Shown: positions 1 through 62,007 of the stretch, one piece after another
Position numbering within the stretch: position 1 is the first letter of the stretch
How the letters are laid out: each line of letters begins with the position of its first letter
From: a virus
Strand: one strand, 5' to 3'
IMG/VR virus record: IMGVR_UViG_3300046323_000511
Location: 1 to 62,007 of that record
Length of the DNA stretch: 62,007 bases
Translations under genes and position numbers: made by a program
Notes under the pieces: generated by a model
The model's input: only the letters and a program-made list of their open reading frames with translations
Databases searched by the model: none
Told to the model about the DNA's origin: nothing

Positions 1-30
1 TCTATCAAATCGTCCTACTAAGTAACTCAT
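1..30 (-). CDS. First ten codons of the gene crossing the circle junction
   Basis: Encodes MSYLVGRFDR on the minus strand and then runs off the window. The same codons begin the complete gene at 61691-61903, so this is the duplicated start of that gene and not a separate one. Confidence 0.9.
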   Translation of the reverse strand, partial: MSYLVGRFDR

Positions 31-44
31 TTTTGTAGTTGCAT

Positions 45-78
45 CGGGTTTTATATAGGCCGCCCAAGCCTGTCTTTG
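45..78 (-). ncRNA. Leader hairpin with TTGGGCG loop, copy A
   Basis: In the minus-strand leader of the junction-crossing gene a short stem AGGC/GCCT closes a TTGGGCG loop and is followed by TATAAAACCCGAT. A second copy lies at 61646-61681 before the Acb2-like gene, with the stem changed to AGCC/GGCT, so base pairing is kept while the sequence differs. It may be a structured RNA leader or a protein-binding site; no known riboswitch class was recognised. Confidence 0.45.
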
Positions 79-101
79 TTTTGAAATAGTCTTGTAAATA
101 T

Positions 102-347
102 CTAAAAAGGCAAATCATCCTGAACGCCTAAATCTGTCAATAATTTTTCTGCATCTCTGATCATTATTTCTTTTGCATCTCTGATCATTATTTCTTTTGC
201 TTTTTCCTCTGTGATTTCGTCAATTGATACAATGTTTTGTAAGTCAAAATTAAAATCACTAGCATACGATTGTAATAAATGAAGAATGTTTTTTGCCGTG
301 CAATATTCAATTCTTTCATCTTCTTCAAATTCTATTCTATAAATCAT
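102..347 (-). CDS. Small acidic protein with an in-frame 8-residue duplication
   Basis: This 81-residue protein has no recognised family. It is acidic and probably alpha/beta, ending in DDLPF. Residues around 50-67 contain the repeated octad AKEIMIRD, encoded by two exact tandem 24-base copies at 151-198, so the duplication is recent and kept the frame. It lies downstream of the gene at 362-670 in a minus-strand operon that continues across the circle junction. The function is unknown. Confidence 0.75.
   Translation of the reverse strand: MIYRIEFEEDERIEYCTAKNILHLLQSYASDFNFDLQNIVSIDEITEEKAKEIMIRDAKEIMIRDAEKLLTDLGVQDDLPF
151..198. repeat. Perfect 24-bp tandem duplication
   Basis: Two identical adjacent copies of a 24-base unit, 151-174 and 175-198, lie inside the 81-residue gene and add eight codons without shifting the frame. 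The identity points to recent slippage or to natural length variation. Confidence 0.95.
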
Positions 348-361
348 ATAATTTTTAGTTT

Positions 362-670
362 TTACATTTCAGCTTTTTTACCTAGCAAACTCATTACCAT
401 ACTTGATTTATTGGGATAATTTCTGGCAAGATGCAAGTAGAATTTGTCTATATTCACACCCTCTTCTATCCTGCATTGAGAAAGAATCTGGTATAATTTA
501 GTGGTAAAATTCCTGCCATCCACTTCTGGGTAAATATAAGATTGGCAAAAATCAGAATCAGAATATTGGAATTCAGCAAACATCGGTATATCCTCTGCCT
601 TGCATATCTCTATTATTTTTGCCATCAACGGTGCTATCTGCTCGTCATATATTTTTTCTTTATTTTCCAT
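362..670 (-). CDS. Hypothetical protein, 102 aa
   Basis: A 102-residue soluble protein with a predicted helical N-terminus (MENKEKIYDEQIAPLMAKII) and no membrane segment or known motif. The start is preceded by the leader AACAACTAAATTT, the A-rich element found before many genes of this phage in place of a Shine-Dalgarno site. It sits between an 81-residue unknown and the zinc-motif protein. The role is unknown. Confidence 0.75.
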   Translation of the reverse strand: MENKEKIYDEQIAPLMAKIIEICKAEDIPMFAEFQYSDSDFCQSYIYPEVDGRNFTTKLYQILSQCRIEEGVNIDKFYLHLARNYPNKSSMVMSLLGKKAEM

Positions 671-688
671 AAATTTAGTTGTTTGTTT

Positions 689-1327
689 TTAGTTAATTTC
701 CAAAATCCCATCACAATTTTCCATTGTGTCATCTAGTAGTAATGCAGTCATTATCAGTATTTCAAAATCTCCGATTTTGACCATAAGCCTATCTTGGCTT
801 GGAAGAAAGTAGGTTATTAATATTTCCTCCCCAACTAGCTTGCGTACCTGTACAATCTTATAGAAAAGTTTCATATTAAAGTAATAACCCTGTGTTTTTA
901 CAAGTGTCGTATAGCTAAAGGTTTTTCTGCGTTGGATATAGCCACTACCATTACACTCTGGACAATTAAACTTTTTCTTGTGTTCTTTATGTTCCCAAAT
1001 CACCATTCCTTTGCTATCACAATTAGTGCATTCTACATTTTTGCCTTCATAATATTTAAATTCATCAAATACTGAATCTTCAAATTTTAGTATCTTTACC
1101 ATATTTGGTTTTGGCAGATTTTCTTCTAAATTTTCAGGCAGATTGTATTTATTCTCTACAATGAAATCGCAGTATTCCTTATCCGTCCGTATCAGTATAC
1201 TCCCATTCGTGGCATATATTTTACCATTAACTTCAAATGGTTCATTCATCCACAATCTATCATCCATTTCCTCATCTCCTACAAATAAGGAAAATATCTC
1301 TTCTGTTTTTGTTTTGTCTGCTTGCAT
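689..1327 (-). CDS. Zinc-ribbon protein with possible clamp-like fold
   Basis: This 212-residue protein carries a DnaJ-like cysteine pair near residues 105-135: CTNCDSKG then CPECNGSG, spacing typical of a four-cysteine zinc site. The N-terminal part has a beta-rich stretch (FEVNGKIYATNGSILIRT) and the C-terminus (DRLMVKIGDFEILIMTALL) resembles the end of sliding-clamp-like phage proteins; that second comparison is only my impression. The leader AACAACTAAATAA precedes the ATG. It may act in DNA transactions, but no catalytic residues are visible. Confidence 0.75.
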   Translation of the reverse strand: MQADKTKTEEIFSLFVGDEEMDDRLWMNEPFEVNGKIYATNGSILIRTDKEYCDFIVENKYNLPENLEENLPKPNMVKILKFEDSVFDEFKYYEGKNVECTNCDSKGMVIWEHKEHKKKFNCPECNGSGYIQRRKTFSYTTLVKTQGYYFNMKLFYKIVQVRKLVGEEILITYFLPSQDRLMVKIGDFEILIMTALLLDDTMENCDGILEIN

Positions 1328-1357
1328 TTATTTAGTTGTTAATTAGTGTACTCGTAA

Positions 1358-1612
1358 TTATTCGCAAAAAATATTCTTCATATCAATATCGTATCGCTCA
1401 CAAATATCCTTCATCCAAACACAGGCATATCCGTTTCGCATAAAACAAGCAATATAGTCATCGGAAAGTAGAGATTCTAGGAGTTTTAAAAAGCCTTCTA
1501 TTTGTGAAAAAGATGGCATAATGCAAACATCCATCTCTCCTTCTTCGTTTAACTGAAAATGATATTCAATATCGTTTTCATTGATATATTTATACAATTG
1601 TAATTCAGTCAT
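1358..1612 (-). CDS. Hypothetical acidic protein, 84 aa
   Basis: An 84-residue acidic protein with a mixed alpha/beta pattern and no recognised motif or membrane segment. The stop of the MazG-like gene lies five bases upstream of its start, so the two are translationally close and probably share a message. The function is unknown. Confidence 0.7.
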   Translation of the reverse strand: MTELQLYKYINENDIEYHFQLNEEGEMDVCIMPSFSQIEGFLKLLESLLSDDYIACFMRNGYACVWMKDICERYDIDMKNIFCE

Positions 1613-1616
1613 AAAA

Positions 1617-1856
1617 TTATCTATTCTTATTTATTTCAATTTTATTTAGTAGTTCTTTTTCGATATCTATCCCAAAGTGTTTTGCAATATTCAGGCATAC
1701 CAAAATAATATCCGCTAACTCCTCTGCTTCGTAAGCCTCCTTAAATTCTTCCACCTCTTCATCTAGTTTATTTGTGAAATCTTGCATAGATGTTTTTGGT
1801 GCTATCAATCCTCGTTTGATAATCGATCTATAATTCTCCTCTATCAATTCAGTCAT
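1617..1856 (-). CDS. MazG-like nucleotide pyrophosphohydrolase
   Basis: The 79-residue protein has the all-alpha NTP pyrophosphohydrolase signature: EEVEEFKEAYEAEELADI gives the two acidic Mg-binding segments, followed by a helix (LNIAKHFGI). Enzymes of this family hydrolyse (d)NTPs or related nucleotides to monophosphate and pyrophosphate; phages use them to clean nucleotide pools or to lower host alarmones. I chose the ATG at 1856 over an in-frame TTG nine codons upstream because it follows the standard AACAACTA leader. The protein is short for the family but holds the complete core. Confidence 0.8.
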   Translation of the reverse strand: MTELIEENYRSIIKRGLIAPKTSMQDFTNKLDEEVEEFKEAYEAEELADIILVCLNIAKHFGIDIEKELLNKIEINKNR

Positions 1857-1879
1857 ATAGTTGTTTAGTTTTATTATAA

Positions 1880-1987
1880 TCAAAATAAACTTATTTGATT
1901 TGGATTAAACCCGTATTCTTCTGGGGTAGGATAATACATTCCTTTTCTTTCTGTATCCCAAAATCTAAAATTTATTTCTCTATTCAT
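1880..1987 (-). CDS. 35-aa protein resembling the N-terminus of YopX proteins
   Basis: A short ORF starting at ATG 1987 and reading MNREINFRFWDTERKGMYYP and on to a stop at 1880. The opening 'REINFRFWDTERKGMYY' matches the typical start of YopX-family phage proteins (compare IKFRAVCKYDNKLKYG in the gene at 10654-11061), but the rest of the domain is missing. It may be a remnant of a larger YopX gene or a genuine micro-protein. It lies between the membrane/HTH protein and the MazG-like gene, with nine bases separating it from the former. Confidence 0.55.
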   Translation of the reverse strand: MNREINFRFWDTERKGMYYPTPEEYGFNPNQISLF

Positions 1988-1995
1988 ATTCTCGC

Positions 1996-3120
1996 CTATA
2001 AAAATTCACTTGCCATCTTGGCAACCATAATTGTTTTCCTACTCACCCCTAAATCCTCTGAGATACGATTAGTTTTAACTCCTTGCTCCAGTAGTTCTAC
2101 TATCTGTTTCCTTGTGGAAGACTTCAAGCCATTGTGATCGGATTCAAGCCATCTCATTGCCGATTCCTTGTCGTGAATATTATAGTCATTCCTTTTTTTA
2201 TTACTAGCCACAAAACCGATTTGTGCCACTTCTGGCTTATATACCTGTGGTTTTCTTTCTTCTTCTTTTTCGGCTTGGATTATTATTTGCTGCTTTTCCT
2301 CTTTCGGAGTTAGCACATTTATACCTTCTAGGTATATCCGATAATTAAAATATACGCTGTAATGAATACACAATACAGCCACCAACTCAAATATAAGCGA
2401 TAAGATAAAAGCCACAACTGCATACCGGATGCTTATATCCTTCACTACTTTGCTTCCGCTATTTGTTTTATCCTCTATCTCTGCCACCTTTTTCGTTTTT
2501 TCGCTTTCATAAGCCTGTATTAATCGCTGGTAATTTTGAATTTTGGTCTGCTCCACTTCTGGGATAACTAATAACAATCCCCTTTTTATCTTGTCTGCAT
2601 TCTGTCTCTCTATCTCGTTTGAGATGGTTTTTAACTCCTTCACCTTTGCATCTGCCTCTCTTTCTATCTTGGCAATTAACTTGTCCTTTCTTTTTTCAAG
2701 AATAGACGTACTATCCGTGATGGTGCTTGCTATTTGGTAGGCCCCTATACTGCTTGAAGTAGAACTTAGTATAAAAAGAAATATACTAATCAGCAATGTA
2801 GACACGTCTAATTTATCTGTCTTGTATCTCACTAGGAATAAATCTTTCCAAATTACATACTTTGCAACTTCTAGTGTGGATAGTATCACTATCACTACCA
2901 TAGAAATCACAATAGCCTTGTTTTCAAAGGCAGGTATCATTGTGTCTGCAAGCAAATACAATGATACGCTTGCTAGTCCCATACCGCAAATTTGCAGTAG
3001 TATTTGTGCAAAGGTGGAAAGAAGTATCTTCCTGCCATTATCCTTGTGAAACGGTTTCTTACTAAACATACCTATTGATTTTTGATATATCTTTTCCTCC
3101 CTGATTTTTTCGTAATCCAT
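1996..3120 (-). CDS. Membrane protein with C-terminal helix-turn-helix
   Basis: This 374-residue protein has about three N-terminal membrane segments (residues 32-55, 68-90, 106-130), a charged coiled-coil stretch (about 140-220), a fourth segment near 232-256 and a cytoplasmic tail. The last 40 residues contain a helix-turn-helix (TRKQIVELLEQGVKTNRISE, then GVSRKTIMVAKMAS) like resolvase or response-regulator HTHs. It is the first gene of the leftward operon, driven by a perfect promoter facing the XRE repressor. A membrane-tethered DNA-binding protein at a lysogeny switch would be unusual. The HTH role is inferred from pattern only. Confidence 0.75.
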   Translation of the reverse strand: MDYEKIREEKIYQKSIGMFSKKPFHKDNGRKILLSTFAQILLQICGMGLASVSLYLLADTMIPAFENKAIVISMVVIVILSTLEVAKYVIWKDLFLVRYKTDKLDVSTLLISIFLFILSSTSSSIGAYQIASTITDSTSILEKRKDKLIAKIEREADAKVKELKTISNEIERQNADKIKRGLLLVIPEVEQTKIQNYQRLIQAYESEKTKKVAEIEDKTNSGSKVVKDISIRYAVVAFILSLIFELVAVLCIHYSVYFNYRIYLEGINVLTPKEEKQQIIIQAEKEEERKPQVYKPEVAQIGFVASNKKRNDYNIHDKESAMRWLESDHNGLKSSTRKQIVELLEQGVKTNRISEDLGVSRKTIMVAKMASEFL

Positions 3121-3155
3121 ATTATTTATTATTATTATATTAATTATAAGATGTG

Positions 3156-3186
3156 CAAATATAATACATATAATAATAAATGCAAA
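3156..3186 (-). promoter_or_regulatory. Leftward Bacteroidota-type promoter
   Basis: On the minus strand, TTTG (3186-3183) and TATATTTG (3163-3156) are separated by exactly 19 bases, matching the Bacteroidota -33/-7 consensus. It drives the membrane/HTH gene and the operon beyond it. Confidence 0.85.
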
Positions 3187-3202
3187 CGTTTTTAATTATT
3201 TT

Positions 3203-3222
3203 ATTAATGAACATACATTAAT
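3203..3222. promoter_or_regulatory. Candidate repressor operator palindrome
   Basis: ATTAATG-N6-CATTAAT is a perfect 7-bp inverted repeat lying between the two divergent promoters, a natural position for the XRE repressor to bind and control both directions. No second copy was confirmed elsewhere. Confidence 0.5.
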
Positions 3223-3245
3223 GGTATTGATTTGCTATTATTTAA

Positions 3246-3276
3246 TTTGTATAATTCATTATTATATCTATATTTG
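3246..3276 (+). promoter_or_regulatory. Rightward Bacteroidota-type promoter for the repressor
   Basis: TTTG at 3246-3249 and TATATTTG at 3269-3276 with a 19-base spacer. The predicted transcription start is only about 10 bases before ATG 3292, which rules out the longer in-frame ORF start at 3232. Confidence 0.85.
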
Positions 3277-3291
3277 TGTAAAAAAATACAA

Positions 3292-3624
3292 ATGAACAAC
3301 GAATTTATAGATGAATTTCGCAACTACCTTTGTCAGACAATCAAGGAAAAAAGAATCCTATTGGGTTATTCTGGTGCGAAAATCGCCAAGCTGGCAGGTA
3401 TATCGCAATCATCATATTGGAATTTTGAAAACTCCAATGGCACGCTGGAAGTCAAAGCTCTTATATCTATCATTCACGCCTTGGATTTATACAAAGATAT
3501 ATTCTCCCCCATAAAATCAAAAGCATTGCAGGTTCTTGAAGACAAAGTGGATATACAGCCTGAGATAACCAACAACCAAATCAATGAAAAACTGGATAAA
3601 ATCCTAGCACTTCTTAATTCCTAG
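3292..3624 (+). CDS. XRE-family helix-turn-helix repressor
   Basis: A 110-residue protein with an N-terminal XRE/Cro-CI DNA-binding domain: SGAKIAKLAGISQSSYWNFE (about residues 26-46) gives the two HTH helices, followed by the packing helices. The C-terminal 40 residues (EKLDKILALL) look like a dimerising coiled coil. It is the only clear repressor in the genome, is transcribed divergently from the membrane/HTH gene and lies next to the integrase, so it is the likely lysogeny regulator. ATG 3292 was chosen because the promoter overlaps the upstream extension. Its last bases overlap the convergent gene at 3621-4289. Confidence 0.85.
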   Translation: MNNEFIDEFRNYLCQTIKEKRILLGYSGAKIAKLAGISQSSYWNFENSNGTLEVKALISIIHALDLYKDIFSPIKSKALQVLEDKVDIQPEITNNQINEKLDKILALLNS

Positions 3625-4289
3625 TTTTCACCTAGCGCCTCGGCCTTTACCCTTGCATACCTTTCAAGTATGTTGCCTGTTCCATAATCAGATCCCATCT
3701 TATTGAATAAAGATAGTTCCCCTATCTCATCAAGTGGATAAATATACTTCCTTAATTCTTCTATTTTTTCTTGAAGCATTTCGTTTTCCTCCCTTATCTT
3801 GGATTTCAAATTAATAGATTTTGCCTTTTTCTCATCATCTCCTTCTGTCTTTTCATTGAGTGCTTCTATGTTCTCCCAAAATATTTTCTCGTATGCCATA
3901 AGGTTGGCAAATTTCATATTATCTTGGTATTTCAAATACCCCATCACCAAAGCCATTACTTCTCTTTCCGTTCCTTCTCGCAAATCCATCAAGTCTCCTT
4001 CTAAGTCCTTGTCCACATTTCCCTGAAATACCATCTCTATTGCCTGTTTCTTTCGCTCTTTGGCGTTATCGGTGTATTTTACTAATCCATTTTTATCATA
4101 GCACAATATTACAAATTTACATATCTCCGCAAAGTATGGATGGCTTTTCAATTTGGAAGTCTTAAATTCCTCTACCACATTTAACCCTGTGGCCTGCAAA
4201 AATTCGCTTCCAGTTATTTTTTTCTTAGGCAGATTCGCTAAGTTAATTTTAAGGTCTGCAATATTTATTGACAAATTTAGCGTATTCAT
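3621..4289 (-). CDS. Hypothetical protein, 222 aa, between repressor and integrase
   Basis: A 222-residue protein of no recognised family. It is largely helical, with a charged coiled-coil region near residues 140-185 (KSKIREENEMLQEKIEELRK). It ends inside the last codon of the convergent repressor gene (a 4-base overlap) and starts 51 bases from the divergent integrase, so it belongs to the lysogeny module by position. It could be a regulator or an integration accessory protein, but no HTH is evident. Confidence 0.7.
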   Translation of the reverse strand: MNTLNLSINIADLKINLANLPKKKITGSEFLQATGLNVVEEFKTSKLKSHPYFAEICKFVILCYDKNGLVKYTDNAKERKKQAIEMVFQGNVDKDLEGDLMDLREGTEREVMALVMGYLKYQDNMKFANLMAYEKIFWENIEALNEKTEGDDEKKAKSINLKSKIREENEMLQEKIEELRKYIYPLDEIGELSLFNKMGSDYGTGNILERYARVKAEALGEN

Positions 4290-4340
4290 AATATTTATTA
4301 TTAATTTTACGTTAGTTAAATAAAAGATACAAATAAAACA

Positions 4341-5552
4341 ATGAAAACATATTTAAACTTAAACTTCATCTATTACCCATCTCAGGCAGATACTCAGGGA
4401 AACTGTGTTCTATACCTACGTATCAAAACGGAGACAGGGAAATACGAAATCCTAAGTACCGGGTTTACCACTCCTACAAATAAGAAGGGAAACTATTTTG
4501 ACAAAAAAAAACAAAAATTTACTGGCAAAACCGTCCAACATCTAAACAAAGCCTTGGCGGAAATGATTAGCGAGATTCATACCATATACACCACTCTTGC
4601 CGTAAATTCTCCTAATCCCATATCGGCTGCCATAATAAAAAACAACTATAAAAAATCTCTGGGTACTGATATTACCCTGATGGATTTATTCAACCAATTC
4701 TACACCTACTACCAAGAATCAGCGGATAAGGCAAAAAAAGAGAATACCATCCGCCTTTATACCACCCTCTTTGAAAAAGATATGGTTATTTTTCTTCCCC
4801 TCAAATATACAAAAAACCTTTGTATATCACAGGTTAATCAGGATTTCGCTTATGAGTTTGCAAAATACCTCAAACTCCGTGGCCTTAAAATCAGCACCAT
4901 ATCCCAAAAAATAATGGCGCTTAAAACCGTCTTCTCTTGGGCTGTATCCCAAAAATTACTGAAGGAAAATCCAATTGACTACCAAGTGGATTTCAAAACC
5001 TTTACCCCGGATCACAAAGAGCCTTTGGATTTAGATACCATCAATTTGCTTTTTTCGCACGTATCTAAAAACGAGAAAATAAATCAGGTAAATATCCTAT
5101 TCCAGTTTATGCTAATGACTGGCCTGGCATACTGTGATTTATCTAGCCTATCCGATAAAGACTTTGTAGATAAGGAAGGTAATACTTTCCTTATAAAGAA
5201 GAGGCAGAAAACAGGTATTCAGTCTGTCATACCTTTGTTTCCTACTCTCCTATCCTTGTATGAATCCAATAAGGATTTGATACTAGGACAAAAAGATAGC
5301 AATGCTTTATTCTATCTGCATCTACAAACTCTTCGTAACGAAATCGGCATTAGACAAAAATTGTCTAGCCACATCGCCCGGGTTACATTCTCCCAGATTC
5401 TCTTGGATTTAGGGATAAATGATTATATCCGAAAAAAATTTATCGGTCATTCCTACCGGGATACCCTCTCGCATTACTCCTCCGATAACTACAATCATTT
5501 TGCTTTAATCGGTAAAATGATTGACAACCACATAAAAAAACTAAACCTTTAG
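4341..5552 (+). CDS. int: Tyrosine recombinase (phage integrase)
   Basis: This 403-residue protein has an N-terminal arm, a SAM-like core-binding domain (about 110-210) and the C-terminal catalytic domain. Visible catalytic elements are the beta-hairpin Lys (KKRQKTG), H-x-x-R (SSHIARVTF), GHS and the nucleophile Tyr in LSHYSS. The first arginine of the usual RKHRHY set is replaced: the box reads MTGLAYCDLSSL, with Ala where others have Arg. That substitution is known among Bacteroidota recombinases such as those of conjugative transposons, so the enzyme is probably active. It implies a temperate life cycle with integration at a host att site not identifiable here. Confidence 0.95.
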   Translation: MKTYLNLNFIYYPSQADTQGNCVLYLRIKTETGKYEILSTGFTTPTNKKGNYFDKKKQKFTGKTVQHLNKALAEMISEIHTIYTTLAVNSPNPISAAIIKNNYKKSLGTDITLMDLFNQFYTYYQESADKAKKENTIRLYTTLFEKDMVIFLPLKYTKNLCISQVNQDFAYEFAKYLKLRGLKISTISQKIMALKTVFSWAVSQKLLKENPIDYQVDFKTFTPDHKEPLDLDTINLLFSHVSKNEKINQVNILFQFMLMTGLAYCDLSSLSDKDFVDKEGNTFLIKKRQKTGIQSVIPLFPTLLSLYESNKDLILGQKDSNALFYLHLQTLRNEIGIRQKLSSHIARVTFSQILLDLGINDYIRKKFIGHSYRDTLSHYSSDNYNHFALIGKMIDNHIKKLNL

Positions 5553-5565
5553 GTTTACTTTTTTT
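5542..5565 (+). terminator. Terminator at the end of the integrase gene
   Basis: Stem TAAACC/GGTTTA with a TTTA loop overlaps the integrase stop codon and is followed by seven T's. It separates the integrase from the convergent early operon. Confidence 0.7.
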
Positions 5566-5573
5566 ATTATTAA

Positions 5574-5897
5574 TTATTGCAAAGTTCTCCCTCCTTTTAA
5601 TATATCAATTTCATCTTGACTTGCATTAACCAACTCGTCCTCTCTATATTTGTTCCAACCTATATCATTAGCCTTATCACCCACGGAATGCAGGGTTAGA
5701 ATTGTAGGCGGCATATTCTCTCCTATATTGTGCATTGCTGTTGTGTATAATCTACACAGATAAAATGCCTGTGTCCCTGCATAACAGGTATTGGTATGAA
5801 TCTCCATAACAATCATAATCTGACTATGTAGATTTGATTTCCTTTTGTATTTAATTGATACTAGATCCCCTACAGCAAATTTTGTTTCTATATTCAT
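5574..5897 (-). CDS. Hypothetical protein, 107 aa
   Basis: A 107-residue beta-rich protein beginning MNIETKFAVGDLVSIKYKRK, a start common among small phage proteins with an SH3-like barrel ('xFxVGDxV'). No catalytic motif is visible. It is the last gene of the long leftward early operon, just before the integrase terminator. The function is unknown. Confidence 0.7.
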   Translation of the reverse strand: MNIETKFAVGDLVSIKYKRKSNLHSQIMIVMEIHTNTCYAGTQAFYLCRLYTTAMHNIGENMPPTILTLHSVGDKANDIGWNKYREDELVNASQDEIDILKGGRTLQ

Positions 5898-5921
5898 TTT
5901 ATTTATTAATTAAATTGTTTG

Positions 5922-6344
5922 TTATTCACTCTTGATAGTTATTGCAAAAGAATACAATTCGCCATCGGTATCATCAAAACCATTCACTATAAATCCAGTA
6001 GCTTCATTTTTACCTTCAATGGTATAGCTATCGCCTTCTTTATCTAGGTTTTTTTCGTCAACTTCTTTCATTGCTCTTTCGTACATTGTCAGAAATTCAT
6101 CTGCCACAGAAAAAAATCCCATATTATGATATGATTGTAGCTTACCATCACACTCTCGAAGCAAAACGGTATCACTACCGAATGCACCTGATTCTTTTCT
6201 TACTTGGATTACTCTGCCAAATCTCTGTTCTTTCTCACCCATAATTAGACCAGTAATCACTAGGGCTTTATAACCTAATTCGTCTACATTTGAAGTATAT
6301 TTACCCCAATGGGATGGTTCGATTTCTATTTTTTTATCTTCCAT
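5922..6344 (-). CDS. Hypothetical protein, 140 aa
   Basis: A 140-residue acidic, mixed alpha/beta protein without known motifs or membrane segments. It is separated by short A-rich leaders from its neighbours at 5574-5897 and 6365-7078 and is co-oriented with the early operon. The function is unknown. Confidence 0.7.
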   Translation of the reverse strand: MEDKKIEIEPSHWGKYTSNVDELGYKALVITGLIMGEKEQRFGRVIQVRKESGAFGSDTVLLRECDGKLQSYHNMGFFSVADEFLTMYERAMKEVDEKNLDKEGDSYTIEGKNEATGFIVNGFDDTDGELYSFAITIKSE

Positions 6345-6364
6345 TGTTATTATTGAGTTATAAT

Positions 6365-7078
6365 TTAGACCTCATCATACATATATTCATCAAAATCCTC
6401 GGTATCAATTGTTATCAGGCAGTTGCCTATCACAAGCCTAGCCACATAGGCTGTAAAATCATCGTGCAATACATCCTTGGTAAATGGCATTTCAAGCGTT
6501 CCGCCATTAATTGTTAATTTCATCGTGCCCCCGTATTTCTCCTTTGAGTTATAGTCCCTTGGTAATGAAAGAATCTTGTACTTTTTAGGCTTCCCTTCCT
6601 CGTTATTCCTGTCTGGGTGAAGACAAATTTGATAAACTTTTTCATTTGTATTATACTTCAAATCCACATCAAGCCACCCGTATTTTGATTCTTCCATAAA
6701 AACTTCGCAATCACCAAACTCCTCTGCTTCTGTTGCTTTTATAAACTCTATCAGGATTTCTGAAAAATCAATTTCCTTATCTTCCCTTACTAGAAATTTC
6801 TGAACCAATGGAATGAATGTTTTGGCAACTGCTGTGTTTGCAATCAAGTCTATCTCCTTGGTTAGTGATTCGTTGATGAGTGCAATAATATCTGGCAATT
6901 CAATACCGCTTCCTATCTTTTGTTCCGAAAGTTGTTGGTCTATCTGCTTCCTAAACGGAGAGTTATAGCTGGAATAAAACTCTTCAATACTTTTAATCGC
7001 ACCTAGCATTGCGAATTCTGTTGCTTTTTGTTGCAACACTTCCGTATTCAATATGGGTAAAATCTGTTCCTTTTCCAT
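6365..7078 (-). CDS. Hypothetical protein, 237 aa
   Basis: A 237-residue acidic protein. The N-terminal half is helical and the C-terminal half beta-rich (KYKILSLPRDYNSKEKYGG). No family was recognised. The start is preceded by the AACAACTAAATAG leader. It is in the distal, probably accessory part of the early operon. Confidence 0.7.
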   Translation of the reverse strand: MEKEQILPILNTEVLQQKATEFAMLGAIKSIEEFYSSYNSPFRKQIDQQLSEQKIGSGIELPDIIALINESLTKEIDLIANTAVAKTFIPLVQKFLVREDKEIDFSEILIEFIKATEAEEFGDCEVFMEESKYGWLDVDLKYNTNEKVYQICLHPDRNNEEGKPKKYKILSLPRDYNSKEKYGGTMKLTINGGTLEMPFTKDVLHDDFTAYVARLVIGNCLITIDTEDFDEYMYDEV

Positions 7079-7121
7079 TTTATTCTATTTAGTTGTTTTG
7101 TTTTGAAAATTTTAATTATCC

Positions 7122-7529
7122 CTATAACTTAAACCATTTACCACCGTATTGAAATCTACCTTCAACCTGGTTTTCTTCATTGATAAATGTAAACGTTTTA
7201 ATAGGCAGACAGTCGGTATCCACTTCTGCAAATCTACAAGCCTCTGTAAGCATTTTATTAGGATAATAATCAACATCCAATTGTGTTGCATATCTACCCT
7301 TGCCTTCATTTTCTAACAGTAGTTCTGTCAATTTGCTTTTAAAATTTTGCAATTTTTCAGGTGTAACTTTTTTTTGCGCAACAGCAGAACTCATATTTAC
7401 CAAAAATAAACCAATGGTTCCACTATCTGAATAATCGCCATTATTTTGGTTAAATGGTGTTAAAAATGATTTCTCTGCCCACCATTTTACAGTTATTTCA
7501 ACTGCTTCTTTGTACGTCCTTTTTTCCAT
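7122..7529 (-). CDS. Hypothetical protein, 135 aa
   Basis: A 135-residue protein with the features of a conserved but uncharacterised phage family: an N-terminal helix (YKEAVEITVKWWAEKSF) and a C-terminal beta hairpin ending in GRFQYGGKWFKL. The leader AACAACTAAATAG precedes the start. An overlapping ORF at 7112-7309 is only a frame shadow. Confidence 0.7.
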   Translation of the reverse strand: MEKRTYKEAVEITVKWWAEKSFLTPFNQNNGDYSDSGTIGLFLVNMSSAVAQKKVTPEKLQNFKSKLTELLLENEGKGRYATQLDVDYYPNKMLTEACRFAEVDTDCLPIKTFTFINEENQVEGRFQYGGKWFKL

Positions 7530-7576
7530 CGTTTTACTATTTAGTTGTTTTGTTTTAAAATCCTTAATTGCATTTG

Positions 7577-7957
7577 TTAGCAGCCCTTTAATCTAGCCAA
7601 TACATCATCGGATGTATGCCCGTCCCAAAGAGGAGCAGTTTCTACTACTTCACAACGAAATAAATCCCAATCTTTATCCTCATAGTGATTTGAAATTTGT
7701 CCTGTTGATAGTGTCGCTGTAACAATAAACCAGCCACCACCAAAGCATAATTCACCGTCTGAATGCCTATGTGACTTTACCACAGGAAAATAATTGTAAG
7801 CAGCCCACATATTAAATAAGGCGGCATTGTAGGCTTTCCTGAATTCATACAATTCATTGAAGGTGTGATACCCATCCGAGTAATTACCCCTAAGTTCGGA
7901 AGGTGTATTATCAATACCCTCCTGTACTTTCATTAAAATTCCGTTTTGATTTTCCAT
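7577..7957 (-). CDS. Conserved phage protein with WDGHT motif
   Basis: A 126-residue protein carrying landmarks of a protein widespread in phages: SDGYHTFNELYEFRKAYNAA near residue 27, FGGGWFIV near 73, GQISNHYED and a C-terminal WDGHTSDDVLARL. The family is conserved and globular but its function is not established. It lies in the accessory part of the early operon among other small unknowns. Confidence 0.8.
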   Translation of the reverse strand: MENQNGILMKVQEGIDNTPSELRGNYSDGYHTFNELYEFRKAYNAALFNMWAAYNYFPVVKSHRHSDGELCFGGGWFIVTATLSTGQISNHYEDKDWDLFRCEVVETAPLWDGHTSDDVLARLKGC

Positions 7958-7986
7958 ATAATTATATCTAAATTATTAATTAAATT

Positions 7987-8463
7987 TTAAAATAAAGTTA
8001 GTTGCTTTTTTTCACCTTCATACAATGCCTTGTATTTTTTCACTAATTTCCTTAAAGAACCAATCACATCAAAATCAAACTTTTCAAGTATCTCTCCAGT
8101 TGGCAGGAACTCTATTTGTAGATACATAAAATTATCCTCATAATAATCGTTCAAATGGATTCTGATTATTTTGTGATTTTTAAAAATTAAATTCAAGATG
8201 TCTTTGTAAATGCCAAAACTTTTAACTTTTTCAATTTTATCCCAATCCCCAGTTCCATAGTATGATAAAACTAAATCCTCAATTTCAGGAAAAATCTCTG
8301 CATCAAATATTTCTACAAAATCAATCCTGTTTACAACACTGATAAAGCATTCAGCCAATTTTATATTTGCTTCGTCCCAACTTTTTAAAAGCAAGCGTAT
8401 TTTTTTTATTGTCTCACTCTCTATTATTTTACTAATCTTTATTATAAGGCAGGTATCCGACAA
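7987..8463 (-). CDS. Hypothetical protein, 158 aa, TTG start
   Basis: A 158-residue protein with no recognised motif. The only plausible start is TTG at 8463, inside the end of the upstream gene (32-base overlap); there is no ATG in the first two thirds of the frame, so the true start is uncertain. Acidic, with hydrophobic strands consistent with a soluble alpha/beta fold. Confidence 0.55.
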   Translation of the reverse strand: MSDTCLIIKISKIIESETIKKIRLLLKSWDEANIKLAECFISVVNRIDFVEIFDAEIFPEIEDLVLSYYGTGDWDKIEKVKSFGIYKDILNLIFKNHKIIRIHLNDYYEDNFMYLQIEFLPTGEILEKFDFDVIGSLRKLVKKYKALYEGEKKQLTLF

Positions 8464-8704
8464 ACCACCTACCTATTTTTATGTACTTCCTGTATCCGTT
8501 TCTTTCACTAAAAGACAAGCCTAATTCCTCGTTCTTGAATTTTAATCCTATCCCAAATAACCTGAACCATCCGTAATGTTTTGAATGCACACTTGCCAAA
8601 ATACAGAAATTTTTTATATACAAAAGGCAATAACCTTGTTCTTCTGATTTTGATTTGAATCTGAATTCGTACCGTATTCTTATAAGTTTTAAATCTATAA
8701 TCAT
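8432..8704 (-). CDS. Conserved small phage protein with SERNGYRKY motif
   Basis: A 90-residue basic, aromatic-rich protein whose C-terminal part (FGIGLKFKNEELGLSFSERN then GYRKYIKIGRW) matches a recurrent small phage protein of unknown function. ATG 8704 overlaps the stop of the upstream gene in an ATGA arrangement, which favours it over the start seven codons further up. Confidence 0.7.
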   Translation of the reverse strand: MIIDLKLIRIRYEFRFKSKSEEQGYCLLYIKNFCILASVHSKHYGWFRLFGIGLKFKNEELGLSFSERNGYRKYIKIGRWFVGYLPYNKD

Positions 8705-9006
8705 TGCTTTTTTTTTGAAAACCACATTTGTACTCTCCCATAATCAGACAAATTTCTTGCTGGCAGTTCCATCCAATTTGTATCTGCGTCTAACTCATAA
8801 GCCCTACGTTCTATCTCTGCTTGCGTATATCCCCATCCTATCGGATTTAATACAACCTGTGATTCAAGGATAATCACAGGCTCGTCTATCCCTACACCTT
8901 CAAACGATCTAGCAAATCCTTTGCCTGGTAAATCAGCGTAAAGATGGGTAACGCAAGCCTCGTGCATAGCATTACCCTTCTCATCGTATCCTACAAATTT
9001 AATCAT
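8701..9006 (-). CDS. Hypothetical protein, 101 aa
   Basis: A 101-residue protein, MIKFVGYDEKGNAMHEACVT onwards, with no recognised family. It overlaps its neighbours by four bases on each side (ATGA), indicating translational coupling between the HAD-like enzyme upstream and the SERNGYRKY protein downstream. Confidence 0.7.
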   Translation of the reverse strand: MIKFVGYDEKGNAMHEACVTHLYADLPGKGFARSFEGVGIDEPVIILESQVVLNPIGWGYTQAEIERRAYELDADTNWMELPARNLSDYGRVQMWFSKKKQ

Positions 9007-9413
9007 ACATCTATCGTTTCCAAGAATCCGTGATACCTCAATAATTTTTTAATTTCATTCCAGTTCACTATCTTTCTAGTTGGCATATCCAAATCTGGAA
9101 ACGTTGGGCAACCCAAGGCGGCATCATCAATGTATAAATCTGCAAACTGCTTATTTGACTTAGACCATTTATGCTGTGTTGGATTTTCATTTACTCCCCA
9201 AAGGATTATGCCCTTATCCGAAAACCAATCTATTGCCTCGTTCAGGTTTTCCCCACTCCTCATCGTCCACAGCATAATCCTATGCCCGTTATTAATTAGT
9301 TCTCTAAGTACTTCTGCCGAATACGGTATAGTCTCCCCTATCTTGGGATATCTGTGCTTTACAACTGTGCCGTCAAAATCAACGGCAATTATCTTGCTTA
9401 TTTTGTTTGCCAT
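9003..9413 (-). CDS. HAD-like hydrolase (phosphatase)
   Basis: A 136-residue compact HAD-superfamily protein. Motif I is IIAVDFDGTVV (residues 8-18) with both aspartates, motif II is the Thr/Ser in LWTMRSG, and motif IV is the acidic pair in DLYIDDAALG. It resembles cap-less HAD proteins encoded in Bacteroidota and their phages; they dephosphorylate small substrates, possibly nucleotides or DNA ends. No fused kinase domain is present. It is coupled to the downstream 101-residue gene. Confidence 0.9.
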   Translation of the reverse strand: MANKISKIIAVDFDGTVVKHRYPKIGETIPYSAEVLRELINNGHRIMLWTMRSGENLNEAIDWFSDKGIILWGVNENPTQHKWSKSNKQFADLYIDDAALGCPTFPDLDMPTRKIVNWNEIKKLLRYHGFLETIDV

Positions 9414-9416
9414 ATA

Positions 9417-9740
9417 TTATTCGATTGTTGCTAAAATTTCATTGATTTTATCTGTACTGAGTTTCGGTATGATTTCAAACAATTCTTTAAGTAGTTTTAT
9501 ATTCATCTCGTTACCCTCGTATGCTATCTGTTGTCCTTTTTCCAGACAAGCTCCAAACGTCTTGTTGGTAATATTCACACACTCCTTCTGGAATTTACGT
9601 GCTAATACTTTGTATTTAGTTTCATACAAAGTATTTTCAATCGTATTATCAATACACTCTATCAGTAGAGAACAGGAAGCCATTGCAAGTGAAAAGTTCC
9701 TGAGTTTTATTTCCATTAACTCTTGATCTTTAGTATCCAT
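9417..9740 (-). CDS. Hypothetical helical protein, 107 aa
   Basis: A 107-residue, predominantly helical protein without recognised motifs. It starts inside the end of the upstream gene (25-base overlap) and ends three bases before the HAD-like gene. The function is unknown. Confidence 0.7.
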   Translation of the reverse strand: MDTKDQELMEIKLRNFSLAMASCSLLIECIDNTIENTLYETKYKVLARKFQKECVNITNKTFGACLEKGQQIAYEGNEMNIKLLKELFEIIPKLSTDKINEILATIE

Positions 9741-10036
9741 TCCCTTGGGTGTTCTGAGTTATCTTTATGATTTTTTTCTACCGTCATCAGGAATGATGAT
9801 TGTTGGTCAAACCAATTGGTAAGTTTCTTTACAATAATGTGGCTCTTAATTTTCGCCACCCCTGATTTTTCCCGGGTTATTGCATACCCAAAATTATCAT
9901 TTGGGTACATATATACACAATCCTTGTCAAAATCGAAATAATATATCTCGTCTTCCAACAAGCCCAAATCTCCATCCATTGTTTCCTTATGGAATACAAT
10001 GTAGTCGTACCTCGGATTAATTCTAATCATACCCAT
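9716..10036 (-). CDS. Hypothetical protein, 106 aa
   Basis: A 106-residue protein rich in aromatic and acidic residues in its first half (YYFDFDKDCVYMYPNDN). No family was recognised. It overlaps the next gene by 25 bases. An 80-base gap before it holds an AT-rich hairpin (10078-10106). Confidence 0.7.
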   Translation of the reverse strand: MGMIRINPRYDYIVFHKETMDGDLGLLEDEIYYFDFDKDCVYMYPNDNFGYAITREKSGVAKIKSHIIVKKLTNWFDQQSSFLMTVEKNHKDNSEHPREWILKIKS

Positions 10037-10077
10037 TCAATTGTCTTTTTTATTTAGTCGTAAATTTTATGCAATCA

Positions 10078-10106
10078 TAGCTATTTTTATTGTAATAAAA
10101 AAGCTA
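10078..10106 (-). terminator. AT-rich hairpin in the early operon
   Basis: AGCTATTTTTATT and AATAAAAAAGCT form a long, weak AT stem in one of the few intergenic gaps of the leftward operon. It could attenuate transcription, but it lacks GC pairs and is a low-confidence call. Confidence 0.3.
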
Positions 10107-10117
10107 ATTAACGTTTT

Positions 10118-10294
10118 TTATTCAATATTATTTTTTTGGCTCATATCCCTGATGTCTTGCATCACAATAGAAGCCATCTTGGATTGCCCTGATTCGGAAA
10201 ATCTAACAGCTACTTGTCTTAGTATCGCCACACTTAATGTATCCCCTGCCTTCTGTGTAAGCAGTTTTGTTTGATTGTTTTTTAGATTACTCAT
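10118..10294 (-). CDS. Hypothetical protein, 58 aa
   Basis: A 58-residue protein starting MSNLKNNQTKLLTQKAGDTL. ATG 10294 directly follows the upstream gene (stop at 10296), which favours it over an in-frame ATG 17 codons upstream lying inside that gene. No recognised family; helical. Confidence 0.6.
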   Translation of the reverse strand: MSNLKNNQTKLLTQKAGDTLSVAILRQVAVRFSESGQSKMASIVMQDIRDMSQKNNIE

Positions 10295-10295
10295 T

Positions 10296-10661
10296 CTATT
10301 TATTTGTTTGATTATTATTTGCCAAAAAATCCCATAATTTTTCAATACTGGATAGATTTATATTTTCTTTGGTTTCAGATACTATACACCCATCTTTATA
10401 CTTCCTGCCAAAGTCTAATTCGTAGATGAAATAATCTATAAAACTATACTCCCACGTATCAGCCATAGCCTCCTTCAGTATTTCTATCAGCATTTCTATC
10501 ATCCTGTCGTTATCGTACCTTGTCGTAAAATCATTAGGCAGAATAACCTTAAATGCCTTTGCACAAGCTCTATCGTGTTTATCTTGTGCCTGTATAGCCT
10601 CCATTATTTTAATGAAAACTTCTTTAGTTATTGGAAACAAAAATGTTTTTAATTTATCCAT
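10296..10661 (-). CDS. Hypothetical protein, 121 aa
   Basis: A 121-residue protein with a helical N-terminus and a segment TWEYSFIDYFIYELDFGRKY typical of a small conserved phage family of unknown function. It overlaps the YopX gene by eight bases, so the two are probably coupled. Confidence 0.7.
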   Translation of the reverse strand: MDKLKTFLFPITKEVFIKIMEAIQAQDKHDRACAKAFKVILPNDFTTRYDNDRMIEMLIEILKEAMADTWEYSFIDYFIYELDFGRKYKDGCIVSETKENINLSSIEKLWDFLANNNQTNK

Positions 10662-11061
10662 TTGATTGATTTGTTTTTAATTTTTGCGTTCCTCCTACCA
10701 TATAAATATTCCTTCTTATTTGAATATCTGTCCCCATCCAAAATATATCACCAAAAGGTATAAACTTTCTTGGAAACTCTAATTTACCGTCTATTGGAAT
10801 TTGCTCTAAGGTGAAAGTACCAAACTTATCCACAAATACCCTCCACTCTAAACCCAAATAAACTACAATATCGCCTTCGTATATCTCTTTCTTATTTGTA
10901 TCCACATATCCTGAATATTGACTGAGTGTGTGTTTTTCGCACAATGCTTCATTCGGCTCACTCACGATAATAATATCTCCGTTTTTTAAAAATACAAGAC
11001 TTCCATATTTTAATTTATTATCATATTTGCATACTGCTCTGAATTTAATTACTCTATCCAT
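10654..11061 (-). CDS. YopX-family protein
   Basis: A 135-residue protein with the YopX layout: N-terminal IKFRAVCKYDNKLKYG, central SGYVDTNKKEIYEGDIVVY and a beta-rich C-terminus. The family is common in phages of Firmicutes and Bacteroidota; its beta-barrel structure is known but its function is not. It sits directly downstream of the adenine methyltransferase with an 8-base overlap. Confidence 0.9.
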   Translation of the reverse strand: MDRVIKFRAVCKYDNKLKYGSLVFLKNGDIIIVSEPNEALCEKHTLSQYSGYVDTNKKEIYEGDIVVYLGLEWRVFVDKFGTFTLEQIPIDGKLEFPRKFIPFGDIFWMGTDIQIRRNIYMVGGTQKLKTNQSNG

Positions 11062-11758
11062 CGTATTTATTTATTTGTTGAAAATTAATGCTTAATTGGT
11101 TTCTATATTCCAGATACTTGGCATATCTAGTTTCTTGCAGATTAAAATATTTCTCGTTTTTCTCCACACCTCTAAAGTCTAGGTTGTATCTCTCGGCTGC
11201 TATCCTGCTACTTCCACTTCCTAGGTGTGTATCCAAAACCTTCATTCCTTCTTTTATTCCGCAAACCTTATAGATGAATTCGTACAATTTAACAGGCTTT
11301 TGGTTCGGATGTATTTTTGCTTCTGCGTTTGATCCTCCCCTACTCCCTAATCTGAATATCTTGGCAGGAAAATCAAGGCTTGTCCAAATCAATTCAAACT
11401 GGCTAAAATCATCCCAAGGCTGTTTTTTATCCCAACATATTATTGCTTTTGTTGGATTCAACGGAAAGTAATTTGCACCACAAATAATTTGGTGTTTTGA
11501 AACCCTGAACATCTCCGAAAAATACTTTGCACCTGGTATCTGTTTATCCCAATTCGTATCTATTTTGTCTAGCTTTAGTTTCTGTGCTGTGGAAATTGTT
11601 TTACCTCTTTTTAGGTTTTGTCCCATTGCCATATTTGGTGAATCAATGCCGTATTCTGGATCCACCACAGCAAAGTCATAATACTTATTCGGCACAGTTG
11701 CCATATAATCCATACAATCACCTAGTATTGCCTTGGATTCATATATTACCTTTTCCAT
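11054..11758 (-). CDS. DNA adenine-N6/cytosine-N4 methyltransferase
   Basis: A 234-residue amino-methyltransferase of the beta class: the catalytic motif IV comes first (FAVVDPEYGID, a DPEY variant of DPPY, residues 29-39) and the AdoMet-binding motif I last (VLDTHLGSGSS, about 187-197), preceded by NQKPVKLYEFI. It methylates a short DNA site, probably to mask phage DNA from host restriction. No cognate endonuclease is nearby, so it is an orphan enzyme. It overlaps the DnaB start by one base and YopX by eight. Confidence 0.95.
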   Translation of the reverse strand: MEKVIYESKAILGDCMDYMATVPNKYYDFAVVDPEYGIDSPNMAMGQNLKRGKTISTAQKLKLDKIDTNWDKQIPGAKYFSEMFRVSKHQIICGANYFPLNPTKAIICWDKKQPWDDFSQFELIWTSLDFPAKIFRLGSRGGSNAEAKIHPNQKPVKLYEFIYKVCGIKEGMKVLDTHLGSGSSRIAAERYNLDFRGVEKNEKYFNLQETRYAKYLEYRNQLSINFQQINKYDG

Positions 11759-13158
11759 TAAAAAGGTGATTCATTTTCCGGGTCACCCATTGATACATCT
11801 ATCCCTTTCAGATCGATATCAAAGTTACTTGCATTATCAAATTCAGTATACTCCCCACGGAACACCAAATCTACATCACCCATACTACCTGTTCTTTGCT
11901 TTGCAATAATTAATTGGGCTAAACCTGCAGTAGAATTACCAAGATTATCTTGTTTTTCTCCGTAATATTCTGGTCGGTGTATGAATATCACATTATCTGC
12001 GTCTTGTTCCAAAGATCCACTTTCCCTTAATTCCGAAAGTTGTGGCCTCTTGTCTCCTCGCTGGGTATTGGCTCTGGATATTTGTGCAAGTGAAATAATA
12101 GGTATTTTCAATTCCTTTTGAACGGCTTTCACCGTCCTCGAAATTTTACTTACCTCCTCCGCCCGGTTTATATTCGTTTTATCTCCATCCATCAACTGTA
12201 TGTAGTCCAACATTATAATCTCAACACCTTTGTCGTGAACCATTTTCCTGGCTTTAGACCTGAATTCTGCTGGATTCATAGTAGGGAAATCATCCATATA
12301 CAGGTTTGAATTGGCAAGCTCGTAGCATTTCGTATAAATATTTTTAAAGTCCTGCTCTGTGATAATTCCACGCTTCAGGTTGTCTGCTAGTATTTTGGCC
12401 TGGGAAGAAATCATCCGGGTAAATACAGAAATACTATCCATTTCTAAGGAGAATAACCCTGCCGTCCTTTTGTACTTGACACAAATATTATTCAGTAGGC
12501 TAGAAACAAAGGCACTTTTGCCCATTGCGGGCCTGGCTGCAACTATCGTTACTTCTGGGTGAAACCCTGCCGTCAGCCTGTCTAATGCCGTAAACCCAGA
12601 AGGTATTCCCGTAACACCAGATTTCTGATTTCTTGCCCTCTCTTCCAGAACTACCATTGTATTCTTAAATAGTTGGTCTGCTTTCACGAAATTTTCCGTG
12701 TAAGTCTTAGCCTCTATGTTGGTAAGTATTTTTTGATAATCATTCAATAAATCGAAACAATCATTACTATCTTCGTAAGCCTCTATATCTATCTGTTGTC
12801 CTAGTCTTATTAGCAGTCTTTTGATGGACAACTCTTGGAGTATCCTTGCGTGTTTCTCTATGTTTGCAGCAGAATTTACAAAACTTGTCAGTCTCATAAT
12901 ATTCGATCCACCTCCTGCAAGTTCTAGCATCTTTGTTTTTCGTAAATGCCTAGATACAGTTAATTGGTCAATTGGGATTTTCTCTTCATACATTTGATAC
13001 ATCGCCTCATATATGTATCTGTTTTTGTCATTATAGAAGTCTTGTGGCTTTAGCCTGGGTGCTATGATGTGCATAGCGTTTGCGTCAACAAGTATTTCAC
13101 CCAAAACAGCTTCCTCCATCTCAACGTCCTGTGGCACTTGTCTTCCTAGTTTTTTCAT
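11758..13158 (-). CDS. dnaB: Replicative DNA helicase, DnaB type
   Basis: At 466 residues it has the full DnaB length: an N-terminal helical domain beginning VPQDVEMEEAVLGEILVD, a linker helix, and a RecA-like C-terminal domain with Walker A (VAARPAMGKSAF, about residue 207), Walker B (IIMLDYIQLM) and the conserved SELRESGSLEQDADNVIFIH. It unwinds DNA at the phage fork as a hexamer. With the initiator at 14743-15753 it forms the phage replication module; DNA polymerase and primase are apparently taken from the host. Confidence 0.97.
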   Translation of the reverse strand: MKKLGRQVPQDVEMEEAVLGEILVDANAMHIIAPRLKPQDFYNDKNRYIYEAMYQMYEEKIPIDQLTVSRHLRKTKMLELAGGGSNIMRLTSFVNSAANIEKHARILQELSIKRLLIRLGQQIDIEAYEDSNDCFDLLNDYQKILTNIEAKTYTENFVKADQLFKNTMVVLEERARNQKSGVTGIPSGFTALDRLTAGFHPEVTIVAARPAMGKSAFVSSLLNNICVKYKRTAGLFSLEMDSISVFTRMISSQAKILADNLKRGIITEQDFKNIYTKCYELANSNLYMDDFPTMNPAEFRSKARKMVHDKGVEIIMLDYIQLMDGDKTNINRAEEVSKISRTVKAVQKELKIPIISLAQISRANTQRGDKRPQLSELRESGSLEQDADNVIFIHRPEYYGEKQDNLGNSTAGLAQLIIAKQRTGSMGDVDLVFRGEYTEFDNASNFDIDLKGIDVSMGDPENESPF

Positions 13159-13184
13159 CGTTTATTTATTTAGTTGTTGTAGTT

Positions 13185-14753
13185 TTATTTTTTTATGTAA
13201 CTCAATATATGGCAGATTACATCTACCGTGAATCCGTTTCCTAGCATCTTGTATCGCTGGCTATCGGATACAGCCTTGGTGTAATTATCTGGGACAGTCT
13301 GCAATCTCTCGCACTCCACAGGTGTCAGTCTTCTTATCCTGTACTTTGTGTACACATTCTTTCTTTTATCGGTGTCTAGTGCCGTCATAAGACCGTTCTC
13401 GTGAAAAACCCTGTTATGTTGGTACGGCTGTTTCCCTCCGCTTTCCTTAGATAAACTCAACTGCTTAACCTTTATTATTTTTTCCAGTTTAAAGTATGCG
13501 TTAACTTTAGCCATCACGGCATTAGATTTATATTCCAATAAACGACCCCTTCTTGTTTTGCTTTTTGGGTAACTCATATCGAAACACTCGCCTTCTTTAA
13601 CTTCTGTATACCCTTTTTTTGTAGCTTCTGGAATTAGTAATACCAGATTATCCTTTTCAACACTTGTAATTGTATTACTCTTTCCATCGTTTCTAGGCTC
13701 TAATCTCTGTTTTATTTTTCCAAGTGCCTTATCAAACCTGCCTCTGGAAGCAATAATCATAGGCAGTCCATATTTATCTTCTCTTGCCCTCGCTAATAAT
13801 GCTGGACTTTTCCCGTCTTTCCTAAACCTAAATCCCTCATCACCCCTGTAATCTATTCCATTTGCATTCTTGAAATTGGCTTCAAGGTCTACATCTTTTT
13901 GCTTTTGCTTGTCCATATTTCCTTCAGCTATCAATGTCATATCCGAATGGAGACCACCTGAATTACCACCTACGGTTAAGGTTCTAGCCTTATCCTGGTT
14001 GGTGGATAATGAAAGGTCTGTGTCAAGCACGAAATTATCTGAAATATCAATACTCTTTGAACTGGCTGTAATCGTGCTGGCTTTCCCGTCAATGTCTCTA
14101 ATATTTACTTTACCATTATTAAAGTTTGCGGCACGGTTACCAAAATATTCAAGCATATTGATACTTAGGAAATATTTATTATTCACTTCTTTTTCAAGTA
14201 TATCTTTCAAAACTATTTTTTTATTTTCTGGCTGTTTAATGATAGATTGTGGTTCTCCAAACAATCCCCCTGCCTCCATCCCTATATTAGTCCAATATAA
14301 CCGTTTCCTATTTTGGGCAGAAACCAATCTGGAATTAATACAGATAGGGTTTACACCTAGTAATTTGGAAATAATATCTACCCATTCTTGTTTCATATAC
14401 ACATTTTCTAGCAGGAAGTATCTAGGCTTCAATTCGTTTTTAAGCCTCACAAACTCGAAAAACAGTTTACTCCTCTCATCATCGAAATTCAGCATTTTCC
14501 CTGCGATACTGAATCCTTGGCAGGGACTACCCCCCACAAGTATATCAATTTTTGGTAATTGAGATGCAACGATCTTGGTTACGTCTCCTAATTGTACCGT
14601 ATCTGGGTAATTATCTGTCGCCACTTTTATTCCGTACTTATCAATCTCGCTTGCATAGTACGTATCGTATTTTATTCCTAGCCTATTAAGTGCTATCTGG
14701 AAGCAACTCATTCCATCAAACAAGGAAAGTATGTTGTAATTATTATTCTCCAT
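13185..14753 (-). CDS. DNA cytosine-5 methyltransferase
   Basis: A 522-residue C5-methyltransferase: motif I LSLFDGMSCFQIAL (residues 8-21), catalytic motif IV GGSPCQGFSIAG with the PC nucleophile (about 74-85), ENV motif VI, and C-terminal motifs IX-X (LTPVECERLQTVPDNYT, then MLGNGFTVDVI). It is longer than usual because the target-recognition region holds several short repeats of the form K-[AS]-x-T-[IL]-T (KASTITASS, KARTLTVGG, KSNTITSVE), which may allow more than one target. It overlaps the initiator by 11 bases. A likely function is protection from host restriction. Confidence 0.97.
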   Translation of the reverse strand: MENNNYNILSLFDGMSCFQIALNRLGIKYDTYYASEIDKYGIKVATDNYPDTVQLGDVTKIVASQLPKIDILVGGSPCQGFSIAGKMLNFDDERSKLFFEFVRLKNELKPRYFLLENVYMKQEWVDIISKLLGVNPICINSRLVSAQNRKRLYWTNIGMEAGGLFGEPQSIIKQPENKKIVLKDILEKEVNNKYFLSINMLEYFGNRAANFNNGKVNIRDIDGKASTITASSKSIDISDNFVLDTDLSLSTNQDKARTLTVGGNSGGLHSDMTLIAEGNMDKQKQKDVDLEANFKNANGIDYRGDEGFRFRKDGKSPALLARAREDKYGLPMIIASRGRFDKALGKIKQRLEPRNDGKSNTITSVEKDNLVLLIPEATKKGYTEVKEGECFDMSYPKSKTRRGRLLEYKSNAVMAKVNAYFKLEKIIKVKQLSLSKESGGKQPYQHNRVFHENGLMTALDTDKRKNVYTKYRIRRLTPVECERLQTVPDNYTKAVSDSQRYKMLGNGFTVDVICHILSYIKK

Positions 14754-15753
14754 TTATTTTTTTAGTCAATTCCATACCTATTTTCATTATATCGTTTTTC
14801 AAATCACTATCCCCTATTTTAACAGCCTCGTTATAGTCCAGTACCAAATCATCTTTTATAGTGTTTAGGATTGCTATATTCACATTTTCTTCTTTGAGTG
14901 CGTTTTCAATATTCACCTTATGGGTTGCCACTTTATTTTTTAATACCCTGTTTTTATCCAAGACCTTGCCATTTTCCAATAACCACTTGGTGTATTTTTC
15001 AGCCGTACTCTCAAATTCAATGTTGCGCCAAGGTTTTTCGGATGCCTCGTCAAGTAATATAATAGCAAATTCCTCCTTATATTTTCGCAATATATTAAAT
15101 CTTTTAGTGATAAACCTCTCATCCACTTTGTATTTCTTGGCAGCAATGTTTGATAGGTAATTGATAAGCGCCTCTTGAAATTCCTCGCTTTGGAATGGTG
15201 GGATTGTCTTTTCTTTTCTTGATAAAGAAGAAAAAAAATCCCTGTCTTTTATTGTTATTATTGTATATATAGTAGAAACTTCCAAATTGGAAGTTTGCCC
15301 CCCCCTAACTTCCAATTTGGGTTTTTGGCTCATTATCAAGCCACTATCCAAATTGGAAGTTTGCTTGCGAATTAAGAAATTATTTGCGTGGTTTTGGTAG
15401 TTTGAGACAATTTCGTGGCTCTCGATTACCTGGTTTAATTTGTCCCAATATATCTTGTAGTGCATTACACTAGCCTCCGAACTGGCTCTGGCTGGCTTTT
15501 TCCGTATTACCGAGAGTATCCCCATTTTAACCATTAAATCGGCTATCCTTCGCACCTTTTTATCATTCAATCCCGTCTCTGCGTATAATTCTCCGTATTC
15601 TTTCCAGATATATCCCTCCTTGTCATCCCCTTTCCCTTCCCATCTCATCATATTGGAAATAAATAGTCCTATCTGCATGTCCTTAAAGATAATACTGAAT
15701 ATGGGATAGTACGGGTATGGCTTGGCAAGCCTGAGTGCATTTATGATTTGCAT
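14743..15753 (-). CDS. Phage replication initiator, winged-helix type
   Basis: A 336-residue protein with an N-terminal winged-helix domain like those of phage replisome organisers (EYGELYAETGLNDKKVRRIA near residues 50-70), a linker, and a C-terminal helical domain (about 190-270) that would contact the helicase. The gene carries three iteron-like palindromes in its linker region, giving the peptide echoes QTSNLDS, KPKLEV and QTSNLEV. That mirrors lambda O, where the origin lies inside the initiator gene. It is next to the methyltransferase and DnaB. A hairpin (15793-15818) precedes it. Function is inferred from domain type and context. Confidence 0.8.
   Translation of the reverse strand: MQIINALRLAKPYPYYPIFSIIFKDMQIGLFISNMMRWEGKGDDKEGYIWKEYGELYAETGLNDKKVRRIADLMVKMGILSVIRKKPARASSEASVMHYKIYWDKLNQVIESHEIVSNYQNHANNFLIRKQTSNLDSGLIMSQKPKLEVRGGQTSNLEVSTIYTIITIKDRDFFSSLSRKEKTIPPFQSEEFQEALINYLSNIAAKKYKVDERFITKRFNILRKYKEEFAIILLDEASEKPWRNIEFESTAEKYTKWLLENGKVLDKNRVLKNKVATHKVNIENALKEENVNIAILNTIKDDLVLDYNEAVKIGDSDLKNDIMKIGMELTKKINGE
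15276..15363. other. Probable replication origin: three iteron-like palindromes
   Basis: AAACTTCCAA-A-TTGGAAGTTT at 15276-15296 is a perfect 10-bp-arm palindrome. A half-conserved copy lies at 15306-15326 (left arm intact) and a third at 15342-15362 (right arm intact). An AT-rich run (15225-15275) flanks them, a typical unwinding element. The position inside the initiator gene matches lambda-type origins. A run of eight C's (15298-15305) separates the first two copies. Confidence 0.65.
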
Positions 15754-15828
15754 TGAATTATTTATAAGTTTTTATAAGGTATATTTTAATTCAACAATAA
15801 AAAAATGTTTTTATTGTTTTTATTTTAT

Positions 15829-16008
15829 TTAGTTTTGAAAGAATGGAAGGGTAGAAAGATACACTCTAGCGTTTTTTGATTCCATAGTTAACTTGTTTTT
15901 AATAAGTATTATTTTCCTGCAATCTAAATGTATTTTGCTAACATTAGTATTTCTTTTATCTACAATAAAAGTGATTTCCATTAAAACACCTGTTTTACAT
16001 CCGTCCAT
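15829..16008 (-). CDS. Hypothetical protein, 59 aa
   Basis: A 59-residue basic protein starting MDGCKTGVLMEITFIVDKRN. ATG 16008 lies seven bases after the upstream stop, better placed than an in-frame ATG 19 codons further up that would overlap that gene. Beta-rich, no known family. The next 75 bases down to the initiator contain a hairpin. Confidence 0.6.
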   Translation of the reverse strand: MDGCKTGVLMEITFIVDKRNTNVSKIHLDCRKIILIKNKLTMESKNARVYLSTLPFFQN

Positions 16009-16015
16009 AATTATT

Positions 16016-16267
16016 TTATATTTTGAGATAGTTAGAACCTTTTCTGTGTGCCTCGCATATTTCATTGATGTATTTTACATACAAAAGATTATGGTTATGC
16101 CCTGTGTATGTGTTCCATAATCTGTGATATATTTTATCTCTCTCTATTTTTCCTAGTGATGAGAAATGCTTTAGTATAATGCTCTGTCTCCATTTATAAG
16201 GAAGTTTACCGTATATAGAGATGGCCCATTCTTTGTACTCCTTGTATTTAATTTCCTTGTCTGTCAT
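16016..16267 (-). CDS. Hypothetical basic protein, 83 aa
   Basis: An 83-residue basic, aromatic-rich helical protein (KLPYKWRQSIILKHFSSLGK). It overlaps the upstream HTH-like gene by four bases (ATGA). It may bind nucleic acid given its charge, but no motif is diagnostic. Confidence 0.65.
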   Translation of the reverse strand: MTDKEIKYKEYKEWAISIYGKLPYKWRQSIILKHFSSLGKIERDKIYHRLWNTYTGHNHNLLYVKYINEICEAHRKGSNYLKI

Positions 16268-16623
16268 ATAACTTCGTTTATTTTCGTTGTTGGGTTGTAT
16301 CTGTACCGCCTCCCTGCCATAAAAGCAAGAATGTCTTCTCGCTTGTATTTGTAATTTGCTTTACCGATATTGTGGCAGGGTATCTGCCTTTTGTTCCCAC
16401 TAATGTACAAATGTTTTTTTAATTCGGTGGGATTTTTGTTCACAATAAATTTTGATTGTTCCACATTTGCAGTTGTGCAATTCAATATTTTAGCTACCTG
16501 TGCCACATTCATTGTATCGTGTTGGTAGTTGTTTTTAAATGTTTCTAGAAACAAATTTAGTGTTTCTTTAAGTTCTAGAACCATATCTATTAGTTCCGGG
16601 AGCTTGTCTTTTTGGTTCTCCAT
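16264..16623 (-). CDS. Excisionase/MerR-like HTH protein
   Basis: A 119-residue protein. After a helical N-terminus, residues 38-100 form a helix-turn-helix of the excisionase/MerR type: MNVAQVAKILNCTTANVEQS, then a beta wing, then YKREDILAFMAGRRY. Such small proteins act as recombination directionality factors or transcription regulators. Being in the early operon, it could help excision, but the integrase is 11 kb away. It ends in an ATGA overlap with the 83-residue gene. Confidence 0.65.
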   Translation of the reverse strand: MENQKDKLPELIDMVLELKETLNLFLETFKNNYQHDTMNVAQVAKILNCTTANVEQSKFIVNKNPTELKKHLYISGNKRQIPCHNIGKANYKYKREDILAFMAGRRYRYNPTTKINEVI

Positions 16624-16865
16624 TATCTTTCGTTGTTGTGTGTGAATAAATATTTTTCCTCTCTCCTCCTCTTCTCCGTCCCTTTCCTGTATTGTATAAT
16701 GAACCTTTTATGCTCATCGGAAGTGTCTCTAATCTTCCTGAGTATCCTTGTGGTGTCGAACCCGGGATGGGTTACAAAGTCCTTATTGAATACCTTGATT
16801 GCACTCTCCTTGTATTCCGCCATCAGAGATTCCATAATCTTGATAAACTGCTCGTGTTGTCTCAT
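16623..16865 (-). CDS. Hypothetical basic protein, 80 aa
   Basis: An 80-residue, strongly basic helical protein (RKGTEKRRREEKYLF). The start is one base after the GroES-like gene stop and its end abuts the HTH gene, so all three are tightly packed. A nucleic-acid-binding role is possible from charge alone. Confidence 0.65.
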   Translation of the reverse strand: MRQHEQFIKIMESLMAEYKESAIKVFNKDFVTHPGFDTTRILRKIRDTSDEHKRFIIQYRKGTEKRRREEKYLFTHNNER

Positions 16866-16866
16866 T

Positions 16867-17508
16867 TTAGTTTTCTATTTTGGCGACAATATCAATATGC
16901 TGCCGCATGATGTAATAAATATTACCTTCGATTTTACGTGGAAAATCGCTTGCCGTGGTATACAGTACAATATCCCCTACGGATAATTCTTTCTTTTGGT
17001 TTTTCAAAGGTGTTCCTATGTGTGTAACTTTTGCCAAGCCGGATCCAGATGGATATTTAATCGGTTTTGCCTCGCTATCCCAATCTAATATTATTCCCCT
17101 GGAACTCATATTTGTTTCCCGTAAAACCGGGATACAGAAGCACTTCCCCCCTATCGGGATAATATTGCCATTCCTTACCACACAGTAGATAGCTTCGTAT
17201 GGCACTCTGAATATGCTCCCCTTCAGTAAGTTTTCTTCCGTACACGTATTGTGGTGAAAGTAGATTTTATCCCCTACCTGTACCTCCTCCACAATATCGG
17301 ATAGCTTGTCTTCGATATAGAGTTCTCGATCACCTGTTAGGTATCTAGGTATTCCTTTCACAGTTCCAAATATACGGCTGTAATATCCCGGGTTAAAATC
17401 CGTGTCTATCTGTAGCGATATACCGTTTGTTAGTGTATGGCTGTCCTCTTTGATTTTTTCAACTTCCACTATACAGAAGTTGTTTATCGGTGTGTATTCC
17501 TGTTTCAT
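16867..17508 (-). CDS. Tandem GroES-like co-chaperonin protein
   Basis: A 213-residue protein that reads as two GroES-type beta barrels in tandem. Each has a start strand (INNFCIVEVEK; GGKCFCIPVLRE), a GTV/GLAKV strand, the VGD turn (VQVGDKIYFH; LSVGDIVLYT) and a final strand (YEAIYCVVRNGNIIPIG; YYIMRQHIDIVAKI). Single-domain phage co-chaperonins such as T4 gp31 help fold capsid proteins with host GroEL. The doubled form would act as a half-sized ring. The first domain lacks an obvious mobile loop with the IVL-type GroEL-binding motif, while the second has RGIILDW. Family call is from pattern and is not certain. Confidence 0.65.
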   Translation of the reverse strand: MKQEYTPINNFCIVEVEKIKEDSHTLTNGISLQIDTDFNPGYYSRIFGTVKGIPRYLTGDRELYIEDKLSDIVEEVQVGDKIYFHHNTCTEENLLKGSIFRVPYEAIYCVVRNGNIIPIGGKCFCIPVLRETNMSSRGIILDWDSEAKPIKYPSGSGLAKVTHIGTPLKNQKKELSVGDIVLYTTASDFPRKIEGNIYYIMRQHIDIVAKIEN

Positions 17509-17678
17509 TTGATTGTTAATATATTTTTTCCTAGTTTTCTTAATCTTTCCAATTCCTTGTTAAGCACATAATTTGAGCCTGTACGCCTAGCCTTAACCAC
17601 AATAAATATCCTTTTACTGAGTAGTCTTTGGAAAATAATTTCCCTTGCCTCGCTATCTGTAAGTGGTTTGGCTGCCAT
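17505..17678 (-). CDS. Hypothetical basic protein, 57 aa (MAAKPLT family)
   Basis: A 57-residue basic protein starting at ATG 17678 with MAAKPLTDSEAREIIFQRLL. An upstream in-frame extension has no credible start and overlaps the broken gene at 17684-17979. Its first seven codons and the bases before them are duplicated at 18468-18590, a truncated relative. It overlaps the GroES-like gene by four bases. Confidence 0.65.
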   Translation of the reverse strand: MAAKPLTDSEAREIIFQRLLSKRIFIVVKARRTGSNYVLNKELERLRKLGKNILTIK

Positions 17679-17683
17679 AATTG

Positions 17684-17979
17684 TTATCTTAAAAATGTAA
17701 TTTTTTTTACTTTTTCTGTTGCATTCCCCCAAGAAGCACCTAGACGGATATACCAAGTCATTGATTTGCTAACTTTTGGGAAAGAGTAATGCCAATTATC
17801 TTTAATATCTCTTACTCCTAAATATTGAGGGTGGCCTTTACTTCCATTTCAAAGCCGTCCTCAAATTTAATAAGATAAAATGCCTCGGTGTTAAAAACAT
17901 CGCACATTGGTATATTTTGTATATGCCTTGATTTTCTTAATTCTTTGAAATGTTCCTCCAATGATGTTATTTCATTCAT
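17684..17979 (-). pseudogene. Frameshifted small gene, about 98 residues if repaired
   Basis: The first part starts at ATG 17979 (MNEITSLEEHFKELRKSRHI) and runs to a stop at 17818. A second open stretch in another frame, from about 17849 to the stop at 17684, reads as convincing protein (HPQYLGVRDIKDNWHYSF, then MTWYIRLGASWGNATEK). Joining the frames near 17835-17850, around GAAATGGAAGTAAAGG, gives one continuous small protein. The break may be a real mutation, an assembly error or a programmed shift; no classic slippery heptamer is present. The 53-residue first part alone could still be made and overlaps the next gene by four bases. Confidence 0.65.
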
Positions 17980-18296
17980 TTTATTCCCAATAGTTTTTTA
18001 AGTCTTGTGAAAAGTGTATTTTTTTGTGGATCTTCTTCTGGGAATTTAAAATCTTCCAAAGGAATGCCGGGTGCTATATGGGGTATTCTTTGTATTTCAA
18101 ATCCTGGCATTCTGAAATATTCTATATACTTTTTTGGGCTTATATTATGACATTTTTCAAACTCTTCAAAGTATATTTTTGCTAATTCCTCTTCTTCGGT
18201 ATCCCTAAGTATTAAGACACTTTTCTTGGGTATTTCTTTAAGAAGATGCTCTATCGCCTTGCGCAAATCTTCTAGGTTTTTTGTCTGTTTTCGCAT
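17976..18296 (-). CDS. Hypothetical protein, 106 aa
   Basis: A 106-residue charged helical protein with no recognised family. It starts 25 bases inside the upstream gene (18272-18508) and ends in an ATGA overlap with the broken gene at 17979. The function is unknown. Confidence 0.65.
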   Translation of the reverse strand: MRKQTKNLEDLRKAIEHLLKEIPKKSVLILRDTEEEELAKIYFEEFEKCHNISPKKYIEYFRMPGFEIQRIPHIAPGIPLEDFKFPEEDPQKNTLFTRLKKLLGIK

Positions 18297-18508
18297 TTTG
18301 TTTTATTTATGTAATTTATAGCTTTGTATTCCGCGCAAAATTCCTTTATCACTTCCTTTGCTTTTTCTGTTTCTGCCTGTTTTTCTTCATCTGTCTTGTG
18401 TAATTCCCAAAAATTTAATACGCAGTAGTTGTAATCTATTTTTGTATTGTACAAATTATATAGCTTTTTATTTGCTACTTTGTTTGGGGGTATTTTTTGT
18501 TGTGCCAT
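18272..18508 (-). CDS. Hypothetical protein, 78 aa
   Basis: A 78-residue basic protein starting MAQQKIPPNKVANKKLYNLY. It overlaps the short MAAKPLT ORF upstream by 41 bases and the gene downstream by 25. No motif was recognised. Confidence 0.6.
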   Translation of the reverse strand: MAQQKIPPNKVANKKLYNLYNTKIDYNYCVLNFWELHKTDEEKQAETEKAKEVIKEFCAEYKAINYINKTKCENRQKT

Positions 18509-18590
18509 TGTGTGATTTTGTAAAATTACTAAACAGTCTATCCATAATCCTTGTTATTATCTGAGCTTCTGTAAGTGGTTTGGCTGCCAT
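18468..18590 (-). CDS. 40-aa ORF, truncated paralogue of the MAAKPLT protein
   Basis: Starts at ATG 18590 and reads MAAKPLTEAQIITRIMDRLF before ending at 18468. The bases around its start share a 27-base identical stretch with the start of the gene at 17505-17678, so a duplication of the start region has occurred. The last third lies inside the next gene. It is either a decayed paralogue or a short coupling ORF. Confidence 0.5.
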   Translation of the reverse strand: MAAKPLTEAQIITRIMDRLFSNFTKSHNGTTKNTPKQSSK

Positions 18591-18594
18591 AATT

Positions 18595-18828
18595 TTAAAT
18601 TCCCATTACTCTTTGAATCTCGTTTATCTTTTGATTTTTCCCGGCTTCGTGTATATGTTTAATTACATCTGACCATCTGTGGAAATTTGAAACATTAATA
18701 TCACTCCATCCTATCAATTCGTAGGTAGAGAAATATTTGTGTTTAAATCCTAAATTAATTAGTGCATCAACCAAGTTTTTTTGGAATATTGTGAGTTTTT
18801 GGTATAGTGCCAACTCGTCTTCGTTCAT
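18595..18828 (-). CDS. Hypothetical protein, 77 aa
   Basis: A 77-residue helical protein with two tryptophans in a motif LIGWSDINVSNFHRWSDVI. No known family. It lies between unknowns near the promoter-proximal end of the early operon and is therefore among the first phage proteins made. Confidence 0.65.
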   Translation of the reverse strand: MNEDELALYQKLTIFQKNLVDALINLGFKHKYFSTYELIGWSDINVSNFHRWSDVIKHIHEAGKNQKINEIQRVMGI

Positions 18829-18836
18829 AAATTTAT

Positions 18837-19067
18837 TTAAAATAGTAAAACATCAAAATTTTCTAGGCTTTTTCTTATTGAATCAGTAAGGTATTCTTCT
18901 GCGGAAGTCTCTATCTCGCTAATCAATTCAATTAATATATGGACCGATCCGTATTCCCAGGGAGCGTGAATTTTTATGTGATTGAGCTTCGCTTTGTAAT
19001 TTTCTAGTAGCTTTAAAACATCATCTAGTGTTGCCGGGTAACAAAATATCTCAGTTGGTATGCTCAT
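18837..19067 (-). CDS. Hypothetical protein, 76 aa
   Basis: A 76-residue protein starting MSIPTEIFCYPATLDDVLKL. ATG 19067 forms an ATGA overlap with the upstream stop and is preferred to a start 19 codons upstream inside that gene. Helical with a conserved-looking core, no recognised family. Confidence 0.65.
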   Translation of the reverse strand: MSIPTEIFCYPATLDDVLKLLENYKAKLNHIKIHAPWEYGSVHILIELISEIETSAEEYLTDSIRKSLENFDVLLF

Positions 19068-19264
19068 TTTGCTCTTAGTTTTCTGCAATGCGTAACTTGC
19101 TCTATCATCATAGAGCCTTCCCACTCAACCATTACACTCTTGAATGATCCATACTCAAATTCATTGGATACACATATTCCTGTATATCTACTGCCATATC
19201 GCTTAACACGTACTTTGTTCCCCTCCTGCAATCTTAATTCCTGCTCCATTGGTATTTTAGTCAT
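19064..19264 (-). CDS. Small beta-rich protein, 66 aa
   Basis: A 66-residue basic protein starting MTKIPMEQELRLQEGNKVRV and continuing with a KOW/SH3-like run of strands (SFKSVMVEWEGSMMIEQVTH). ATG 19264 overlaps the stop of the small membrane ORF upstream (ATGA), which favours it over a GTG at 19333. It is the second gene of the leftward early operon. Confidence 0.6.
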   Translation of the reverse strand: MTKIPMEQELRLQEGNKVRVKRYGSRYTGICVSNEFEYGSFKSVMVEWEGSMMIEQVTHCRKLRAK

Positions 19265-19335
19265 CTTAGGCATATTAGCCCAATCAATATTATTGCACCT
19301 ATGTAAAATGGCTCGTTTCCTTGTTTTTCGCACAT
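19261..19335 (-). CDS. 24-aa membrane peptide at the head of the early operon
   Basis: ATG 19335 opens a 24-codon frame, MCEKQGNEPFYIGAIILIGL then ICLR, with a single hydrophobic segment. It follows the A-rich leader of the early transcript and ends in an ATGA overlap with the next gene. It could be a genuine membrane micro-protein or a coupling leader ORF. It is too short for family recognition. Confidence 0.5.
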   Translation of the reverse strand: MCEKQGNEPFYIGAIILIGLICLR

Positions 19336-19384
19336 AATCTTTGTTTTTAGTTGTATTTATTACTAATATAGTTAATTACAAGCC

Positions 19385-19392
19385 CAAATGTA
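19385..19392 (-). promoter_or_regulatory. -7 box of the leftward early promoter
   Basis: Minus-strand TACATTTG matches the TAnnTTTG element about 50 bases before the first early ORF. The -33 position holds a T-run rather than TTTG, so activation by a phage or host factor is possible. Confidence 0.5.
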
Positions 19393-19900
19393 ACTAATTG
19401 TAGTCGAATAAAAAAATATTATTGGATATTTTTGCTTACTCCTGAGTGAATGTAGCGGATGTTTAAATGACCACGGGTGGTAGGCCTAGGGAAATCGAAA
19501 AATCTGTACCCGGGTGGATGGTAAAAAACTCCATAATTTTAAGCTGTTTTTTTATCTTACATTATACAAACAAATATAAGTTAAATCACAAAAAGCTATA
19601 TTACAGATAGTTAAAAGCTAAATTAATTTACTGCTTAGTTATTACCTTAGTCATTTGTATAGATAGCAGGGTAAAACATAATTATCTGGATTGATAAAAA
19701 TTAATTATCTGCTAAGTTGTTTTTGTTGGTCTGTCTGCGTCTATGTATTAGATAATATATAAGAGATTGAATAGAATATATAAGAGATGCAAAAAAGAAT
19801 GTAATAAAGTATAAATTAATCATATATCTGAATAAAGATAGATTAAAGCTATTATAATTAGCTATTCTATTAATTATAATGTTGTTGTATATTTATTTAT

Positions 19901-19977
19901 ACATTTATGTAACTTTTGTATAATTGTTTGCGTTAATGTATTTGAAAATAAATAATAACAATTAAATAAATAAAAGT
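19901..19977 (+). promoter_or_regulatory. Module promoter P1 and leader
   Basis: ATGTAACTTTTGTATAATTG then CGTT, followed by the leader element AACAATTAAATAAATAAA before ATG 19978. The box TATAATTG is at 19919-19926. First of six copies in this region. Confidence 0.75.
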
Positions 19978-20379
19978 ATGAATGATTTAGAATTAAGAAA
20001 TGAATTAAAAAATGAGTTTTCAGGTATTCAAGAAATTGAAGAGTATTTAGAGTTGATAAATTATATTAGACTTGAAAACGAGGCGCACGAATTTTTAACA
20101 CATATTGAAAATGAAACAGATAATTTTTATACAAAGGATGGTAATTATTTGTTTGTGCATTCGGATAATATAGAAGAGTATGCTCTTGAAGTTGCGACAG
20201 AATTAATAAATGAAATTTATATCACTGCGGACTTGGAAAAATCTTTTTTATTTAGTTTTATTGATGTTCCTGCTGCGGCTCAATTTCTTATTGATAGTGA
20301 TGGATACGGGGTTTTACTTGCCGGATATGATCACAATGAAAACAAAATAGGAGACTATTATTATTTTCGTGTAAATTAA
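19978..20379 (+). CDS. Acidic ArdA/antirestriction-like protein, 133 aa
   Basis: A highly acidic 133-residue protein. The C-terminal half follows the pattern of ArdA-type and related phage antirestriction domains: an E-Y-A-x-E helix (EEYALEVATELINEI), then FIDVPAAAQFL in place of the usual 'IDWEAxAxxL', and a last strand DYYYFRVN. Such proteins mimic DNA and block type I restriction enzymes. First unit of the rightward array, with its own promoter and terminator. Similarity is from memory of the motif and needs a profile search. Confidence 0.55.
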   Translation: MNDLELRNELKNEFSGIQEIEEYLELINYIRLENEAHEFLTHIENETDNFYTKDGNYLFVHSDNIEEYALEVATELINEIYITADLEKSFLFSFIDVPAAAQFLIDSDGYGVLLAGYDHNENKIGDYYYFRVN

Positions 20380-20398
20380 TCATCTAGTTATTTTATTA

Positions 20399-20435
20399 AA
20401 AGACCTGAGTACAAATGTATTCAGGTCTTTTTTTT
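20399..20435 (+). terminator. Terminator of module 1
   Basis: A perfect 10-bp stem AAAGACCTGA/TCAGGTCTTT followed by eight T's. Confidence 0.9.
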
Positions 20436-20450
20436 ATATCTTAGAATTAA

Positions 20451-20524
20451 TATATACATTTATGTAACTTTTGTATAATTGTTGTCGTTATATATGTATT
20501 ATCAAACAATTAAATAAATAAAAA
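20451..20524 (+). promoter_or_regulatory. Module promoter P2 and leader
   Basis: ATTTATGTAACTTTTGTATA identical to P1 over this stretch, box TATAATTG at 20474-20481, GTCGTT, then AACAATTAAATAAATAAA before ATG 20525. Confidence 0.75.
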
Positions 20525-20830
20525 ATGGATTATTATAATTTGCCTTATTATCATATCATTGAAATATCTTTCCTAGGGTGTACAAATTATTTGGGGCCTA
20601 GAATTAGAATCAAATCTGAAAGATTTGAACAATCTATAATTATTGACTATTCTCACGAACAAGCAGACATTCGGCATGATGCAATCAAATGGCTGGAAAG
20701 TAAAGGATTTGAGATTGTTGGCGCTGGTGAAATTAAAAACGGTTTTGCACTTATGAGCGTAACGTTTGAGCCTTTAAAACCTGTAAAATTTTACGGCAAA
20801 GAATTAGCTGATAAACTAGAAAAAAAATAA
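20525..20830 (+). CDS. Conserved mobile-element protein, 101 aa
   Basis: A 101-residue protein of a type found in many phages and plasmids: 'LGPRIRIKSERF' near residue 22 corresponds to the common 'GPTxTRGSRI' start, followed by a helix (IRHDAIKWLESKGFEIVG) and GFALMSVTFEPLK. The family's role is not established. Second unit of the rightward array, so it may be expressed in the lysogen or very early. Confidence 0.7.
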   Translation: MDYYNLPYYHIIEISFLGCTNYLGPRIRIKSERFEQSIIIDYSHEQADIRHDAIKWLESKGFEIVGAGEIKNGFALMSVTFEPLKPVKFYGKELADKLEKK

Positions 20831-20853
20831 AAATCCTCCCTCCTATTTAAAGT

Positions 20854-20885
20854 TAAACCATCTTATTTGAGATGGTTTTTTTTAT
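20854..20885 (+). terminator. Terminator of module 2
   Basis: Stem AAACCATCT/AGATGGTTT with loop TATTTG, followed by T's. Confidence 0.9.
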
Positions 20886-20886
20886 T

Positions 20887-20976
20887 GTTTTAAGTCCTCT
20901 CTAAACAACGAAATTAAAACCCGGTATCATAAAGGTTTTTTGCTTGCATTCTCTGTATATGCTTTAAAATGCTTCT
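20887..20976. repeat. Degenerate intergenic repeat, copy A
   Basis: About 90 bases resembling 21624-21714, with best agreement at the end (TGTATATGCTTTAAAATGCT against TGTATAGGCTTTAAAATGCT). It lies between the terminator of one module and the promoter of the next. No ORF was found. Confidence 0.6.
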
Positions 20977-20994
20977 TTATGTGTCTTTAAAATA

Positions 20995-21078
20995 TAATAT
21001 ACAATTATGTAACTTTTGTATCTTTGTTGTCGTTTATAAATATGTAAGTAAATAAATAACAATTAAATAAACAATTAC
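20995..21078 (+). promoter_or_regulatory. Module promoter P3 and leader
   Basis: ATTATGTAACTTTTGTATCT with a perfect -7 box TATCTTTG at 21019-21026, GTCGTTTATAAATATGTAAG, then AACAATTAAATAA before ATG 21079. Confidence 0.8.
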
Positions 21079-21573
21079 ATGAAATTATTGAAAAATTCAA
21101 ATTTATTTCTTTTTGGACGTGGAAGAGATGTAAACGGCAATACAATTGTAAAACTTAAATTTAATTTCCCTAATGAAAGAGGTTTTAGTATTCAATTGGG
21201 CGGTGGTGCGTTGCAAAACACAGATTATTTATTAAGGGGTTTAAATGATAAAACTTTACCCGAATATCTTGAACTAATGAAAGAAAGTGATTTAAACACA
21301 TTAAGCAAAGAAATTATTTCTTATATTGAAAAATATGGGTCTAAAAAACAAAAAAGTAAATTAGTTGTTTTGCAGGAAAAGCAAAATAAGTATTTATATG
21401 AAAAAGTTATTCAACTTAATTGTGGGTATCGTTGGGATGACGTAGAAACATTTCAAACTGATTCCACCTATTGGATCCAGGATGAGGCAGAAAGAAAAGA
21501 AATTAAAAGACTTCCTGCGGAATATAGATTGCTTGGCTCTGTAAGGATAATAAGGCGCAAAACATTGAGATAA
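21079..21573 (+). CDS. Hypothetical protein, 164 aa, array unit 3
   Basis: A 164-residue basic protein. Residues 25-60 are beta-rich (FNFPNERGFSIQLGGG) with a recurrent phage-like 'LLRGLNDKTL' segment; the C-terminal half is helical and charged and ends GSVRIIRRKTLR. It resembles small conserved phage proteins of unknown function. Own promoter and terminator. Confidence 0.7.
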   Translation: MKLLKNSNLFLFGRGRDVNGNTIVKLKFNFPNERGFSIQLGGGALQNTDYLLRGLNDKTLPEYLELMKESDLNTLSKEIISYIEKYGSKKQKSKLVVLQEKQNKYLYEKVIQLNCGYRWDDVETFQTDSTYWIQDEAERKEIKRLPAEYRLLGSVRIIRRKTLR

Positions 21574-21590
21574 AACGCCAAACTAAAATT

Positions 21591-21620
21591 AAAACCCTGT
21601 CCGTATGGATAGGGTTTTTT
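21591..21620 (+). terminator. Terminator of module 3
   Basis: Stem AAACCCTGTCC/GGATAGGGTTT with one mismatch and loop GTAT, followed by T's. Confidence 0.9.
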
Positions 21621-21623
21621 ATT

Positions 21624-21714
21624 ATTTTAAAGCATTTGTAATGAGCGAAATCAAAACCTAGTATAATATCAGGGCATTTTGTTTGCAGTTTCTGTATAGG
21701 CTTTAAAATGCTTT
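21624..21714. repeat. Degenerate intergenic repeat, copy B
   Basis: Relative of 20887-20976. It also forms a possible stem between AAAGCATTT at its start and AAAATGCTTT at its end. It occupies the gene-free gap 21574-21904 together with two terminators. Confidence 0.6.
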
Positions 21715-21754
21715 TCCGGGCATACTATAAAAATAACCATCAACCAAAATTTTA

Positions 21755-21785
21755 AAACCCATCTCGTATCTGGATGGTTTTTTTA
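21755..21785 (+). terminator. Second terminator before module 4
   Basis: AACCCATC/GATGGTTT hairpin with T-run. No gene lies between it and the module 3 terminator, so a former unit between them may have been lost. Confidence 0.75.
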
Positions 21786-21819
21786 TGCCCAAATTTAAGC
21801 CTGTTTAATTGTTTTTAAT

Positions 21820-21829
21820 AGTCCGCAAA
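21820..21829. repeat. Decamer AGTCCGCAAA, copy 1
   Basis: First of six identical decamers. It lies just upstream of P4 and is followed by TAAGTAAACAT. Confidence 0.85.
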
Positions 21830-21830
21830 T

Positions 21831-21904
21831 AAGTAAACATTTAAGAAACAATTGTATATTTTAGTTCGTTTAATAAGTATTATCAAACAATTAAATATAA
21901 TAAT
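21831..21904 (+). promoter_or_regulatory. Module promoter P4 and leader
   Basis: AAGTAAACAT, AAGAAACAATTGTATATTTT (box 21855-21862), TTCGTTTAATAAGTATT and AACAATTAAATA before ATG 21905. Confidence 0.7.
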
Positions 21905-22192
21905 ATGAATATTAAAACACTTTCAGGACATTTAACAGCGAATGACAAGAAATCAATAAAGATACTGTTAAATTTAGGTTTATCGGATGGGAGAAACGGC
22001 AAAGGGACATATTTTTTAACTAAGAATGCAGATTTTTATACAGTAAAGAAATGTATAAAAGATAGGGGTTTAATTCCCGTCTCCGGGTCTTCTCTTCGTA
22101 TTTCTACGTATATTAGTACATTTGTAGTTATTAGATCTAAAAAATACGCCACAAACATTAAAAAAGATATTAATCAAATAGATTTATTCTAA
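21905..22192 (+). CDS. Hypothetical protein, 95 aa, array unit 4
   Basis: A 95-residue basic protein (MNIKTLSGHLTANDKKSIKI) with alternating helices and strands and no known family. It is bracketed by decamers at 21820 and 22194, with its own promoter and terminator. Confidence 0.7.
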   Translation: MNIKTLSGHLTANDKKSIKILLNLGLSDGRNGKGTYFLTKNADFYTVKKCIKDRGLIPVSGSSLRISTYISTFVVIRSKKYATNIKKDINQIDLF

Positions 22193-22193
22193 T

Positions 22194-22203
22194 AGTCCGC
22201 AAA
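22194..22203. repeat. Decamer AGTCCGCAAA, copy 2
   Basis: Begins one base after the stop codon of array unit 4 and before its terminator. Confidence 0.85.
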
Positions 22204-22211
22204 CCAATTTC

Positions 22212-22242
22212 AAAACCATTCCATCTCTGGAATGGTTTTTTT
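22212..22242 (+). terminator. Terminator of module 4
   Basis: Perfect stem AACCATTCCA/TGGAATGGTT with loop TCTC, then T's. Confidence 0.9.
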
Positions 22243-22263
22243 ATGCCCAAAATTGTTCTTAGC

Positions 22264-22273
22264 AGTCCGCAAA
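22264..22273. repeat. Decamer AGTCCGCAAA, copy 3
   Basis: Lies within CTTAGCAGTCCGCAAATAAG upstream of P5; the same downstream bases TAAGTAAACAT follow as at copy 1. Confidence 0.85.
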
Positions 22274-22274
22274 T

Positions 22275-22351
22275 AAGTAAACATTAATACAACTTTTGTA
22301 TCTTTATTTACGTTTATAAATATGTAAGTAAACAATTAAATAATTAAAAAA
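22275..22351 (+). promoter_or_regulatory. Module promoter P5 and leader
   Basis: AAGTAAACATTAATACAACT, box TATCTTTA at 22299-22306, ACGTTTATAAATATGTAAGT and AACAATTAAATAA before ATG 22352. The leader matches P3 over 20 bases. Confidence 0.75.
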
Positions 22352-22549
22352 ATGGGATTACATCTGGACATCAAAAACCTGAAAAGTAGAATTTCTTACA
22401 AAGTAAAAAAAGCGTGTACCGCAAGACAAAATCATTTTGATAGCATTGCAAGGGAATTAGGATATGCAGATAGTAATATTGCATACAATCATCTGGGAAA
22501 AGCGTTTATTGAAAAAGCAAAAATCAATGCACCTTCAATAAAACTTTAG
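22352..22549 (+). CDS. Hypothetical basic protein, 65 aa, array unit 5
   Basis: A 65-residue basic helical protein (MGLHLDIKNLKSRISYKVKK; SIARELGYADSNIAYNHLGK). The second half could be a small HTH-like helical bundle, but this is only suggestive. Bracketed by decamers at 22264 and 22551, with its own promoter and terminator. Confidence 0.65.
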   Translation: MGLHLDIKNLKSRISYKVKKACTARQNHFDSIARELGYADSNIAYNHLGKAFIEKAKINAPSIKL

Positions 22550-22550
22550 C

Positions 22551-22560
22551 AGTCCGCAAA
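22551..22560. repeat. Decamer AGTCCGCAAA, copy 4
   Basis: Begins one base after the stop codon of unit 5, the same placement as copy 2, and abuts the terminator. Confidence 0.85.
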
Positions 22561-22590
22561 AAACCTTCTCATCTCTGAGAAGGTTTTTTA
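22561..22590 (+). terminator. Terminator of module 5
   Basis: Stem AACCTTCTCA/TGAGAAGGTT with loop TCTC and T-run; nearly identical to the module 6 terminator. Confidence 0.9.
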
Positions 22591-22610
22591 TACATAAATT
22601 TATTCTTAGC

Positions 22611-22620
22611 AGTCCGCAAA
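22611..22620. repeat. Decamer AGTCCGCAAA, copy 5
   Basis: Lies within TTCTTAGCAGTCCGCAAA just upstream of P6, as copy 3 is for P5. Confidence 0.85.
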
Positions 22621-22624
22621 ATAA

Positions 22625-22699
22625 AACTATACATTATTGAAACAATTGTATATTTATTTGCGTATATTAATATGTAAGTGAACAATTAAATAATATAAT
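22625..22699 (+). promoter_or_regulatory. Module promoter P6 and leader
   Basis: ACATTATTGAAACAATTGTA, box TATATTTA at 22649-22656, TTGCGTATATTAATATGTAA and AACAATTAAATAA before ATG 22700. Confidence 0.7.
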
Positions 22700-22939
22700 A
22701 TGCAAAATATTAAAGAATTAGATTCGCAAAAAAAAATGTTAAGTATTGAAGTTGACAAATTAGTAGCAATCAAAAAAAGGCTTTATTCAAATATGGATAT
22801 AGAAAGTCCTATGAGTATTGATGAAAAAGAATTAAACAAAAAAATTTATCAATTGTATTCTGAAATCTTTCAGATAATAAAACAAAAAAGGAATATTTTA
22901 AAAGCAGAAAAAGCAGAAATTAAAGAAATAGTAATGTAG
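22700..22939 (+). CDS. Coiled-coil protein, 79 aa, array unit 6
   Basis: A 79-residue lysine/glutamate-rich protein, almost entirely helical with heptad-like spacing (KKMLSIEVDKLVAIKKRLYS; LKAEKAEIKEIVM). No family was recognised. Last unit of the array, bracketed by decamers at 22611 and 22967. Confidence 0.65.
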   Translation: MQNIKELDSQKKMLSIEVDKLVAIKKRLYSNMDIESPMSIDEKELNKKIYQLYSEIFQIIKQKRNILKAEKAEIKEIVM

Positions 22940-22966
22940 AAAAAAAACAGTATTGTTTATTTTAGC

Positions 22967-22976
22967 AGTCCGCAAA
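22967..22976. repeat. Decamer AGTCCGCAAA, copy 6
   Basis: Last copy, 27 bases after the stop of unit 6. It is followed by a small hairpin GTGGG-ATTGAAA-CCCAC and then the terminator. Confidence 0.85.
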
Positions 22977-23014
22977 ATAAAGCTGTTTCGGTGGGATTGA
23001 AACCCACAAATAAA

Positions 23015-23047
23015 AAAACCTTCTCATTTCTGAGAAGGTTTTTTTAT
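23015..23047. terminator. Bidirectional terminator between array and virion genes
   Basis: Perfect stem AAACCTTCTCA/TGAGAAGGTTT with loop TTTC and A/T runs on both sides. It ends the rightward array and overlaps the last codons of the convergent 2504-residue gene. Confidence 0.9.
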
Positions 23048-26000
23048 TTGTATAATCTTGGCTTTTCCTAGCTTCTTTAACTCCATATCTATCTTTGTCC
23101 GCTCTGCTCCTAGTGAAATTGCATTGGAATACAATTTCTGGGCAAGTTTTATATTCTCAGCATAGTTCTTGTCTATAATTTCTACTTCCTTGGTGTTTTT
23201 ATTCTTGTCCGCTATTTTCTTGCTGTATGCAAGTTCATTCAAGTTCTCCTGTATTTTCTTAATTTCAAATTTAAAAACTGATTCTACATTAAGTGCGCTT
23301 ACTCTTGCACCTGTCAGGTTGGCAAGTATCTCATCATTCAAATTATATTTCCGGTATCCCTCTTCTATCCCGTATATGGCTTTATAGATTTTCTCCGTAT
23401 CCTTAATAGTTTTGGGAGTGAATGCCGGGATTAGGTGGAATAAAATTTTGGAAGTCTTTGTGCCTGCATCATCATAATTATTATACACTTTCTTACTGCT
23501 ATTGATGGTTTTGTTCTGAAGTGTTTCAAAAACTTTATTGGCAAGTATCTCTGTTTTCAGGAATGGTGCAAAAATTTCCTTTGCAATCTCCAATGACAAT
23601 TCCTGTACTCTTTCTTCATCATCCAAATTGCCTCTTAGTCCGGCTCTGAAAACCATTTCCAAGGGCCTGGTTGGATACTGAAAAGCGTTGAATCTACCTA
23701 TGTCCAAATATCTGTATTCTCCTTTGGTTTGACCAAGTATTAGGATTGTATTGGTCTTACTCCATTCCGGGATGAAACTTCTCAGCTTCTCTTCTTTCTC
23801 TTCATCAAAACCGTTTCGCATATTATTCACCAAATAAGCAATTGCGCTTGGGAGTGTGGTTGCTGTCAAAACTCCTGCAAGTCTTTGAACTCCTAGTGTC
23901 CGCCTAGATGGTGTTTTTATTTCCTGTATTGCAAGATTTATTGCATTGATATAGTTCCGTATACTTTCGTATGTAAACGAAATGAACGGTGCAATGAATG
24001 GGCTTTTTGAAAGTTCCCTTATCCCGGTTGGAATTTCGCTGTAATTGGGTGTTACTTGCTTAATCACCTTGGCTGCCTGCACCTTGGCAAGCTCCTCTAT
24101 TTCCTGTTTATTTAGGACTGGAAATTCCTTTTTGTAGATTTTAACATACCTTGCCTTTTCATTCTCCCATGCAAGTATTTTTAAAATCAAGTCCTCTTTC
24201 TCGTATAGCTTAATAATCTTATTTGGCAGATCAATTGTCAGGTAATTTTTCAGCCTGCTATACTTTTTGGTTTGCTCGTCTAAGATATTGTCAAGCGTAT
24301 AATCTTGGTAGATATTCATAACTTCCTTGAATACGCTTGCGTCTAAGCCTTCTTTTGCTATTCCGTATCTAAGTAATTCCTTGTAGTATTCCTGAGAAGC
24401 AGTTGAATTTTGACTGAATGCAATTCCTAGTTTTTTGATTTTAGAAAAGTCTACGTATCCATTTAAAGTCACATAGCTTATGTTTCCCAACATATTTACT
24501 AGGTGTGTCGTGTGCGAAAATACTGTTGTCGCTGTATTTACTTTGTTTGTGGCTTTTACGAACCAAGAAAGTGCCTGTACTGTCAGATTTGTAGATTTGC
24601 TTATATCCTCGTTTTTAGAGTAATTACTCATCACTTCTTTCATCTCTGGTGTCATATAGACCTCATTTAAGGGGTCTGTACTATCTGAGGATCCTATCTT
24701 TACATAATATTCTCCCTCTGGGGCCTCTTTTAGGTAGCCTTCTTTTAATCCGTTTTCTTTCACGGATACCAGGAATTTATGTTTTTCAATCAGGTTCACC
24801 ATTTTCACGATTGACTTTGAATAATTAATGAATGGCTCTGTGTATTCTCCCATCAACTGGCGTATCACTAGGGCAATATCTCCCCTATTCTTCAATATAT
24901 TCAGGTCTTTGCTTCCTAACTTACTTCCTTTTACAATTGCTTCGGGTACATCGTTTGATGGATTAAGTGCAATATTTATGTAGGCGTTTGCTAAATCCTC
25001 GCTCGGGTTTAGGTATTTATCTGCCTCGGCTATAATTTTGGCTTTTCTGGTATTATCTACAATCTTGTCGGCTTTCAGTAGCATCCTCTCCCCTTTCTGC
25101 TTCAGTTGGGCTTCAATAAATATATAAGCATTCCTTATTAGTCCCGGATTTGTTTGCCTTATTTTATCGGCATAACCTTTTACATCATATATCTTGTATG
25201 ATCTAGTCAGGTATTTACCAATATTTGATTTTATCTTGTCTTCATTGGCTTTTGATACTATCTCGTTATCTAGTATATCTTTAGACAGCGCATCAACTTG
25301 GCTTCGCATTTTCTGTGCTACTGGAATAAGTTTAGCGAATGATAGCGTATCTGTCTCCCCTGTCAGGAATGATTGCAATTCACTCATCAACTTTGATTTA
25401 CTGGGGCCGTCTACGATTTTCTGTGCTTCCGCAATTGATAGGTCGCTTTCGCCTAGGATTGTGTTGCTTGATCGAATTATTATTTCTAGTTTTAAAATTT
25501 GTGCTTTTGCCTGTGCTAAATTGGCTTTAGCTATGTCATAAGCTAGTTTAGCATCCTCGATCAACTTATTGGATTCATTAAGAATTTCATCTCTGGTTTC
25601 GTCTGTTATTTTTTTATTCTCCTTCAGTATCCTTCCTATCTCTTTCTGCTTTGCCTTTTTTTCTTCTACCAATAGGTCGTTTGTATTATACTTTGATAGC
25701 AGTCCACGGTAAGCATCTGTCATTTGTGGCATATTTAGCAACCATTCTTTTGCTGTCTGTCCGGGTTTCCTTTTTGCGAAACCTGTAATTGTGGTTGCAA
25801 TCGTTTCCATTTCTTGAAGAATTTTGCCGTTTTCTTTGGCTGCGTTCCTATATCTTACTAGATTCACTTCCTTTGTTAGGGATTTTAATCTGGTTTGATT
25901 CGTGTTGAATACTGGATTTTGGCTTATCAAGGCTGCCACCATTTTTGCTAGGATATTAGGGTTTCTTTTTCTTACGTCCTCCCTCCTATCAGCCTTTATG

Positions 26001-29000
26001 TTTTCTATTTCAATCGTTAATGTTGCTATATCGTTGATATATGATTGATACAATGCTTCAGACTGTTCAAACTCTTTTTGTAGATTTAGCAACCTCTCCG
26101 CTTTCTTGAAAAGTATCATATCCTCAGCCTTGTCGTCTGGGATTTCTTTGATTGTTTTTTCAAAAAGCCTTCTTGTATAGTCAAGTTCCTGTAATTCCAC
26201 ATTGATATTCCTTTGCATCTGCCTGTTAAGTTCAAACACATTCGGATTCAATATACCGGATCCGATTACTCCCCTCTTGGAAAAAAGTGGTGCAACATAT
26301 TTTTTATAGAATTGCGTATTTAATAGCCATTGCACCTGCTTTGAATTGAATCCAATCCCATTCAGGTATATTTCTTCTTGGTTGTTTACCTTGTCTACTT
26401 TTTTCTTCTTACTACTTGTGTTATAGAAAGTTTTGATGTATGATTTTAACTTCTCTGCTTGCTCTTCAGATAAATTATTATCCTCCGCAAAATCGTTCAC
26501 CTTCTCTTCTATGATTATATCATTCACCTTGGTTTCGTTGGCAAGCGAATAAAACCCGGATTTCTCCATCTCGGCAAGAAAATTTGCACTCTCCTTATCG
26601 AAATTTATCTTGGCTGCAGCTTTTATCATTGAATCCGTGTTCTCTGGTTCTTCCAGCAACTTTTCAAATTCCTTTTCTAGTGCTAGGATTTCTTCTTCGG
26701 AGAAAATTTCTTCCGTGCCTTGTTTTGGCTCTTCTGTTTTTTCTTCCTCTGGAAGCTCTTGTGTTTCCTGAACGGTGTTTTCGGGAACATATTCTACTTG
26801 GTTTTGAGCGCCATCTTGGCCATCAGGGATAATAGTTTCCTGAGATTCTGCAAGTTCCCCTTGGCTTGTTTCGGTGGTGTTTGATTCGCTTTCATTTATT
26901 TGATTTTTTAAATTACTTAAATTGTTTACTATTTTACTAATTACTGCTTTATCGTAATTTAGGCTATTGAATATCTGCCTTATCTTCTCTGTCCCTAGAA
27001 GCTGGCCTATCTCGAAAATTGAATCCTCGTCTAGGTTTCCGTTTTCGTCTGTATTCTGTTCTATGATTTCGATTAGTTCTGGAAACTTCTTGAATATATT
27101 TTCCAGTTCTTTTACAGTCAGTTTGTCTGTGAATTTTTGAAATTCTAGGTATTCTCCTTCGATTTCCGATACCACATTGTCGGCTTCTTTGGTTGTTAAA
27201 TCTTTTCCCGTTATTCTTTGATACTCGTTTTTTAATTCCTGTATTTCTGAATCGTTTTTTTTGCCTATAAATCCTTTCTCTTCATTATCAATAAAATCCA
27301 CAATGTCTTGTGGTGTTACTTCTTGGCTGTTATTTATTTTCTCGGTGGCGTTTATTTCCATCGCAAGCCTATCTATTGGCATACCCTTGGCAGAAAAATA
27401 TTTCAGGAATTTTGTGTTACCTCTGCCCATGGTGTTTGCTTGTCCTGCCATTCCTTTGTAGTCCTTCAGTTTGATTTTCCATCTTAAAAGATACTGCCTA
27501 ATCAAGTCGTCCTTGTAATCAGGCTGGCTTTGTTCCTCCAAGTCCTTAAACCTGTTAACGATTAGCATTTTTGCTGCCTGAACTTGTTCTGGGGTACTAT
27601 CTTTTGATACGCTACTTGTGATTTCTGGGATATTCCTAATCTCCTCGAATTCGGGGGAATTAGAAATATCGCTTTCTAGTATCGCTGTTTCCTTCTTTAC
27701 TGGCTTTGCTGTATCTCTTTGCGGTTTATTGACCAATTCTATTGGCAGGCCTGGATCCGTAGCCTGTACTATTGTTTCTTGTGCGCCTTCTCTTATTGTT
27801 GCCGTATTGTCTGGTATCTCTGTGTTTTGTTGTTCTGGTATCTCTGTTGTTTCCTGAACGGTGGTGTTTTGTGTGTCAATTGTATTTGTTTCCGTGGTGT
27901 TCACGACACTTATGTCGTTAACATTTTCTGGCTCTGCTAAGACTTCTTCTCTGGCACTTACTTGTTCTGGACTTGTCTGGGTATAGCTTGGCTTGTAGCT
28001 AGAAACATTTTCCGAAAATTTTATGTCAAATACCTTTTGAATATCCTCATTAATCTTTGTCAGTTGTTCTTTAGCCTGTGTCTGTACTTGTTCAATTGCA
28101 TCTGGGTTGTTGGCAATTGATTCAAAGTGAATTTTTTCCGCAATCAGGTTTACAATTTCTTGTTTCTGTCCCTCGGGTAGGGTAGGAGGGAGGCTTTCTA
28201 GTTTCTTGGCTAGAATGGGTATTGTTGTATTGAGTGCATCAAATCTCACTTGGGATATTTGATTTGTATCTAGCATATTTCTCAATATTGGTTCAAAGGT
28301 ATTCCAATCCCTTGCGGCACTATACAACGCACTTTTTTCTAGCATATTCTGGGAACTTCGGATGGTTCTAGCACCCATTGTAGCTATTGGAAGTGTTGCT
28401 AGGTTGGTAAGGATTAAGGTTTCTTTTACCTTATCAAGACTTATTTCCTCATCTAGTTTTCCGCCTGTCAGGGAATTGGTGGTGGCGTTGCCTAGGCTGG
28501 TTACGAATAATTCGGAGATGGCTTGCATATTCTCTTCTGAAAGTTCTTTACCTATACCTTTCAAGGATTCTTTGATTGCTGTATTTGTGTTCACACCTTT
28601 TATAACCATTCTTGAATAATTCTTGGTGGCTGTGATAATATCTTCTGGCTTGAATACTAGCTTGTTTGGGCTTATATTTTCTAGCATTCCTAGTGCTAGC
28701 CCCATTCCTAGTCCGTATCGGCTGGCTTCGGTTTCATTCAATCCACTTGATTTTGCCATTTCCCTGAGATCATTGTACTGCATCACAAATCCTGCGCTTG
28801 TTAGACCTCCGAAATTGGCAACTTTCTGGCTTAACCCTAAAAACTTGAATCCATTACTTATATATCCTGCACCTCCCACAACTGCAAGTGTTCCTGTCAG
28901 GGCTTGGGCTGTTTTATCAATCAGGTTTTCTGCGGAAATATCTGAGAAATTCCCCTTCCTTATCTCTGGCTTATCCTCGGATGCCTTGTATTTGTCTATC

Positions 29001-30538
29001 ACAATTTTCTGGGTGGCCTTATCAACCTGGTAGCCTTTCGTATCACGTACATCTGTAATCACTCCTTTTTCATCAAAATACAATTGGTAGTCTGTATTAT
29101 CCACTTGGAAATCTGAAAGATTATTTAACAAGTTCCTTTGTAGCTTGGTAGGGGAGGGGTACGCAAATTTCACGGCATTGTCTAGGTATTCTCCAAATGT
29201 ATTAGAGAAGTTGTCTAGTACATTATATGCACCTCCTGAAGCATTTTTAATTGTGGTCGGCAAAGCTGTGATTCCCTTTAGTGTGGGTGCTACTACGGTG
29301 TTCACAAATGTTTTTGCAATATACTGTGGTGTCCCTATCTCGGTACTGAATACGTTGGGTATCCCTCCAATCTTTGATAGTACATCTATCCCTGTCTGGA
29401 ACAGTTCTGCCTCTTTTTGTTTTTTCTCTTGGTCTGGGAAATTTTTAAGAAATTCCTGTGAATATTGGTCTAGGTATTTGGTTTTTTGATTAAATTCTTC
29501 AAACTCTTTATCGGTATTGATTAAATTCTCATTCTGTTTTACAAGTTCTGTATTAAACTCCTTGGTTTTGTTTTCATAATTGAATTGTAAGGCATTGATA
29601 TATTTAGCTTGTTCCTGCAAACTTGTCTGCAAGTCTGCAGTGGGATTGTCTTGGTAGTTTTTATACCTAAAATTAAATTCATTTATTTGGTCGTTCAAAT
29701 CCGATTTTATCTTGTTTACCTCGGTTTGACCTCTTCTAAGGATATTAAGATCTGCTTGCCTATTTTCTAGTGCTAGTCCTTCCTCTTCCAGATATTTGGA
29801 ATACATATCAAGTCCTTTTTTTTGGAGATCGAATTTTTTACCTGTTTCGTCTCCTAGATAATCATACTTGTTTTGAATATCCGTGCTACCTGCATCCTGC
29901 AATGCAATTTTTTCAAAGAACTCTCCCGTGGGTACTTTTTGCGTTTCTGCTGTGATAGGCAGGTTTTTTGTCATTTTGAATTCCTCTGGTTGGAAGAATT
30001 CTTGCTCTATCGCTTTTATGTTTTGATTCTGCGCCTGTTTTGTGGTGTTCTGAATTAATTCATTTGCTTTTCTTTCTTGATACATCTTCTCGTAGGCTTG
30101 CCCTTGTCCTTGGTTTGCATAAGGATTGACATTCAGGTTATCTCCTACGGATGCAAGTTTATCAAATACGGATGCCTCGTTTGCTTCCCCTGTGGTGCTT
30201 TCTATATTTGCATCTTGCAAATCTACATTGCTAAAATACTTATCGTATTCGTTTGTCTGGGTATTGTTTGGGGCCTGGGTAATTACCTTATCTACCTGCG
30301 TGCTTATAAAACTCTTTTCTTCCTGCTTTTTTTCCTGTGATTTTATCTCCGCAAGAATTTCATTGTGGAAAGTGGCAAAATCTGGTAGACCTTTATAGGC
30401 TTCATTCAGGTCTGCGTATATAGTTTCGGCGGCAGCCTTGTCCTGTATTTTCTGTTCAAATTGTTGGAATGTAGCTTGAAGTCCTAATTTTATTAGTTTT
30501 TCGTATGCTTTTTTTAGTTTTGGCTTTGGGTCTTCCAT
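23024..30538 (-). CDS. Giant internal virion / polyvalent protein, 2504 aa
   Basis: The largest gene, last of the virion block. Residues 1-350 are charged and Gln-rich with coiled coils, about 380-760 hold hydrophobic Gly-rich stretches, and about 860-1330 are Glu/Thr-rich and low complexity. The C-terminal third is compact, with a T-H-x-x-N-x-x-G-N segment (HTTHLVNMLGNISY, near 2000) and LPSAIAYLVNN followed by a GRFNAFQYPTRPLEM stretch. Those two features recall the large polyvalent and ejected proteins of phages and plasmids. No polymerase or lysozyme motif was found. By position after the gp14/gp15-like genes it is the best candidate for the largest ejection protein. Confidence 0.7.
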   Translation of the reverse strand: MEDPKPKLKKAYEKLIKLGLQATFQQFEQKIQDKAAAETIYADLNEAYKGLPDFATFHNEILAEIKSQEKKQEEKSFISTQVDKVITQAPNNTQTNEYDKYFSNVDLQDANIESTTGEANEASVFDKLASVGDNLNVNPYANQGQGQAYEKMYQERKANELIQNTTKQAQNQNIKAIEQEFFQPEEFKMTKNLPITAETQKVPTGEFFEKIALQDAGSTDIQNKYDYLGDETGKKFDLQKKGLDMYSKYLEEEGLALENRQADLNILRRGQTEVNKIKSDLNDQINEFNFRYKNYQDNPTADLQTSLQEQAKYINALQFNYENKTKEFNTELVKQNENLINTDKEFEEFNQKTKYLDQYSQEFLKNFPDQEKKQKEAELFQTGIDVLSKIGGIPNVFSTEIGTPQYIAKTFVNTVVAPTLKGITALPTTIKNASGGAYNVLDNFSNTFGEYLDNAVKFAYPSPTKLQRNLLNNLSDFQVDNTDYQLYFDEKGVITDVRDTKGYQVDKATQKIVIDKYKASEDKPEIRKGNFSDISAENLIDKTAQALTGTLAVVGGAGYISNGFKFLGLSQKVANFGGLTSAGFVMQYNDLREMAKSSGLNETEASRYGLGMGLALGMLENISPNKLVFKPEDIITATKNYSRMVIKGVNTNTAIKESLKGIGKELSEENMQAISELFVTSLGNATTNSLTGGKLDEEISLDKVKETLILTNLATLPIATMGARTIRSSQNMLEKSALYSAARDWNTFEPILRNMLDTNQISQVRFDALNTTIPILAKKLESLPPTLPEGQKQEIVNLIAEKIHFESIANNPDAIEQVQTQAKEQLTKINEDIQKVFDIKFSENVSSYKPSYTQTSPEQVSAREEVLAEPENVNDISVVNTTETNTIDTQNTTVQETTEIPEQQNTEIPDNTATIREGAQETIVQATDPGLPIELVNKPQRDTAKPVKKETAILESDISNSPEFEEIRNIPEITSSVSKDSTPEQVQAAKMLIVNRFKDLEEQSQPDYKDDLIRQYLLRWKIKLKDYKGMAGQANTMGRGNTKFLKYFSAKGMPIDRLAMEINATEKINNSQEVTPQDIVDFIDNEEKGFIGKKNDSEIQELKNEYQRITGKDLTTKEADNVVSEIEGEYLEFQKFTDKLTVKELENIFKKFPELIEIIEQNTDENGNLDEDSIFEIGQLLGTEKIRQIFNSLNYDKAVISKIVNNLSNLKNQINESESNTTETSQGELAESQETIIPDGQDGAQNQVEYVPENTVQETQELPEEEKTEEPKQGTEEIFSEEEILALEKEFEKLLEEPENTDSMIKAAAKINFDKESANFLAEMEKSGFYSLANETKVNDIIIEEKVNDFAEDNNLSEEQAEKLKSYIKTFYNTSSKKKKVDKVNNQEEIYLNGIGFNSKQVQWLLNTQFYKKYVAPLFSKRGVIGSGILNPNVFELNRQMQRNINVELQELDYTRRLFEKTIKEIPDDKAEDMILFKKAERLLNLQKEFEQSEALYQSYINDIATLTIEIENIKADRREDVRKRNPNILAKMVAALISQNPVFNTNQTRLKSLTKEVNLVRYRNAAKENGKILQEMETIATTITGFAKRKPGQTAKEWLLNMPQMTDAYRGLLSKYNTNDLLVEEKKAKQKEIGRILKENKKITDETRDEILNESNKLIEDAKLAYDIAKANLAQAKAQILKLEIIIRSSNTILGESDLSIAEAQKIVDGPSKSKLMSELQSFLTGETDTLSFAKLIPVAQKMRSQVDALSKDILDNEIVSKANEDKIKSNIGKYLTRSYKIYDVKGYADKIRQTNPGLIRNAYIFIEAQLKQKGERMLLKADKIVDNTRKAKIIAEADKYLNPSEDLANAYINIALNPSNDVPEAIVKGSKLGSKDLNILKNRGDIALVIRQLMGEYTEPFINYSKSIVKMVNLIEKHKFLVSVKENGLKEGYLKEAPEGEYYVKIGSSDSTDPLNEVYMTPEMKEVMSNYSKNEDISKSTNLTVQALSWFVKATNKVNTATTVFSHTTHLVNMLGNISYVTLNGYVDFSKIKKLGIAFSQNSTASQEYYKELLRYGIAKEGLDASVFKEVMNIYQDYTLDNILDEQTKKYSRLKNYLTIDLPNKIIKLYEKEDLILKILAWENEKARYVKIYKKEFPVLNKQEIEELAKVQAAKVIKQVTPNYSEIPTGIRELSKSPFIAPFISFTYESIRNYINAINLAIQEIKTPSRRTLGVQRLAGVLTATTLPSAIAYLVNNMRNGFDEEKEEKLRSFIPEWSKTNTILILGQTKGEYRYLDIGRFNAFQYPTRPLEMVFRAGLRGNLDDEERVQELSLEIAKEIFAPFLKTEILANKVFETLQNKTINSSKKVYNNYDDAGTKTSKILFHLIPAFTPKTIKDTEKIYKAIYGIEEGYRKYNLNDEILANLTGARVSALNVESVFKFEIKKIQENLNELAYSKKIADKNKNTKEVEIIDKNYAENIKLAQKLYSNAISLGAERTKIDMELKKLGKAKIIQIKKPSQK

Positions 30539-30540
30539 AT

Positions 30541-32157
30541 TTAATAGTCTTCTCTTTCGTCTACAACATTATTTTCTTTTTCTGTTCGGAATAGGTCTTG
30601 TGATTTAACCTTGTTTCTCTCTACGCCTTTCTGCTCTATGGTCTGCACCTTGCCTTCGTTCTTAATGGCTTTGTCGGATACCACACTTTGGCCTTCCTCG
30701 TACAAGCCTTGCAAGTCTGTTAGTGACGGGAAGTTTTTCGGATCAATTTGCTGGTAGATACTGGCAAAAGTATTGTATGCACTTCTGTCATAAGTCTGAC
30801 CAACCTGCCCCAATGGCAATACTTTTTCAATATCCTCGTATGACACTTCGCCTGTTGTTGCGTCCTTTACTTCTTTTCTAACGGTAAACCTTGCTACTCG
30901 GATTGGCTCTTCTGAATCTCCAAGTAGATTTAGTTTGTTCCCGAATACTGTGATTGTTCCGCCTGAAATATCGGAATAGGGGATGGTTTCAATTTTTACT
31001 CCTTTTAAAAATCCCTGCTCTCCATCTAGCGTTACAACTGTACCAGATTTGGATGCTGCATTTATCATTCCATTGAGCATATTTTGTTCTCCATCCAAGG
31101 TCTGGGCAATTATTCTATCACCTAGCTTGGCTTTATCTTTTTGCTGTGTTGCTCCGTATCTCGCCATCAGGAAGGGGTCTCTTGTAGTTGTGCCTGTTTG
31201 GGTTATCTCTTCTGTTTTCTCGGATCCTGTTTGAAGTGTGCCAATTTGTTCTTTGGCAAGTTGTCTTTGCATATTAACTCTTCCTCCTTTTTCGGCGGCA
31301 AGTTTACTGATTACTTCTGGTAGCTTTATGGGATCGCTTTCTAATTCCAAGGCTTTATCTGTAAGTATTTTATCAACTCTTTTTTCCAAGTATATTTTGT
31401 ATCGTGGATTTAGCATAAAAAAATCAATATGTCGGTCATCAACTCCGGGTATATAGTTCCCATTATCATCCTTGGTCATAAATCGGAATTTTATTTCTCC
31501 ATCTGACGTTTTCTTGTACATACTTCCTCCATAGTCTCCTTCTATCAGGGTATTTATGGTTTTTTTGTCTGCACTAATCGTGCCTTCAAAGTTTTTGGCT
31601 GTGGTCGCCAAAAATTCATCTGTAAGGAAGTATTTATCGCTATCCTTGTCTGGCTGGTTGTTTAGGTTTAAGTTTTCTAGGGAACTTTCGTACACCCATT
31701 TTTTATAATCCGCACTATAAAGCAGGTTGTTTGCAAATTCATCCTGGCTTGGATTCCAAGCTAGGTTTTCAGTAACTCTTCCTTTAAGGTCTTTTGATTT
31801 TAAATTCAAGGTTTGAAACCTAGATATTTTACCCATAAATTCTTCGTCTTTCTGGATATTGATACCTTGTTTTATCTTGTTGATACCTTCAGTCTTGATT
31901 CCTGCAAGCATATCACTTAATTCTTTTTCGTGGTTGAAAAAAAACTCTTCTGGTTTCAAGTTTAAAATAGCCTGGTTCTCTTTCTCGATCTTGGCTTTTG
32001 CCAAATCATCCGCAATGTCTTTTTTTACTAATGAATCCCTTCTCGCATTCACTACTTGAAAGAAAGAAGGTGTGTCATTTCGGAATATCTGTGCAAGTCC
32101 AGCTTGACCACCTACTCCTGCATATCCGCCATAACTAAGGTCTCTAGGGTTTTCCAT
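30541..32157 (-). CDS. Probable internal virion protein, 538 aa
   Basis: A 538-residue protein. Its Gly-rich start (SYGGYAGVGGQAGLAQIF) is followed by a long charged helical region and a beta-containing middle. It has no enzymatic motif. It ends two bases before the giant gene starts, so the two are coupled; such pairs match the T7 gp15/gp16 type ejection proteins. It has its own -7 box and an upstream terminator, being the first gene after the accessory insertion. Confidence 0.6.
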   Translation of the reverse strand: MENPRDLSYGGYAGVGGQAGLAQIFRNDTPSFFQVVNARRDSLVKKDIADDLAKAKIEKENQAILNLKPEEFFFNHEKELSDMLAGIKTEGINKIKQGINIQKDEEFMGKISRFQTLNLKSKDLKGRVTENLAWNPSQDEFANNLLYSADYKKWVYESSLENLNLNNQPDKDSDKYFLTDEFLATTAKNFEGTISADKKTINTLIEGDYGGSMYKKTSDGEIKFRFMTKDDNGNYIPGVDDRHIDFFMLNPRYKIYLEKRVDKILTDKALELESDPIKLPEVISKLAAEKGGRVNMQRQLAKEQIGTLQTGSEKTEEITQTGTTTRDPFLMARYGATQQKDKAKLGDRIIAQTLDGEQNMLNGMINAASKSGTVVTLDGEQGFLKGVKIETIPYSDISGGTITVFGNKLNLLGDSEEPIRVARFTVRKEVKDATTGEVSYEDIEKVLPLGQVGQTYDRSAYNTFASIYQQIDPKNFPSLTDLQGLYEEGQSVVSDKAIKNEGKVQTIEQKGVERNKVKSQDLFRTEKENNVVDEREDY

Positions 32158-32184
32158 ATAATTATATCTATTTTAAAAAACAAA

Positions 32185-32192
32185 CAAATATA
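32185..32192 (-). promoter_or_regulatory. -7 box upstream of the ejection-protein genes
   Basis: Minus-strand TATATTTG lies 28 bases before the 538-residue gene, just after the terminator at 32204-32238. No clear -33 TTTG is present. Confidence 0.5.
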
Positions 32193-32203
32193 GTATTATT
32201 TTG

Positions 32204-32238
32204 GAAATAAAAAAAGCAACCTTGCTTGGTTGCTTTTT
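32204..32238 (-). terminator. Terminator closing the accessory operon
   Basis: Stem AAAAAGCAACC/GGTTGCTTTTT with a TTGCTT loop; on the minus strand a run of seven T's follows. Confidence 0.9.
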
Positions 32239-32258
32239 AAACTTGCGTAAGTACGGAT

Positions 32259-32283
32259 GTTATGGGAAATGTTTTTAAAAATT
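32259..32283. repeat. 25-bp inverted repeat, left arm
   Basis: Pairs with 32588-32612 at 23 of 25 positions. The two arms face each other around the 86-residue gene. Adjacent bases CTTGCGTAAGTACGGAT before GTTATGGG look like half of an attC-type site. Confidence 0.85.
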
Positions 32284-32295
32284 CCCACCGCACCG

Positions 32296-32556
32296 CTACG
32301 GATTAGATTTTTCGTTAGCAATAATTGCTGCATACATCCCAAGTTTAGTAATGGCAATCATCAAATCTTCGCCACTCCACTTGCTCATAAAACTTAGCAT
32401 TACTCTTTCGGCAGCAATCATTCCTAAGTAAAAATCCTTACTTTGCTCTTTAGTAAATCTTTCCGATGTGTCCCAATTTCCTGTGCCACATAAAGCAACT
32501 GTTCTTTTTAAGTATTCATCTGTTGCTGCTTCGTCAAACATTTGTCCTTTTTCCAT
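32296..32556 (-). CDS. Cassette gene, 86 aa, hypothetical
   Basis: An 86-residue helical protein (MEKGQMFDEAATDEYLKRTV) with no recognised family. It sits alone between two 25-bp inverted repeats, and its upstream repeat is continuous with the attC-like site at 32605-32703, so the layout is that of a single-gene cassette. Downstream is a truncated attC-like half and then the phage terminator. Its leader (TTAAAAAA) lacks the phage's AACAACTAAATAA element. Confidence 0.65.
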   Translation of the reverse strand: MEKGQMFDEAATDEYLKRTVALCGTGNWDTSERFTKEQSKDFYLGMIAAERVMLSFMSKWSGEDLMIAITKLGMYAAIIANEKSNP

Positions 32557-32587
32557 TTTTTTAATGATTGAATGATTTGCCCCAGTT

Positions 32588-32612
32588 AATTTTTAAAAAC
32601 ACATCCCATAAC
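32588..32612. repeat. 25-bp inverted repeat, right arm
   Basis: Near-perfect partner of 32259-32283. Its last eight bases, CCCATAAC, are also the outer end of the attC-like element. Confidence 0.85.
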
Positions 32613-32703
32613 AAGGGCTTAAATGAAATGTGCCTATGAAGTGTATCTGTAAATTTGAACAGTTTAGCAAGGCACACTTCATTAAGCCCCGAACCGTTAG
32701 TGG
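32605..32703. mobile_element. attC-like (integron cassette) recombination site
   Basis: A 99-base imperfect palindrome: CCCATAACAA outer box, arm GGGCTTAAATGAAATGTGCC (32615-32634), a 36-base loop, the matching arm GGCACACTTCATTAAGCCCC (32671-32690) and the outer box GAACCGTTAGTGG. Each arm has one unpaired base, as the extrahelical bases of attC sites do, and the ends TAACA...GTTAG are the typical outer core. No integron integrase is in the window, so this would be a captured or mobilisable cassette end. Confidence 0.55.
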
Positions 32704-32776
32704 CAATACTCCGAAGCCCTACGAACAGCAACATCGTAATATTGTTTTTCCTTTTCTATTCCAATTGATTTCCTAT

Positions 32777-33070
32777 TTAATTTGACACAAGCCAAAGTGT
32801 TGAAAAAATAATATTTTTTTTGTATCTATATTCTGTTTCAACGTAGGAGAATTTATCTCCTTCAGAACCGTATGGGCTTTTTTCAGAAGGTACGTTTTTA
32901 GTGGTTACTTTTATATCCCCTGCTATCCCTGCTTTGATTGCTTCTTTTTTGAACTGTTTTATAATACGTTCAAAAAACCCTTTATTCATCGCCCTATATG
33001 GCGTTTCACGATAATATTCGGTTAAATCTAAGTCATCGAATGTTTTCCAATTATGATTTTTTGTTTGCAT
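32777..33070 (-). CDS. Hypothetical protein, 97 aa
   Basis: A 97-residue basic protein, MQTKNHNWKTFDDLDLTEYY onwards, with mixed helices and a beta-strand C-terminus. No known family. It is preceded by the leader CATCTAAATAAATATAAAA, like other phage genes, and its stop is 73 bases from the attC-like site. Confidence 0.6.
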   Translation of the reverse strand: MQTKNHNWKTFDDLDLTEYYRETPYRAMNKGFFERIIKQFKKEAIKAGIAGDIKVTTKNVPSEKSPYGSEGDKFSYVETEYRYKKNIIFSTLWLVSN

Positions 33071-33082
33071 TTTTATATTTAT

Positions 33083-33310
33083 TTAGATGTTGTTTACAAT
33101 CAATTCAGCTACTTGTTTTGGTTCAAGCCCTTTAAAGGAGAAGGAAATAGCTTTTCCGTTCTTAATACCTTCGCTTTCCCTTGCCTCAACTACCGTCACT
33201 TTTCCTGTGCAAAAAATTGAAAGTCCTTGCTTCTCAATTAATGCTTTAAGCCAATCAAGTAGTTCTTGTTGCTCTGCGTTGATAACGGATGTAAAGCTAC
33301 AAAAGTTGTA
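33083..33310 (-). CDS. ORF without a recognisable start codon, about 70 aa
   Basis: The frame reads VINAEQQELLDWLKALIEKQ, then KVTVVEARESEGIKN and a C-terminus FKGLEPKQVAELIVNNI, clearly coding in character. No ATG, GTG or TTG lies in the frame between the preceding stop (33311) and the conserved part. The first codons overlap a copy of the module promoter (33281-33310). The start may have been replaced by the promoter/cassette end, leaving a 5'-truncated gene, or a rare start is used. Confidence 0.5.
   Translation of the reverse strand, partial: YNFCSFTSVINAEQQELLDWLKALIEKQGLSIFCTGKVTVVEARESEGIKNGKAISFSFKGLEPKQVAELIVNNI
33281..33310 (-). promoter_or_regulatory. Module-type promoter on the minus strand
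   Basis: ACAACTTTTGTAGCTTTACA then CCGTT closely follows P5 (ACAACTTTTGTATCTTTA...ACGTT). It is the only copy of this family seen within the virion block on the minus strand. Confidence 0.5.
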
Positions 33311-33330
33311 TTATTAAAGCAAAATAATTT

Positions 33331-33567
33331 TTACCAATTAGAATATTCTTTCCACCTACGGAATTTTTTAGGATTCCACTCACGCCTTAGTAGGTATATC
33401 TCATTCATCGCTTTTGTGGCACAATAAGCCAAATCAAATATCGGCTTCTGTGCTTTTACACTTTCCTCGTAGTTTAAATCTGCAAAAAATATCCTGCCAT
33501 TGTATCTGCACCATCCAGAAACCATCGGGCAGTCATTCATCCAGTAGGGGAGAGGTTTGTTCTTCAT
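33331..33567 (-). CDS. Hypothetical protein, 78 aa
   Basis: A 78-residue basic, tryptophan-rich protein (MKNKPLPYWMNDCPMVSGWC; KKFRRWKEYSNW). It starts within the end of the upstream gene (35-base overlap). No known family. Confidence 0.6.
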   Translation of the reverse strand: MKNKPLPYWMNDCPMVSGWCRYNGRIFFADLNYEESVKAQKPIFDLAYCATKAMNEIYLLRREWNPKKFRRWKEYSNW

Positions 33568-33904
33568 TTTGGTAGGGCTTTATTGCTTCGTAAAATTCAG
33601 CCCAAGAATTAAGCTCTTTTAGGGCTACATTTTTCATCTTTAATATATTTACACTATTTTGCGTGTATATGGCAAAATTCATTTCTGACGGGTGAATTGC
33701 GCACACAAAAAATGAATTGCCTATATTAAAAAATCTTTGTAATATACAAACTATTGTAAAATGAAACTCGAAGGTTGGTTCTACTAATAAAAGAAGTTCT
33801 AATCCTCGCCTGTATTCAACCTGAGAGATTAATAATGATATTCCTAGCTCTTCTGATTGTTTTACTCTCAAAAGATTAATTATTTCTTCTTCGTATTCAT
33901 TCAT
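33533..33904 (-). CDS. Hypothetical protein, 123 aa
   Basis: A 123-residue protein with a hydrophobic, beta-rich middle (LLLLVEPTFEFHFTIVCIL) and an acidic C-terminus. It is not clearly membrane-bound. It overlaps its neighbours on both sides in the accessory operon. The function is unknown. Confidence 0.6.
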   Translation of the reverse strand: MNEYEEEIINLLRVKQSEELGISLLISQVEYRRGLELLLLVEPTFEFHFTIVCILQRFFNIGNSFFVCAIHPSEMNFAIYTQNSVNILKMKNVALKELNSWAEFYEAIKPYQNEEQTSPLLDE

Positions 33905-34091
33905 TATTATCCATTTGTTTACTGTGTGTAAATAAAGTCCAAAGACACAAGTTTAACCCTATTGCTTGCCAGTAGTCTATCTGGCCTAGCCTGAAAATAT
34001 CAGGCATAAGCCAGTTCCAAAGGATGAGTATAAAAAGTGCATTAAGCAAGTGTTTTATCAAGGCTGTAATTAACATTTCAGCAAAATTCAT
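33897..34091 (-). CDS. Small membrane protein, 64 aa
   Basis: A 64-residue protein with two hydrophobic segments (HLLNALFILILWNWLMPDIF; YWQAIGLNLCLWTLF). The 'LWNWLMP...WQAIGL' pattern occurs in small membrane proteins of Bacteroidota mobile elements, without known function. It could also be a holin, although the lysis genes sit elsewhere. The leader AACAACTAAATTT precedes it. Confidence 0.65.
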   Translation of the reverse strand: MNFAEMLITALIKHLLNALFILILWNWLMPDIFRLGQIDYWQAIGLNLCLWTLFTHSKQMDNNE

Positions 34092-34117
34092 AAATTTAGT
34101 TGTTTAAGTGTTGATTA

Positions 34118-34342
34118 TCAAAGATTGAGTAAGTCTATAAGTCCCTGGTTTGCGTATGTATAAGCAGATATAAGATCTTTCATTTCTTCCTCGTTATGGC
34201 ATTTCACAATATGAATAGCTATTACCCTGCGATATTGGGTTAGTTTTAAAATATTTTTAACTAGGCTGGCTTCATCTACCTTGATCGTAGATTTTTGTAT
34301 TTTTGATAATCTTCTACTGTTTGTGTTGTCTTTGACATTCAT
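34118..34342 (-). CDS. Hypothetical basic protein, 74 aa
   Basis: A 74-residue basic helical protein. Its ATG is directly adjacent to the upstream stop (34343). No motif was recognised. Confidence 0.6.
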   Translation of the reverse strand: MNVKDNTNSRRLSKIQKSTIKVDEASLVKNILKLTQYRRVIAIHIVKCHNEEEMKDLISAYTYANQGLIDLLNL

Positions 34343-34762
34343 TTAGTTGTTTAGGTAAATTTGTCGGATTGTGTCTATCTCGTCCTCATTAAGGACTTTA
34401 AACGCTATTTTAAGTTCTTCTGTTTGGGGCCTTTCTTCGTCATAGAATTTAAACCAATCTTTGATAAGAGTAATGGCTGACCTTTTTAGCTTCGGATACA
34501 AATCTTTCCTTAGATTTTCTTTTTCCTTGTAGCTGTTTACCGTATTCATTAATGCAGAATATTCCTTGCCAGTGGCTGTTTTGGATAATTCTTTCATCTC
34601 TTTTTTTATTCCTACAGCCAAGGGAACATCGCTTACCACTATTTTAGCGGGAGACCTTTTTACCTTCTTTTTCTTTAGCCTGCATATCCGGCACATTGCT
34701 TCATCATCTGGCTTCTGGGGCTTACATTTGCCTCCACAGTTAGTGCAAATTTCTATTCTCAT
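34343..34762 (-). CDS. Zinc-finger protein, 139 aa
   Basis: A 139-residue protein opening with two CxxC pairs, CTNCGGKC and CRICR, spaced like a zinc ribbon, then a basic linker (KKKKVKRSPAK) and a helical C-terminus. It probably binds nucleic acid. Second gene of the accessory operon. Confidence 0.65.
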   Translation of the reverse strand: MRIEICTNCGGKCKPQKPDDEAMCRICRLKKKKVKRSPAKIVVSDVPLAVGIKKEMKELSKTATGKEYSALMNTVNSYKEKENLRKDLYPKLKRSAITLIKDWFKFYDEERPQTEELKIAFKVLNEDEIDTIRQIYLNN

Positions 34763-34790
34763 TTAGTTATTGTATTTTGGTTTAAATAAT

Positions 34791-34814
34791 CCCTGCACAG
34801 AATCCTATGCAGGG
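34791..34814. terminator. Hairpin between accessory genes
   Basis: A 7-bp stem CCCTGCA/TGCAGGG in the gap 34763-34856. It lacks a proper T-run on the minus strand, so it may be an attenuator or RNA stabiliser. Confidence 0.4.
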
Positions 34815-34856
34815 TTACAATCTATCTATTCTACTACTTTACTTATACTTTACTTA

Positions 34857-35282
34857 TTAAAAAGGCATTAATTGTTTTAATTCCCTGGCAAATTCATCTG
34901 CTGTTTTACCATCTCTAAAGGCCTCCGATATGATGGTATTCACAAACACAGCCGTTATTTTGTTCACTTCTTCGTTGAACTTTTTTGCCAGGGGCAAGTT
35001 TTTCTCCTCATCGGATAGTGTTACAAGAAATAGATTTTTCTTACTCATTGAGTTTGCGTATTGTGCAACCTCGCTGGATTTAAGATATATTTCTTCTAAT
35101 TCTTTATGCGAAAACTCTGTTGCAAGAATCTTCTTAGTTACATTCTTGCACTCGTTGAATGCAATCAGCATTCCTTCTACGATTCCTCTAAACTGCGGAT
35201 GTTCCGGGTTCACGCCTATTGAATCTAGGGTTTTTTGCCCTATACGGAATTGCTTTGATATTGCTTTTTTTTCTTGTCCCAT
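34857..35282 (-). CDS. Hypothetical helical protein, 141 aa
   Basis: A 141-residue helical protein (MGQEKKAISKQFRIGQKTLD) with no known family. First gene of the insulated accessory operon, about 110 bases downstream of a perfect promoter. A 7-codon leader ORF (35374-35351) lies in between. Confidence 0.65.
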   Translation of the reverse strand: MGQEKKAISKQFRIGQKTLDSIGVNPEHPQFRGIVEGMLIAFNECKNVTKKILATEFSHKELEEIYLKSSEVAQYANSMSKKNLFLVTLSDEEKNLPLAKKFNEEVNKITAVFVNTIISEAFRDGKTADEFARELKQLMPF

Positions 35283-35398
35283 TTGTTTATTCTGTGTTTA
35301 TTTTACTTTTTTTTGTTTTGCTTTGTCAATAAATCTATTCCAGTCAAAGCAAATTTAAGGTTTCCATTAGTTTATTTATTTAGTATACAATATTAACA

Positions 35399-35429
35399 CA
35401 AATGTATAATTAATATTCTTAAAAACAAA
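35399..35429 (-). promoter_or_regulatory. Bacteroidota-type promoter of the accessory operon
   Basis: Minus-strand TTTG (35429-35426), 19-base spacer, TACATTTG (35406-35399). It is independent of the late genes and read soon after two tandem terminators. Confidence 0.85.
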
Positions 35430-35472
35430 TAAAATAATTTATTTTTTTCAGAAGGGTAGGAGAGGGGCAAAA

Positions 35473-35501
35473 AAAAGAGGTGGATAAAACCCTCCTCTTT
35501 T
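35473..35501 (-). terminator. Terminator 2 after the 221-aa virion gene
   Basis: Stem AAAAGAGG/CCTCTTTT with a 13-base loop and T's on the minus strand. With 35543-35571 it isolates the accessory operon from late transcription. The gene-free stretch 35283-35631 holds these terminators, the promoter and the leader. Confidence 0.8.
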
Positions 35502-35542
35502 CACTACAACTAAATAAATAATACAAATAATACGAACAAATA

Positions 35543-35571
35543 AAAACAGAGACTAATTTAGTCCCTGTTTT
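35543..35571 (-). terminator. Terminator 1 after the 221-aa virion gene
   Basis: Stem AAAACAGxGACTA/TAGTCxCTGTTTT with one mismatch and loop ATT. Confidence 0.75.
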
Positions 35572-35631
35572 AAATCATCCAATATAAATAAACCTATGCA
35601 AATATAACCATTTTATTATGAATCACAATTC

Positions 35632-36297
35632 CTATTTCATTTTTTTGGTTCGTCTCATCTTAGGCAGTAAATCTATATCCGTCTGCTCCGTGGCTTGTTC
35701 GGTGTTTGGCTGCCCTTGTTGCAATTGCAACATCTTATTCATCATTTCCAATTTTTGATCGTTTCCGCCTACTCCTGAGTAGAATTTATCGGGCAGATTT
35801 TGTGCCACATTACTTATAGATCCCTGTATCCCTTGGAAAAGATTCTGCAATCCTGCTCCCTGCAATGCACTCTTGGTTGCACTTGCTTCATTCTCTGCCT
35901 GTTGTTTAGCACCTGCAAGTTGCTGGACTGAATTTTGAAACCTATCAACATTCTGCAATCTGAATTGCTGGGCCTGGGAATTCAGTCCCTCGAATGAATC
36001 ATTGGTATTCTTATTAACGGACGATAATGCGGCAAGTTTATTATTCAGCCCGGATCCCGTTTCTTGAATCGCCTCGGCTGTCTGGGCCGCATTACTTCGG
36101 ATACTCGTTTCCGCCTGTGTCTGTCCGGGTGTTTTATCCGCTTTCATCAGGTTTCGGGATAAATCCACGTTATCCACAAAGCCTTGGTCTACTTTCCTTG
36201 GTTTTACTTTTTTGGCTTTTGCAAGTTGGGCAATCCCTGATACTCCCTGGACTAGACTTGAAGCACCCCCTAATATTCCTAGCAATGGTAATGCCAT
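35632..36297 (-). CDS. Probable internal virion protein, 221 aa (gp14-like)
   Basis: A 221-residue protein starting MALPLLGILGGASSLVQGVS, a short hydrophobic Gly/Ser start typical of T7 gp14-like ejection proteins, followed by a Gln/Ala/Asn-rich helical body and a basic tail (MRRTKKMK). ATG 36297 was chosen over one 14 codons upstream because it follows the upstream stop. It directly follows the stump protein gene and would form the first part of the ejection channel. Confidence 0.65.
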   Translation of the reverse strand: MALPLLGILGGASSLVQGVSGIAQLAKAKKVKPRKVDQGFVDNVDLSRNLMKADKTPGQTQAETSIRSNAAQTAEAIQETGSGLNNKLAALSSVNKNTNDSFEGLNSQAQQFRLQNVDRFQNSVQQLAGAKQQAENEASATKSALQGAGLQNLFQGIQGSISNVAQNLPDKFYSGVGGNDQKLEMMNKMLQLQQGQPNTEQATEQTDIDLLPKMRRTKKMK

Positions 36298-36304
36298 ATT
36301 CTTA

Positions 36305-39300
36305 TTAATTTGTATGGCCTCCGCTGTACGAATAGCCAATATTTGTGTAATATAATTCTACTTTTTCTGTATTTGTGTTATTCACAAGCCTTATTCTTAG
36401 CCAGATACTTTTCAATTCATCCCCTCGGAATATCGCATTGGTAACATTTGGCGTATTTTGATCCCTAAGAAACTGCGCATAGTGTTTGCCTTCCTTTGAA
36501 ACGAAATCCGCTAAGGTAAGGTTGCTGGATTGTAAATTTTCATTCAAAATCTGTATTGCTTGCCATAAATGGCTGGATTCCACTACGAGGTTCTGCCAGT
36601 TTTTGACCACTCCCGGGTTTTGAAAACCTGTGATGAATTCTATCTCGGAATTATACTGGATTCCGAAAAAATTATTGAATAGTGCATTTGAATTCTGTAG
36701 CCAAAGATTTGCGTTCTCGTCAAATATCACAAAGTTATTGTTCACATTCTGGTAGGCAGTCTTTCCAAAAAAACTATATGGTGGTAACCATCCGTTTCTT
36801 TTTTCGCTGTACCCATAGCATACATCGCCAAAATCAATGTAATACCTCTTTGATGCCGGATCCACAAAACCCTTCACCACCACATTTGCATTTGCTATCT
36901 CCTTACTTTTCTGCGTAAAGTATTTCTGCATTTTGTAATCGCTTATCACGGTTATTCCGTCCTGTGCGTATTTCAATACTGCTCCCTTTGTTACATCGTA
37001 CCAATAAATATTATTATCCATTTCCACGGCACTTTCTGGATGCTTAGTGCCGTAATTACCCCTTAATTCATTACTGCCCCCTAGAACCTTATCCGATATG
37101 GATACCACACTTTGCCCTGCTAAATCGCTTAATACATTTTGTTCTATATATACGCTTATAGCTGTTTTCTCCTGTAATATCAGTAGTATATCATTGTTCT
37201 TTATAAGCCTATTTATTTCCCCATTTTCCACAGGGAATATATTTTCGTTTAATCCCTCGAAACTACTTAACCCATTAATTTGTGTATTCTGTACAAATTT
37301 ATTTGAAAATCTTACCGCACTTCTTTTAATTTCTGTTTTGGCTTCTCCTACCACACTATTAGGCCTTCCTGTGTTTGTTGTCCATATCCCCCTTTGCAAA
37401 AACTCAAAGAAAAATCCACCAAAACTGCTTACGCTTTGACCGAACAGAGACCAATACGGTTTACATCTCCTTCTCTCGAATGCCTGATCTGTATCCCATC
37501 TGCTTGTTGTTAATCCAGATCCAATATCATATCCGAAATAACTATTAAACTGTAAATTTCCACAAAACATTGTCTCGCCTTGCTGTATCACTCCACTAGC
37601 TGTTCCGTGGCTTCTGCTAGGAGTTTTTGGATTTAGAATAGAGTAGACTTTTCCTATTTCGTAATAGAAGAAATTAGTATCTACTATTTTCCTAGGTCTA
37701 TATACTTCTGCCTGTATATGGAAGTCTCTGGCAATACTCGCTGCGTTGTCGAAATCAATATACACGCCTCCCCAAAAATTCCCATTGGTGCTAACTGCCA
37801 CTCTTTTGCCTCTTTGCTCTATTATTTCCTTGTCTATGAAATTAATATCGGTGGTAGTCCCAATATTCCCACCATTTTTCACAACAAGTCTTATTCTGTC
37901 CCCTATCTCAAAAACATATCCATCCTCTACTGTGAACCACACTTCCTGTGCGCTGGCACAAGCCGCTGCATCTGAAAACAATGCTATATTTGGCGTTGTT
38001 CTGCTGGTGGTACTTTCATCTGTGAACCCAAGTATATACCAAGTAAATCTATTTTCTTCGGAAGTCCTGAAAAACTGTACCCTCCAAAAGTAGTCGTATG
38101 TTTGATTCTCTGTCGCCACTATCTGGTAGGTAGTAGCCCAATCAGGTGGCTGGTGGTTGATGGTGAAACCGATATTTGCAAGTCTACTTGAATACACCTT
38201 TGTTTCTCCTGAAACTACGTAACTTGTTTCTGTGATTCCCGGGGAAGTTAAACTAAAGGCTGGTCTTGTGCTTGCTATTTTTTCCCCTTGGTGTGGCACA
38301 TATACATTCATAGCCTCGTTAGTGTTTACCCCTCCACTTCGCCCGTATTCATCATAATATACTATCCCGTATGATATTTTACTTCCTCTTTTTATAAATG
38401 TACACACCTTTTCGTTTACTCCTACGCTTGAAAATTCCTGAGTTGCAGGATCAATTGCCAAGAAATTGACTACTAGGCTTACATTTGGCTCTATATTTGG
38501 GTATCCTTCAGTATTATTTCCAAGAAATAGCCTGCCGGAATGCCCTTCTAGTGTCTTGGATAATAATGGAATTGCATCAAAAAGTTTTACGGTCTCTGCA
38601 CTAGATATGCCCTGCAATGCCTTGTCGTTCCAAAAATCTATCTCGAAATTTGGAACATATTTATATCTTGAATACAAGTTGAATGTACCTGTATTGGTCG
38701 TTCTTACAAGTAATTCTATGTATTTTATTTCACTTGAATAATATACTGCATTATCTTTATTGGCTGTTTCTTCGTATAAATCTAATTTTATGAAGATAGT
38801 GGCTAAATGAGGCTCTGTAAACGTTGAATAAGGACTAACTGCACTTTTTTCATCATCGAAAAATACGTACCTGTACGCAAATTGAAATGAGTTCTTAGCT
38901 AGTTCCTTTCCTTTATTGTTTGGATTTATATCGAATGTGCTATATATATTGATGGGGAATACAGGTGTCGGCCTTGCCAAATTGAATTGAAATTCCAAAT
39001 AAGGTTGCAAATAGTAGTTTTCGCATACGATTGAATAGTTTATCGTATCACTCCCTATATTACTTATATTAACTGATTGGTATCCTGCCACATCTCCCAC
39101 TAGCAATATGTAGTCATCCACTATGCTTGCTGTAAGTTGCCCTGCAAAACTAGCATTAAAAGCATCTCTGTAACTTATAAGGCTTGCATTGTCAAATCCC
39201 CAAGTTCCTGCAAATACATTGGTGGCAGCTACTCGGAGTGTTAAGCCTGTGGCAGCCACTTGGCTAAAACTATTAAATCCGGGTGGCACTACTGTCACAC

Positions 39301-39784
39301 CGTATTTCTTTGTAAAATAAATCCTATATCTTATTCTTTGCGTGTTGTCTAGTTTTCCTAGATTAATTCTTCTCTGCGGATTCAGATTGTCCGTAAAGCA
39401 CAATATCTTATCAAAAAGTGCTATCCCCGTAATCCTGAAATTCGTGTTGAATTTTAGGAATGCACCTTGTAAGACAAGTAGTATATTGCCTGTTTCATAG
39501 AAGTACCTAAAAATAGAATGGTTATTTCCTGAGTTATGCACAAAATAAATTACCGAATTATTTACCCGGTCTCTGTACGTACCTATCACAGTATTTGTTC
39601 CGATTGGCAGGTTCGGGTTGGACACGATTGTATTACCCTTCATATTGGTAAGTATCTGCCCTGTGCCTGTAAGTATATTGCCATCATCAAGATTCAGGCC
39701 TCCTGTCATATCCCCGGATTGCAGAAACCTTTCCTCATCATCGGTATTTAGTCTGAAAAAAATATGTTTTTGATACTCCTTCAT
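36305..39784 (-). CDS. Large tail stump/muzzle-like virion protein, 1159 aa
   Basis: An 1159-residue, beta-rich protein without enzymatic motifs. The opening (LQSGDMTGGLNLDDGNILTG, then repeated short strands) resembles the beta-propeller-like tube-end or 'muzzle' proteins of crAss-like podoviruses, which close the tail nozzle. It is coupled to the ring protein before it (overlapping start/stop at 39784) and followed by ejection proteins. The assignment rests on size, composition and position. Confidence 0.6.
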   Translation of the reverse strand: MKEYQKHIFFRLNTDDEERFLQSGDMTGGLNLDDGNILTGTGQILTNMKGNTIVSNPNLPIGTNTVIGTYRDRVNNSVIYFVHNSGNNHSIFRYFYETGNILLVLQGAFLKFNTNFRITGIALFDKILCFTDNLNPQRRINLGKLDNTQRIRYRIYFTKKYGVTVVPPGFNSFSQVAATGLTLRVAATNVFAGTWGFDNASLISYRDAFNASFAGQLTASIVDDYILLVGDVAGYQSVNISNIGSDTINYSIVCENYYLQPYLEFQFNLARPTPVFPINIYSTFDINPNNKGKELAKNSFQFAYRYVFFDDEKSAVSPYSTFTEPHLATIFIKLDLYEETANKDNAVYYSSEIKYIELLVRTTNTGTFNLYSRYKYVPNFEIDFWNDKALQGISSAETVKLFDAIPLLSKTLEGHSGRLFLGNNTEGYPNIEPNVSLVVNFLAIDPATQEFSSVGVNEKVCTFIKRGSKISYGIVYYDEYGRSGGVNTNEAMNVYVPHQGEKIASTRPAFSLTSPGITETSYVVSGETKVYSSRLANIGFTINHQPPDWATTYQIVATENQTYDYFWRVQFFRTSEENRFTWYILGFTDESTTSRTTPNIALFSDAAACASAQEVWFTVEDGYVFEIGDRIRLVVKNGGNIGTTTDINFIDKEIIEQRGKRVAVSTNGNFWGGVYIDFDNAASIARDFHIQAEVYRPRKIVDTNFFYYEIGKVYSILNPKTPSRSHGTASGVIQQGETMFCGNLQFNSYFGYDIGSGLTTSRWDTDQAFERRRCKPYWSLFGQSVSSFGGFFFEFLQRGIWTTNTGRPNSVVGEAKTEIKRSAVRFSNKFVQNTQINGLSSFEGLNENIFPVENGEINRLIKNNDILLILQEKTAISVYIEQNVLSDLAGQSVVSISDKVLGGSNELRGNYGTKHPESAVEMDNNIYWYDVTKGAVLKYAQDGITVISDYKMQKYFTQKSKEIANANVVVKGFVDPASKRYYIDFGDVCYGYSEKRNGWLPPYSFFGKTAYQNVNNNFVIFDENANLWLQNSNALFNNFFGIQYNSEIEFITGFQNPGVVKNWQNLVVESSHLWQAIQILNENLQSSNLTLADFVSKEGKHYAQFLRDQNTPNVTNAIFRGDELKSIWLRIRLVNNTNTEKVELYYTNIGYSYSGGHTN

Positions 39785-40509
39785 TATTTAACTTTCACAA
39801 TTACTTTACCAAAATACCTCACAGATATATTGTACACGTCTTTTGCAGTCATCTTATTAAACCTTCCCCTTGCCATTTTCCTAGCATCATTATATTTTTT
39901 TTCGTATTTATCTGATAGTCTCATCATTAATGGATTGTGCAATGCGTATTCAGATTTAATGCGCCACAAAATCATTTGTTCGGCTTGCACAGGTATCATC
40001 GTTTCTCCTGCTAGTTGGTAGGGAGTTGCCAAATATCGCAAATACACGTCCTGCAAATCTACGTCTGGTGAAAACCGAATGGTCGCTTCCTTGTCTTGGT
40101 ACTTAAAATACCTTGTGTCTCCATTGGTGCAACAAGTATCTAGCTTTATATTCTCTACATTTATTGGTGGATCCTCTGTCGTGTCTGGTTCTTGTATTAC
40201 GCCACATTCGGAGTTGTGTATAAAACTGATTACCCCGTTCTGTATGTACCCAACTTTTATCCAAGTCATAAAATCAGGCGGAACTTGGATGGTTCTGTTG
40301 TCCCTCATTGGGATTGATACATCATCTATATTACCTTTGATATCTAAGTTCAAATCCTGCACTCCGTAATAAGCATAATTCAAGAACTTGAAATAGTTGT
40401 GCATACTATCCCCATCGAAGTCTAAAAGTGCCTTCCTCACTATTGAATCTAATGTTACGAATGCAGCGCTTGGATGTCCTGTGTCGCTCTGTGATTTTGT
40501 AATACTCAT
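39784..40509 (-). CDS. Neck/ring-type structural protein, 241 aa
   Basis: A 241-residue protein. Its helical N-terminus (KALLDFDGDSMHNYFKFLNY) and beta middle (IPMRDNRTIQVPPDFMTWIK) resemble the connector and tail-ring proteins of podoviruses. It lies between the tail-tip protein and the stump protein and has no enzymatic motif. Confidence 0.6.
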   Translation of the reverse strand: MSITKSQSDTGHPSAAFVTLDSIVRKALLDFDGDSMHNYFKFLNYAYYGVQDLNLDIKGNIDDVSIPMRDNRTIQVPPDFMTWIKVGYIQNGVISFIHNSECGVIQEPDTTEDPPINVENIKLDTCCTNGDTRYFKYQDKEATIRFSPDVDLQDVYLRYLATPYQLAGETMIPVQAEQMILWRIKSEYALHNPLMMRLSDKYEKKYNDARKMARGRFNKMTAKDVYNISVRYFGKVIVKVK

Positions 40510-40511
40510 AG

Positions 40512-41498
40512 TTAATAGTGTATGTAATAGTATACAGGCATATTTTTAGGCCTGGTTTCGGATTCTCCAAATTCCTTGCATTCGTGGGAATGCGCTGGAA
40601 TTTCAATATCGAATTCAATCTTTTTTTCTTCGATTGGTTCAATACTGATACTAGGAGTGAAACTTATTTCATCTAGGGATAAAGATAATTCATTTCCTTT
40701 TATTTCCCTAACTACCAAGTCTAATTTTGTATCTATGGCTTGTAAATATATTTCGTGGGTATGTTCTCCCGTATCGCTGGTATCTACCGAAAATTTGAAT
40801 TCATCCTTGTACTCGTGTAACTTATTCACCTTGTCGGCTTCCTGCATAGTGTATGCTCTTCTTTCTCCGAAACCGTCTGGTATCATCTCCGATTTAAGGT
40901 TTGTTTCTTTGTAGTTCGTGGAATGGTTTCTTTCAAGTTCTATGTATGCCGTATGGGTATGCGCTCCTGCTTCCTTGGTTTGCCCTGTAAACTCGATCTT
41001 AGATATATTTGCTTTTTCTACCTCGAACCTTAAATCAGGCATTCTAACTTTGCCTTCAGGTCGTACTGGATTTATCTTTATTTCGCTATGGAAATCTTGC
41101 TTCGGGATAACTATCTCTATGCCTATTTTTTCGGCTTCCTGCCCTGTTATTTCGTGCGTGTGTTCTTTTACCGTGTCTTCTTCTGGTTCGGAAAACTTTC
41201 TTTTCCCTGTGTTGCCTCGCAAAAACATACCTGTATAATTAGGCGTTCTTTCTGAATTAAGGAAAGAAATAAGTCCTTTTGCTTTTTCGGGTATTGCTTT
41301 CCCATCGCAAAGCAGTAGTCGGTTTGAGTTTAAAAAATCCTTGTCTGGTTTTACTGGGTATATTTCTATACTGCCTACTTTATTGCCTTTCTCAAACAGA
41401 TAAAATATCGTATCAATCAAACATTTAGATTCCATTTCTCCTATTTTCTTATTCAGGAGTTCGGTAAGGGATTCTATATTTTGCCTATTGTCATGCAT
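40512..41498 (-). CDS. Tail collar/fibre-tip protein with HxH repeats, 328 aa
   Basis: A 328-residue protein with a tail-collar-type segment: LLLCDGKAIPEKAKGLISFL, then TPNYTGMFLRG and HTHEITG. The C-terminus ETRPKNMPVYYYI matches the classical fibre-tip ending. Histidine pairs HTHE, HTHT, HTHE and HSHE recur at intervals; in T4 gp37 such HxH sites coordinate iron in a needle-shaped tip. It is likely a receptor-contacting fibre or spike tip, oddly placed between ring proteins. Confidence 0.8.
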   Translation of the reverse strand: MHDNRQNIESLTELLNKKIGEMESKCLIDTIFYLFEKGNKVGSIEIYPVKPDKDFLNSNRLLLCDGKAIPEKAKGLISFLNSERTPNYTGMFLRGNTGKRKFSEPEEDTVKEHTHEITGQEAEKIGIEIVIPKQDFHSEIKINPVRPEGKVRMPDLRFEVEKANISKIEFTGQTKEAGAHTHTAYIELERNHSTNYKETNLKSEMIPDGFGERRAYTMQEADKVNKLHEYKDEFKFSVDTSDTGEHTHEIYLQAIDTKLDLVVREIKGNELSLSLDEISFTPSISIEPIEEKKIEFDIEIPAHSHECKEFGESETRPKNMPVYYYIHY

Positions 41499-41501
41499 AT
41501 A

Positions 41502-42143
41502 TTAAGAGATTTCATCCACTGCCTTGTCTTGCGTAACATTTAAAAATGGAGCTCTCAGTCTCAATATTTCTGCCACTATCCTTTTTTCCATATCTGCACT
41601 CACGGCAAGTTCATCCCCTATGCCTATATCCTGGCTGTCTGGCACAAGTCTTACAAGCAATGGTTTTGGCATAAGTGATGGGTCATTATTGGAATAGAGT
41701 TTGTTGACATTCCCTGTGAAATATATTCTCTTGCCTTCTGGATAGTACCCACATTTATTTTCTAGGTATCCTGCTTCAAGCCCTCCTCCTAATTCATTGT
41801 GTCCGTTGTACATTGGTATAAAAGATTCTCTGATTTCATCCCTTGGTCTTATGGATAATATACCCTTATCCATCGGGAATTTTATAGGCCTAGCAGGGAG
41901 AAGTATATATCTCCTGCCGTTGTCGGTGAGGAGTGCGAAATTACCATAGGTTTTTATATACTCACCTGGTATCATCTGTATTCCTTTTGCCTCGTTTTGC
42001 AGGTACTCGTCTACAATCATTTCAGACCTTAGTTGGTCTATATCATTTGCTATCTCTCTTTCATCTATCTTAAAGTCCTTTGTTCGGTCTCCTGCTGCTA
42101 GAATCCTAAGTATCTTGGATGATATTTTAAGTTTTGTTGTCAT
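41502..42143 (-). CDS. Neck/ring-type structural protein, 213 aa
   Basis: A 213-residue protein with a helical start and a beta-rich core (KGIQMIPGEYIKTYGNFALL; YYPEGKRIYFTGNVNKLYSN). It looks like a crAss-type ring protein by length, composition and position. It overlaps the neighbouring ring gene by one base. Confidence 0.6.
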   Translation of the reverse strand: MTTKLKISSKILRILAAGDRTKDFKIDEREIANDIDQLRSEMIVDEYLQNEAKGIQMIPGEYIKTYGNFALLTDNGRRYILLPARPIKFPMDKGILSIRPRDEIRESFIPMYNGHNELGGGLEAGYLENKCGYYPEGKRIYFTGNVNKLYSNNDPSLMPKPLLVRLVPDSQDIGIGDELAVSADMEKRIVAEILRLRAPFLNVTQDKAVDEIS

Positions 42144-42835
42144 TAATTGTTCCTTTCCTCCTGAGTTGCAAGTCCGTACATTTCCCCATCTTTCAACTGC
42201 ATTCCTGCAAGTTTAAGGGTTTTCATTAGCAAATCATTGTGCGTACTTTCTACCATATCTATCTGTACGCTTCCTGTTGGATTATACACAGGTCTATCAG
42301 AAACTACCGTATAATTCCACTTAGGCTTTAATGGCTTACGCAGGTAAGTAATATCTATACTTGTGATTGTGTTTGGTGCTACATTAATAAGATTTTCAAA
42401 CTGTAATGCAATTGGATAGTCTTCTGAAACTTCCAACAACTGATCCTGCAATCTCATTGTCCAAGCCCCATTATCTATGATTTCCACATTGGTTCTATTG
42501 GCGGATGGATTTATATCAAAACTTCTTCCCTGTGGCAAATGAATTTCAAGCAGATAGAAATAATCAACTGGAAGAGTTGCTACCCCTGCTGTTACTGTTA
42601 AAGTACTTGGTGTTTCCAAGGTACTTAAATCATCCTTTACTCTTTGGCTAATTGAATACCCGTTATTTGTTACGCCTTTGCCTATGGCATATTTTTCAGG
42701 ACTTCCTACCCGGCTTGTGGCAAATTGCCATAATACCATTTCAAGGTAGTTATCTATTTCCTCTGGGGAAATATAACCACCTAACGGCTTATTAAACAAC
42801 TGTCTGAATTTTGTATGAAAATCGTCAATACCCAT
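42143..42835 (-). CDS. Neck/ring-type structural protein, 230 aa
   Basis: A 230-residue protein whose N-terminus (PEEIDNYLEMVLWQFATSRV) and beta-rich core (TLTVTAGVATLPVDYFYLLE) match connector-type proteins that join portal and tail tube. It is the first of three ring-like genes after the lysis genes. Confidence 0.65.
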   Translation of the reverse strand: MGIDDFHTKFRQLFNKPLGGYISPEEIDNYLEMVLWQFATSRVGSPEKYAIGKGVTNNGYSISQRVKDDLSTLETPSTLTVTAGVATLPVDYFYLLEIHLPQGRSFDINPSANRTNVEIIDNGAWTMRLQDQLLEVSEDYPIALQFENLINVAPNTITSIDITYLRKPLKPKWNYTVVSDRPVYNPTGSVQIDMVESTHNDLLMKTLKLAGMQLKDGEMYGLATQEERNN

Positions 42836-43117
42836 CTACTCTTTGTTATCGGTGTTGTTTTTTCTCAAAGATTCTATATACTCATCGTGCTTTACGATTT
42901 TGAAGTTACTCGTGTATGCCTTCATTATCTGAAGCATTTCGGATCCGAATGGCACACTTAATCCAACTATGCAGACATACCACATATTGGCTTTGAAATT
43001 TTCATCAAACTTCATTTCAGTCATCGCTTCGGAAAAGCCTATAACTAGGTACGGTAGCATTATAAAAAATGAAAGTACGATTTTATATTTATTAAACATT
43101 GCGTTTATTTTTGCCAT
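42836..43117 (-). CDS. Two-TM membrane protein, holin candidate, 93 aa
   Basis: A 93-residue protein with two hydrophobic segments (about 13-31 and 44-64) and a charged C-terminus (KHDEYIESLRKNNTDNKE). Size, topology and place downstream of the endolysin suit a class II holin. It abuts the ring gene. Confidence 0.6.
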   Translation of the reverse strand: MAKINAMFNKYKIVLSFFIMLPYLVIGFSEAMTEMKFDENFKANMWYVCIVGLSVPFGSEMLQIMKAYTSNFKIVKHDEYIESLRKNNTDNKE

Positions 43118-43123
43118 TTATTT

Positions 43124-43390
43124 TTATTTTCTGTTTTTATAATACCAACTTGATTTTATTATTTTTTTATCAATCATCCATTTTTTCAGATTATCCCACA
43201 TTCTTACCATAGGCATAAGAAAGAATGCGGAAAATAATGTGTTGAAAAACAACATCATAAAAGACACGAATGCCACGCCTATAAGTGATCCTATATTCCA
43301 TTGTTCCCATACAGAAATATCTATCAATACCGTTGCTATGCTTGTTTTTATTAGCATCATTAAATCTATATGGTCAAGCATTTTGTTCAT
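43124..43390 (-). CDS. Membrane protein, holin candidate, 88 aa
   Basis: An 88-residue protein, MNKMLDHIDLMMLIKTSIAT onwards, with two hydrophobic segments and a basic tail. ATG 43390 overlaps the preceding ORF's stop (ATGA), favouring it over a start 33 codons upstream. A holin or regulator of lysis is likely. Confidence 0.6.
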   Translation of the reverse strand: MNKMLDHIDLMMLIKTSIATVLIDISVWEQWNIGSLIGVAFVSFMMLFFNTLFSAFFLMPMVRMWDNLKKWMIDKKIIKSSWYYKNRK

Positions 43391-43521
43391 AGTTGGTTGA
43401 ATATGTATTCCAAAATAGCAAAAATTCCTACTACAGTAATAAATCCTATGACGACAATTGTAAGATAAACCTCTATTGATTGTCCCCACTCTCCAAAGAA
43501 TTCCTTTATTTTTTTATACAT
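43387..43521 (-). CDS. 44-aa single-TM membrane peptide
   Basis: ATG 43521 opens MYKKIKEFFGEWGQSIEVYL then one hydrophobic helix (TIVVIGFITVVGIFAI) and a short tail. It ends in an ATGA overlap with the 88-residue membrane gene. It belongs to the lysis cluster and could be a pinholin, antiholin or small spanin-like component. Confidence 0.6.
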   Translation of the reverse strand: MYKKIKEFFGEWGQSIEVYLTIVVIGFITVVGIFAILEYIFNQL

Positions 43522-43524
43522 TTT

Positions 43525-43635
43525 TTATGTCAAGAAATCAAATACCATAATAATCATTATGACCACCATCATTCCAAGTATTATATACACAAATCCTGCG
43601 TTTGGGTTTCTACTATTGTTTGAAAATCGGCTCAT
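43525..43635 (-). CDS. 36-aa single-TM membrane peptide
   Basis: ATG 43635, in another frame inside the end of the endolysin gene, gives MSRFSNNSRNPNAGFVYIIL and a hydrophobic, Met-rich C-terminus. It ends four bases before the next membrane ORF. The overlap with the endolysin and tight packing support it as a lysis-cluster gene. Confidence 0.5.
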   Translation of the reverse strand: MSRFSNNSRNPNAGFVYIILGMMVVIMIIMVFDFLT

Positions 43636-44443
43636 TCGGGTTTTGTCTGTAATAGTTGTACCATTGTGCTAGTCTTGTATCGTATTGGTGTACTGCGTAT
43701 CCCTCTCCATTATATCCGAATGCGAATGCTACCCAATTCTTTGTAAGCAGGTGTACATAGAGATTATTAGCTTGCAGGAATTTTGCGAATGCCACCAACT
43801 GATTTTTTTCATTTTCCTCCATTTTAGCCACAAACTGTTCTATGCTTTCATACCCTAATGATTGCCAATGGTAACCCATTATCTGGAAAAGTCCCCAAGA
43901 AGCGCTTTCTAGTGCTGCCTTGGTGTGTAATTTCTTTGCCTTATCCATCCTGTCCCATTCAAACTCCCATCCTTTGTATTTTGTCTTATCCCATCTAGGA
44001 TACAGCACATCTGAGTATCCCTGTACAAGCGCTGGGTTTCCTCCGTATACAGCCAGTCTCCACCAAAATATATGTCCCTCGAATAATATGAGGGGCCTGC
44101 TGGATGGCAGAAATCCTGTGCCATATAGTGATTCTACTTTTATCACAGCCTTTATGGCTGCCTTCTCTATACCAAAGGATAATGCCACATCCTGAATATT
44201 TCTTTCGGAAATTTTTTTTCCGGGTTTTTCTTTCTCGGATTGTGAAATTTCGTTTTGGATCCTGGAAACAGTCACTATTCCTGCAATGCCATCTGCCACT
44301 AGGTCTCTGGATTTTTGAAACTCCTTCACCACGGCTTCGGTTATCCGCCCAAAGTCCCCATCTGCAACACAGGGAAACCCAAGTTGGGATAGTCCTTCTT
44401 GAAGCCACTTGACTTCTTCGCCTCTGTCTCCTTTTTTAATCAT
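43613..44443 (-). CDS. Endolysin: peptidoglycan-binding plus N-acetylmuramidase
   Basis: A 276-residue two-domain lysin. Residues 1-65 form a peptidoglycan-binding type 1 domain (GDRGEEVKWLQEGLSQLGF, then DGDFGRITEAVVKEFQ). Residues about 85-270 form the muramidase domain of the DUF3380 type, with the catalytic Glu region KVESLYGTG, RPLILFEGH and SASWGLFQIMGYHW. It hydrolyses cell-wall glycan at lysis. There is no signal peptide, so export depends on the adjacent holin candidates. Confidence 0.93.
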   Translation of the reverse strand: MIKKGDRGEEVKWLQEGLSQLGFPCVADGDFGRITEAVVKEFQKSRDLVADGIAGIVTVSRIQNEISQSEKEKPGKKISERNIQDVALSFGIEKAAIKAVIKVESLYGTGFLPSSRPLILFEGHIFWWRLAVYGGNPALVQGYSDVLYPRWDKTKYKGWEFEWDRMDKAKKLHTKAALESASWGLFQIMGYHWQSLGYESIEQFVAKMEENEKNQLVAFAKFLQANNLYVHLLTKNWVAFAFGYNGEGYAVHQYDTRLAQWYNYYRQNPNEPIFKQ

Positions 44444-44736
44444 TGTTTTACGATTTGCGTACCGTTCACGAATACGTTTTCTCTGTCACCTATCACCACC
44501 ACATTCACTTCGTTTACGCTGTCTGAATAACTAAATGTATGTTTTTGGTTCGGAACTTTTTCAATGATAAACTTTGGCAGAAATCTCTTCAAATCTGCAA
44601 TCGGCATTGTAAAATCAAATGTTTTTCTATTCTTGTCTAGCAAGATGCCGTTATCGGCAAGTATCTTTTTGAAGATTTCAAGTGCTATCGCAATAGCTAC
44701 TTTTTTTAATCCTAGAAATTCGATAATTTTTTTCAT
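44440..44736 (-). CDS. Hypothetical protein, 98 aa, upstream of endolysin
   Basis: A 98-residue basic protein whose N-terminus (MKKIIEFLGLKKVAIAIALE) could be an amphipathic or weak membrane helix. The rest is beta-rich. It overlaps the endolysin start by four bases, so it probably belongs to the lysis set. Confidence 0.6.
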   Translation of the reverse strand: MKKIIEFLGLKKVAIAIALEIFKKILADNGILLDKNRKTFDFTMPIADLKRFLPKFIIEKVPNQKHTFSYSDSVNEVNVVVIGDRENVFVNGTQIVKQ

Positions 44737-44746
44737 ATTCTTGTTT

Positions 44747-46486
44747 TTATATTTTTGTTTTTTTGTATAAAAATGATGTTCCCAATTCCACTAATATTGA
44801 GTAGTTGCTATATACGATTGATGTGAAATTACTAAGCAAACTAGCTAAGTTTATGATAGGCACAATGCTAGTTCTGCTATCCACAATTACCACATTTGTT
44901 ACGGCAATTGTACCACTCTCCTTTGTAATAAGAAACGGTGTTCCCGGATTGCTGTATATCGTTGTTCCTATTATAATTATGTTTATTATTTTTGGGGAAA
45001 CGCCCGTATTGAGCATAATCATTTTTTTAGAGGCAGTAGATACTTGTACCGTGCAAGAATCCATTACAATATCTAATGCTAGAGGATTGTTTGATAGCAA
45101 AATCATTTCGTCCAAAAGTGTAATCGTGCATCTTTGCAGTAGTATTCTTCGGAATGCGCATTGAATATCGTTGTCTATTTGACAATCAATGCAGATTATT
45201 TCTTTGTCTGCATAATTACCTAGATTAAGTTCTGTGCTGATTGAATAAATAATACACCTACTTGCCTCTATGTCTGCGTTTACTACAAATAAAAATATGC
45301 TGGTATCTGATAAGATAACAGTTCCGTTTGTGGTTGTTAGCTGATTTTCAAAAATACAACTTTTTAATTTTAATTGACCACTTGCATTTTGAGTAATGAT
45401 TACACTTGAAGAAAAACTGAATTTGCCTATTCCTTCAAAAATAACTTCGATTATTCCACTAATATTAAAATTAATTGGGTCTGAAAATTCTGCACCTATA
45501 CCTATAATTCTGATTGGATTTATAATATTAATAGTTCCAGTATCTGCGTATAATCCTGGATTAATTATTATCGTATCTCCTCCTAGTGCTATACTACAAG
45601 CTCTTGCAAGTGTTCTACAAGGCAAATCTATCCTGCCTATGAGTTCTGTTCTGGTCAAAGAATCATTCCCACTTGGGGCATTTGTATCTACATATATAGT
45701 TTTTCCAGAAGAGGATATAACTTGATTATAAAATCCTTTCACATTAGCCCCATTTGTGCCATAATACTGTAATGGGGAGGTTATACCATTGATTGATTCC
45801 GCTTGATCCACTATTCCATTGTCTGCTGTATCGTATACAGCCTTAGTCATATCTCCTCCAACTGCAACACCAGGAAACAAGTAAAACCCTTTTACTCCTA
45901 GATTGTTTGTTCCATAGTAACTTAGGGCTGGCGCTACTCCTAAAACTACATTGGCGTTTTGTATACTGCCCTGTATCAAACTTCCAAATGTCTTTACCCC
46001 TAATACGGTTTCATCTCCTGTCGTATGTACATAATCAGATTCTAAAAATCCTACTATATCCGATTTACTCAAATTCCTAGAAAAAGGTTTCCAAGTAATG
46101 GATGGCGTTATGTCTGTGTTTGCCTGAAATCCAATATTCCCCCCTATCCAACTTTGTCCTGCAAAACTGCCTTGCTGTATTGTAACAATAACTACGGGTT
46201 TAGACAAAAAATCTTTTGGTGCAATATTCAAAGGAAATGCGTTATTGGCTGCCCCCTGAGAACCTTTTGCCCCTAGTCTGTAAATCAGTTGTTTTGTAGG
46301 CAACTCTGGTGTCCCTACTGAAAAAACGTCCAAATGCTTGGCAAGTAAAATATACTCATTCTCGGCAAAAGTAAGCCCATCGTACCCATCTACTAGCGAA
46401 AAAGGTACATCGTTATTGAATTGGACAAGTGCCTTAACAGCAATGCCATTCAAATTTTGACTATCGTATATTTTATTGTCTGTCAT
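44747..46486 (-). CDS. Tail fibre/spike with beta-helix, 579 aa
   Basis: A 579-residue protein. The N-terminal region has fibre-type elements (HTTGDETVLGVKTFGSL), then two copies of a YYGTN..VKGFY unit (YYGTNNLGVKGFYLFP; YYGTNGANVKGFYNQ). From about residue 260 a right-handed beta-helix is evident (YVDTNAPSGNDSLT, GGDTIIINPGLYADTGTINI) with many Ile/Ser/Thr rungs. Probably a host-surface-binding or polysaccharide-cleaving spike; no catalytic residues could be assigned. Confidence 0.75.
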   Translation of the reverse strand: MTDNKIYDSQNLNGIAVKALVQFNNDVPFSLVDGYDGLTFAENEYILLAKHLDVFSVGTPELPTKQLIYRLGAKGSQGAANNAFPLNIAPKDFLSKPVVIVTIQQGSFAGQSWIGGNIGFQANTDITPSITWKPFSRNLSKSDIVGFLESDYVHTTGDETVLGVKTFGSLIQGSIQNANVVLGVAPALSYYGTNNLGVKGFYLFPGVAVGGDMTKAVYDTADNGIVDQAESINGITSPLQYYGTNGANVKGFYNQVISSSGKTIYVDTNAPSGNDSLTRTELIGRIDLPCRTLARACSIALGGDTIIINPGLYADTGTINIINPIRIIGIGAEFSDPINFNISGIIEVIFEGIGKFSFSSSVIITQNASGQLKLKSCIFENQLTTTNGTVILSDTSIFLFVVNADIEASRCIIYSISTELNLGNYADKEIICIDCQIDNDIQCAFRRILLQRCTITLLDEMILLSNNPLALDIVMDSCTVQVSTASKKMIMLNTGVSPKIINIIIIGTTIYSNPGTPFLITKESGTIAVTNVVIVDSRTSIVPIINLASLLSNFTSIVYSNYSILVELGTSFLYKKTKI

Positions 46487-46491
46487 TTCTT

Positions 46492-46977
46492 TTACAGTTG
46501 ATGTGTAATTAAAACCTTAAAGGGCTTATTCAATGTCGCTATATTGGATGGGTCTGTTCTTACTATAATATCCGTTGCGGTATAATCTAAAAGACACAAA
46601 AACAGTGCATCGTTATATGAAAATGGCACATATTCATTTGCATTATACTCGATAACACCTTGTATGGTTATTATTTTTGTGGACACAAGCCCATGCGGAA
46701 AAGATGATTCTGCGCCTGCTATTGGTGGCGTAATTCCTGCGATGGTTTTTGTTACATAAATGGGCAGGATTAACCAATCAGAGCCAGTCCAGTATTGCAA
46801 TACATTTCCATCTGTAGCGTTTTGTATAACCAACCCTGCGTCTTGGTTTGTCAATGTTGCTGTTAATGTAATTATTTCCGCTGTTTCAAGGCTTACGGTT
46901 TTTATACCTTTATTGTTGCCTACATAAGTCCGACCTCTTGAACTACTTACTTTGCTGTCCCCAAAATTACTTTCCAT
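46492..46977 (-). CDS. Fibre-associated protein, 161 aa
   Basis: A 161-residue beta-rich protein (NATDGNVLQYWTGSDWLIL; HGLVSTKIITIQGVIEY). It looks like a fibre knob or chaperone-type domain. It lies between a 98-residue gene and the beta-helix spike, overlapping the former by one base. No enzymatic motif. Confidence 0.6.
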   Translation of the reverse strand: MESNFGDSKVSSSRGRTYVGNNKGIKTVSLETAEIITLTATLTNQDAGLVIQNATDGNVLQYWTGSDWLILPIYVTKTIAGITPPIAGAESSFPHGLVSTKIITIQGVIEYNANEYVPFSYNDALFLCLLDYTATDIIVRTDPSNIATLNKPFKVLITHQL

Positions 46978-47273
46978 TACTCTGTTTGATTAATGTTTGG
47001 GTACAAGTCTAAATCTAGTCCTAGCATTTGTATAATGCCTTGACCTATTGCACTATCCCTAAGTGCATTATATTTTTGCTTGATTGGGGAATTAAATCTA
47101 GTGTATTGCCCGTTTTCTAAGACAGCCATTATTTTGCCTGTCGGACTTACCAATGCAACTTGGTACTTTACAGTAATGACTTCGGTTTGGCTGTTTATTT
47201 CAAGCGTATGGATAATTATTTTTTTCTCTAACCCTGTTTCTTGGTCTATACCAAGGCTTTTACTTGTAATCAT
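46977..47273 (-). CDS. Hypothetical fibre-region protein, 98 aa
   Basis: A 98-residue protein with a beta-strand N-terminal part and a helical C-terminus (IGQGIIQMLGLDLDLYPNIN). It lies between two fibre genes, so it may be a small adaptor or assembly factor. Confidence 0.6.
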   Translation of the reverse strand: MITSKSLGIDQETGLEKKIIIHTLEINSQTEVITVKYQVALVSPTGKIMAVLENGQYTRFNSPIKQKYNALRDSAIGQGIIQMLGLDLDLYPNINQTE

Positions 47274-47285
47274 ATTTTTATTGGT

Positions 47286-50200
47286 TTAAAGTCCGGTATA
47301 TCCAGACACGTTGAACGTTATTTCCCCAGTAACGATTTCGATTGAATTAGTTCCAATTTCTATTGGCCTATTTAAAGCACCCCTTATTCCACTAGGAAAA
47401 TTAAAGGTTAGGTTGCTATCGCCTAATGGTGCTTTAAATCTAAAGTGGATTTTATTCAGAAAAGAGCCTCCTCCTGTTCCACCTACGCCTATTGCCAATC
47501 CTGCGTTTGGAAGAATACTTATAGTGAAAGTTGTTGTGCTTGGAACAGTAAGTACATAGTATCTACCTCCATCAACTATTCCTGTTATGCCTCCCACAAG
47601 TAAAAAAATAACTTCATCCCCTATGTTTAGATTGTGTGCTACACTTGTAGTCATCACACTTGCCGAAACAGTAGTTACAGACATTCCATCGTCCTGTATA
47701 CGTACTGTAAGGTCTGCTAACAAGTCAAAGGCAGATAATGTAAGTTGTTTTATGTAATTCCTTGTCCCTGCTGGTGGGGCATTTTTTGCCACCCTAGCAG
47801 TTCCAGAACCAACTGTCCAAATAGCCGTCCTGTTAAAGTCTAGTTCGGTAATAGAATCTAGTTTTACAATCGCTTGTTGTGCGGAACTTATAAGCAAATC
47901 TGAAGCGTCCCCAGCTACAAGTGTGGTATCAGCAGCAACAGCAACTCTTCCTCCTATCCTTACTAGCGCACCTGTACTAGGAGAACTATGGGCAGTTTGT
48001 CCTCCTGCTAATGTTCCTATATTGCCTATCGTATTTCCACCTGTCGGTATAGGACTAAGAAGCGAAACATTTTGTGCCGTATTAGCTCCTTGCACTTTAG
48101 AATTTGTGATATTTACTGCCTGAGTAGAGAAATTTTCTAGTCCAATCATGCCAACTGTCCATATCGTGTTGGTAGGTGCGGTATTCCCATTTAGGCTTCT
48201 TATCTGTAAAAACAATGGGGCGGATTCATCTGCTATATTTACTACTCTTGAAGCCCTTGGTAAAATAGGCAAGATAGTTCCTGACGCTACCAATTGGTCT
48301 GCTAAATAGGCATTACTATCTTCCGAACCCATAATCGCCATGTGTCCTGGTGAGGCTGTTGTATTTATGGTTGCTACCGTTGCCCCACTATTCCATCCCC
48401 TTCTTTGTGAATCATAGTTAACTGCTGTTGCGGAAGCTCCTGTATAGACGATTTGGTGATAGTTCCAACCAAAAACACTACAAGTCCCCGTATTATCTGC
48501 ACCTGTGGCAAAAGAAGCTACCGTAAAAGTAACGGCTTGTCCAGATACAGAAGCTATTGCGTATCTACCTCCTAGCGCTGTAACCCCTGTAAATCCTTGG
48601 AATGCTCCAATATACATAGATTGCCCTACAAATGTACTGTCTACTAAGAAGGTAGGAGGAAATGTTACTGTGATTGATGTAGCACTATTTACCGTAACAG
48701 CCAAGCCGTCTCCAATTATATCTACCAATTCAATAAAAAAATTGTTATTGGCATTTCTTTGAGACAAAAGCGTTTGCGCTCTTAGGACGAAAGAACCCAT
48801 AAAAGTCCTATTGCTTCTTATAATCGTTTCTGAATTGATTGTAGTTTGTGCATTTAAAACTAATGCACCTCCTGACTGAGCAATGGTTTGTCCTGCGCCT
48901 ACTTGAATTAAATTCCAAAACTCACTATCTACACCTGCTGGTATTGTCTTACTGAAAGTAGTCCTAAATATTTGTTGTTGTGCAGGAGTTACAACAACTG
49001 CTTGTGAATTTCTCAAAGGAGGTGTAAGACTTTGGGGAACAATAGTTCCTGTTATTCCTGCTGCCCAACATGCAGTTCCTATTTGCAAGTTAGTAGCATC
49101 TGCTGCTGTTTTTGATATTTCAAGGCTGACAGGCAAATTTGGATTTGCTACGCTTGCAGTTAAAAGAGTGTTTGGAAATAATATTCTATGAAACGTAACC
49201 CAAACTCCATCTGGGCTTAATGCTTCAAAAAATACTGAGGCAATTCCTAGCCATCCAAATCTAATACGGTAAATATTAAACCTTGTAAAGTTTATTGCTT
49301 CTGCAACATTATTCCTTGAAAATAAAGATCCTGCTACGCCTAGCAAAGTATCAACACTAAAAGAGACTTGTGGCACTATTGTATCAACTCCGTTCAGCCT
49401 TGAACCGATACCAAAAGTAGTGCCATTATAACCTATAAAGAAGCCATTTAAAGCATTGTATAAACCTATTCTTTGAAAAGAACTTGCACTTGTAGGAGTA
49501 GTAAAGTCTGCTGTAAATTCAGCGAATATTTCTGATCCGCTTTGGTAAACCACGCTATTTTGGCTTGTAGCAGAAATAGAAGCCGTTGTTCCTGTTCCAC
49601 TACTAAAAGTGGCAAATCCATTTATAGGATTTACTGCCCCGGAAGCTCCCCCACTTGCAATAATATTAACAAGTGTGTTTAAAAAAGCAGTATTAAACTG
49701 AATATTTACCTGTGGCTGTCTTGATGTAGTAACTAATGCGCCAAATATATCCTTATCTCCTGCGTCTTGAAAAGTCTTGATTTTCCCGGTAGGATCTGTT
49801 AATATTCTTTTTAGGTTTACGCCATCACTTCCCCCTATTGTTAAATGAGAAGCTCCTAGTTCTGCATCTGTTCCTGCATTACTTCTTGTTCCTCTAATAG
49901 CAAGTACTCCTGAGAGAAGATTATAAAGCCCCTTTAGTAAGGCATTGACTGTCCAACTACTCGTACTATCGGTTGCCCTTGCATCATTGACTGCACCTAT
50001 TCTATTTAGAAATCCTCTCATCAAGGAATTCAAGCTCCAACTACTTGTGCTGTCGGTTGCACTTGGTGAAGTAAGCGCACCTAGTCTATCATTTCCTTCC
50101 ACTTGGTTTGTAGCACTTGCGTCACCTCCTCCGCCTCCTCCACTTCCACCAGAAGTTCCAATTTTAAATACGTTTTTAAGTACATCTACCTTTGTTGCCT

Positions 50201-50411
50201 TGTCCGTTCCACCTGCCACAGTTAGGTCTTCTATTTGTACGGTAGGCGTACTCCATCTGCCTTCTGTGTGATGAAAAATCAATGAATCGTAATCATCAAA
50301 TGTTTCCATCACAATATAAGCGCCATTCATAGTGCGTTCTATGCCTGGTGTTAATATAAATGTGAATGATCCAGATGTATTTAGTATAAGTTCCAATGCA
50401 ACTGCGGCCAT
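47286..50411 (-). CDS. Large fibre/receptor-binding-region protein, 1041 aa
   Basis: A 1041-residue Ser/Thr/Gly-rich beta protein. A glycine linker (SGGSGGGGGG, near 90-100) follows the N-terminal attachment domain. Two successive units each contain ATDSTSSW (about 118-160), a tandem duplication. The middle (RIGLYNALNGFFIGYNGTTF) matches a type seen in many uncultured phage fibre proteins, and the C-terminus contains a domain with SVAHNLNIGDEVIFL. Likely a fibre that determines host range. Confidence 0.7.
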   Translation of the reverse strand: MAAVALELILNTSGSFTFILTPGIERTMNGAYIVMETFDDYDSLIFHHTEGRWSTPTVQIEDLTVAGGTDKATKVDVLKNVFKIGTSGGSGGGGGGDASATNQVEGNDRLGALTSPSATDSTSSWSLNSLMRGFLNRIGAVNDARATDSTSSWTVNALLKGLYNLLSGVLAIRGTRSNAGTDAELGASHLTIGGSDGVNLKRILTDPTGKIKTFQDAGDKDIFGALVTTSRQPQVNIQFNTAFLNTLVNIIASGGASGAVNPINGFATFSSGTGTTASISATSQNSVVYQSGSEIFAEFTADFTTPTSASSFQRIGLYNALNGFFIGYNGTTFGIGSRLNGVDTIVPQVSFSVDTLLGVAGSLFSRNNVAEAINFTRFNIYRIRFGWLGIASVFFEALSPDGVWVTFHRILFPNTLLTASVANPNLPVSLEISKTAADATNLQIGTACWAAGITGTIVPQSLTPPLRNSQAVVVTPAQQQIFRTTFSKTIPAGVDSEFWNLIQVGAGQTIAQSGGALVLNAQTTINSETIIRSNRTFMGSFVLRAQTLLSQRNANNNFFIELVDIIGDGLAVTVNSATSITVTFPPTFLVDSTFVGQSMYIGAFQGFTGVTALGGRYAIASVSGQAVTFTVASFATGADNTGTCSVFGWNYHQIVYTGASATAVNYDSQRRGWNSGATVATINTTASPGHMAIMGSEDSNAYLADQLVASGTILPILPRASRVVNIADESAPLFLQIRSLNGNTAPTNTIWTVGMIGLENFSTQAVNITNSKVQGANTAQNVSLLSPIPTGGNTIGNIGTLAGGQTAHSSPSTGALVRIGGRVAVAADTTLVAGDASDLLISSAQQAIVKLDSITELDFNRTAIWTVGSGTARVAKNAPPAGTRNYIKQLTLSAFDLLADLTVRIQDDGMSVTTVSASVMTTSVAHNLNIGDEVIFLLVGGITGIVDGGRYYVLTVPSTTTFTISILPNAGLAIGVGGTGGGSFLNKIHFRFKAPLGDSNLTFNFPSGIRGALNRPIEIGTNSIEIVTGEITFNVSGYTGL

Positions 50412-50426
50412 CGTATTCTTTTGTTT

Positions 50427-51263
50427 TTAATTTACTAATGTTTCTAATATCCCTATGGCTGTCTTGCCACTTCTGGATTTCAAATATTTTATCAATGTCT
50501 CGGTTTTGTCTTCACCCGGGATTGCCTTACAGATAGTCTCATCCTTACCACCATCCTTGTATGTCCATTCCGAATTGCTGTATTTGATAATTGATTTTGA
50601 AATCAATCTACTCACCATATCTTCGATATTCGCCTCTTTTTCGGATTTTGATTTTTCCAAAAACTCCGTGGGATTCCTTGTTGCCCTTGTTAGTAAATCG
50701 TGTCTCAACTCGACTTCATCATATCCCTCTGGATTCATTTTATAGGCTTTCGCAATCTCCGAAATCTTGGCAAAATCTGCCGTCTTGGCAATTGTCTTTG
50801 CTTTCTCCAAAATATTATCCTTCTCTATCTCCGCCATTGCGGCCTTCTTAGAATCTACCCGTCTGAACTTTTTAATTACAGATGGATCGGCATAAGGATT
50901 TGATTCGTTTTCATCAGATGCCTCCAAAAATTTGAACAGGTTTTGTTGCTTGTAGTTAACCACCAACGATCCATTGGTAATGCCTATATGGTTTGTTACG
51001 GGTTTGTAATCACCATTATCTTTTAGTTCCCATTTCTCTATGTATTGGATAAAATATGGTTTCTTTGTTTGGGGATTAATAATTTGATGTTGGTGTGAAA
51101 GGCCTTGGTAAGGTTTCACTATGGGCTTGCCACCATTGCCGTCAGCCGATCTTAACCCTTCGTTTCCTAGATATACGTATCTAGCGTTTTCTCCTGGATT
51201 TAGTGGCTTAATCCACGGTATGTACTGTTCTTCTAATTTGTTTACGTCTACTAATGCTTCCAT
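50427..51263 (-). CDS. Virion-associated protein, 278 aa
   Basis: A 278-residue protein. Its N-terminus (IPWIKPLNPGENARYVYLGN) is beta-rich and the C-terminal half helical and charged. It lies directly after the major capsid gene, a place often used for head fibre, decoration or head-completion proteins. The start follows a purine-rich GGGAGAACAAG, one of the few possible Shine-Dalgarno-like sites. Function unknown. Confidence 0.6.
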   Translation of the reverse strand: MEALVDVNKLEEQYIPWIKPLNPGENARYVYLGNEGLRSADGNGGKPIVKPYQGLSHQHQIINPQTKKPYFIQYIEKWELKDNGDYKPVTNHIGITNGSLVVNYKQQNLFKFLEASDENESNPYADPSVIKKFRRVDSKKAAMAEIEKDNILEKAKTIAKTADFAKISEIAKAYKMNPEGYDEVELRHDLLTRATRNPTEFLEKSKSEKEANIEDMVSRLISKSIIKYSNSEWTYKDGGKDETICKAIPGEDKTETLIKYLKSRSGKTAIGILETLVN

Positions 51264-51303
51264 TTTTCTTGTTCTCCCTACTATTTATTTGTTTATTAAA
51301 AAA

Positions 51304-51331
51304 ATTGGGTGTATAGTTGTATACACCCAAT
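51304..51331 (-). terminator. Terminator after the major capsid gene
   Basis: Perfect 12-bp stem ATTGGGTGTATA/TATACACCCAAT with a four-base loop, followed by T's on the minus strand. It probably limits read-through so that capsid protein outnumbers the fibres. Confidence 0.9.
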
Positions 51332-51339
51332 CTGTATAT

Positions 51340-52716
51340 TTATTCAATGACAGCCATTCTGTTTGCTCCAAGAACTTGGAGACCTTGCTCAGTGAGATAA
51401 TCTATCTTCACAATGTCTTGGCTTCCAGTTTTCCCTTCCTCGAATGTCTGGGTACTCTGTTTAAACATACGGTTCTTGCCGTCCAACTCCTTATACCTTA
51501 CGCATATTGCAGGAGTTTTTTGTTTTTGGCCTTTCTCGTCCGTATAGGCTTGGTCATCCATTGGAAGGATAACCCCACTATTTGCATAAGAATAACCCGT
51601 GCTACCCATCAACTTAGGATGGTTGAATGTTTGAACAGTTTTATACATAAAACTGTATCCGCTTTTCTCGATTGCAGAAAATCCAAATTTGGCAGCCCTT
51701 TCTTTTCCACCTACAGCACCGTAATTGATAAGGTCGTTCTTCATCTGTGCTGTGATGAAGTTATCTATCGTTGTCGTTAAATCAATACCCAAATACATCA
51801 CATTTGACTTGGCCGCAAACTGCTTGTCAAGCGTTTTGATAATAGTATCCATATAAGCCAAAGTCATAGACGCACTTGCAAATCCATTACCTCTCTCTCT
51901 CAGCGTTGGATATAACCCTTTTGTGAAATTGATTTTTCTGGTTGGACTACCTTCAATATCTGTATACTGCTTATTGAATGCCACATCTGGCGTTTGTTGC
52001 AAAAGTAATGTCAACTGCACCTCGATCATAAAACGATCAAAGGCATCGGCTTCACCTTTGTATGTCCAGTTCTGCCCCTTTTTGCCATCACGTCCTTGTA
52101 CTGGAAACCAAGTACGGTTTGTTTCCTCGCTACCCGTCCATTCCACATTATCCTTTATGATTTGTGTGTTGAATTTGTGCTTTATGGTGTCTGGCGTTAA
52201 TGGGGTCATACCTTTAGTTCCTTCGGCAAAAGCATTACCAAAGAAAGTGATTTTATCACCTGCCACAAGTGCGCCTAATGTGTCTGTCGAAACAAGGGGT
52301 GTCAAGGTGATTGTATGTTGTTCTGCTGTCGCTTTATTCACAGCACTTACGAAAAAAGGTTTCTTATTCTTAGTTTCCCCTGTAAGGTTTACTCGTGGAT
52401 AAGATACCGATCCCCCAGCCAAATGATCTGCTGCCTCTAATCGGAATGTGATTGGATTTCCTACTCCTGCGTCTGCTACGTTGGCGAACACGCCAACATT
52501 TTGCATAAGGAAATCTTCTTCGTTGGCATACCATTCCGTTTGATCCACGGGTGCTGTTTTACCTAGGAAGATCAAATCTCGGATAAGGTTCTCGCCGGGA
52601 TATTTTTTATATAACTCGTCCAACACATTAGGTTGGTGAATTGCTGTTAGTACCGCATTTGCAAAGACGGATTGGCTAACATAATTATCGGTTGTTGCTA
52701 CTTGCCCTGAAGCCAT
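51340..52716 (-). CDS. Major capsid protein
   Basis: A 458-residue protein with typical HK97-type start and layout: helical N-terminus (FANAVLTAIHQPNVLDELYK), an E-loop-like region, a beta-rich middle and a C-terminal domain. It lies directly downstream of the scaffold gene and upstream of a very strong terminator, as expected for the most abundant virion protein. The assignment comes from position and resemblance to crAss-like capsid proteins. Confidence 0.85.
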   Translation of the reverse strand: MASGQVATTDNYVSQSVFANAVLTAIHQPNVLDELYKKYPGENLIRDLIFLGKTAPVDQTEWYANEEDFLMQNVGVFANVADAGVGNPITFRLEAADHLAGGSVSYPRVNLTGETKNKKPFFVSAVNKATAEQHTITLTPLVSTDTLGALVAGDKITFFGNAFAEGTKGMTPLTPDTIKHKFNTQIIKDNVEWTGSEETNRTWFPVQGRDGKKGQNWTYKGEADAFDRFMIEVQLTLLLQQTPDVAFNKQYTDIEGSPTRKINFTKGLYPTLRERGNGFASASMTLAYMDTIIKTLDKQFAAKSNVMYLGIDLTTTIDNFITAQMKNDLINYGAVGGKERAAKFGFSAIEKSGYSFMYKTVQTFNHPKLMGSTGYSYANSGVILPMDDQAYTDEKGQKQKTPAICVRYKELDGKNRMFKQSTQTFEEGKTGSQDIVKIDYLTEQGLQVLGANRMAVIE

Positions 52717-52750
52717 AATTTTAAATCTTTAAAAGTTTTTTAATATTTTT

Positions 52751-53896
52751 TTATCTTGTCGCTTTTGCTAGACCTATGACTTTTGCCATATCATCACTAA
52801 TAGGCTCTTTAGTACGGAAATTCGTATCGTTATTAGTCGTTCTTTCACTAGGGTTCTTCATACTTCTTAGTATCTGTTCTTTTCCAAGTGCCTTCCCGTG
52901 GTTCACGATATTCTTCACAAACTTATCAGGGTTTTCAAGAATAACGAATAATTTCGCTAGTCCATCGAAATCAACCTTTCCTGTTTGCAGATCCTTCACG
53001 TAGCTTTGTAGTTTTTGATTGATAAAGTCTGTCGGCTTATCAAATGCCTCGCTTAACATCTCTTTTGAAAACTGATAGTTGAATCCCTGCCCTTCGTCAA
53101 AACTGAATGCCACAGTTTTCTTATTAAGAAACTCTGAGGATTCTCTTGAATAAGTATCCACCGCCTCTTGGCTGATATTTATTTCGTTTTTTGCGTTGTT
53201 ACGGTTAAACTCTACCTTCTTTATATGCTTTCTAAGGTCTTCTATTTTGGTTACGGGTTCTTTTAAATAATTCTGGAATTGGATTAAGTCTTTGGCCGCT
53301 TTTTTTACTGCCGTCTTCATCTTAATCATTGAAATCTTATCTTCCTCGTCATATTCCCTAGCAAACTGATCTTCAAAGAATTCTTCTGCTTCTTCGTTAG
53401 TCAACTCTGGGTGTTCCAAAATAAAATGACTTAACAAAATCTCCTTCGGATTTGATAGGTCTGTAAAGTCTGCTTGCATAATTGCTGCCGCTTCAAAAAT
53501 ATCTATCCCCTCTTCTTTGAGTTCTTTCAGCCTAACAATTTCCGGGTCATAGTCGGGTTCTTGGATTTCTGTTTCAAAGGCATTTTCCTTGGCTTGACCA
53601 ATGAATTCCACCATCTCTTCCCAAGATTCAAAGCCCTGCCCTTCGGCAAATTGGCTTTGAAGATATTCGATTTCTTCTTCTTCGTATGCTTCTTCCTCCT
53701 GTTCGTCTGTGCCAATATCAGCATCTTGTTCACCATCGAAATCATCATTATCGTTATCTGAAAAATCGGTTATACTTCCTTCCCCTGTTTCTACTTCTTC
53801 GTCTTCCATCATTTCATCCTGTTCCTCTTGCGTATCGCCAAGGTCTGGATTATTGTTATTGATTAAGTCGAATAGTTCGGCACTTATACCTTCCAT
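52751..53896 (-). CDS. Capsid scaffolding protein
   Basis: A 381-residue, highly acidic protein. The first 130 residues are almost all Asp/Glu (QEEQDEMMEDEEVETGEG), followed by coiled-coil helices (about 200-270) and a basic C-terminus, as in scaffold proteins that bind the capsid subunit with their tail. It lies immediately before the capsid gene. Confidence 0.8.
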   Translation of the reverse strand: MEGISAELFDLINNNNPDLGDTQEEQDEMMEDEEVETGEGSITDFSDNDNDDFDGEQDADIGTDEQEEEAYEEEEIEYLQSQFAEGQGFESWEEMVEFIGQAKENAFETEIQEPDYDPEIVRLKELKEEGIDIFEAAAIMQADFTDLSNPKEILLSHFILEHPELTNEEAEEFFEDQFAREYDEEDKISMIKMKTAVKKAAKDLIQFQNYLKEPVTKIEDLRKHIKKVEFNRNNAKNEINISQEAVDTYSRESSEFLNKKTVAFSFDEGQGFNYQFSKEMLSEAFDKPTDFINQKLQSYVKDLQTGKVDFDGLAKLFVILENPDKFVKNIVNHGKALGKEQILRSMKNPSERTTNNDTNFRTKEPISDDMAKVIGLAKATR

Positions 53897-53925
53897 ATTG
53901 TTATTTAGTTTTCTACGTTAGAATC

Positions 53926-53933
53926 CAAATTTA
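53926..53933 (-). promoter_or_regulatory. -7 box upstream of the scaffold-capsid genes
   Basis: Minus-strand TAAATTTG matches TAnnTTTG 30 bases before the scaffold start. The gene-free region 53897-54096 contains only this and the terminator at 54035-54062. Confidence 0.5.
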
Positions 53934-54034
53934 TATTTTTTTTACAGATAATAAAAATACTTATTGATTATTTTTTTATAATTATTTTTATTTATAACTC
54001 ATTAATAATATTATGGAATGGAATATAATACAAT

Positions 54035-54062
54035 AAAAAAAACACGTAAAAAATTTTACGTG
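54035..54062 (-). terminator. Terminator before the scaffold-capsid operon
   Basis: Stem CACGTAAAA/TTTTACGTG with eight T's on the minus strand, ending the coiled-coil membrane protein transcript. Confidence 0.85.
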
Positions 54063-54096
54063 CTTTCCTAAACCTACTTACTAAAAAAAACGTGAA

Positions 54097-55270
54097 TCAA
54101 AAAAAGAGTTTTACAATGTCGTATATCAGTAATACCAAACCCAATAGGGAAAATCCGATATACATTTTCATTCTATTTTTTAAATATTTATTTTCATCTG
54201 CCTCGTATGCCGCCAATTTATCACTTAACTTGGAATTGTCAATTGCCTTCAGATACTCCATCGCAAGTTTGCTGTTTTGCAATTCCAAGTTCTGAATATG
54301 GTCTTTTAATCCATCGTTTACTTCCACCACTTTCTTTACTACCTCCTCTGTGATTGATGAGAATATAGTAGGGAGATGTTGACCGTCTGTTACGAGCAAG
54401 GCGCATTTCGCTTTTTTCAATTCCTCGTTCTCGACCTGTGATATTGAAAATCTGTTTTTGGTTTCTTCCAATGTTTTTTTCAATGCCTCCCACTCGCCTA
54501 TACTGACTTGTACAAATCTGGATTCCTTCAAAATCTCTGTTGCTTTTTTTTCTTTGCCAAAAAGTTTTTTTCGTGTTTGCTCATTAAGCCATTCATTATA
54601 AGTTTGTTTCTGTGTGCTTTTTACAATTTGTATTCCACTTTCATACATTAACTTTTTCCAATCCTCAACTTTTGATTGGTCTAATTCTGGTTTCTCATTA
54701 ATATAAGGGTCTACACCTAGTACATATTTTTTTTCTAGTGCTTCCTTTGCCCTATTCTCTTTTTCTAAGATTTTATTATCTAAAAACTCTTCAAGCTGTT
54801 CTAAAGTAGATTCCTTGTCATTCTTTTGTTTTTCTAGCAACTCATCGTAACCATCTACGTTTTGTCTTAAATATGCCTCTCTCTTTTCTTTTTTTTCAAG
54901 CCACTCCAAATATTTTTCTGAGGCGTATTGCAAATCTTCTTGTGAATTTTGTACCTCTTGTTTTTCTAGTTCCTCATTTACTTTATTTACTGAAGGATTA
55001 TGACCTTGCCATTCTTCTACTTGCGTTTCGCCTTGATTTACTCCGTATACACCTACCTTTGGGCCTATATATCCCATCTGTTTCCGCTTTGTATATTCAT
55101 CTTTCAAAAAATCTTGGGCTTCGCTTAAAAACTCCTTCTCTGACATTATTGTATTAGGTTCTGCTTCTGTTATTTTACCCATAGGAAAACCTTCTGCACC
55201 TTCATTGTTACGTGCCAAAAACGTGTCCTTAACTTCCTCTTCGTCTTGATTTTTACCTTTTTTTTTTCAT
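54097..55270 (-). CDS. Coiled-coil protein with C-terminal membrane anchor; A10 frame break at start
   Basis: The clear frame is 373 residues, mostly charged coiled coil (about 60-340) with one C-terminal membrane helix (IGFSLLGLVLLIYDIVKLFF). Its only listed start is TTG 55218, but the frame stays open upstream with protein-like codons (KNQDEEEVKDTF) to ATG 55270, separated only by a run of ten A's; nine A's would put that ATG, with its good A-rich leader, in frame. The run may be a sequencing error or a slippage site. It lies between the portal and scaffold genes. Function unknown. Confidence 0.65.
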
Positions 55271-55312
55271 CTTTTTATTTGTTATATGTTATTTGATAGT
55301 CGTATATTCCCA

Positions 55313-55549
55313 TTATTTAAACCTACTTAATGTTTCATTGATACTTTTAAAAACAGATTGAAAGTATATATCAATAGATTCTTCGTATTTTTCAATAGCC
55401 TCTTTCAATATCCTTGCTTTCTCGGCTTTATTTTCTTTTTTTTTCTTGAATTTAGTTACTTTTAATTTTACTATTCCTACAATCAAATCTCCCATTTGGT
55501 CAAATAAATATCCAATATTATTTTCCATTATTTTAATGTTATTTGACAT
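55313..55549 (-). CDS. Hypothetical protein, 78 aa
   Basis: A 78-residue basic helical protein (KKKKENKAEKARILKEAIEK). Its ATG overlaps the portal stop by one base, so it is translationally coupled. Possibly a small assembly factor. Confidence 0.65.
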   Translation of the reverse strand: MSNNIKIMENNIGYLFDQMGDLIVGIVKLKVTKFKKKKENKAEKARILKEAIEKYEESIDIYFQSVFKSINETLSRFK

Positions 55550-57828
55550 TACCTATAAAGATTAAACGCCACTTGTGAACTAGCTTTTTCAGCAATATTT
55601 TGGCGTTCTTGATTTCCTTTTTCAATGATAAGCTGCAATTGGTTTTCTATTTCGGCTTTCATCTTAGCCACCAATGCTTCCTGCTCCAATTGCAATTCCT
55701 CCATTCTCGCTACCTGTGCCTGTTCTGCACTCATCATCTGCATTTCCTGGTTCTGTCTCTGTGCCTCCATCGCATTAGCTTGTTTCTCTCTCTCGTATTT
55801 TGCTTCTCGTAGTTCAAGCAAAATTCTGGCTTGTTTCAAGTTATCTATCTCCATTAGGAACGATACATCGGATAGTTTTATTTGATTTCTATCTAGTGCA
55901 ATATTCATTTGTTGGTAGAATTGGTTCCAAGCTGCTTCGTCTGGCTTGTTCTCTATTCTTATCAGGTAGTTATGGCTTGTCAAGTCTTTGTTGTCCTGCC
56001 AAAAGTCCAAAGTATTTTTCCCTAATCCCTTCACCACCATTTCCTTTAGGTTGCCATTGGCTATGGTCTGCACCGCCAAGTCTGCCAAATGCTGGCAAGT
56101 TCCCTCGAATATCCTTTTCTTTGCCCTTATCAAGTGGTCGAGTGCGTTGTTTGATCCTTCTATGGCTATCTGGCTTACCCCTAATCCTGTTTTGGCTTTC
56201 GGTTGCCCTCCTGCCACTATGTCGTTGATACCTGTAAGTTCCTTCAGTAGGTTCAAGCCATTCAGTACCAATTGTGCAAATATCATCGTATCCCTACTTA
56301 GTCCGTTTTCAAGCTCCTGTATTGGCACAGCCTGGTTGTCACTTCCCCTTCTAGCTATGATTATACCCCGTTTGTAATATAGGTCAAGTAGGTCGGCTGG
56401 CTGTAGTGTAGTCCCACCGCTTCCAAGGCTTACCGCTTCTAATGCCTCAATATCAATGAACGCTCCCTTAGGGATGGCGCTATTAATCATCTGCTGCATC
56501 TTTAGCCAATTCCTTATTATGTCGTCAATCACAGGGATACATTGCTCTGTAATGGACTTATTGATTCCCTGCAATAGGTTTGGTGCATATAGTGTGAATG
56601 GCAGTTTGGTATCTGTGATATTCTCCGCAACCCTTACCATATCCTTTTGCAGTCCGTATCCAAACACATATTCTGTACCTATTATCCAGTAGCCCTTATA
56701 CACGGATTTGTAATTGGTCATGATTACCTCGTACTCACCTTTCTTCTCCCTTCTTTTTTTTACCTTTTCCTCATCCACATAAAAATCATCATCCTTCCTG
56801 TAAACCATCTTATTGCCAAATTGGTTCTTGGTAATTTCGTGTACCATTTTATCATCCGCATAGAAATAAAATTCGAGTAGCTTTGTCCGGGAATGGTCGT
56901 ATGGAAACGGGTTTCTTGAATCCTCCGAATAGTAGTTCGTAAATCCGCTTATATCGCTCTGCACATACAGTTGTCTAGATAGCAGTAGTATATTTTCATA
57001 CTCATCTTTAGTGAACTCATCCCCTGCCATTTTCCTGAGTTCCGAAAATGTTACATTGATTATTTCCCCACAATGTTGCAAGTCTTTGAATGATTCGCTG
57101 GAAAGATTGGAGACAATTAAATTGAATGGGTTTACCCTGCGTATCACAGGAAACCCGTTTTTATCAAGGTATACTTTTGACCCCCCCTTGTAGTGCAGTG
57201 CCAAATCAAGGTCTATCTCCCTCATTACATCCCCTATGTCGTTTTGGTATAGTAGTGATTCCAAAAGCATCTCTAGTTCCATCTCCATCCTTATCTTGGG
57301 ATTCATCCTTAGGTCTGCCTCTATCTCCTCGGCATTGATGGCAACTCTTCCCACTATGTTTTCATCCTCAAACAAGTCTTTGCTTGCATCCTCTCCCAAT
57401 ACTTTTTGCAGATACAAGCCTAGCTTTATCTTGGCCTCGTAGTTTTTTTTAATATCTATCGCTAGTGGGTCAAATGCTTGTGCCATTACATTGTACCCTA
57501 CATCTCCTAGCTTTGCTGTAATCACATTGATAAACTTTGCCCAAAAGTTGGGGGGAGTATACTGAATTGGTATCATCCAGGTTTCGTCCCCGTTATCGCA
57601 ATTGTCTGGATCGAGTATCGCCCGGTATTTCTTTTGGTCTTGTACTCCGTTGAAATAATCAATCACAGTTTCCATCACACCCCTTTTGTTATAGAACACA
57701 TTGTTGCCGTATCGCTCGTGGTGGTAGAGCATTGCTTTAGCATATTGCAATCCGTACTCTTTCAGTAGCTTGTCTTTTTGGGGAGCAGTCGGATCAGGAT
57801 ATGGCAAATGTAGGTTACTATCTGTCAT
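55549..57828 (-). CDS. Portal protein
   Basis: A 759-residue protein of the size and pattern of crAss-like podovirus portals: an N-terminal wing (YNKRGVMETVIDYFNGVQDQ), a stem/clip region with NPFNLIVSNLSSESFKDL, and the crown region with a Gly-Gly-x-Pro motif followed by SQIAIEGSNNALDHLI. The C-terminus is a Gln/Glu-rich coiled coil. Twelve copies form the DNA channel at the head vertex. It overlaps the 92-residue gene by 11 bases. Confidence 0.88.
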   Translation of the reverse strand: MTDSNLHLPYPDPTAPQKDKLLKEYGLQYAKAMLYHHERYGNNVFYNKRGVMETVIDYFNGVQDQKKYRAILDPDNCDNGDETWMIPIQYTPPNFWAKFINVITAKLGDVGYNVMAQAFDPLAIDIKKNYEAKIKLGLYLQKVLGEDASKDLFEDENIVGRVAINAEEIEADLRMNPKIRMEMELEMLLESLLYQNDIGDVMREIDLDLALHYKGGSKVYLDKNGFPVIRRVNPFNLIVSNLSSESFKDLQHCGEIINVTFSELRKMAGDEFTKDEYENILLLSRQLYVQSDISGFTNYYSEDSRNPFPYDHSRTKLLEFYFYADDKMVHEITKNQFGNKMVYRKDDDFYVDEEKVKKRREKKGEYEVIMTNYKSVYKGYWIIGTEYVFGYGLQKDMVRVAENITDTKLPFTLYAPNLLQGINKSITEQCIPVIDDIIRNWLKMQQMINSAIPKGAFIDIEALEAVSLGSGGTTLQPADLLDLYYKRGIIIARRGSDNQAVPIQELENGLSRDTMIFAQLVLNGLNLLKELTGINDIVAGGQPKAKTGLGVSQIAIEGSNNALDHLIRAKKRIFEGTCQHLADLAVQTIANGNLKEMVVKGLGKNTLDFWQDNKDLTSHNYLIRIENKPDEAAWNQFYQQMNIALDRNQIKLSDVSFLMEIDNLKQARILLELREAKYEREKQANAMEAQRQNQEMQMMSAEQAQVARMEELQLEQEALVAKMKAEIENQLQLIIEKGNQERQNIAEKASSQVAFNLYR

Positions 57829-58096
57829 TTCTTATTATTTTTGGAAATTTTTCTGTGGCGTTTTTTAAATTGAGGAAACTCTTGTAGATATACCTGTTAT
57901 TGATGACAAGTTTCTTTGTTTTTTTAGAGTTTATATCTACGGATACCTCTACTTCTGCTTCTTTAATTTCTCCTGTCTGTGTATCGTACTGGAATATCCT
58001 TTGTCCCTTGTAGGGTTTTATCCTTCCCACGAACTTCTGCTGTTTGATGTATCCCATTTGGGCAGTTTCTTTATCTTTATTATTTAGTATTTCCAT
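57818..58096 (-). CDS. Hypothetical basic protein, 92 aa
   Basis: A 92-residue basic protein (VGRIKPYKGQRIFQYDTQTG), beta-rich, coupled to the portal gene by an 11-base overlap. The region could be a head-morphogenesis accessory. No known family. Confidence 0.65.
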   Translation of the reverse strand: MEILNNKDKETAQMGYIKQQKFVGRIKPYKGQRIFQYDTQTGEIKEAEVEVSVDINSKKTKKLVINNRYIYKSFLNLKNATEKFPKIIRNDR

Positions 58097-58139
58097 ATAT
58101 TTTTAAACCAAAAATAATTTTTTTTATTTATATTAAAAA

Positions 58140-58211
58140 ATATACAACTATATTTATTATTCATCGTTAATCATAAGTAAGTAATAAGTAATAAACATAA
58201 ATTAAAAACAA
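58140..58211 (+). promoter_or_regulatory. Module-type promoter P7 of the secreted protein
   Basis: ACAACTATATTTATTA (box at 58149-58156), ATCGTTAATCATAAGTAAGT and an A-rich leader. It resembles P6, though spacing differs. Confidence 0.5.
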
Positions 58212-58682
58212 ATGAAAAATCTAAATTTCCGTTATTTGCTAGTAGGTATAATCGCTTTCGTAGTTTTATTTTGCAACATCACATTTGCCCAAAAGAACTA
58301 CTATTTAGCTATTGAAAGCAAGGTAGGTAATGAAAGAACATTCCAAATGAATTTAGAGAAAAAAACGACAACCATTGTGTTATCTAAAAAAGATAGTCTT
58401 GGTATTAATGTCAAATGTTTTGAGGATGCGGCTTTTTCAAAACTATCCGATTTGCAACCTGTTACCATCGAATTAGGCAAATTATCTAATGGCGAATACA
58501 TTTCTCTTGGCACTTATCCCAATAATATTGTACTTGCCACACTAGATTTAGGCTATTTAGAAAATGATGTTTTATTCATAACGACTGATAAGTTTGATGG
58601 TGATTCAGGAAAATTAAAAGCCTGTTTAGGGATATACCTTCTTCCCGAAAATTTTGAGGCAAAAAAAAGGGGACTTAAATAG
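58212..58682 (+). CDS. Exported protein, likely moron, 156 aa
   Basis: A 156-residue protein with a clear signal peptide: basic start (MKNLNFR), hydrophobic core (YLLVGIIAFVVLFCNITF), and an AQ|K cleavage site near residue 27. The mature part is beta-rich and globular (YYLAIESKVG; TTTIVLSKKD). It stands alone on the plus strand between the terminase and portal genes, with its own promoter and a two-way terminator: a typical lysogenic-conversion gene that changes the host envelope or periplasm. Its function is not recognised. Confidence 0.75.
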   Translation: MKNLNFRYLLVGIIAFVVLFCNITFAQKNYYLAIESKVGNERTFQMNLEKKTTTIVLSKKDSLGINVKCFEDAAFSKLSDLQPVTIELGKLSNGEYISLGTYPNNIVLATLDLGYLENDVLFITTDKFDGDSGKLKACLGIYLLPENFEAKKRGLK

Positions 58683-58693
58683 CCCCTTTTTTT
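58661..58693. terminator. Bidirectional terminator after the exported-protein gene
   Basis: Stem AAAAGGGG/CCCCTTTT with A- and T-runs on both sides, overlapping the 3' end of the moron and abutting the convergent gene. Confidence 0.9.
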
Positions 58694-58698
58694 ATTGA

Positions 58699-59280
58699 TT
58701 ATTTTTTCTTCTTATTTTGCATTTGCTTTAAATACTGCTGAGTTCCTTTTGTATTCATCGTTTTTGCATTTGCCTTGTTAAGGCTTTTTGTTACATTTTC
58801 AGGCACATTGCCGCTTCCCATACTATTGCCAAGCACAGGAATAGATTCTCCTTTTACAACCTTTTTAGGCTTGTCAATTGCTTCTTCATCTCCAGTAATA
58901 CTTGTTTTATTTAGTACCCAGTTCCCATCGCTACCCATATCAGCACCATATTTACCAATTATCGTGCTTCCTCCAATATCTTGGACATTTGCGATACCGT
59001 CTATAGCCCTTATATTGGTTTCTGTATCGGGCTGGTTCTCATTAGTTTTTAGGTACCTGTCGTTTGTCTTGTTTTTCTCGTAAATATATCTCAACTGTGC
59101 GTTGGTGAATTTTTTATTATCCTGTCTTGTATAGCTACCATCGCTATCCAAAGTCATATTTTGAGCATCTAGCCATTTTTCAAAGGTAGGCTGTGGCTTT
59201 GTCATAGCCATTTTCTTTCCTGTCATTTTCCCCTCTTTCATATTGGCATACGCCTGTTTCATTTTATCACTTGCTTTCAT
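58699..59280 (-). CDS. Hypothetical protein, 193 aa
   Basis: A 193-residue basic protein (MKASDKMKQAYANMKEGKMT) with a Lys-rich C-terminus (KQMQNKKKK) and a Gly/Asn-rich middle. It lies directly after the terminase and may be a virion or head-assembly protein. No family was recognised. Confidence 0.6.
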   Translation of the reverse strand: MKASDKMKQAYANMKEGKMTGKKMAMTKPQPTFEKWLDAQNMTLDSDGSYTRQDNKKFTNAQLRYIYEKNKTNDRYLKTNENQPDTETNIRAIDGIANVQDIGGSTIIGKYGADMGSDGNWVLNKTSITGDEEAIDKPKKVVKGESIPVLGNSMGSGNVPENVTKSLNKANAKTMNTKGTQQYLKQMQNKKKK

Positions 59281-59304
59281 CGTTTTATCTTTTTTGTTTG
59301 AAAT

Positions 59305-61326
59305 TTAATTTAAAGCCATTCTTTTGTTTTTCTTTATAAAATCATATACGTTGATTGCAGGTTTTGGGTTCTTGAATACTTTCTTGTCCCCTATGATTGC
59401 CATCCCTGCCGCCATTGTTAAGTCAAATTTTTGGGTATTGGATATATCGAATTCTATCAGATCATCTATCAGTTCGTCAAATAATAGTTCGTGTCCGTAA
59501 TCTATTACCTGGCTCTCCAAAAACTCCGCAATCTGCTGGTGTGTTTTTGTCCCTGTCGGTATTCCTTTTTCACCCTTCTCTACTTCTTCATTTGTCTTAT
59601 TGGTCGTTACTGCTGGTCGGTACATCAGGTAGTTGTCATATCCTCTTGCCTCTATATACTTTATGCAGCCTATCTTGGTATTCTCTATTGCCAAATGGCA
59701 GGAAAAAAACACAGCCATCTTTATCATATCCTCGTAAAACAAATCCCTTTTCTTGGGCCTTCCATAATACTGTACCACAAAGTTTGCATTATGGTATAAT
59801 CCTATCTGTAATGCGTCATACTTCTTATACAGATATGCTGCTCCCTGCGAGGCTCTGGCTAAATCTCCTGGTTTATCCGCCTCAAATGGATCCACCCCTA
59901 TCACATATTTCCCACTATTTACAGGAGACTTTACTCCTTTTATAAGTTGGTAGGCATTGGCTTCCGCCATATTTTCAGGCAACCATCCCACCAAAAAATT
60001 CCCATTATCATCATCCTCAAATTTCACTACGGTATCCCTTACTCCATTCTCCCACACAAATTTCCCCCTTCTTAGCCAAGTCTCGCCATTGAGTTTTTTT
60101 CTGTCTAGTTCGTTTTTACGTTTTTCTAAAATTTCTAAATCGAATAAGCAATTATCATTCGTTGCACTCAAAGCATCTTCTTCAGTCAAAGGATACTTCC
60201 TTTTATAATCTGCCAAAGTTTCAAATTTTTTCTTGGCAATCAAGTCTTCCCTGTTATTCATTATAAACTCGGTAGCCTCTTTTGTTTTGCTTCCACCAAA
60301 TTCATCTATAAATCCTTCTAGTCCATCCGCACAGGAAATAAACAATCTAAATAACCCGGAAGTAGTTCTTCCGTTTTTATTCAAGTCATTAGGGTTTGAT
60401 TCACTCCATATCTTTATAAAGTTCTTACCCCCTTTTTTCTCCATCTCCTCCACCGTGCTTTCAAGTATTGCCTTGCCCGTAATCTTATCGCCCACGGTAA
60501 GGCACTCTTTCACTACCCTCCAAGTCTCCGAGACATCGGCTTCGGTTGTTTTTCCTGCCTCATTCATAAGGTAGTAAAATAATCCTTCCCCATCGTAGGC
60601 ATTACTCTTGGAGTTCCTAAATCCTATTTCGGATTCTAGCGCCACACTATTTTTGATTGCCCTATTTTTTTTGGTCGTTCTGATGGATGGCTCAAAAAAC
60701 CTTAACACCATTTTCGGATCAGAGCTTCCATCGTGTATCGGCTGCATAAATTCCGGCTCTTTCCTCCAAGAACTCACAAGCCTTGCAAATACACTTCTTG
60801 CATCCGCTTCAGTTTTCGATTGTATGCCGCAAAGAACTTGGTGGCGTTTAATAACCCTGTTGTATATGATAGCATTACTCCGGTGCGTACTTCCGTCCCT
60901 TCTGTGCTTCATATATATCACCCCAAAACAATTATCTGCCTTATGAAAACAGTAATCGTAATACAGGTGTATTCTCCTATCCCTATCCCTGTAATCCTTT
61001 GTTCCTGTTCCTCTCCCCTGCAAGGGTATTTTCCAGTAGTTTAATTCGTGGTAGTGGTCGCCTGTGATATACGTTGGCTCTCCATTACACATAAACCAAT
61101 ATCCTGTATCGCACCTTTCAAACTCTCTCCATATAAACTCTTCCTGCTTCTTCGTCCAGATTGGGGAACCAAATTCATCCCTATCTATCTCTCGAAATAT
61201 TAATGGGATAGCAGTCTTGGTCAATTTCTGTTTATTGGTAGGTAGTTCACTCCCCGGAATATAACCTTTCGGTATTTCGGGAATAGGGATTTCCAACTCG
61301 CCAATTTTCTCTAATTTACTATACAC
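59305..61326 (-). CDS. terL: Terminase large subunit
   Basis: A 673-residue packaging motor. The ATPase half has an unusual P-loop (MKHRRDGSTHRSN, about residue 140) like those of crAss-type terminases, and a Walker-B-like LFYYLMNEAGK (about 255). The nuclease half has its acidic residues in VIGVDPFEADKPGD (about 475) and a C-terminal helix region with LFDELIDDLIEFDIS. It cuts and pumps DNA into the head. The start is GTG 61326 with an A-rich leader and a -7 box upstream. No small terminase subunit was recognised. Confidence 0.9.
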   Translation of the reverse strand: MYSKLEKIGELEIPIPEIPKGYIPGSELPTNKQKLTKTAIPLIFREIDRDEFGSPIWTKKQEEFIWREFERCDTGYWFMCNGEPTYITGDHYHELNYWKIPLQGRGTGTKDYRDRDRRIHLYYDYCFHKADNCFGVIYMKHRRDGSTHRSNAIIYNRVIKRHQVLCGIQSKTEADARSVFARLVSSWRKEPEFMQPIHDGSSDPKMVLRFFEPSIRTTKKNRAIKNSVALESEIGFRNSKSNAYDGEGLFYYLMNEAGKTTEADVSETWRVVKECLTVGDKITGKAILESTVEEMEKKGGKNFIKIWSESNPNDLNKNGRTTSGLFRLFISCADGLEGFIDEFGGSKTKEATEFIMNNREDLIAKKKFETLADYKRKYPLTEEDALSATNDNCLFDLEILEKRKNELDRKKLNGETWLRRGKFVWENGVRDTVVKFEDDDNGNFLVGWLPENMAEANAYQLIKGVKSPVNSGKYVIGVDPFEADKPGDLARASQGAAYLYKKYDALQIGLYHNANFVVQYYGRPKKRDLFYEDMIKMAVFFSCHLAIENTKIGCIKYIEARGYDNYLMYRPAVTTNKTNEEVEKGEKGIPTGTKTHQQIAEFLESQVIDYGHELLFDELIDDLIEFDISNTQKFDLTMAAGMAIIGDKKVFKNPKPAINVYDFIKKNKRMALN

Positions 61327-61343
61327 AACTAATTAATATATTC

Positions 61344-61351
61344 CAAATATA
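61344..61351 (-). promoter_or_regulatory. -7 box of the late (terminase) promoter
   Basis: Minus-strand TATATTTG, 18 bases before the terminase start and just after a strong terminator. The -33 position holds only T-rich bases. Confidence 0.6.
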
Positions 61352-61363
61352 TACAAAATTATT

Positions 61364-61399
61364 TAAACAAAAAAAGCACACAAATTATTTGTGTGCTTT
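61364..61399 (-). terminator. Terminator between the Acb2-like gene and terminase
   Basis: Perfect 13-bp stem AAAGCACACAAAT/ATTTGTGTGCTTT around one base, followed on the minus strand by T's. It separates the left operon from the late genes. Confidence 0.92.
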
Positions 61400-61419
61400 G
61401 AGCTCGAAAGAAAAACAAC

Positions 61420-61611
61420 TTAGTCTACCCAAGTAATCGCTTTTACTCCCCACATTTGCCCTTCTTGGAGTTTTCTGATAGCAAGTGTGTATGCCGCTTT
61501 CGCTTCTCCACTTGTAGAACTCTCTCGCAAGTTGTATAACTCATCTATCGTCTCAGCCACTAAAATCTTTATTAGATTTACTGCTGGGTTTCCAGAAGGG
61601 TTAAAACTCAT
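61420..61611 (-). CDS. Acb2/Tad1-like anti-defence protein, 63 aa
   Basis: A 63-residue helical hairpin. The C-terminal 'AIRKLQEGQMWGVKAIT' agrees with the conserved 'L-x-x-A-x-M-W-A-x-K-A-[IT]' end of the Acb2/Tad1 hairpin-domain proteins, and the N-terminal helix (NLIKILVAETIDELYNLRES) has the same layout. Acb2 forms hexamers that bind cyclic di- and trinucleotides and stop CBASS and Thoeris signalling. Its place at the end of the leftward early operon, before a strong terminator, suits an early anti-defence role. The family call comes from pattern memory. Confidence 0.65.
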   Translation of the reverse strand: MSFNPSGNPAVNLIKILVAETIDELYNLRESSTSGEAKAAYTLAIRKLQEGQMWGVKAITWVD

Positions 61612-61645
61612 TCCTACCGCCTTTTGTCCGAAAGTTAATTCGCTT

Positions 61646-61681
61646 ATAATATATTAATCGGGTTTTATAAAGCCGCCCAAG
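61646..61681 (-). ncRNA. Leader hairpin with TTGGGCG loop, copy B
   Basis: In the leader of the Acb2-like gene: stem AGCC/GGCT around TTGGGC, then TATAAAACCCGAT identical with copy A. The stem has changed on both sides compared with copy A at 45-78. Confidence 0.45.
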
Positions 61682-61690
61682 GCTGTGTCT

Positions 61691-61903
61691 TTAAGATTTT
61701 TTTATTTTAACCCATTGGTTTTTTTCAGGATCATAATACTCTAGTGTTTCCAGATTTATAACCTGATAATCAAGGTCGTTTTTTGCCAATAGCAAATGGG
61801 TTTTCTCTATTTCATTTACCACCTCTAGGTGTGGAAGAGGATTACCCTTGTTAAAATTATAATCAGGATTTTCTCTATCAAATCGTCCTACTAAGTAACT
61901 CAT
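61691..61903 (-). CDS. Hypothetical protein, 70 aa, crossing the circle junction
   Basis: A 70-residue protein (MSYLVGRFDRENPDYNFNKG), mixed alpha/beta, ending WVKIKKS. Its start codons are repeated at window bases 1-30 because of the overlap. It comes between the 81-residue gene at 102-347 and the Acb2-like gene, and follows the conserved leader hairpin copy A. The function is unknown; its operon position suggests an accessory or anti-defence role. Confidence 0.7.
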   Translation of the reverse strand: MSYLVGRFDRENPDYNFNKGNPLPHLEVVNEIEKTHLLLAKNDLDYQVINLETLEYYDPEKNQWVKIKKS

Positions 61904-62007
61904 TTTTGTAGTTGCATCGGGTTTTATATAGGCCGCCCAAGCCTGTCTTTGTTTTGAAATAGTCTTGTAAATATCTAAAAAGGCAAATCATCCTGAACGA
62001 CTAAATC
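61874..62007. repeat. Right copy of the terminal direct repeat
   Basis: Matches bases 1-134 at 133 of 134 positions. The mismatch at 62000 falls in the end of the gene at 102-347 and would change one codon, so it is either a population variant or a sequencing error at the contig end. Confidence 0.95.

Follow-up and report, generated by a model that had tools for sequence, protein, structure and literature searches.

Six promoter-ORF-terminator units sharing a promoter dyad, probably accessory genes, in a temperate phage of a Bacteroidota-type host

Six small plus-strand ORFs (19978-22939; 133, 101, 164, 95, 65 and 79 aa, in order) lie together in the 62,007-nucleotide viral stretch that we analysed, hereafter the window, and all follow one plan: promoter, A-rich leader, ORF, hairpin terminator. 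We consider it fairly probable, judging from sequence, that they are six independently transcribed accessory (moron-type) genes of a temperate podovirus. The window carries the markers of a temperate phage, a tyrosine integrase gene (4341-5552) and an HTH_3 repressor-like gene (3232-3624), both on the plus strand like the array. Both lytic operons run on the opposite strand, antisense to the array, which adjoins the early operon. Prophage accessory loci are typically read antisense to lytic genes from a promoter of their own (PMC7067206), and the orientation of the array makes its expression in the lysogen plausible. The phage has distant relatives among the crAss-like and the Flavobacterium elemo-type phages, and its host is of Bacteroidota type.

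Promoters, leaders and terminators of the six units

A pattern joining promoter and leader, TTGTATNNTT-N22..50-AACAATTAAATA, matched the 62 kb exactly six times, each time 5' of an array ORF, and had no match in 100 dinucleotide shuffles. A hairpin with a T run closes every unit (MFE -11.8 to -26.4 kcal/mol, z -4.2 to -9.7), so that the six units of the original prediction are confirmed where it had placed them. In the first unit, the core of promoter P1 (19898-19937) holds the dyad TATACA-N13-TGTATA, a -7 element TATAATTG and the start region CGTT, and its leader runs to 19977; gene 1 (19978-20379) and terminator 1 (20398-20431; MFE -20.7, z -8.3) follow. The P2 core (20453-20492), also with the dyad, precedes gene 2 (20525-20830) and the weakest of the six hairpins (20855-20878; MFE -11.8, z -4.2), and the P3 core (20998-21037), with the dyad and a perfect -7 TATCTTTG, precedes gene 3 (21079-21573) and terminator 3 (21591-21618; MFE -17.6, z -5.2). 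Next come P4 (21834-21873; dyad TAAACA-N13-TGTATA), gene 4 (21905-22192) and terminator 4 (22212-22239; MFE -14.9, z -5.1), then P5 (22278-22317; dyad TAAACA-N13-TGTATC), gene 5 (22352-22549) and terminator 5 (22558-22589; MFE -17.0, z -7.9). The last unit consists of P6 with its dyad (22628-22667), gene 6 (22700-22939; Lys/Glu-rich, 22% GC) and terminator 6 (23006-23051; MFE -26.4, z -9.7), a perfect 21-bp inverted repeat predicted to act in both directions and common to the array and a 2504-aa late gene that meets it tail-to-tail.

Scored leave-one-out on the 40-nt core, each promoter copy reached 29.8-52.0 bits, against at most 15.6 anywhere else in the window. The promoters had been described as near-identical, which holds for P1 and P2; the set as a whole falls into two types (P1-P3 and P4-P6), with P4 and P6 clearly different. 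Primary sigma promoters of F. johnsoniae have a -7 element TAHHTTTG, a weak -33 element, a transcription start 4-5 nt downstream and an A-rich, Shine-Dalgarno-free initiation region (PMC6847099). Compared with this consensus, P3 matches six of the six conserved -7 bases and the other five promoters match five; the A-rich leader agrees as well. Both are, by their sequence, ordinary Bacteroidota signals, and the leader is generic. A conserved TAWACA arm and a central AAC are what the array adds outside that consensus. We had also considered an activator, implied by the missing TTTG at -33, and dropped the idea, since promoters of F. johnsoniae have a weak -33 in any case (PMC6847099).

From these signals one can propose how the units would work. 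Host RNA polymerase carrying the primary sigma factor of Bacteroidota would recognise each TAHHTTTG-type -7 element and begin the transcript at the conserved CGT, four bases further downstream. This predicts 5' ends at about 19930, 20485, 21030, 21866, 22310 and 22660. The A-rich leader would allow Shine-Dalgarno-free translation, and the hairpin would end the transcript, giving one monocistronic mRNA per gene outside the lytic operons.

A dyad in every promoter and at a seventh site

While the promoter type is ordinary for the host group, the dyad within every copy is a new feature here. It reads TAWACA-N13-TGTAT, measures 25 bp and spans about -33 to -9. A spacing of 13 gave six sites when no more than one mismatch was allowed, whereas other spacings gave 0-5. 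The arms are invariant at 10 of 12 positions and the spacer at 5 of 13 (Fisher p 0.04), which is modest evidence because the six copies have a common ancestry and the dyad itself, an imperfect one, shares part of its length with the -7 element.

A seventh dyad, TATACA-N13-TGTATA, lies at 35384-35408, where it overlaps the -7 element of a minus-strand promoter of canonical form (TTTG-N19-TACATTTG). Downstream is a lone minus-strand gene (34857-35282; 141 aa, without family, its stop codon read from the sequence). This site scored 13.9 bits, where the next best reached 0.7, and exceeded 150 of 150 shuffles, although with a heavier pseudocount 6 of 150 shuffles reached its score. Its position on the promoter of an unlinked gene suggests one regulator for the set. 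Such a regulator, of phage or host, would probably bind the dyad in the six promoters and the unlinked one, making them a regulon; this regulon could either be kept on in the lysogen or be active at entry and shut down afterwards, like the establishment regulons of plasmids. The phage encodes candidate HTH proteins as putative regulators (1996-3120, 3232-3624 and 16264-16623). On the other side, a window scan found no dyad copy at the repressor-like gene, and none where the early operon begins. The original proposal of independent units with a single shared control is supported in sequence by a common promoter, a common dyad, separate terminators and unrelated ORFs on homologous control cassettes.

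Duplicated cassettes with unrelated coding parts

The intergenic stretches of the array are homologous, with local-alignment z values of up to 23.9 (I4 vs I5) and 20.4 (I3 vs I4), but the ORFs are not: alignment z was at most 3.5, and BLASTP gave no pair below E 0.09. It follows that the control cassettes were duplicated, with turnover of the coding parts. A weak, gene-less terminator (21759-21777, plus strand; z -1.3), the probable remnant of a lost unit, supports this history, in which each ORF would have been replaced or would have diverged beyond recognition. A spacer repeat, AGTCCGCAAA, occurs in six plus-strand copies (21820, 22194, 22264, 22551, 22611 and 22967; span 21820-22976): one lies ahead of each of P4-P6 and one behind the stop codon of each of genes 4-6, and there is none elsewhere in the window. 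These repeats flank genes and terminators.

No homologue of known function was found for any of the six genes. The first had been called antirestriction-like, a view that found no support: there was no Pfam ArdA hit (PF07275) at E≤1, and hhalign against five ArdA proteins gave 1.1% probability over 17 columns. The likeness had been a visual one at the C-terminus, and we rejected the ArdA idea on the profile comparison. Searches for homologues of gene 1 returned nothing credible, nor did a single-sequence AF2 model help (pLDDT 44, unusable). Gene 2 is likewise an orphan without credible homologues; its single-sequence AF2 model, of moderate confidence (pLDDT 67), has the order bbb-a-bb, and a structural search with this fold found no significant relative. 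Gene 3 resembles small Vibrio phage proteins in its N-terminal part and a 65-aa protein of an Acinetobacter phage in its C-terminal part, whereas gene 4 has a weak likeness to a protein of Tenacibaculum phage PTm1 (E 0.01). Family libraries held no relative of gene 5, and none of gene 6 above family cut-offs.

The array was also sought elsewhere. Neither the exact promoter pattern nor the spacer-repeat pattern had a match in IMG/VR. A looser promoter-leader pattern matched 39 viral and 92 genomic stretches, always singly and never as an array, and the genomic matches were mostly generic Bacteroidota promoters and leaders or chance. The core dyad pattern had 37 single matches in IMG/VR (best 20.9 bits, compared with 53-68 in the array). 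Sequence model R1 gave scattered weak single hits in 396 Bacteroidota genomes (best 22.6 bits), a weak negative with ten candidates scored per genome. Ten relatives and MW202828 shared no array, TerL relatives were at most 39% identical and had none, and a search through the neighbouring late protein found no close relative. In other phages, then, these searches found no array of small genes behind this promoter, which counts in part against the original prediction; within this phage, a seventh dyad copy stands at one more gene. With the array absent from IMG/VR, the sampled Bacteroidota genomes and the distant relatives, exchangeability is read from within the array only: duplicated cassettes with unrelated ORFs and the gene-less terminator favour an exchangeable set indirectly, while the searches turned up no close relative that carries other genes in the array.

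Known systems and other readings

A moron-type accessory or establishment regulon appears to be the best reading, by analogy with ESAS promoters and with establishment regulons of the pLS20 type. In cluster K mycobacteriophages, ESAS/SAS elements are several copies of one intergenic promoter with an imperfect inverted repeat and a start-proximal leader; they precede small genes of different families, some of them lysogen-expressed, and a regulator is suspected (PMC3203893, PMC11373665). The array, too, places a conserved promoter containing an inverted repeat ahead of small genes from different families, in a temperate phage. There are clear differences: ESAS copies are scattered, whereas the six array copies are tightly packed, each unit with its own terminator; ESAS has SigA-like -35/-10 elements and a Shine-Dalgarno-bearing SAS (GGGATAGGAGCCC SAS), whereas the array lacks the cluster K sequence and has a Bacteroidota -7; and the dyad of the array spans 25 bp, its spacer fixed at 13 bp. 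Morons usually occur as single insertions whose promoters are unrelated, and the array differs in having six in a row with one promoter family. What it has in common with morons and prophage accessory loci (PMC7067206) is units with their own promoter and terminator, antisense orientation to lytic genes, atypical base composition and a temperate phage as carrier.

A stricter version, possible although rather unlikely in our view, makes all six anti-defence or host-takeover genes that come on together at DNA entry, are then shut by a dyad-bound regulator and have cassettes exchanged between phages. Its closest functional precedent is the EGeRS of pLS20-family plasmids, which controls variable small establishment and anti-defence genes split over several operons. 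These genes were recognised by the homology of the control sequences upstream of them; in one family, a repressor has operators on either side of a strong promoter, and the regulator is known for p576 (PMC8708921). The array resembles it in placing a shared control sequence before several variable transcription units, and AT-rich orphan ORFs on conserved cassettes, with a dyad overlapping each promoter, fit this version. But the plasmid system includes a recognisable antirestriction gene, ArdC, whereas PADLOC, Pfam and NCBIfam identified no anti-defence protein among the six; the ArdA comparison of gene 1 was negative, the searches found no exchanged arrays, and the regulator is only putative.

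We hold it improbable that these are ordinary lytic early genes, monocistronic by chance, whose strong host-type early promoter was multiplied by tandem duplication without regulator or accessory role. The duplication is evident, the array adjoins the early operon, and both -7 and leader are of the plain Bacteroidota kind, the same leader occurring at unrelated chromosomal genes (e.g. at least 16 Pedobacter orthologues of one gene). Yet the array is opposite both lytic operons, on the integrase and repressor-like strand, and its base composition (GC 22-32%, GC3 0.19-0.24) is very different from that of core genes (GC 37-42%, GC3 mostly 0.35-0.47). The left dyad arm is also more conserved than the promoter type alone would require, and the seventh dyad stands at an unlinked gene.

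More speculatively, and we would not expect it to be so, the array might be an integron-like, recombinase-free store of anti-host genes, with one regulator acting on the 25-bp dyad of six tandem cassettes and one unlinked promoter, and coding parts swapped by recombination between cassettes and AGTCCGCAAA repeats without a dedicated recombinase. Neutral decay, meaning a repeat-cassette expansion carrying short ORFs without selected function, is very improbable: short orphan ORFs in AT-rich DNA and the gene-less terminator at 21759 would suit it, yet all six ORFs are intact and tightly placed, starting right after the leader and stopping right before the terminator, promoters and terminators are well kept, and gene 3 (gene 4 more weakly) has detectable relatives in other phages.

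Small accessory phage genes without relatives are hard to spot, and a promoter-terminator cassette that recurs gives them away through control sequence alone; it also predicts which genes would be co-expressed apart from the lytic programme. Should the dyad be an operator, its regulator and the timing are directly testable. The six genes, mostly orphans, would then form a short list for roles in host takeover, exclusion or anti-defence in Bacteroidota, a group with few known genes of this kind.

Layout of the array

In the virus record (62,007 bases; GC 36%), nearly every gene is encoded by the minus strand. Late genes (terminase, structural proteins, a muzzle-like protein and a 2504-aa structural protein) run from ~61 kb down to 23 kb, and early genes (replication initiator, DnaB, C5 methylase and Cpn10-like) from 19.3 kb downward. 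Six plus-strand ORFs occupy 19978-22939. A pattern combining the -7 region and the leader matched six times in the window, with 0 matches expected, each directly upstream of one array ORF, and in leave-one-out scoring every promoter reached 29.8-52.0 bits vs a maximum of 15.6 elsewhere. Downstream of each ORF lies a stable hairpin with a T run, so that the original prediction of six promoter-ORF-terminator units was right in substance. The promoter is indeed shared, but not near-identical throughout, since P1-P3 and P4-P6 form two types. A perfect 21-bp inverted repeat forms terminator 6, which from its sequence could serve the late operon too, approached from the opposite side.

Genes 1-6 received no convincing assignment in Pfam, NCBIfam, PHROG or PADLOC. 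Gene 1 had been described as antirestriction-like; profile comparison with five ArdA proteins gave a probability of 1.1%, and we rejected this identity. Gene 3 combines two parts whose counterparts are distinct small proteins of Vibrio phages and of Acinetobacter phages, and gene 4 shows weak likeness to a Tenacibaculum phage protein.

Some 550 nt without clear genes (19340-19890) separate the array from the early operon; they contain GC-rich palindromes (ACCACGGGTGGT, CCCGGGTGG) and AT-rich repeats, and are a possible origin or early control region. Elsewhere, the minus-strand late genes are interrupted by a solitary ORF on the plus strand (58212-58682; 156 aa). Its start resembles a signal peptide, and it is moron-like, with a possible terminator at 58662-58693.

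A dyad in seven promoters

The array promoters are of the Bacteroidota type known from F. johnsoniae (PMC6847099) in their -7 elements (TATAATTG, TATCTTTG, TATATTTA and similar), in the CGT start region four bases downstream of these and in a leader that is A-rich and unstructured. The leader by itself is not special, because AACAATTAAATAA also precedes other genes, e.g. one conserved Pedobacter gene in at least 16 genomes. Outside the F. johnsoniae-type consensus lies a dyad, TAWACA-N13-TGTAT, which spans about -33 to -9 in 6/6 array promoters and is invariant at 10 of 12 arm positions vs 5 of 13 in the spacer (p 0.04).

A seventh dyad with the same N13 spacing (35384-35408) overlaps a canonical promoter, TTTG-N19-TACATTTG, at its -7 element; this promoter serves a lone 141-aa minus-strand gene inside the late region (34857-35282). 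Against shuffles of the remaining genome, the score of the seventh dyad was unmatched with two of the three pseudocounts used, and with the third 6/150 shuffles attained it. The simplest reading of these sequences is that one regulator would bind all seven promoters.

Origin of the array and its search in relatives

Intergenic stretches of the array are mutually homologous (alignment z up to 23.9), but no such homology links the ORFs (z at most 3.5; best protein pair no better than E 0.09). Units 2 and 3 have ~110 nt downstream of their terminators in common. A weak terminator without a gene lies in the gap from terminator 3 to P4, as if a unit had been stripped of its promoter and ORF there. 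The P4-P6 half (21820-22976) has six plus-strand copies of AGTCCGCAAA, and the rest of the window has none. They lie upstream of P4-P6 and 3' of the stop codons of genes 4-6, and AGTCCGCAAA is a possible recombination or binding site. These features, all internal to one genome, are consistent with a history in which control cassettes were duplicated while the coding sequences turned over.

The original prediction looked to other Bacteroidota phages and prophages for the same promoter. Outside the window, in collections from which near-identical records may be missing, we recovered single weak matches and no array. The search covered IMG/VR (pattern scans, both exact and loose), GTDB genomes (a pattern scan) and, with a sequence model, 396 Bacteroidota genomes (ten candidates scored per genome), 68 related loci and the pattern-scan matches. 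Repeated elements upstream of small genes do occur in relatives, but they differ from those of the array. In one relative (L241; G306 63142-65248), a repeated GCCCCTCnGGGGGC hairpin plus a shared leader precedes each of three consecutive plus-strand genes.

Four distant relatives (L265, G308/L242, G310/L246 and G314/L250) carry ~20 short structured elements in total, 10-25 nt upstream of the start codons of small minus-strand genes (in L265 at 17244-17284, 18284-18327, 18841-18881 and 19661-19704, minus strand; further copies in L242, L246 and L250). Their form is AACTG, a covarying hairpin, often T-arm-like (GGTTCGANTCC), and CAGTTCCTCA. Across an alignment of 18 copies, standard pairs make up 95% of pair cells, and covariation is 0.28 vs 0.09 in shuffles. 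They match no Rfam family, ARAGORN found no tRNA in L265, and they look like an undescribed tRNA-like 5' leader element.

Identity of the phage terminase is ~30% with its counterparts in Flavobacterium elemo-type phages and in MW202828, and does not exceed 39% with those of IMG/VR relatives. The same short ORF lies at both record ends (5-118 and 61878-61991), a sign that the record is probably complete, with a terminal repeat.

A probable moron-type gene set

The phage is probably temperate, because its plus strand carries a tyrosine integrase and an HTH_3 repressor-like gene. Prophages are known to carry accessory genes that have a promoter to themselves and run antisense to the lytic genes (PMC7067206). 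Cluster K mycobacteriophages have repeated promoters with inverted repeats upstream of unrelated small genes, some of which are expressed in the lysogen and for which a regulator is suspected (PMC3203893, PMC11373665); in pLS20-type plasmids, repeated control sequences lie upstream of variable anti-defence genes (PMC8708921). The array resembles both in its manner of working but belongs to neither system: tests for the cluster K sequence and for an anti-defence gene that could be recognised both came out negative.

The best reading is a moron-type accessory gene set, for which we infer timing, regulator and protein functions. Host RNA polymerase would transcribe the genes one by one, each from a separate promoter, outside the lytic operons and in antisense to them, and one dyad-binding regulator probably controls the array genes.
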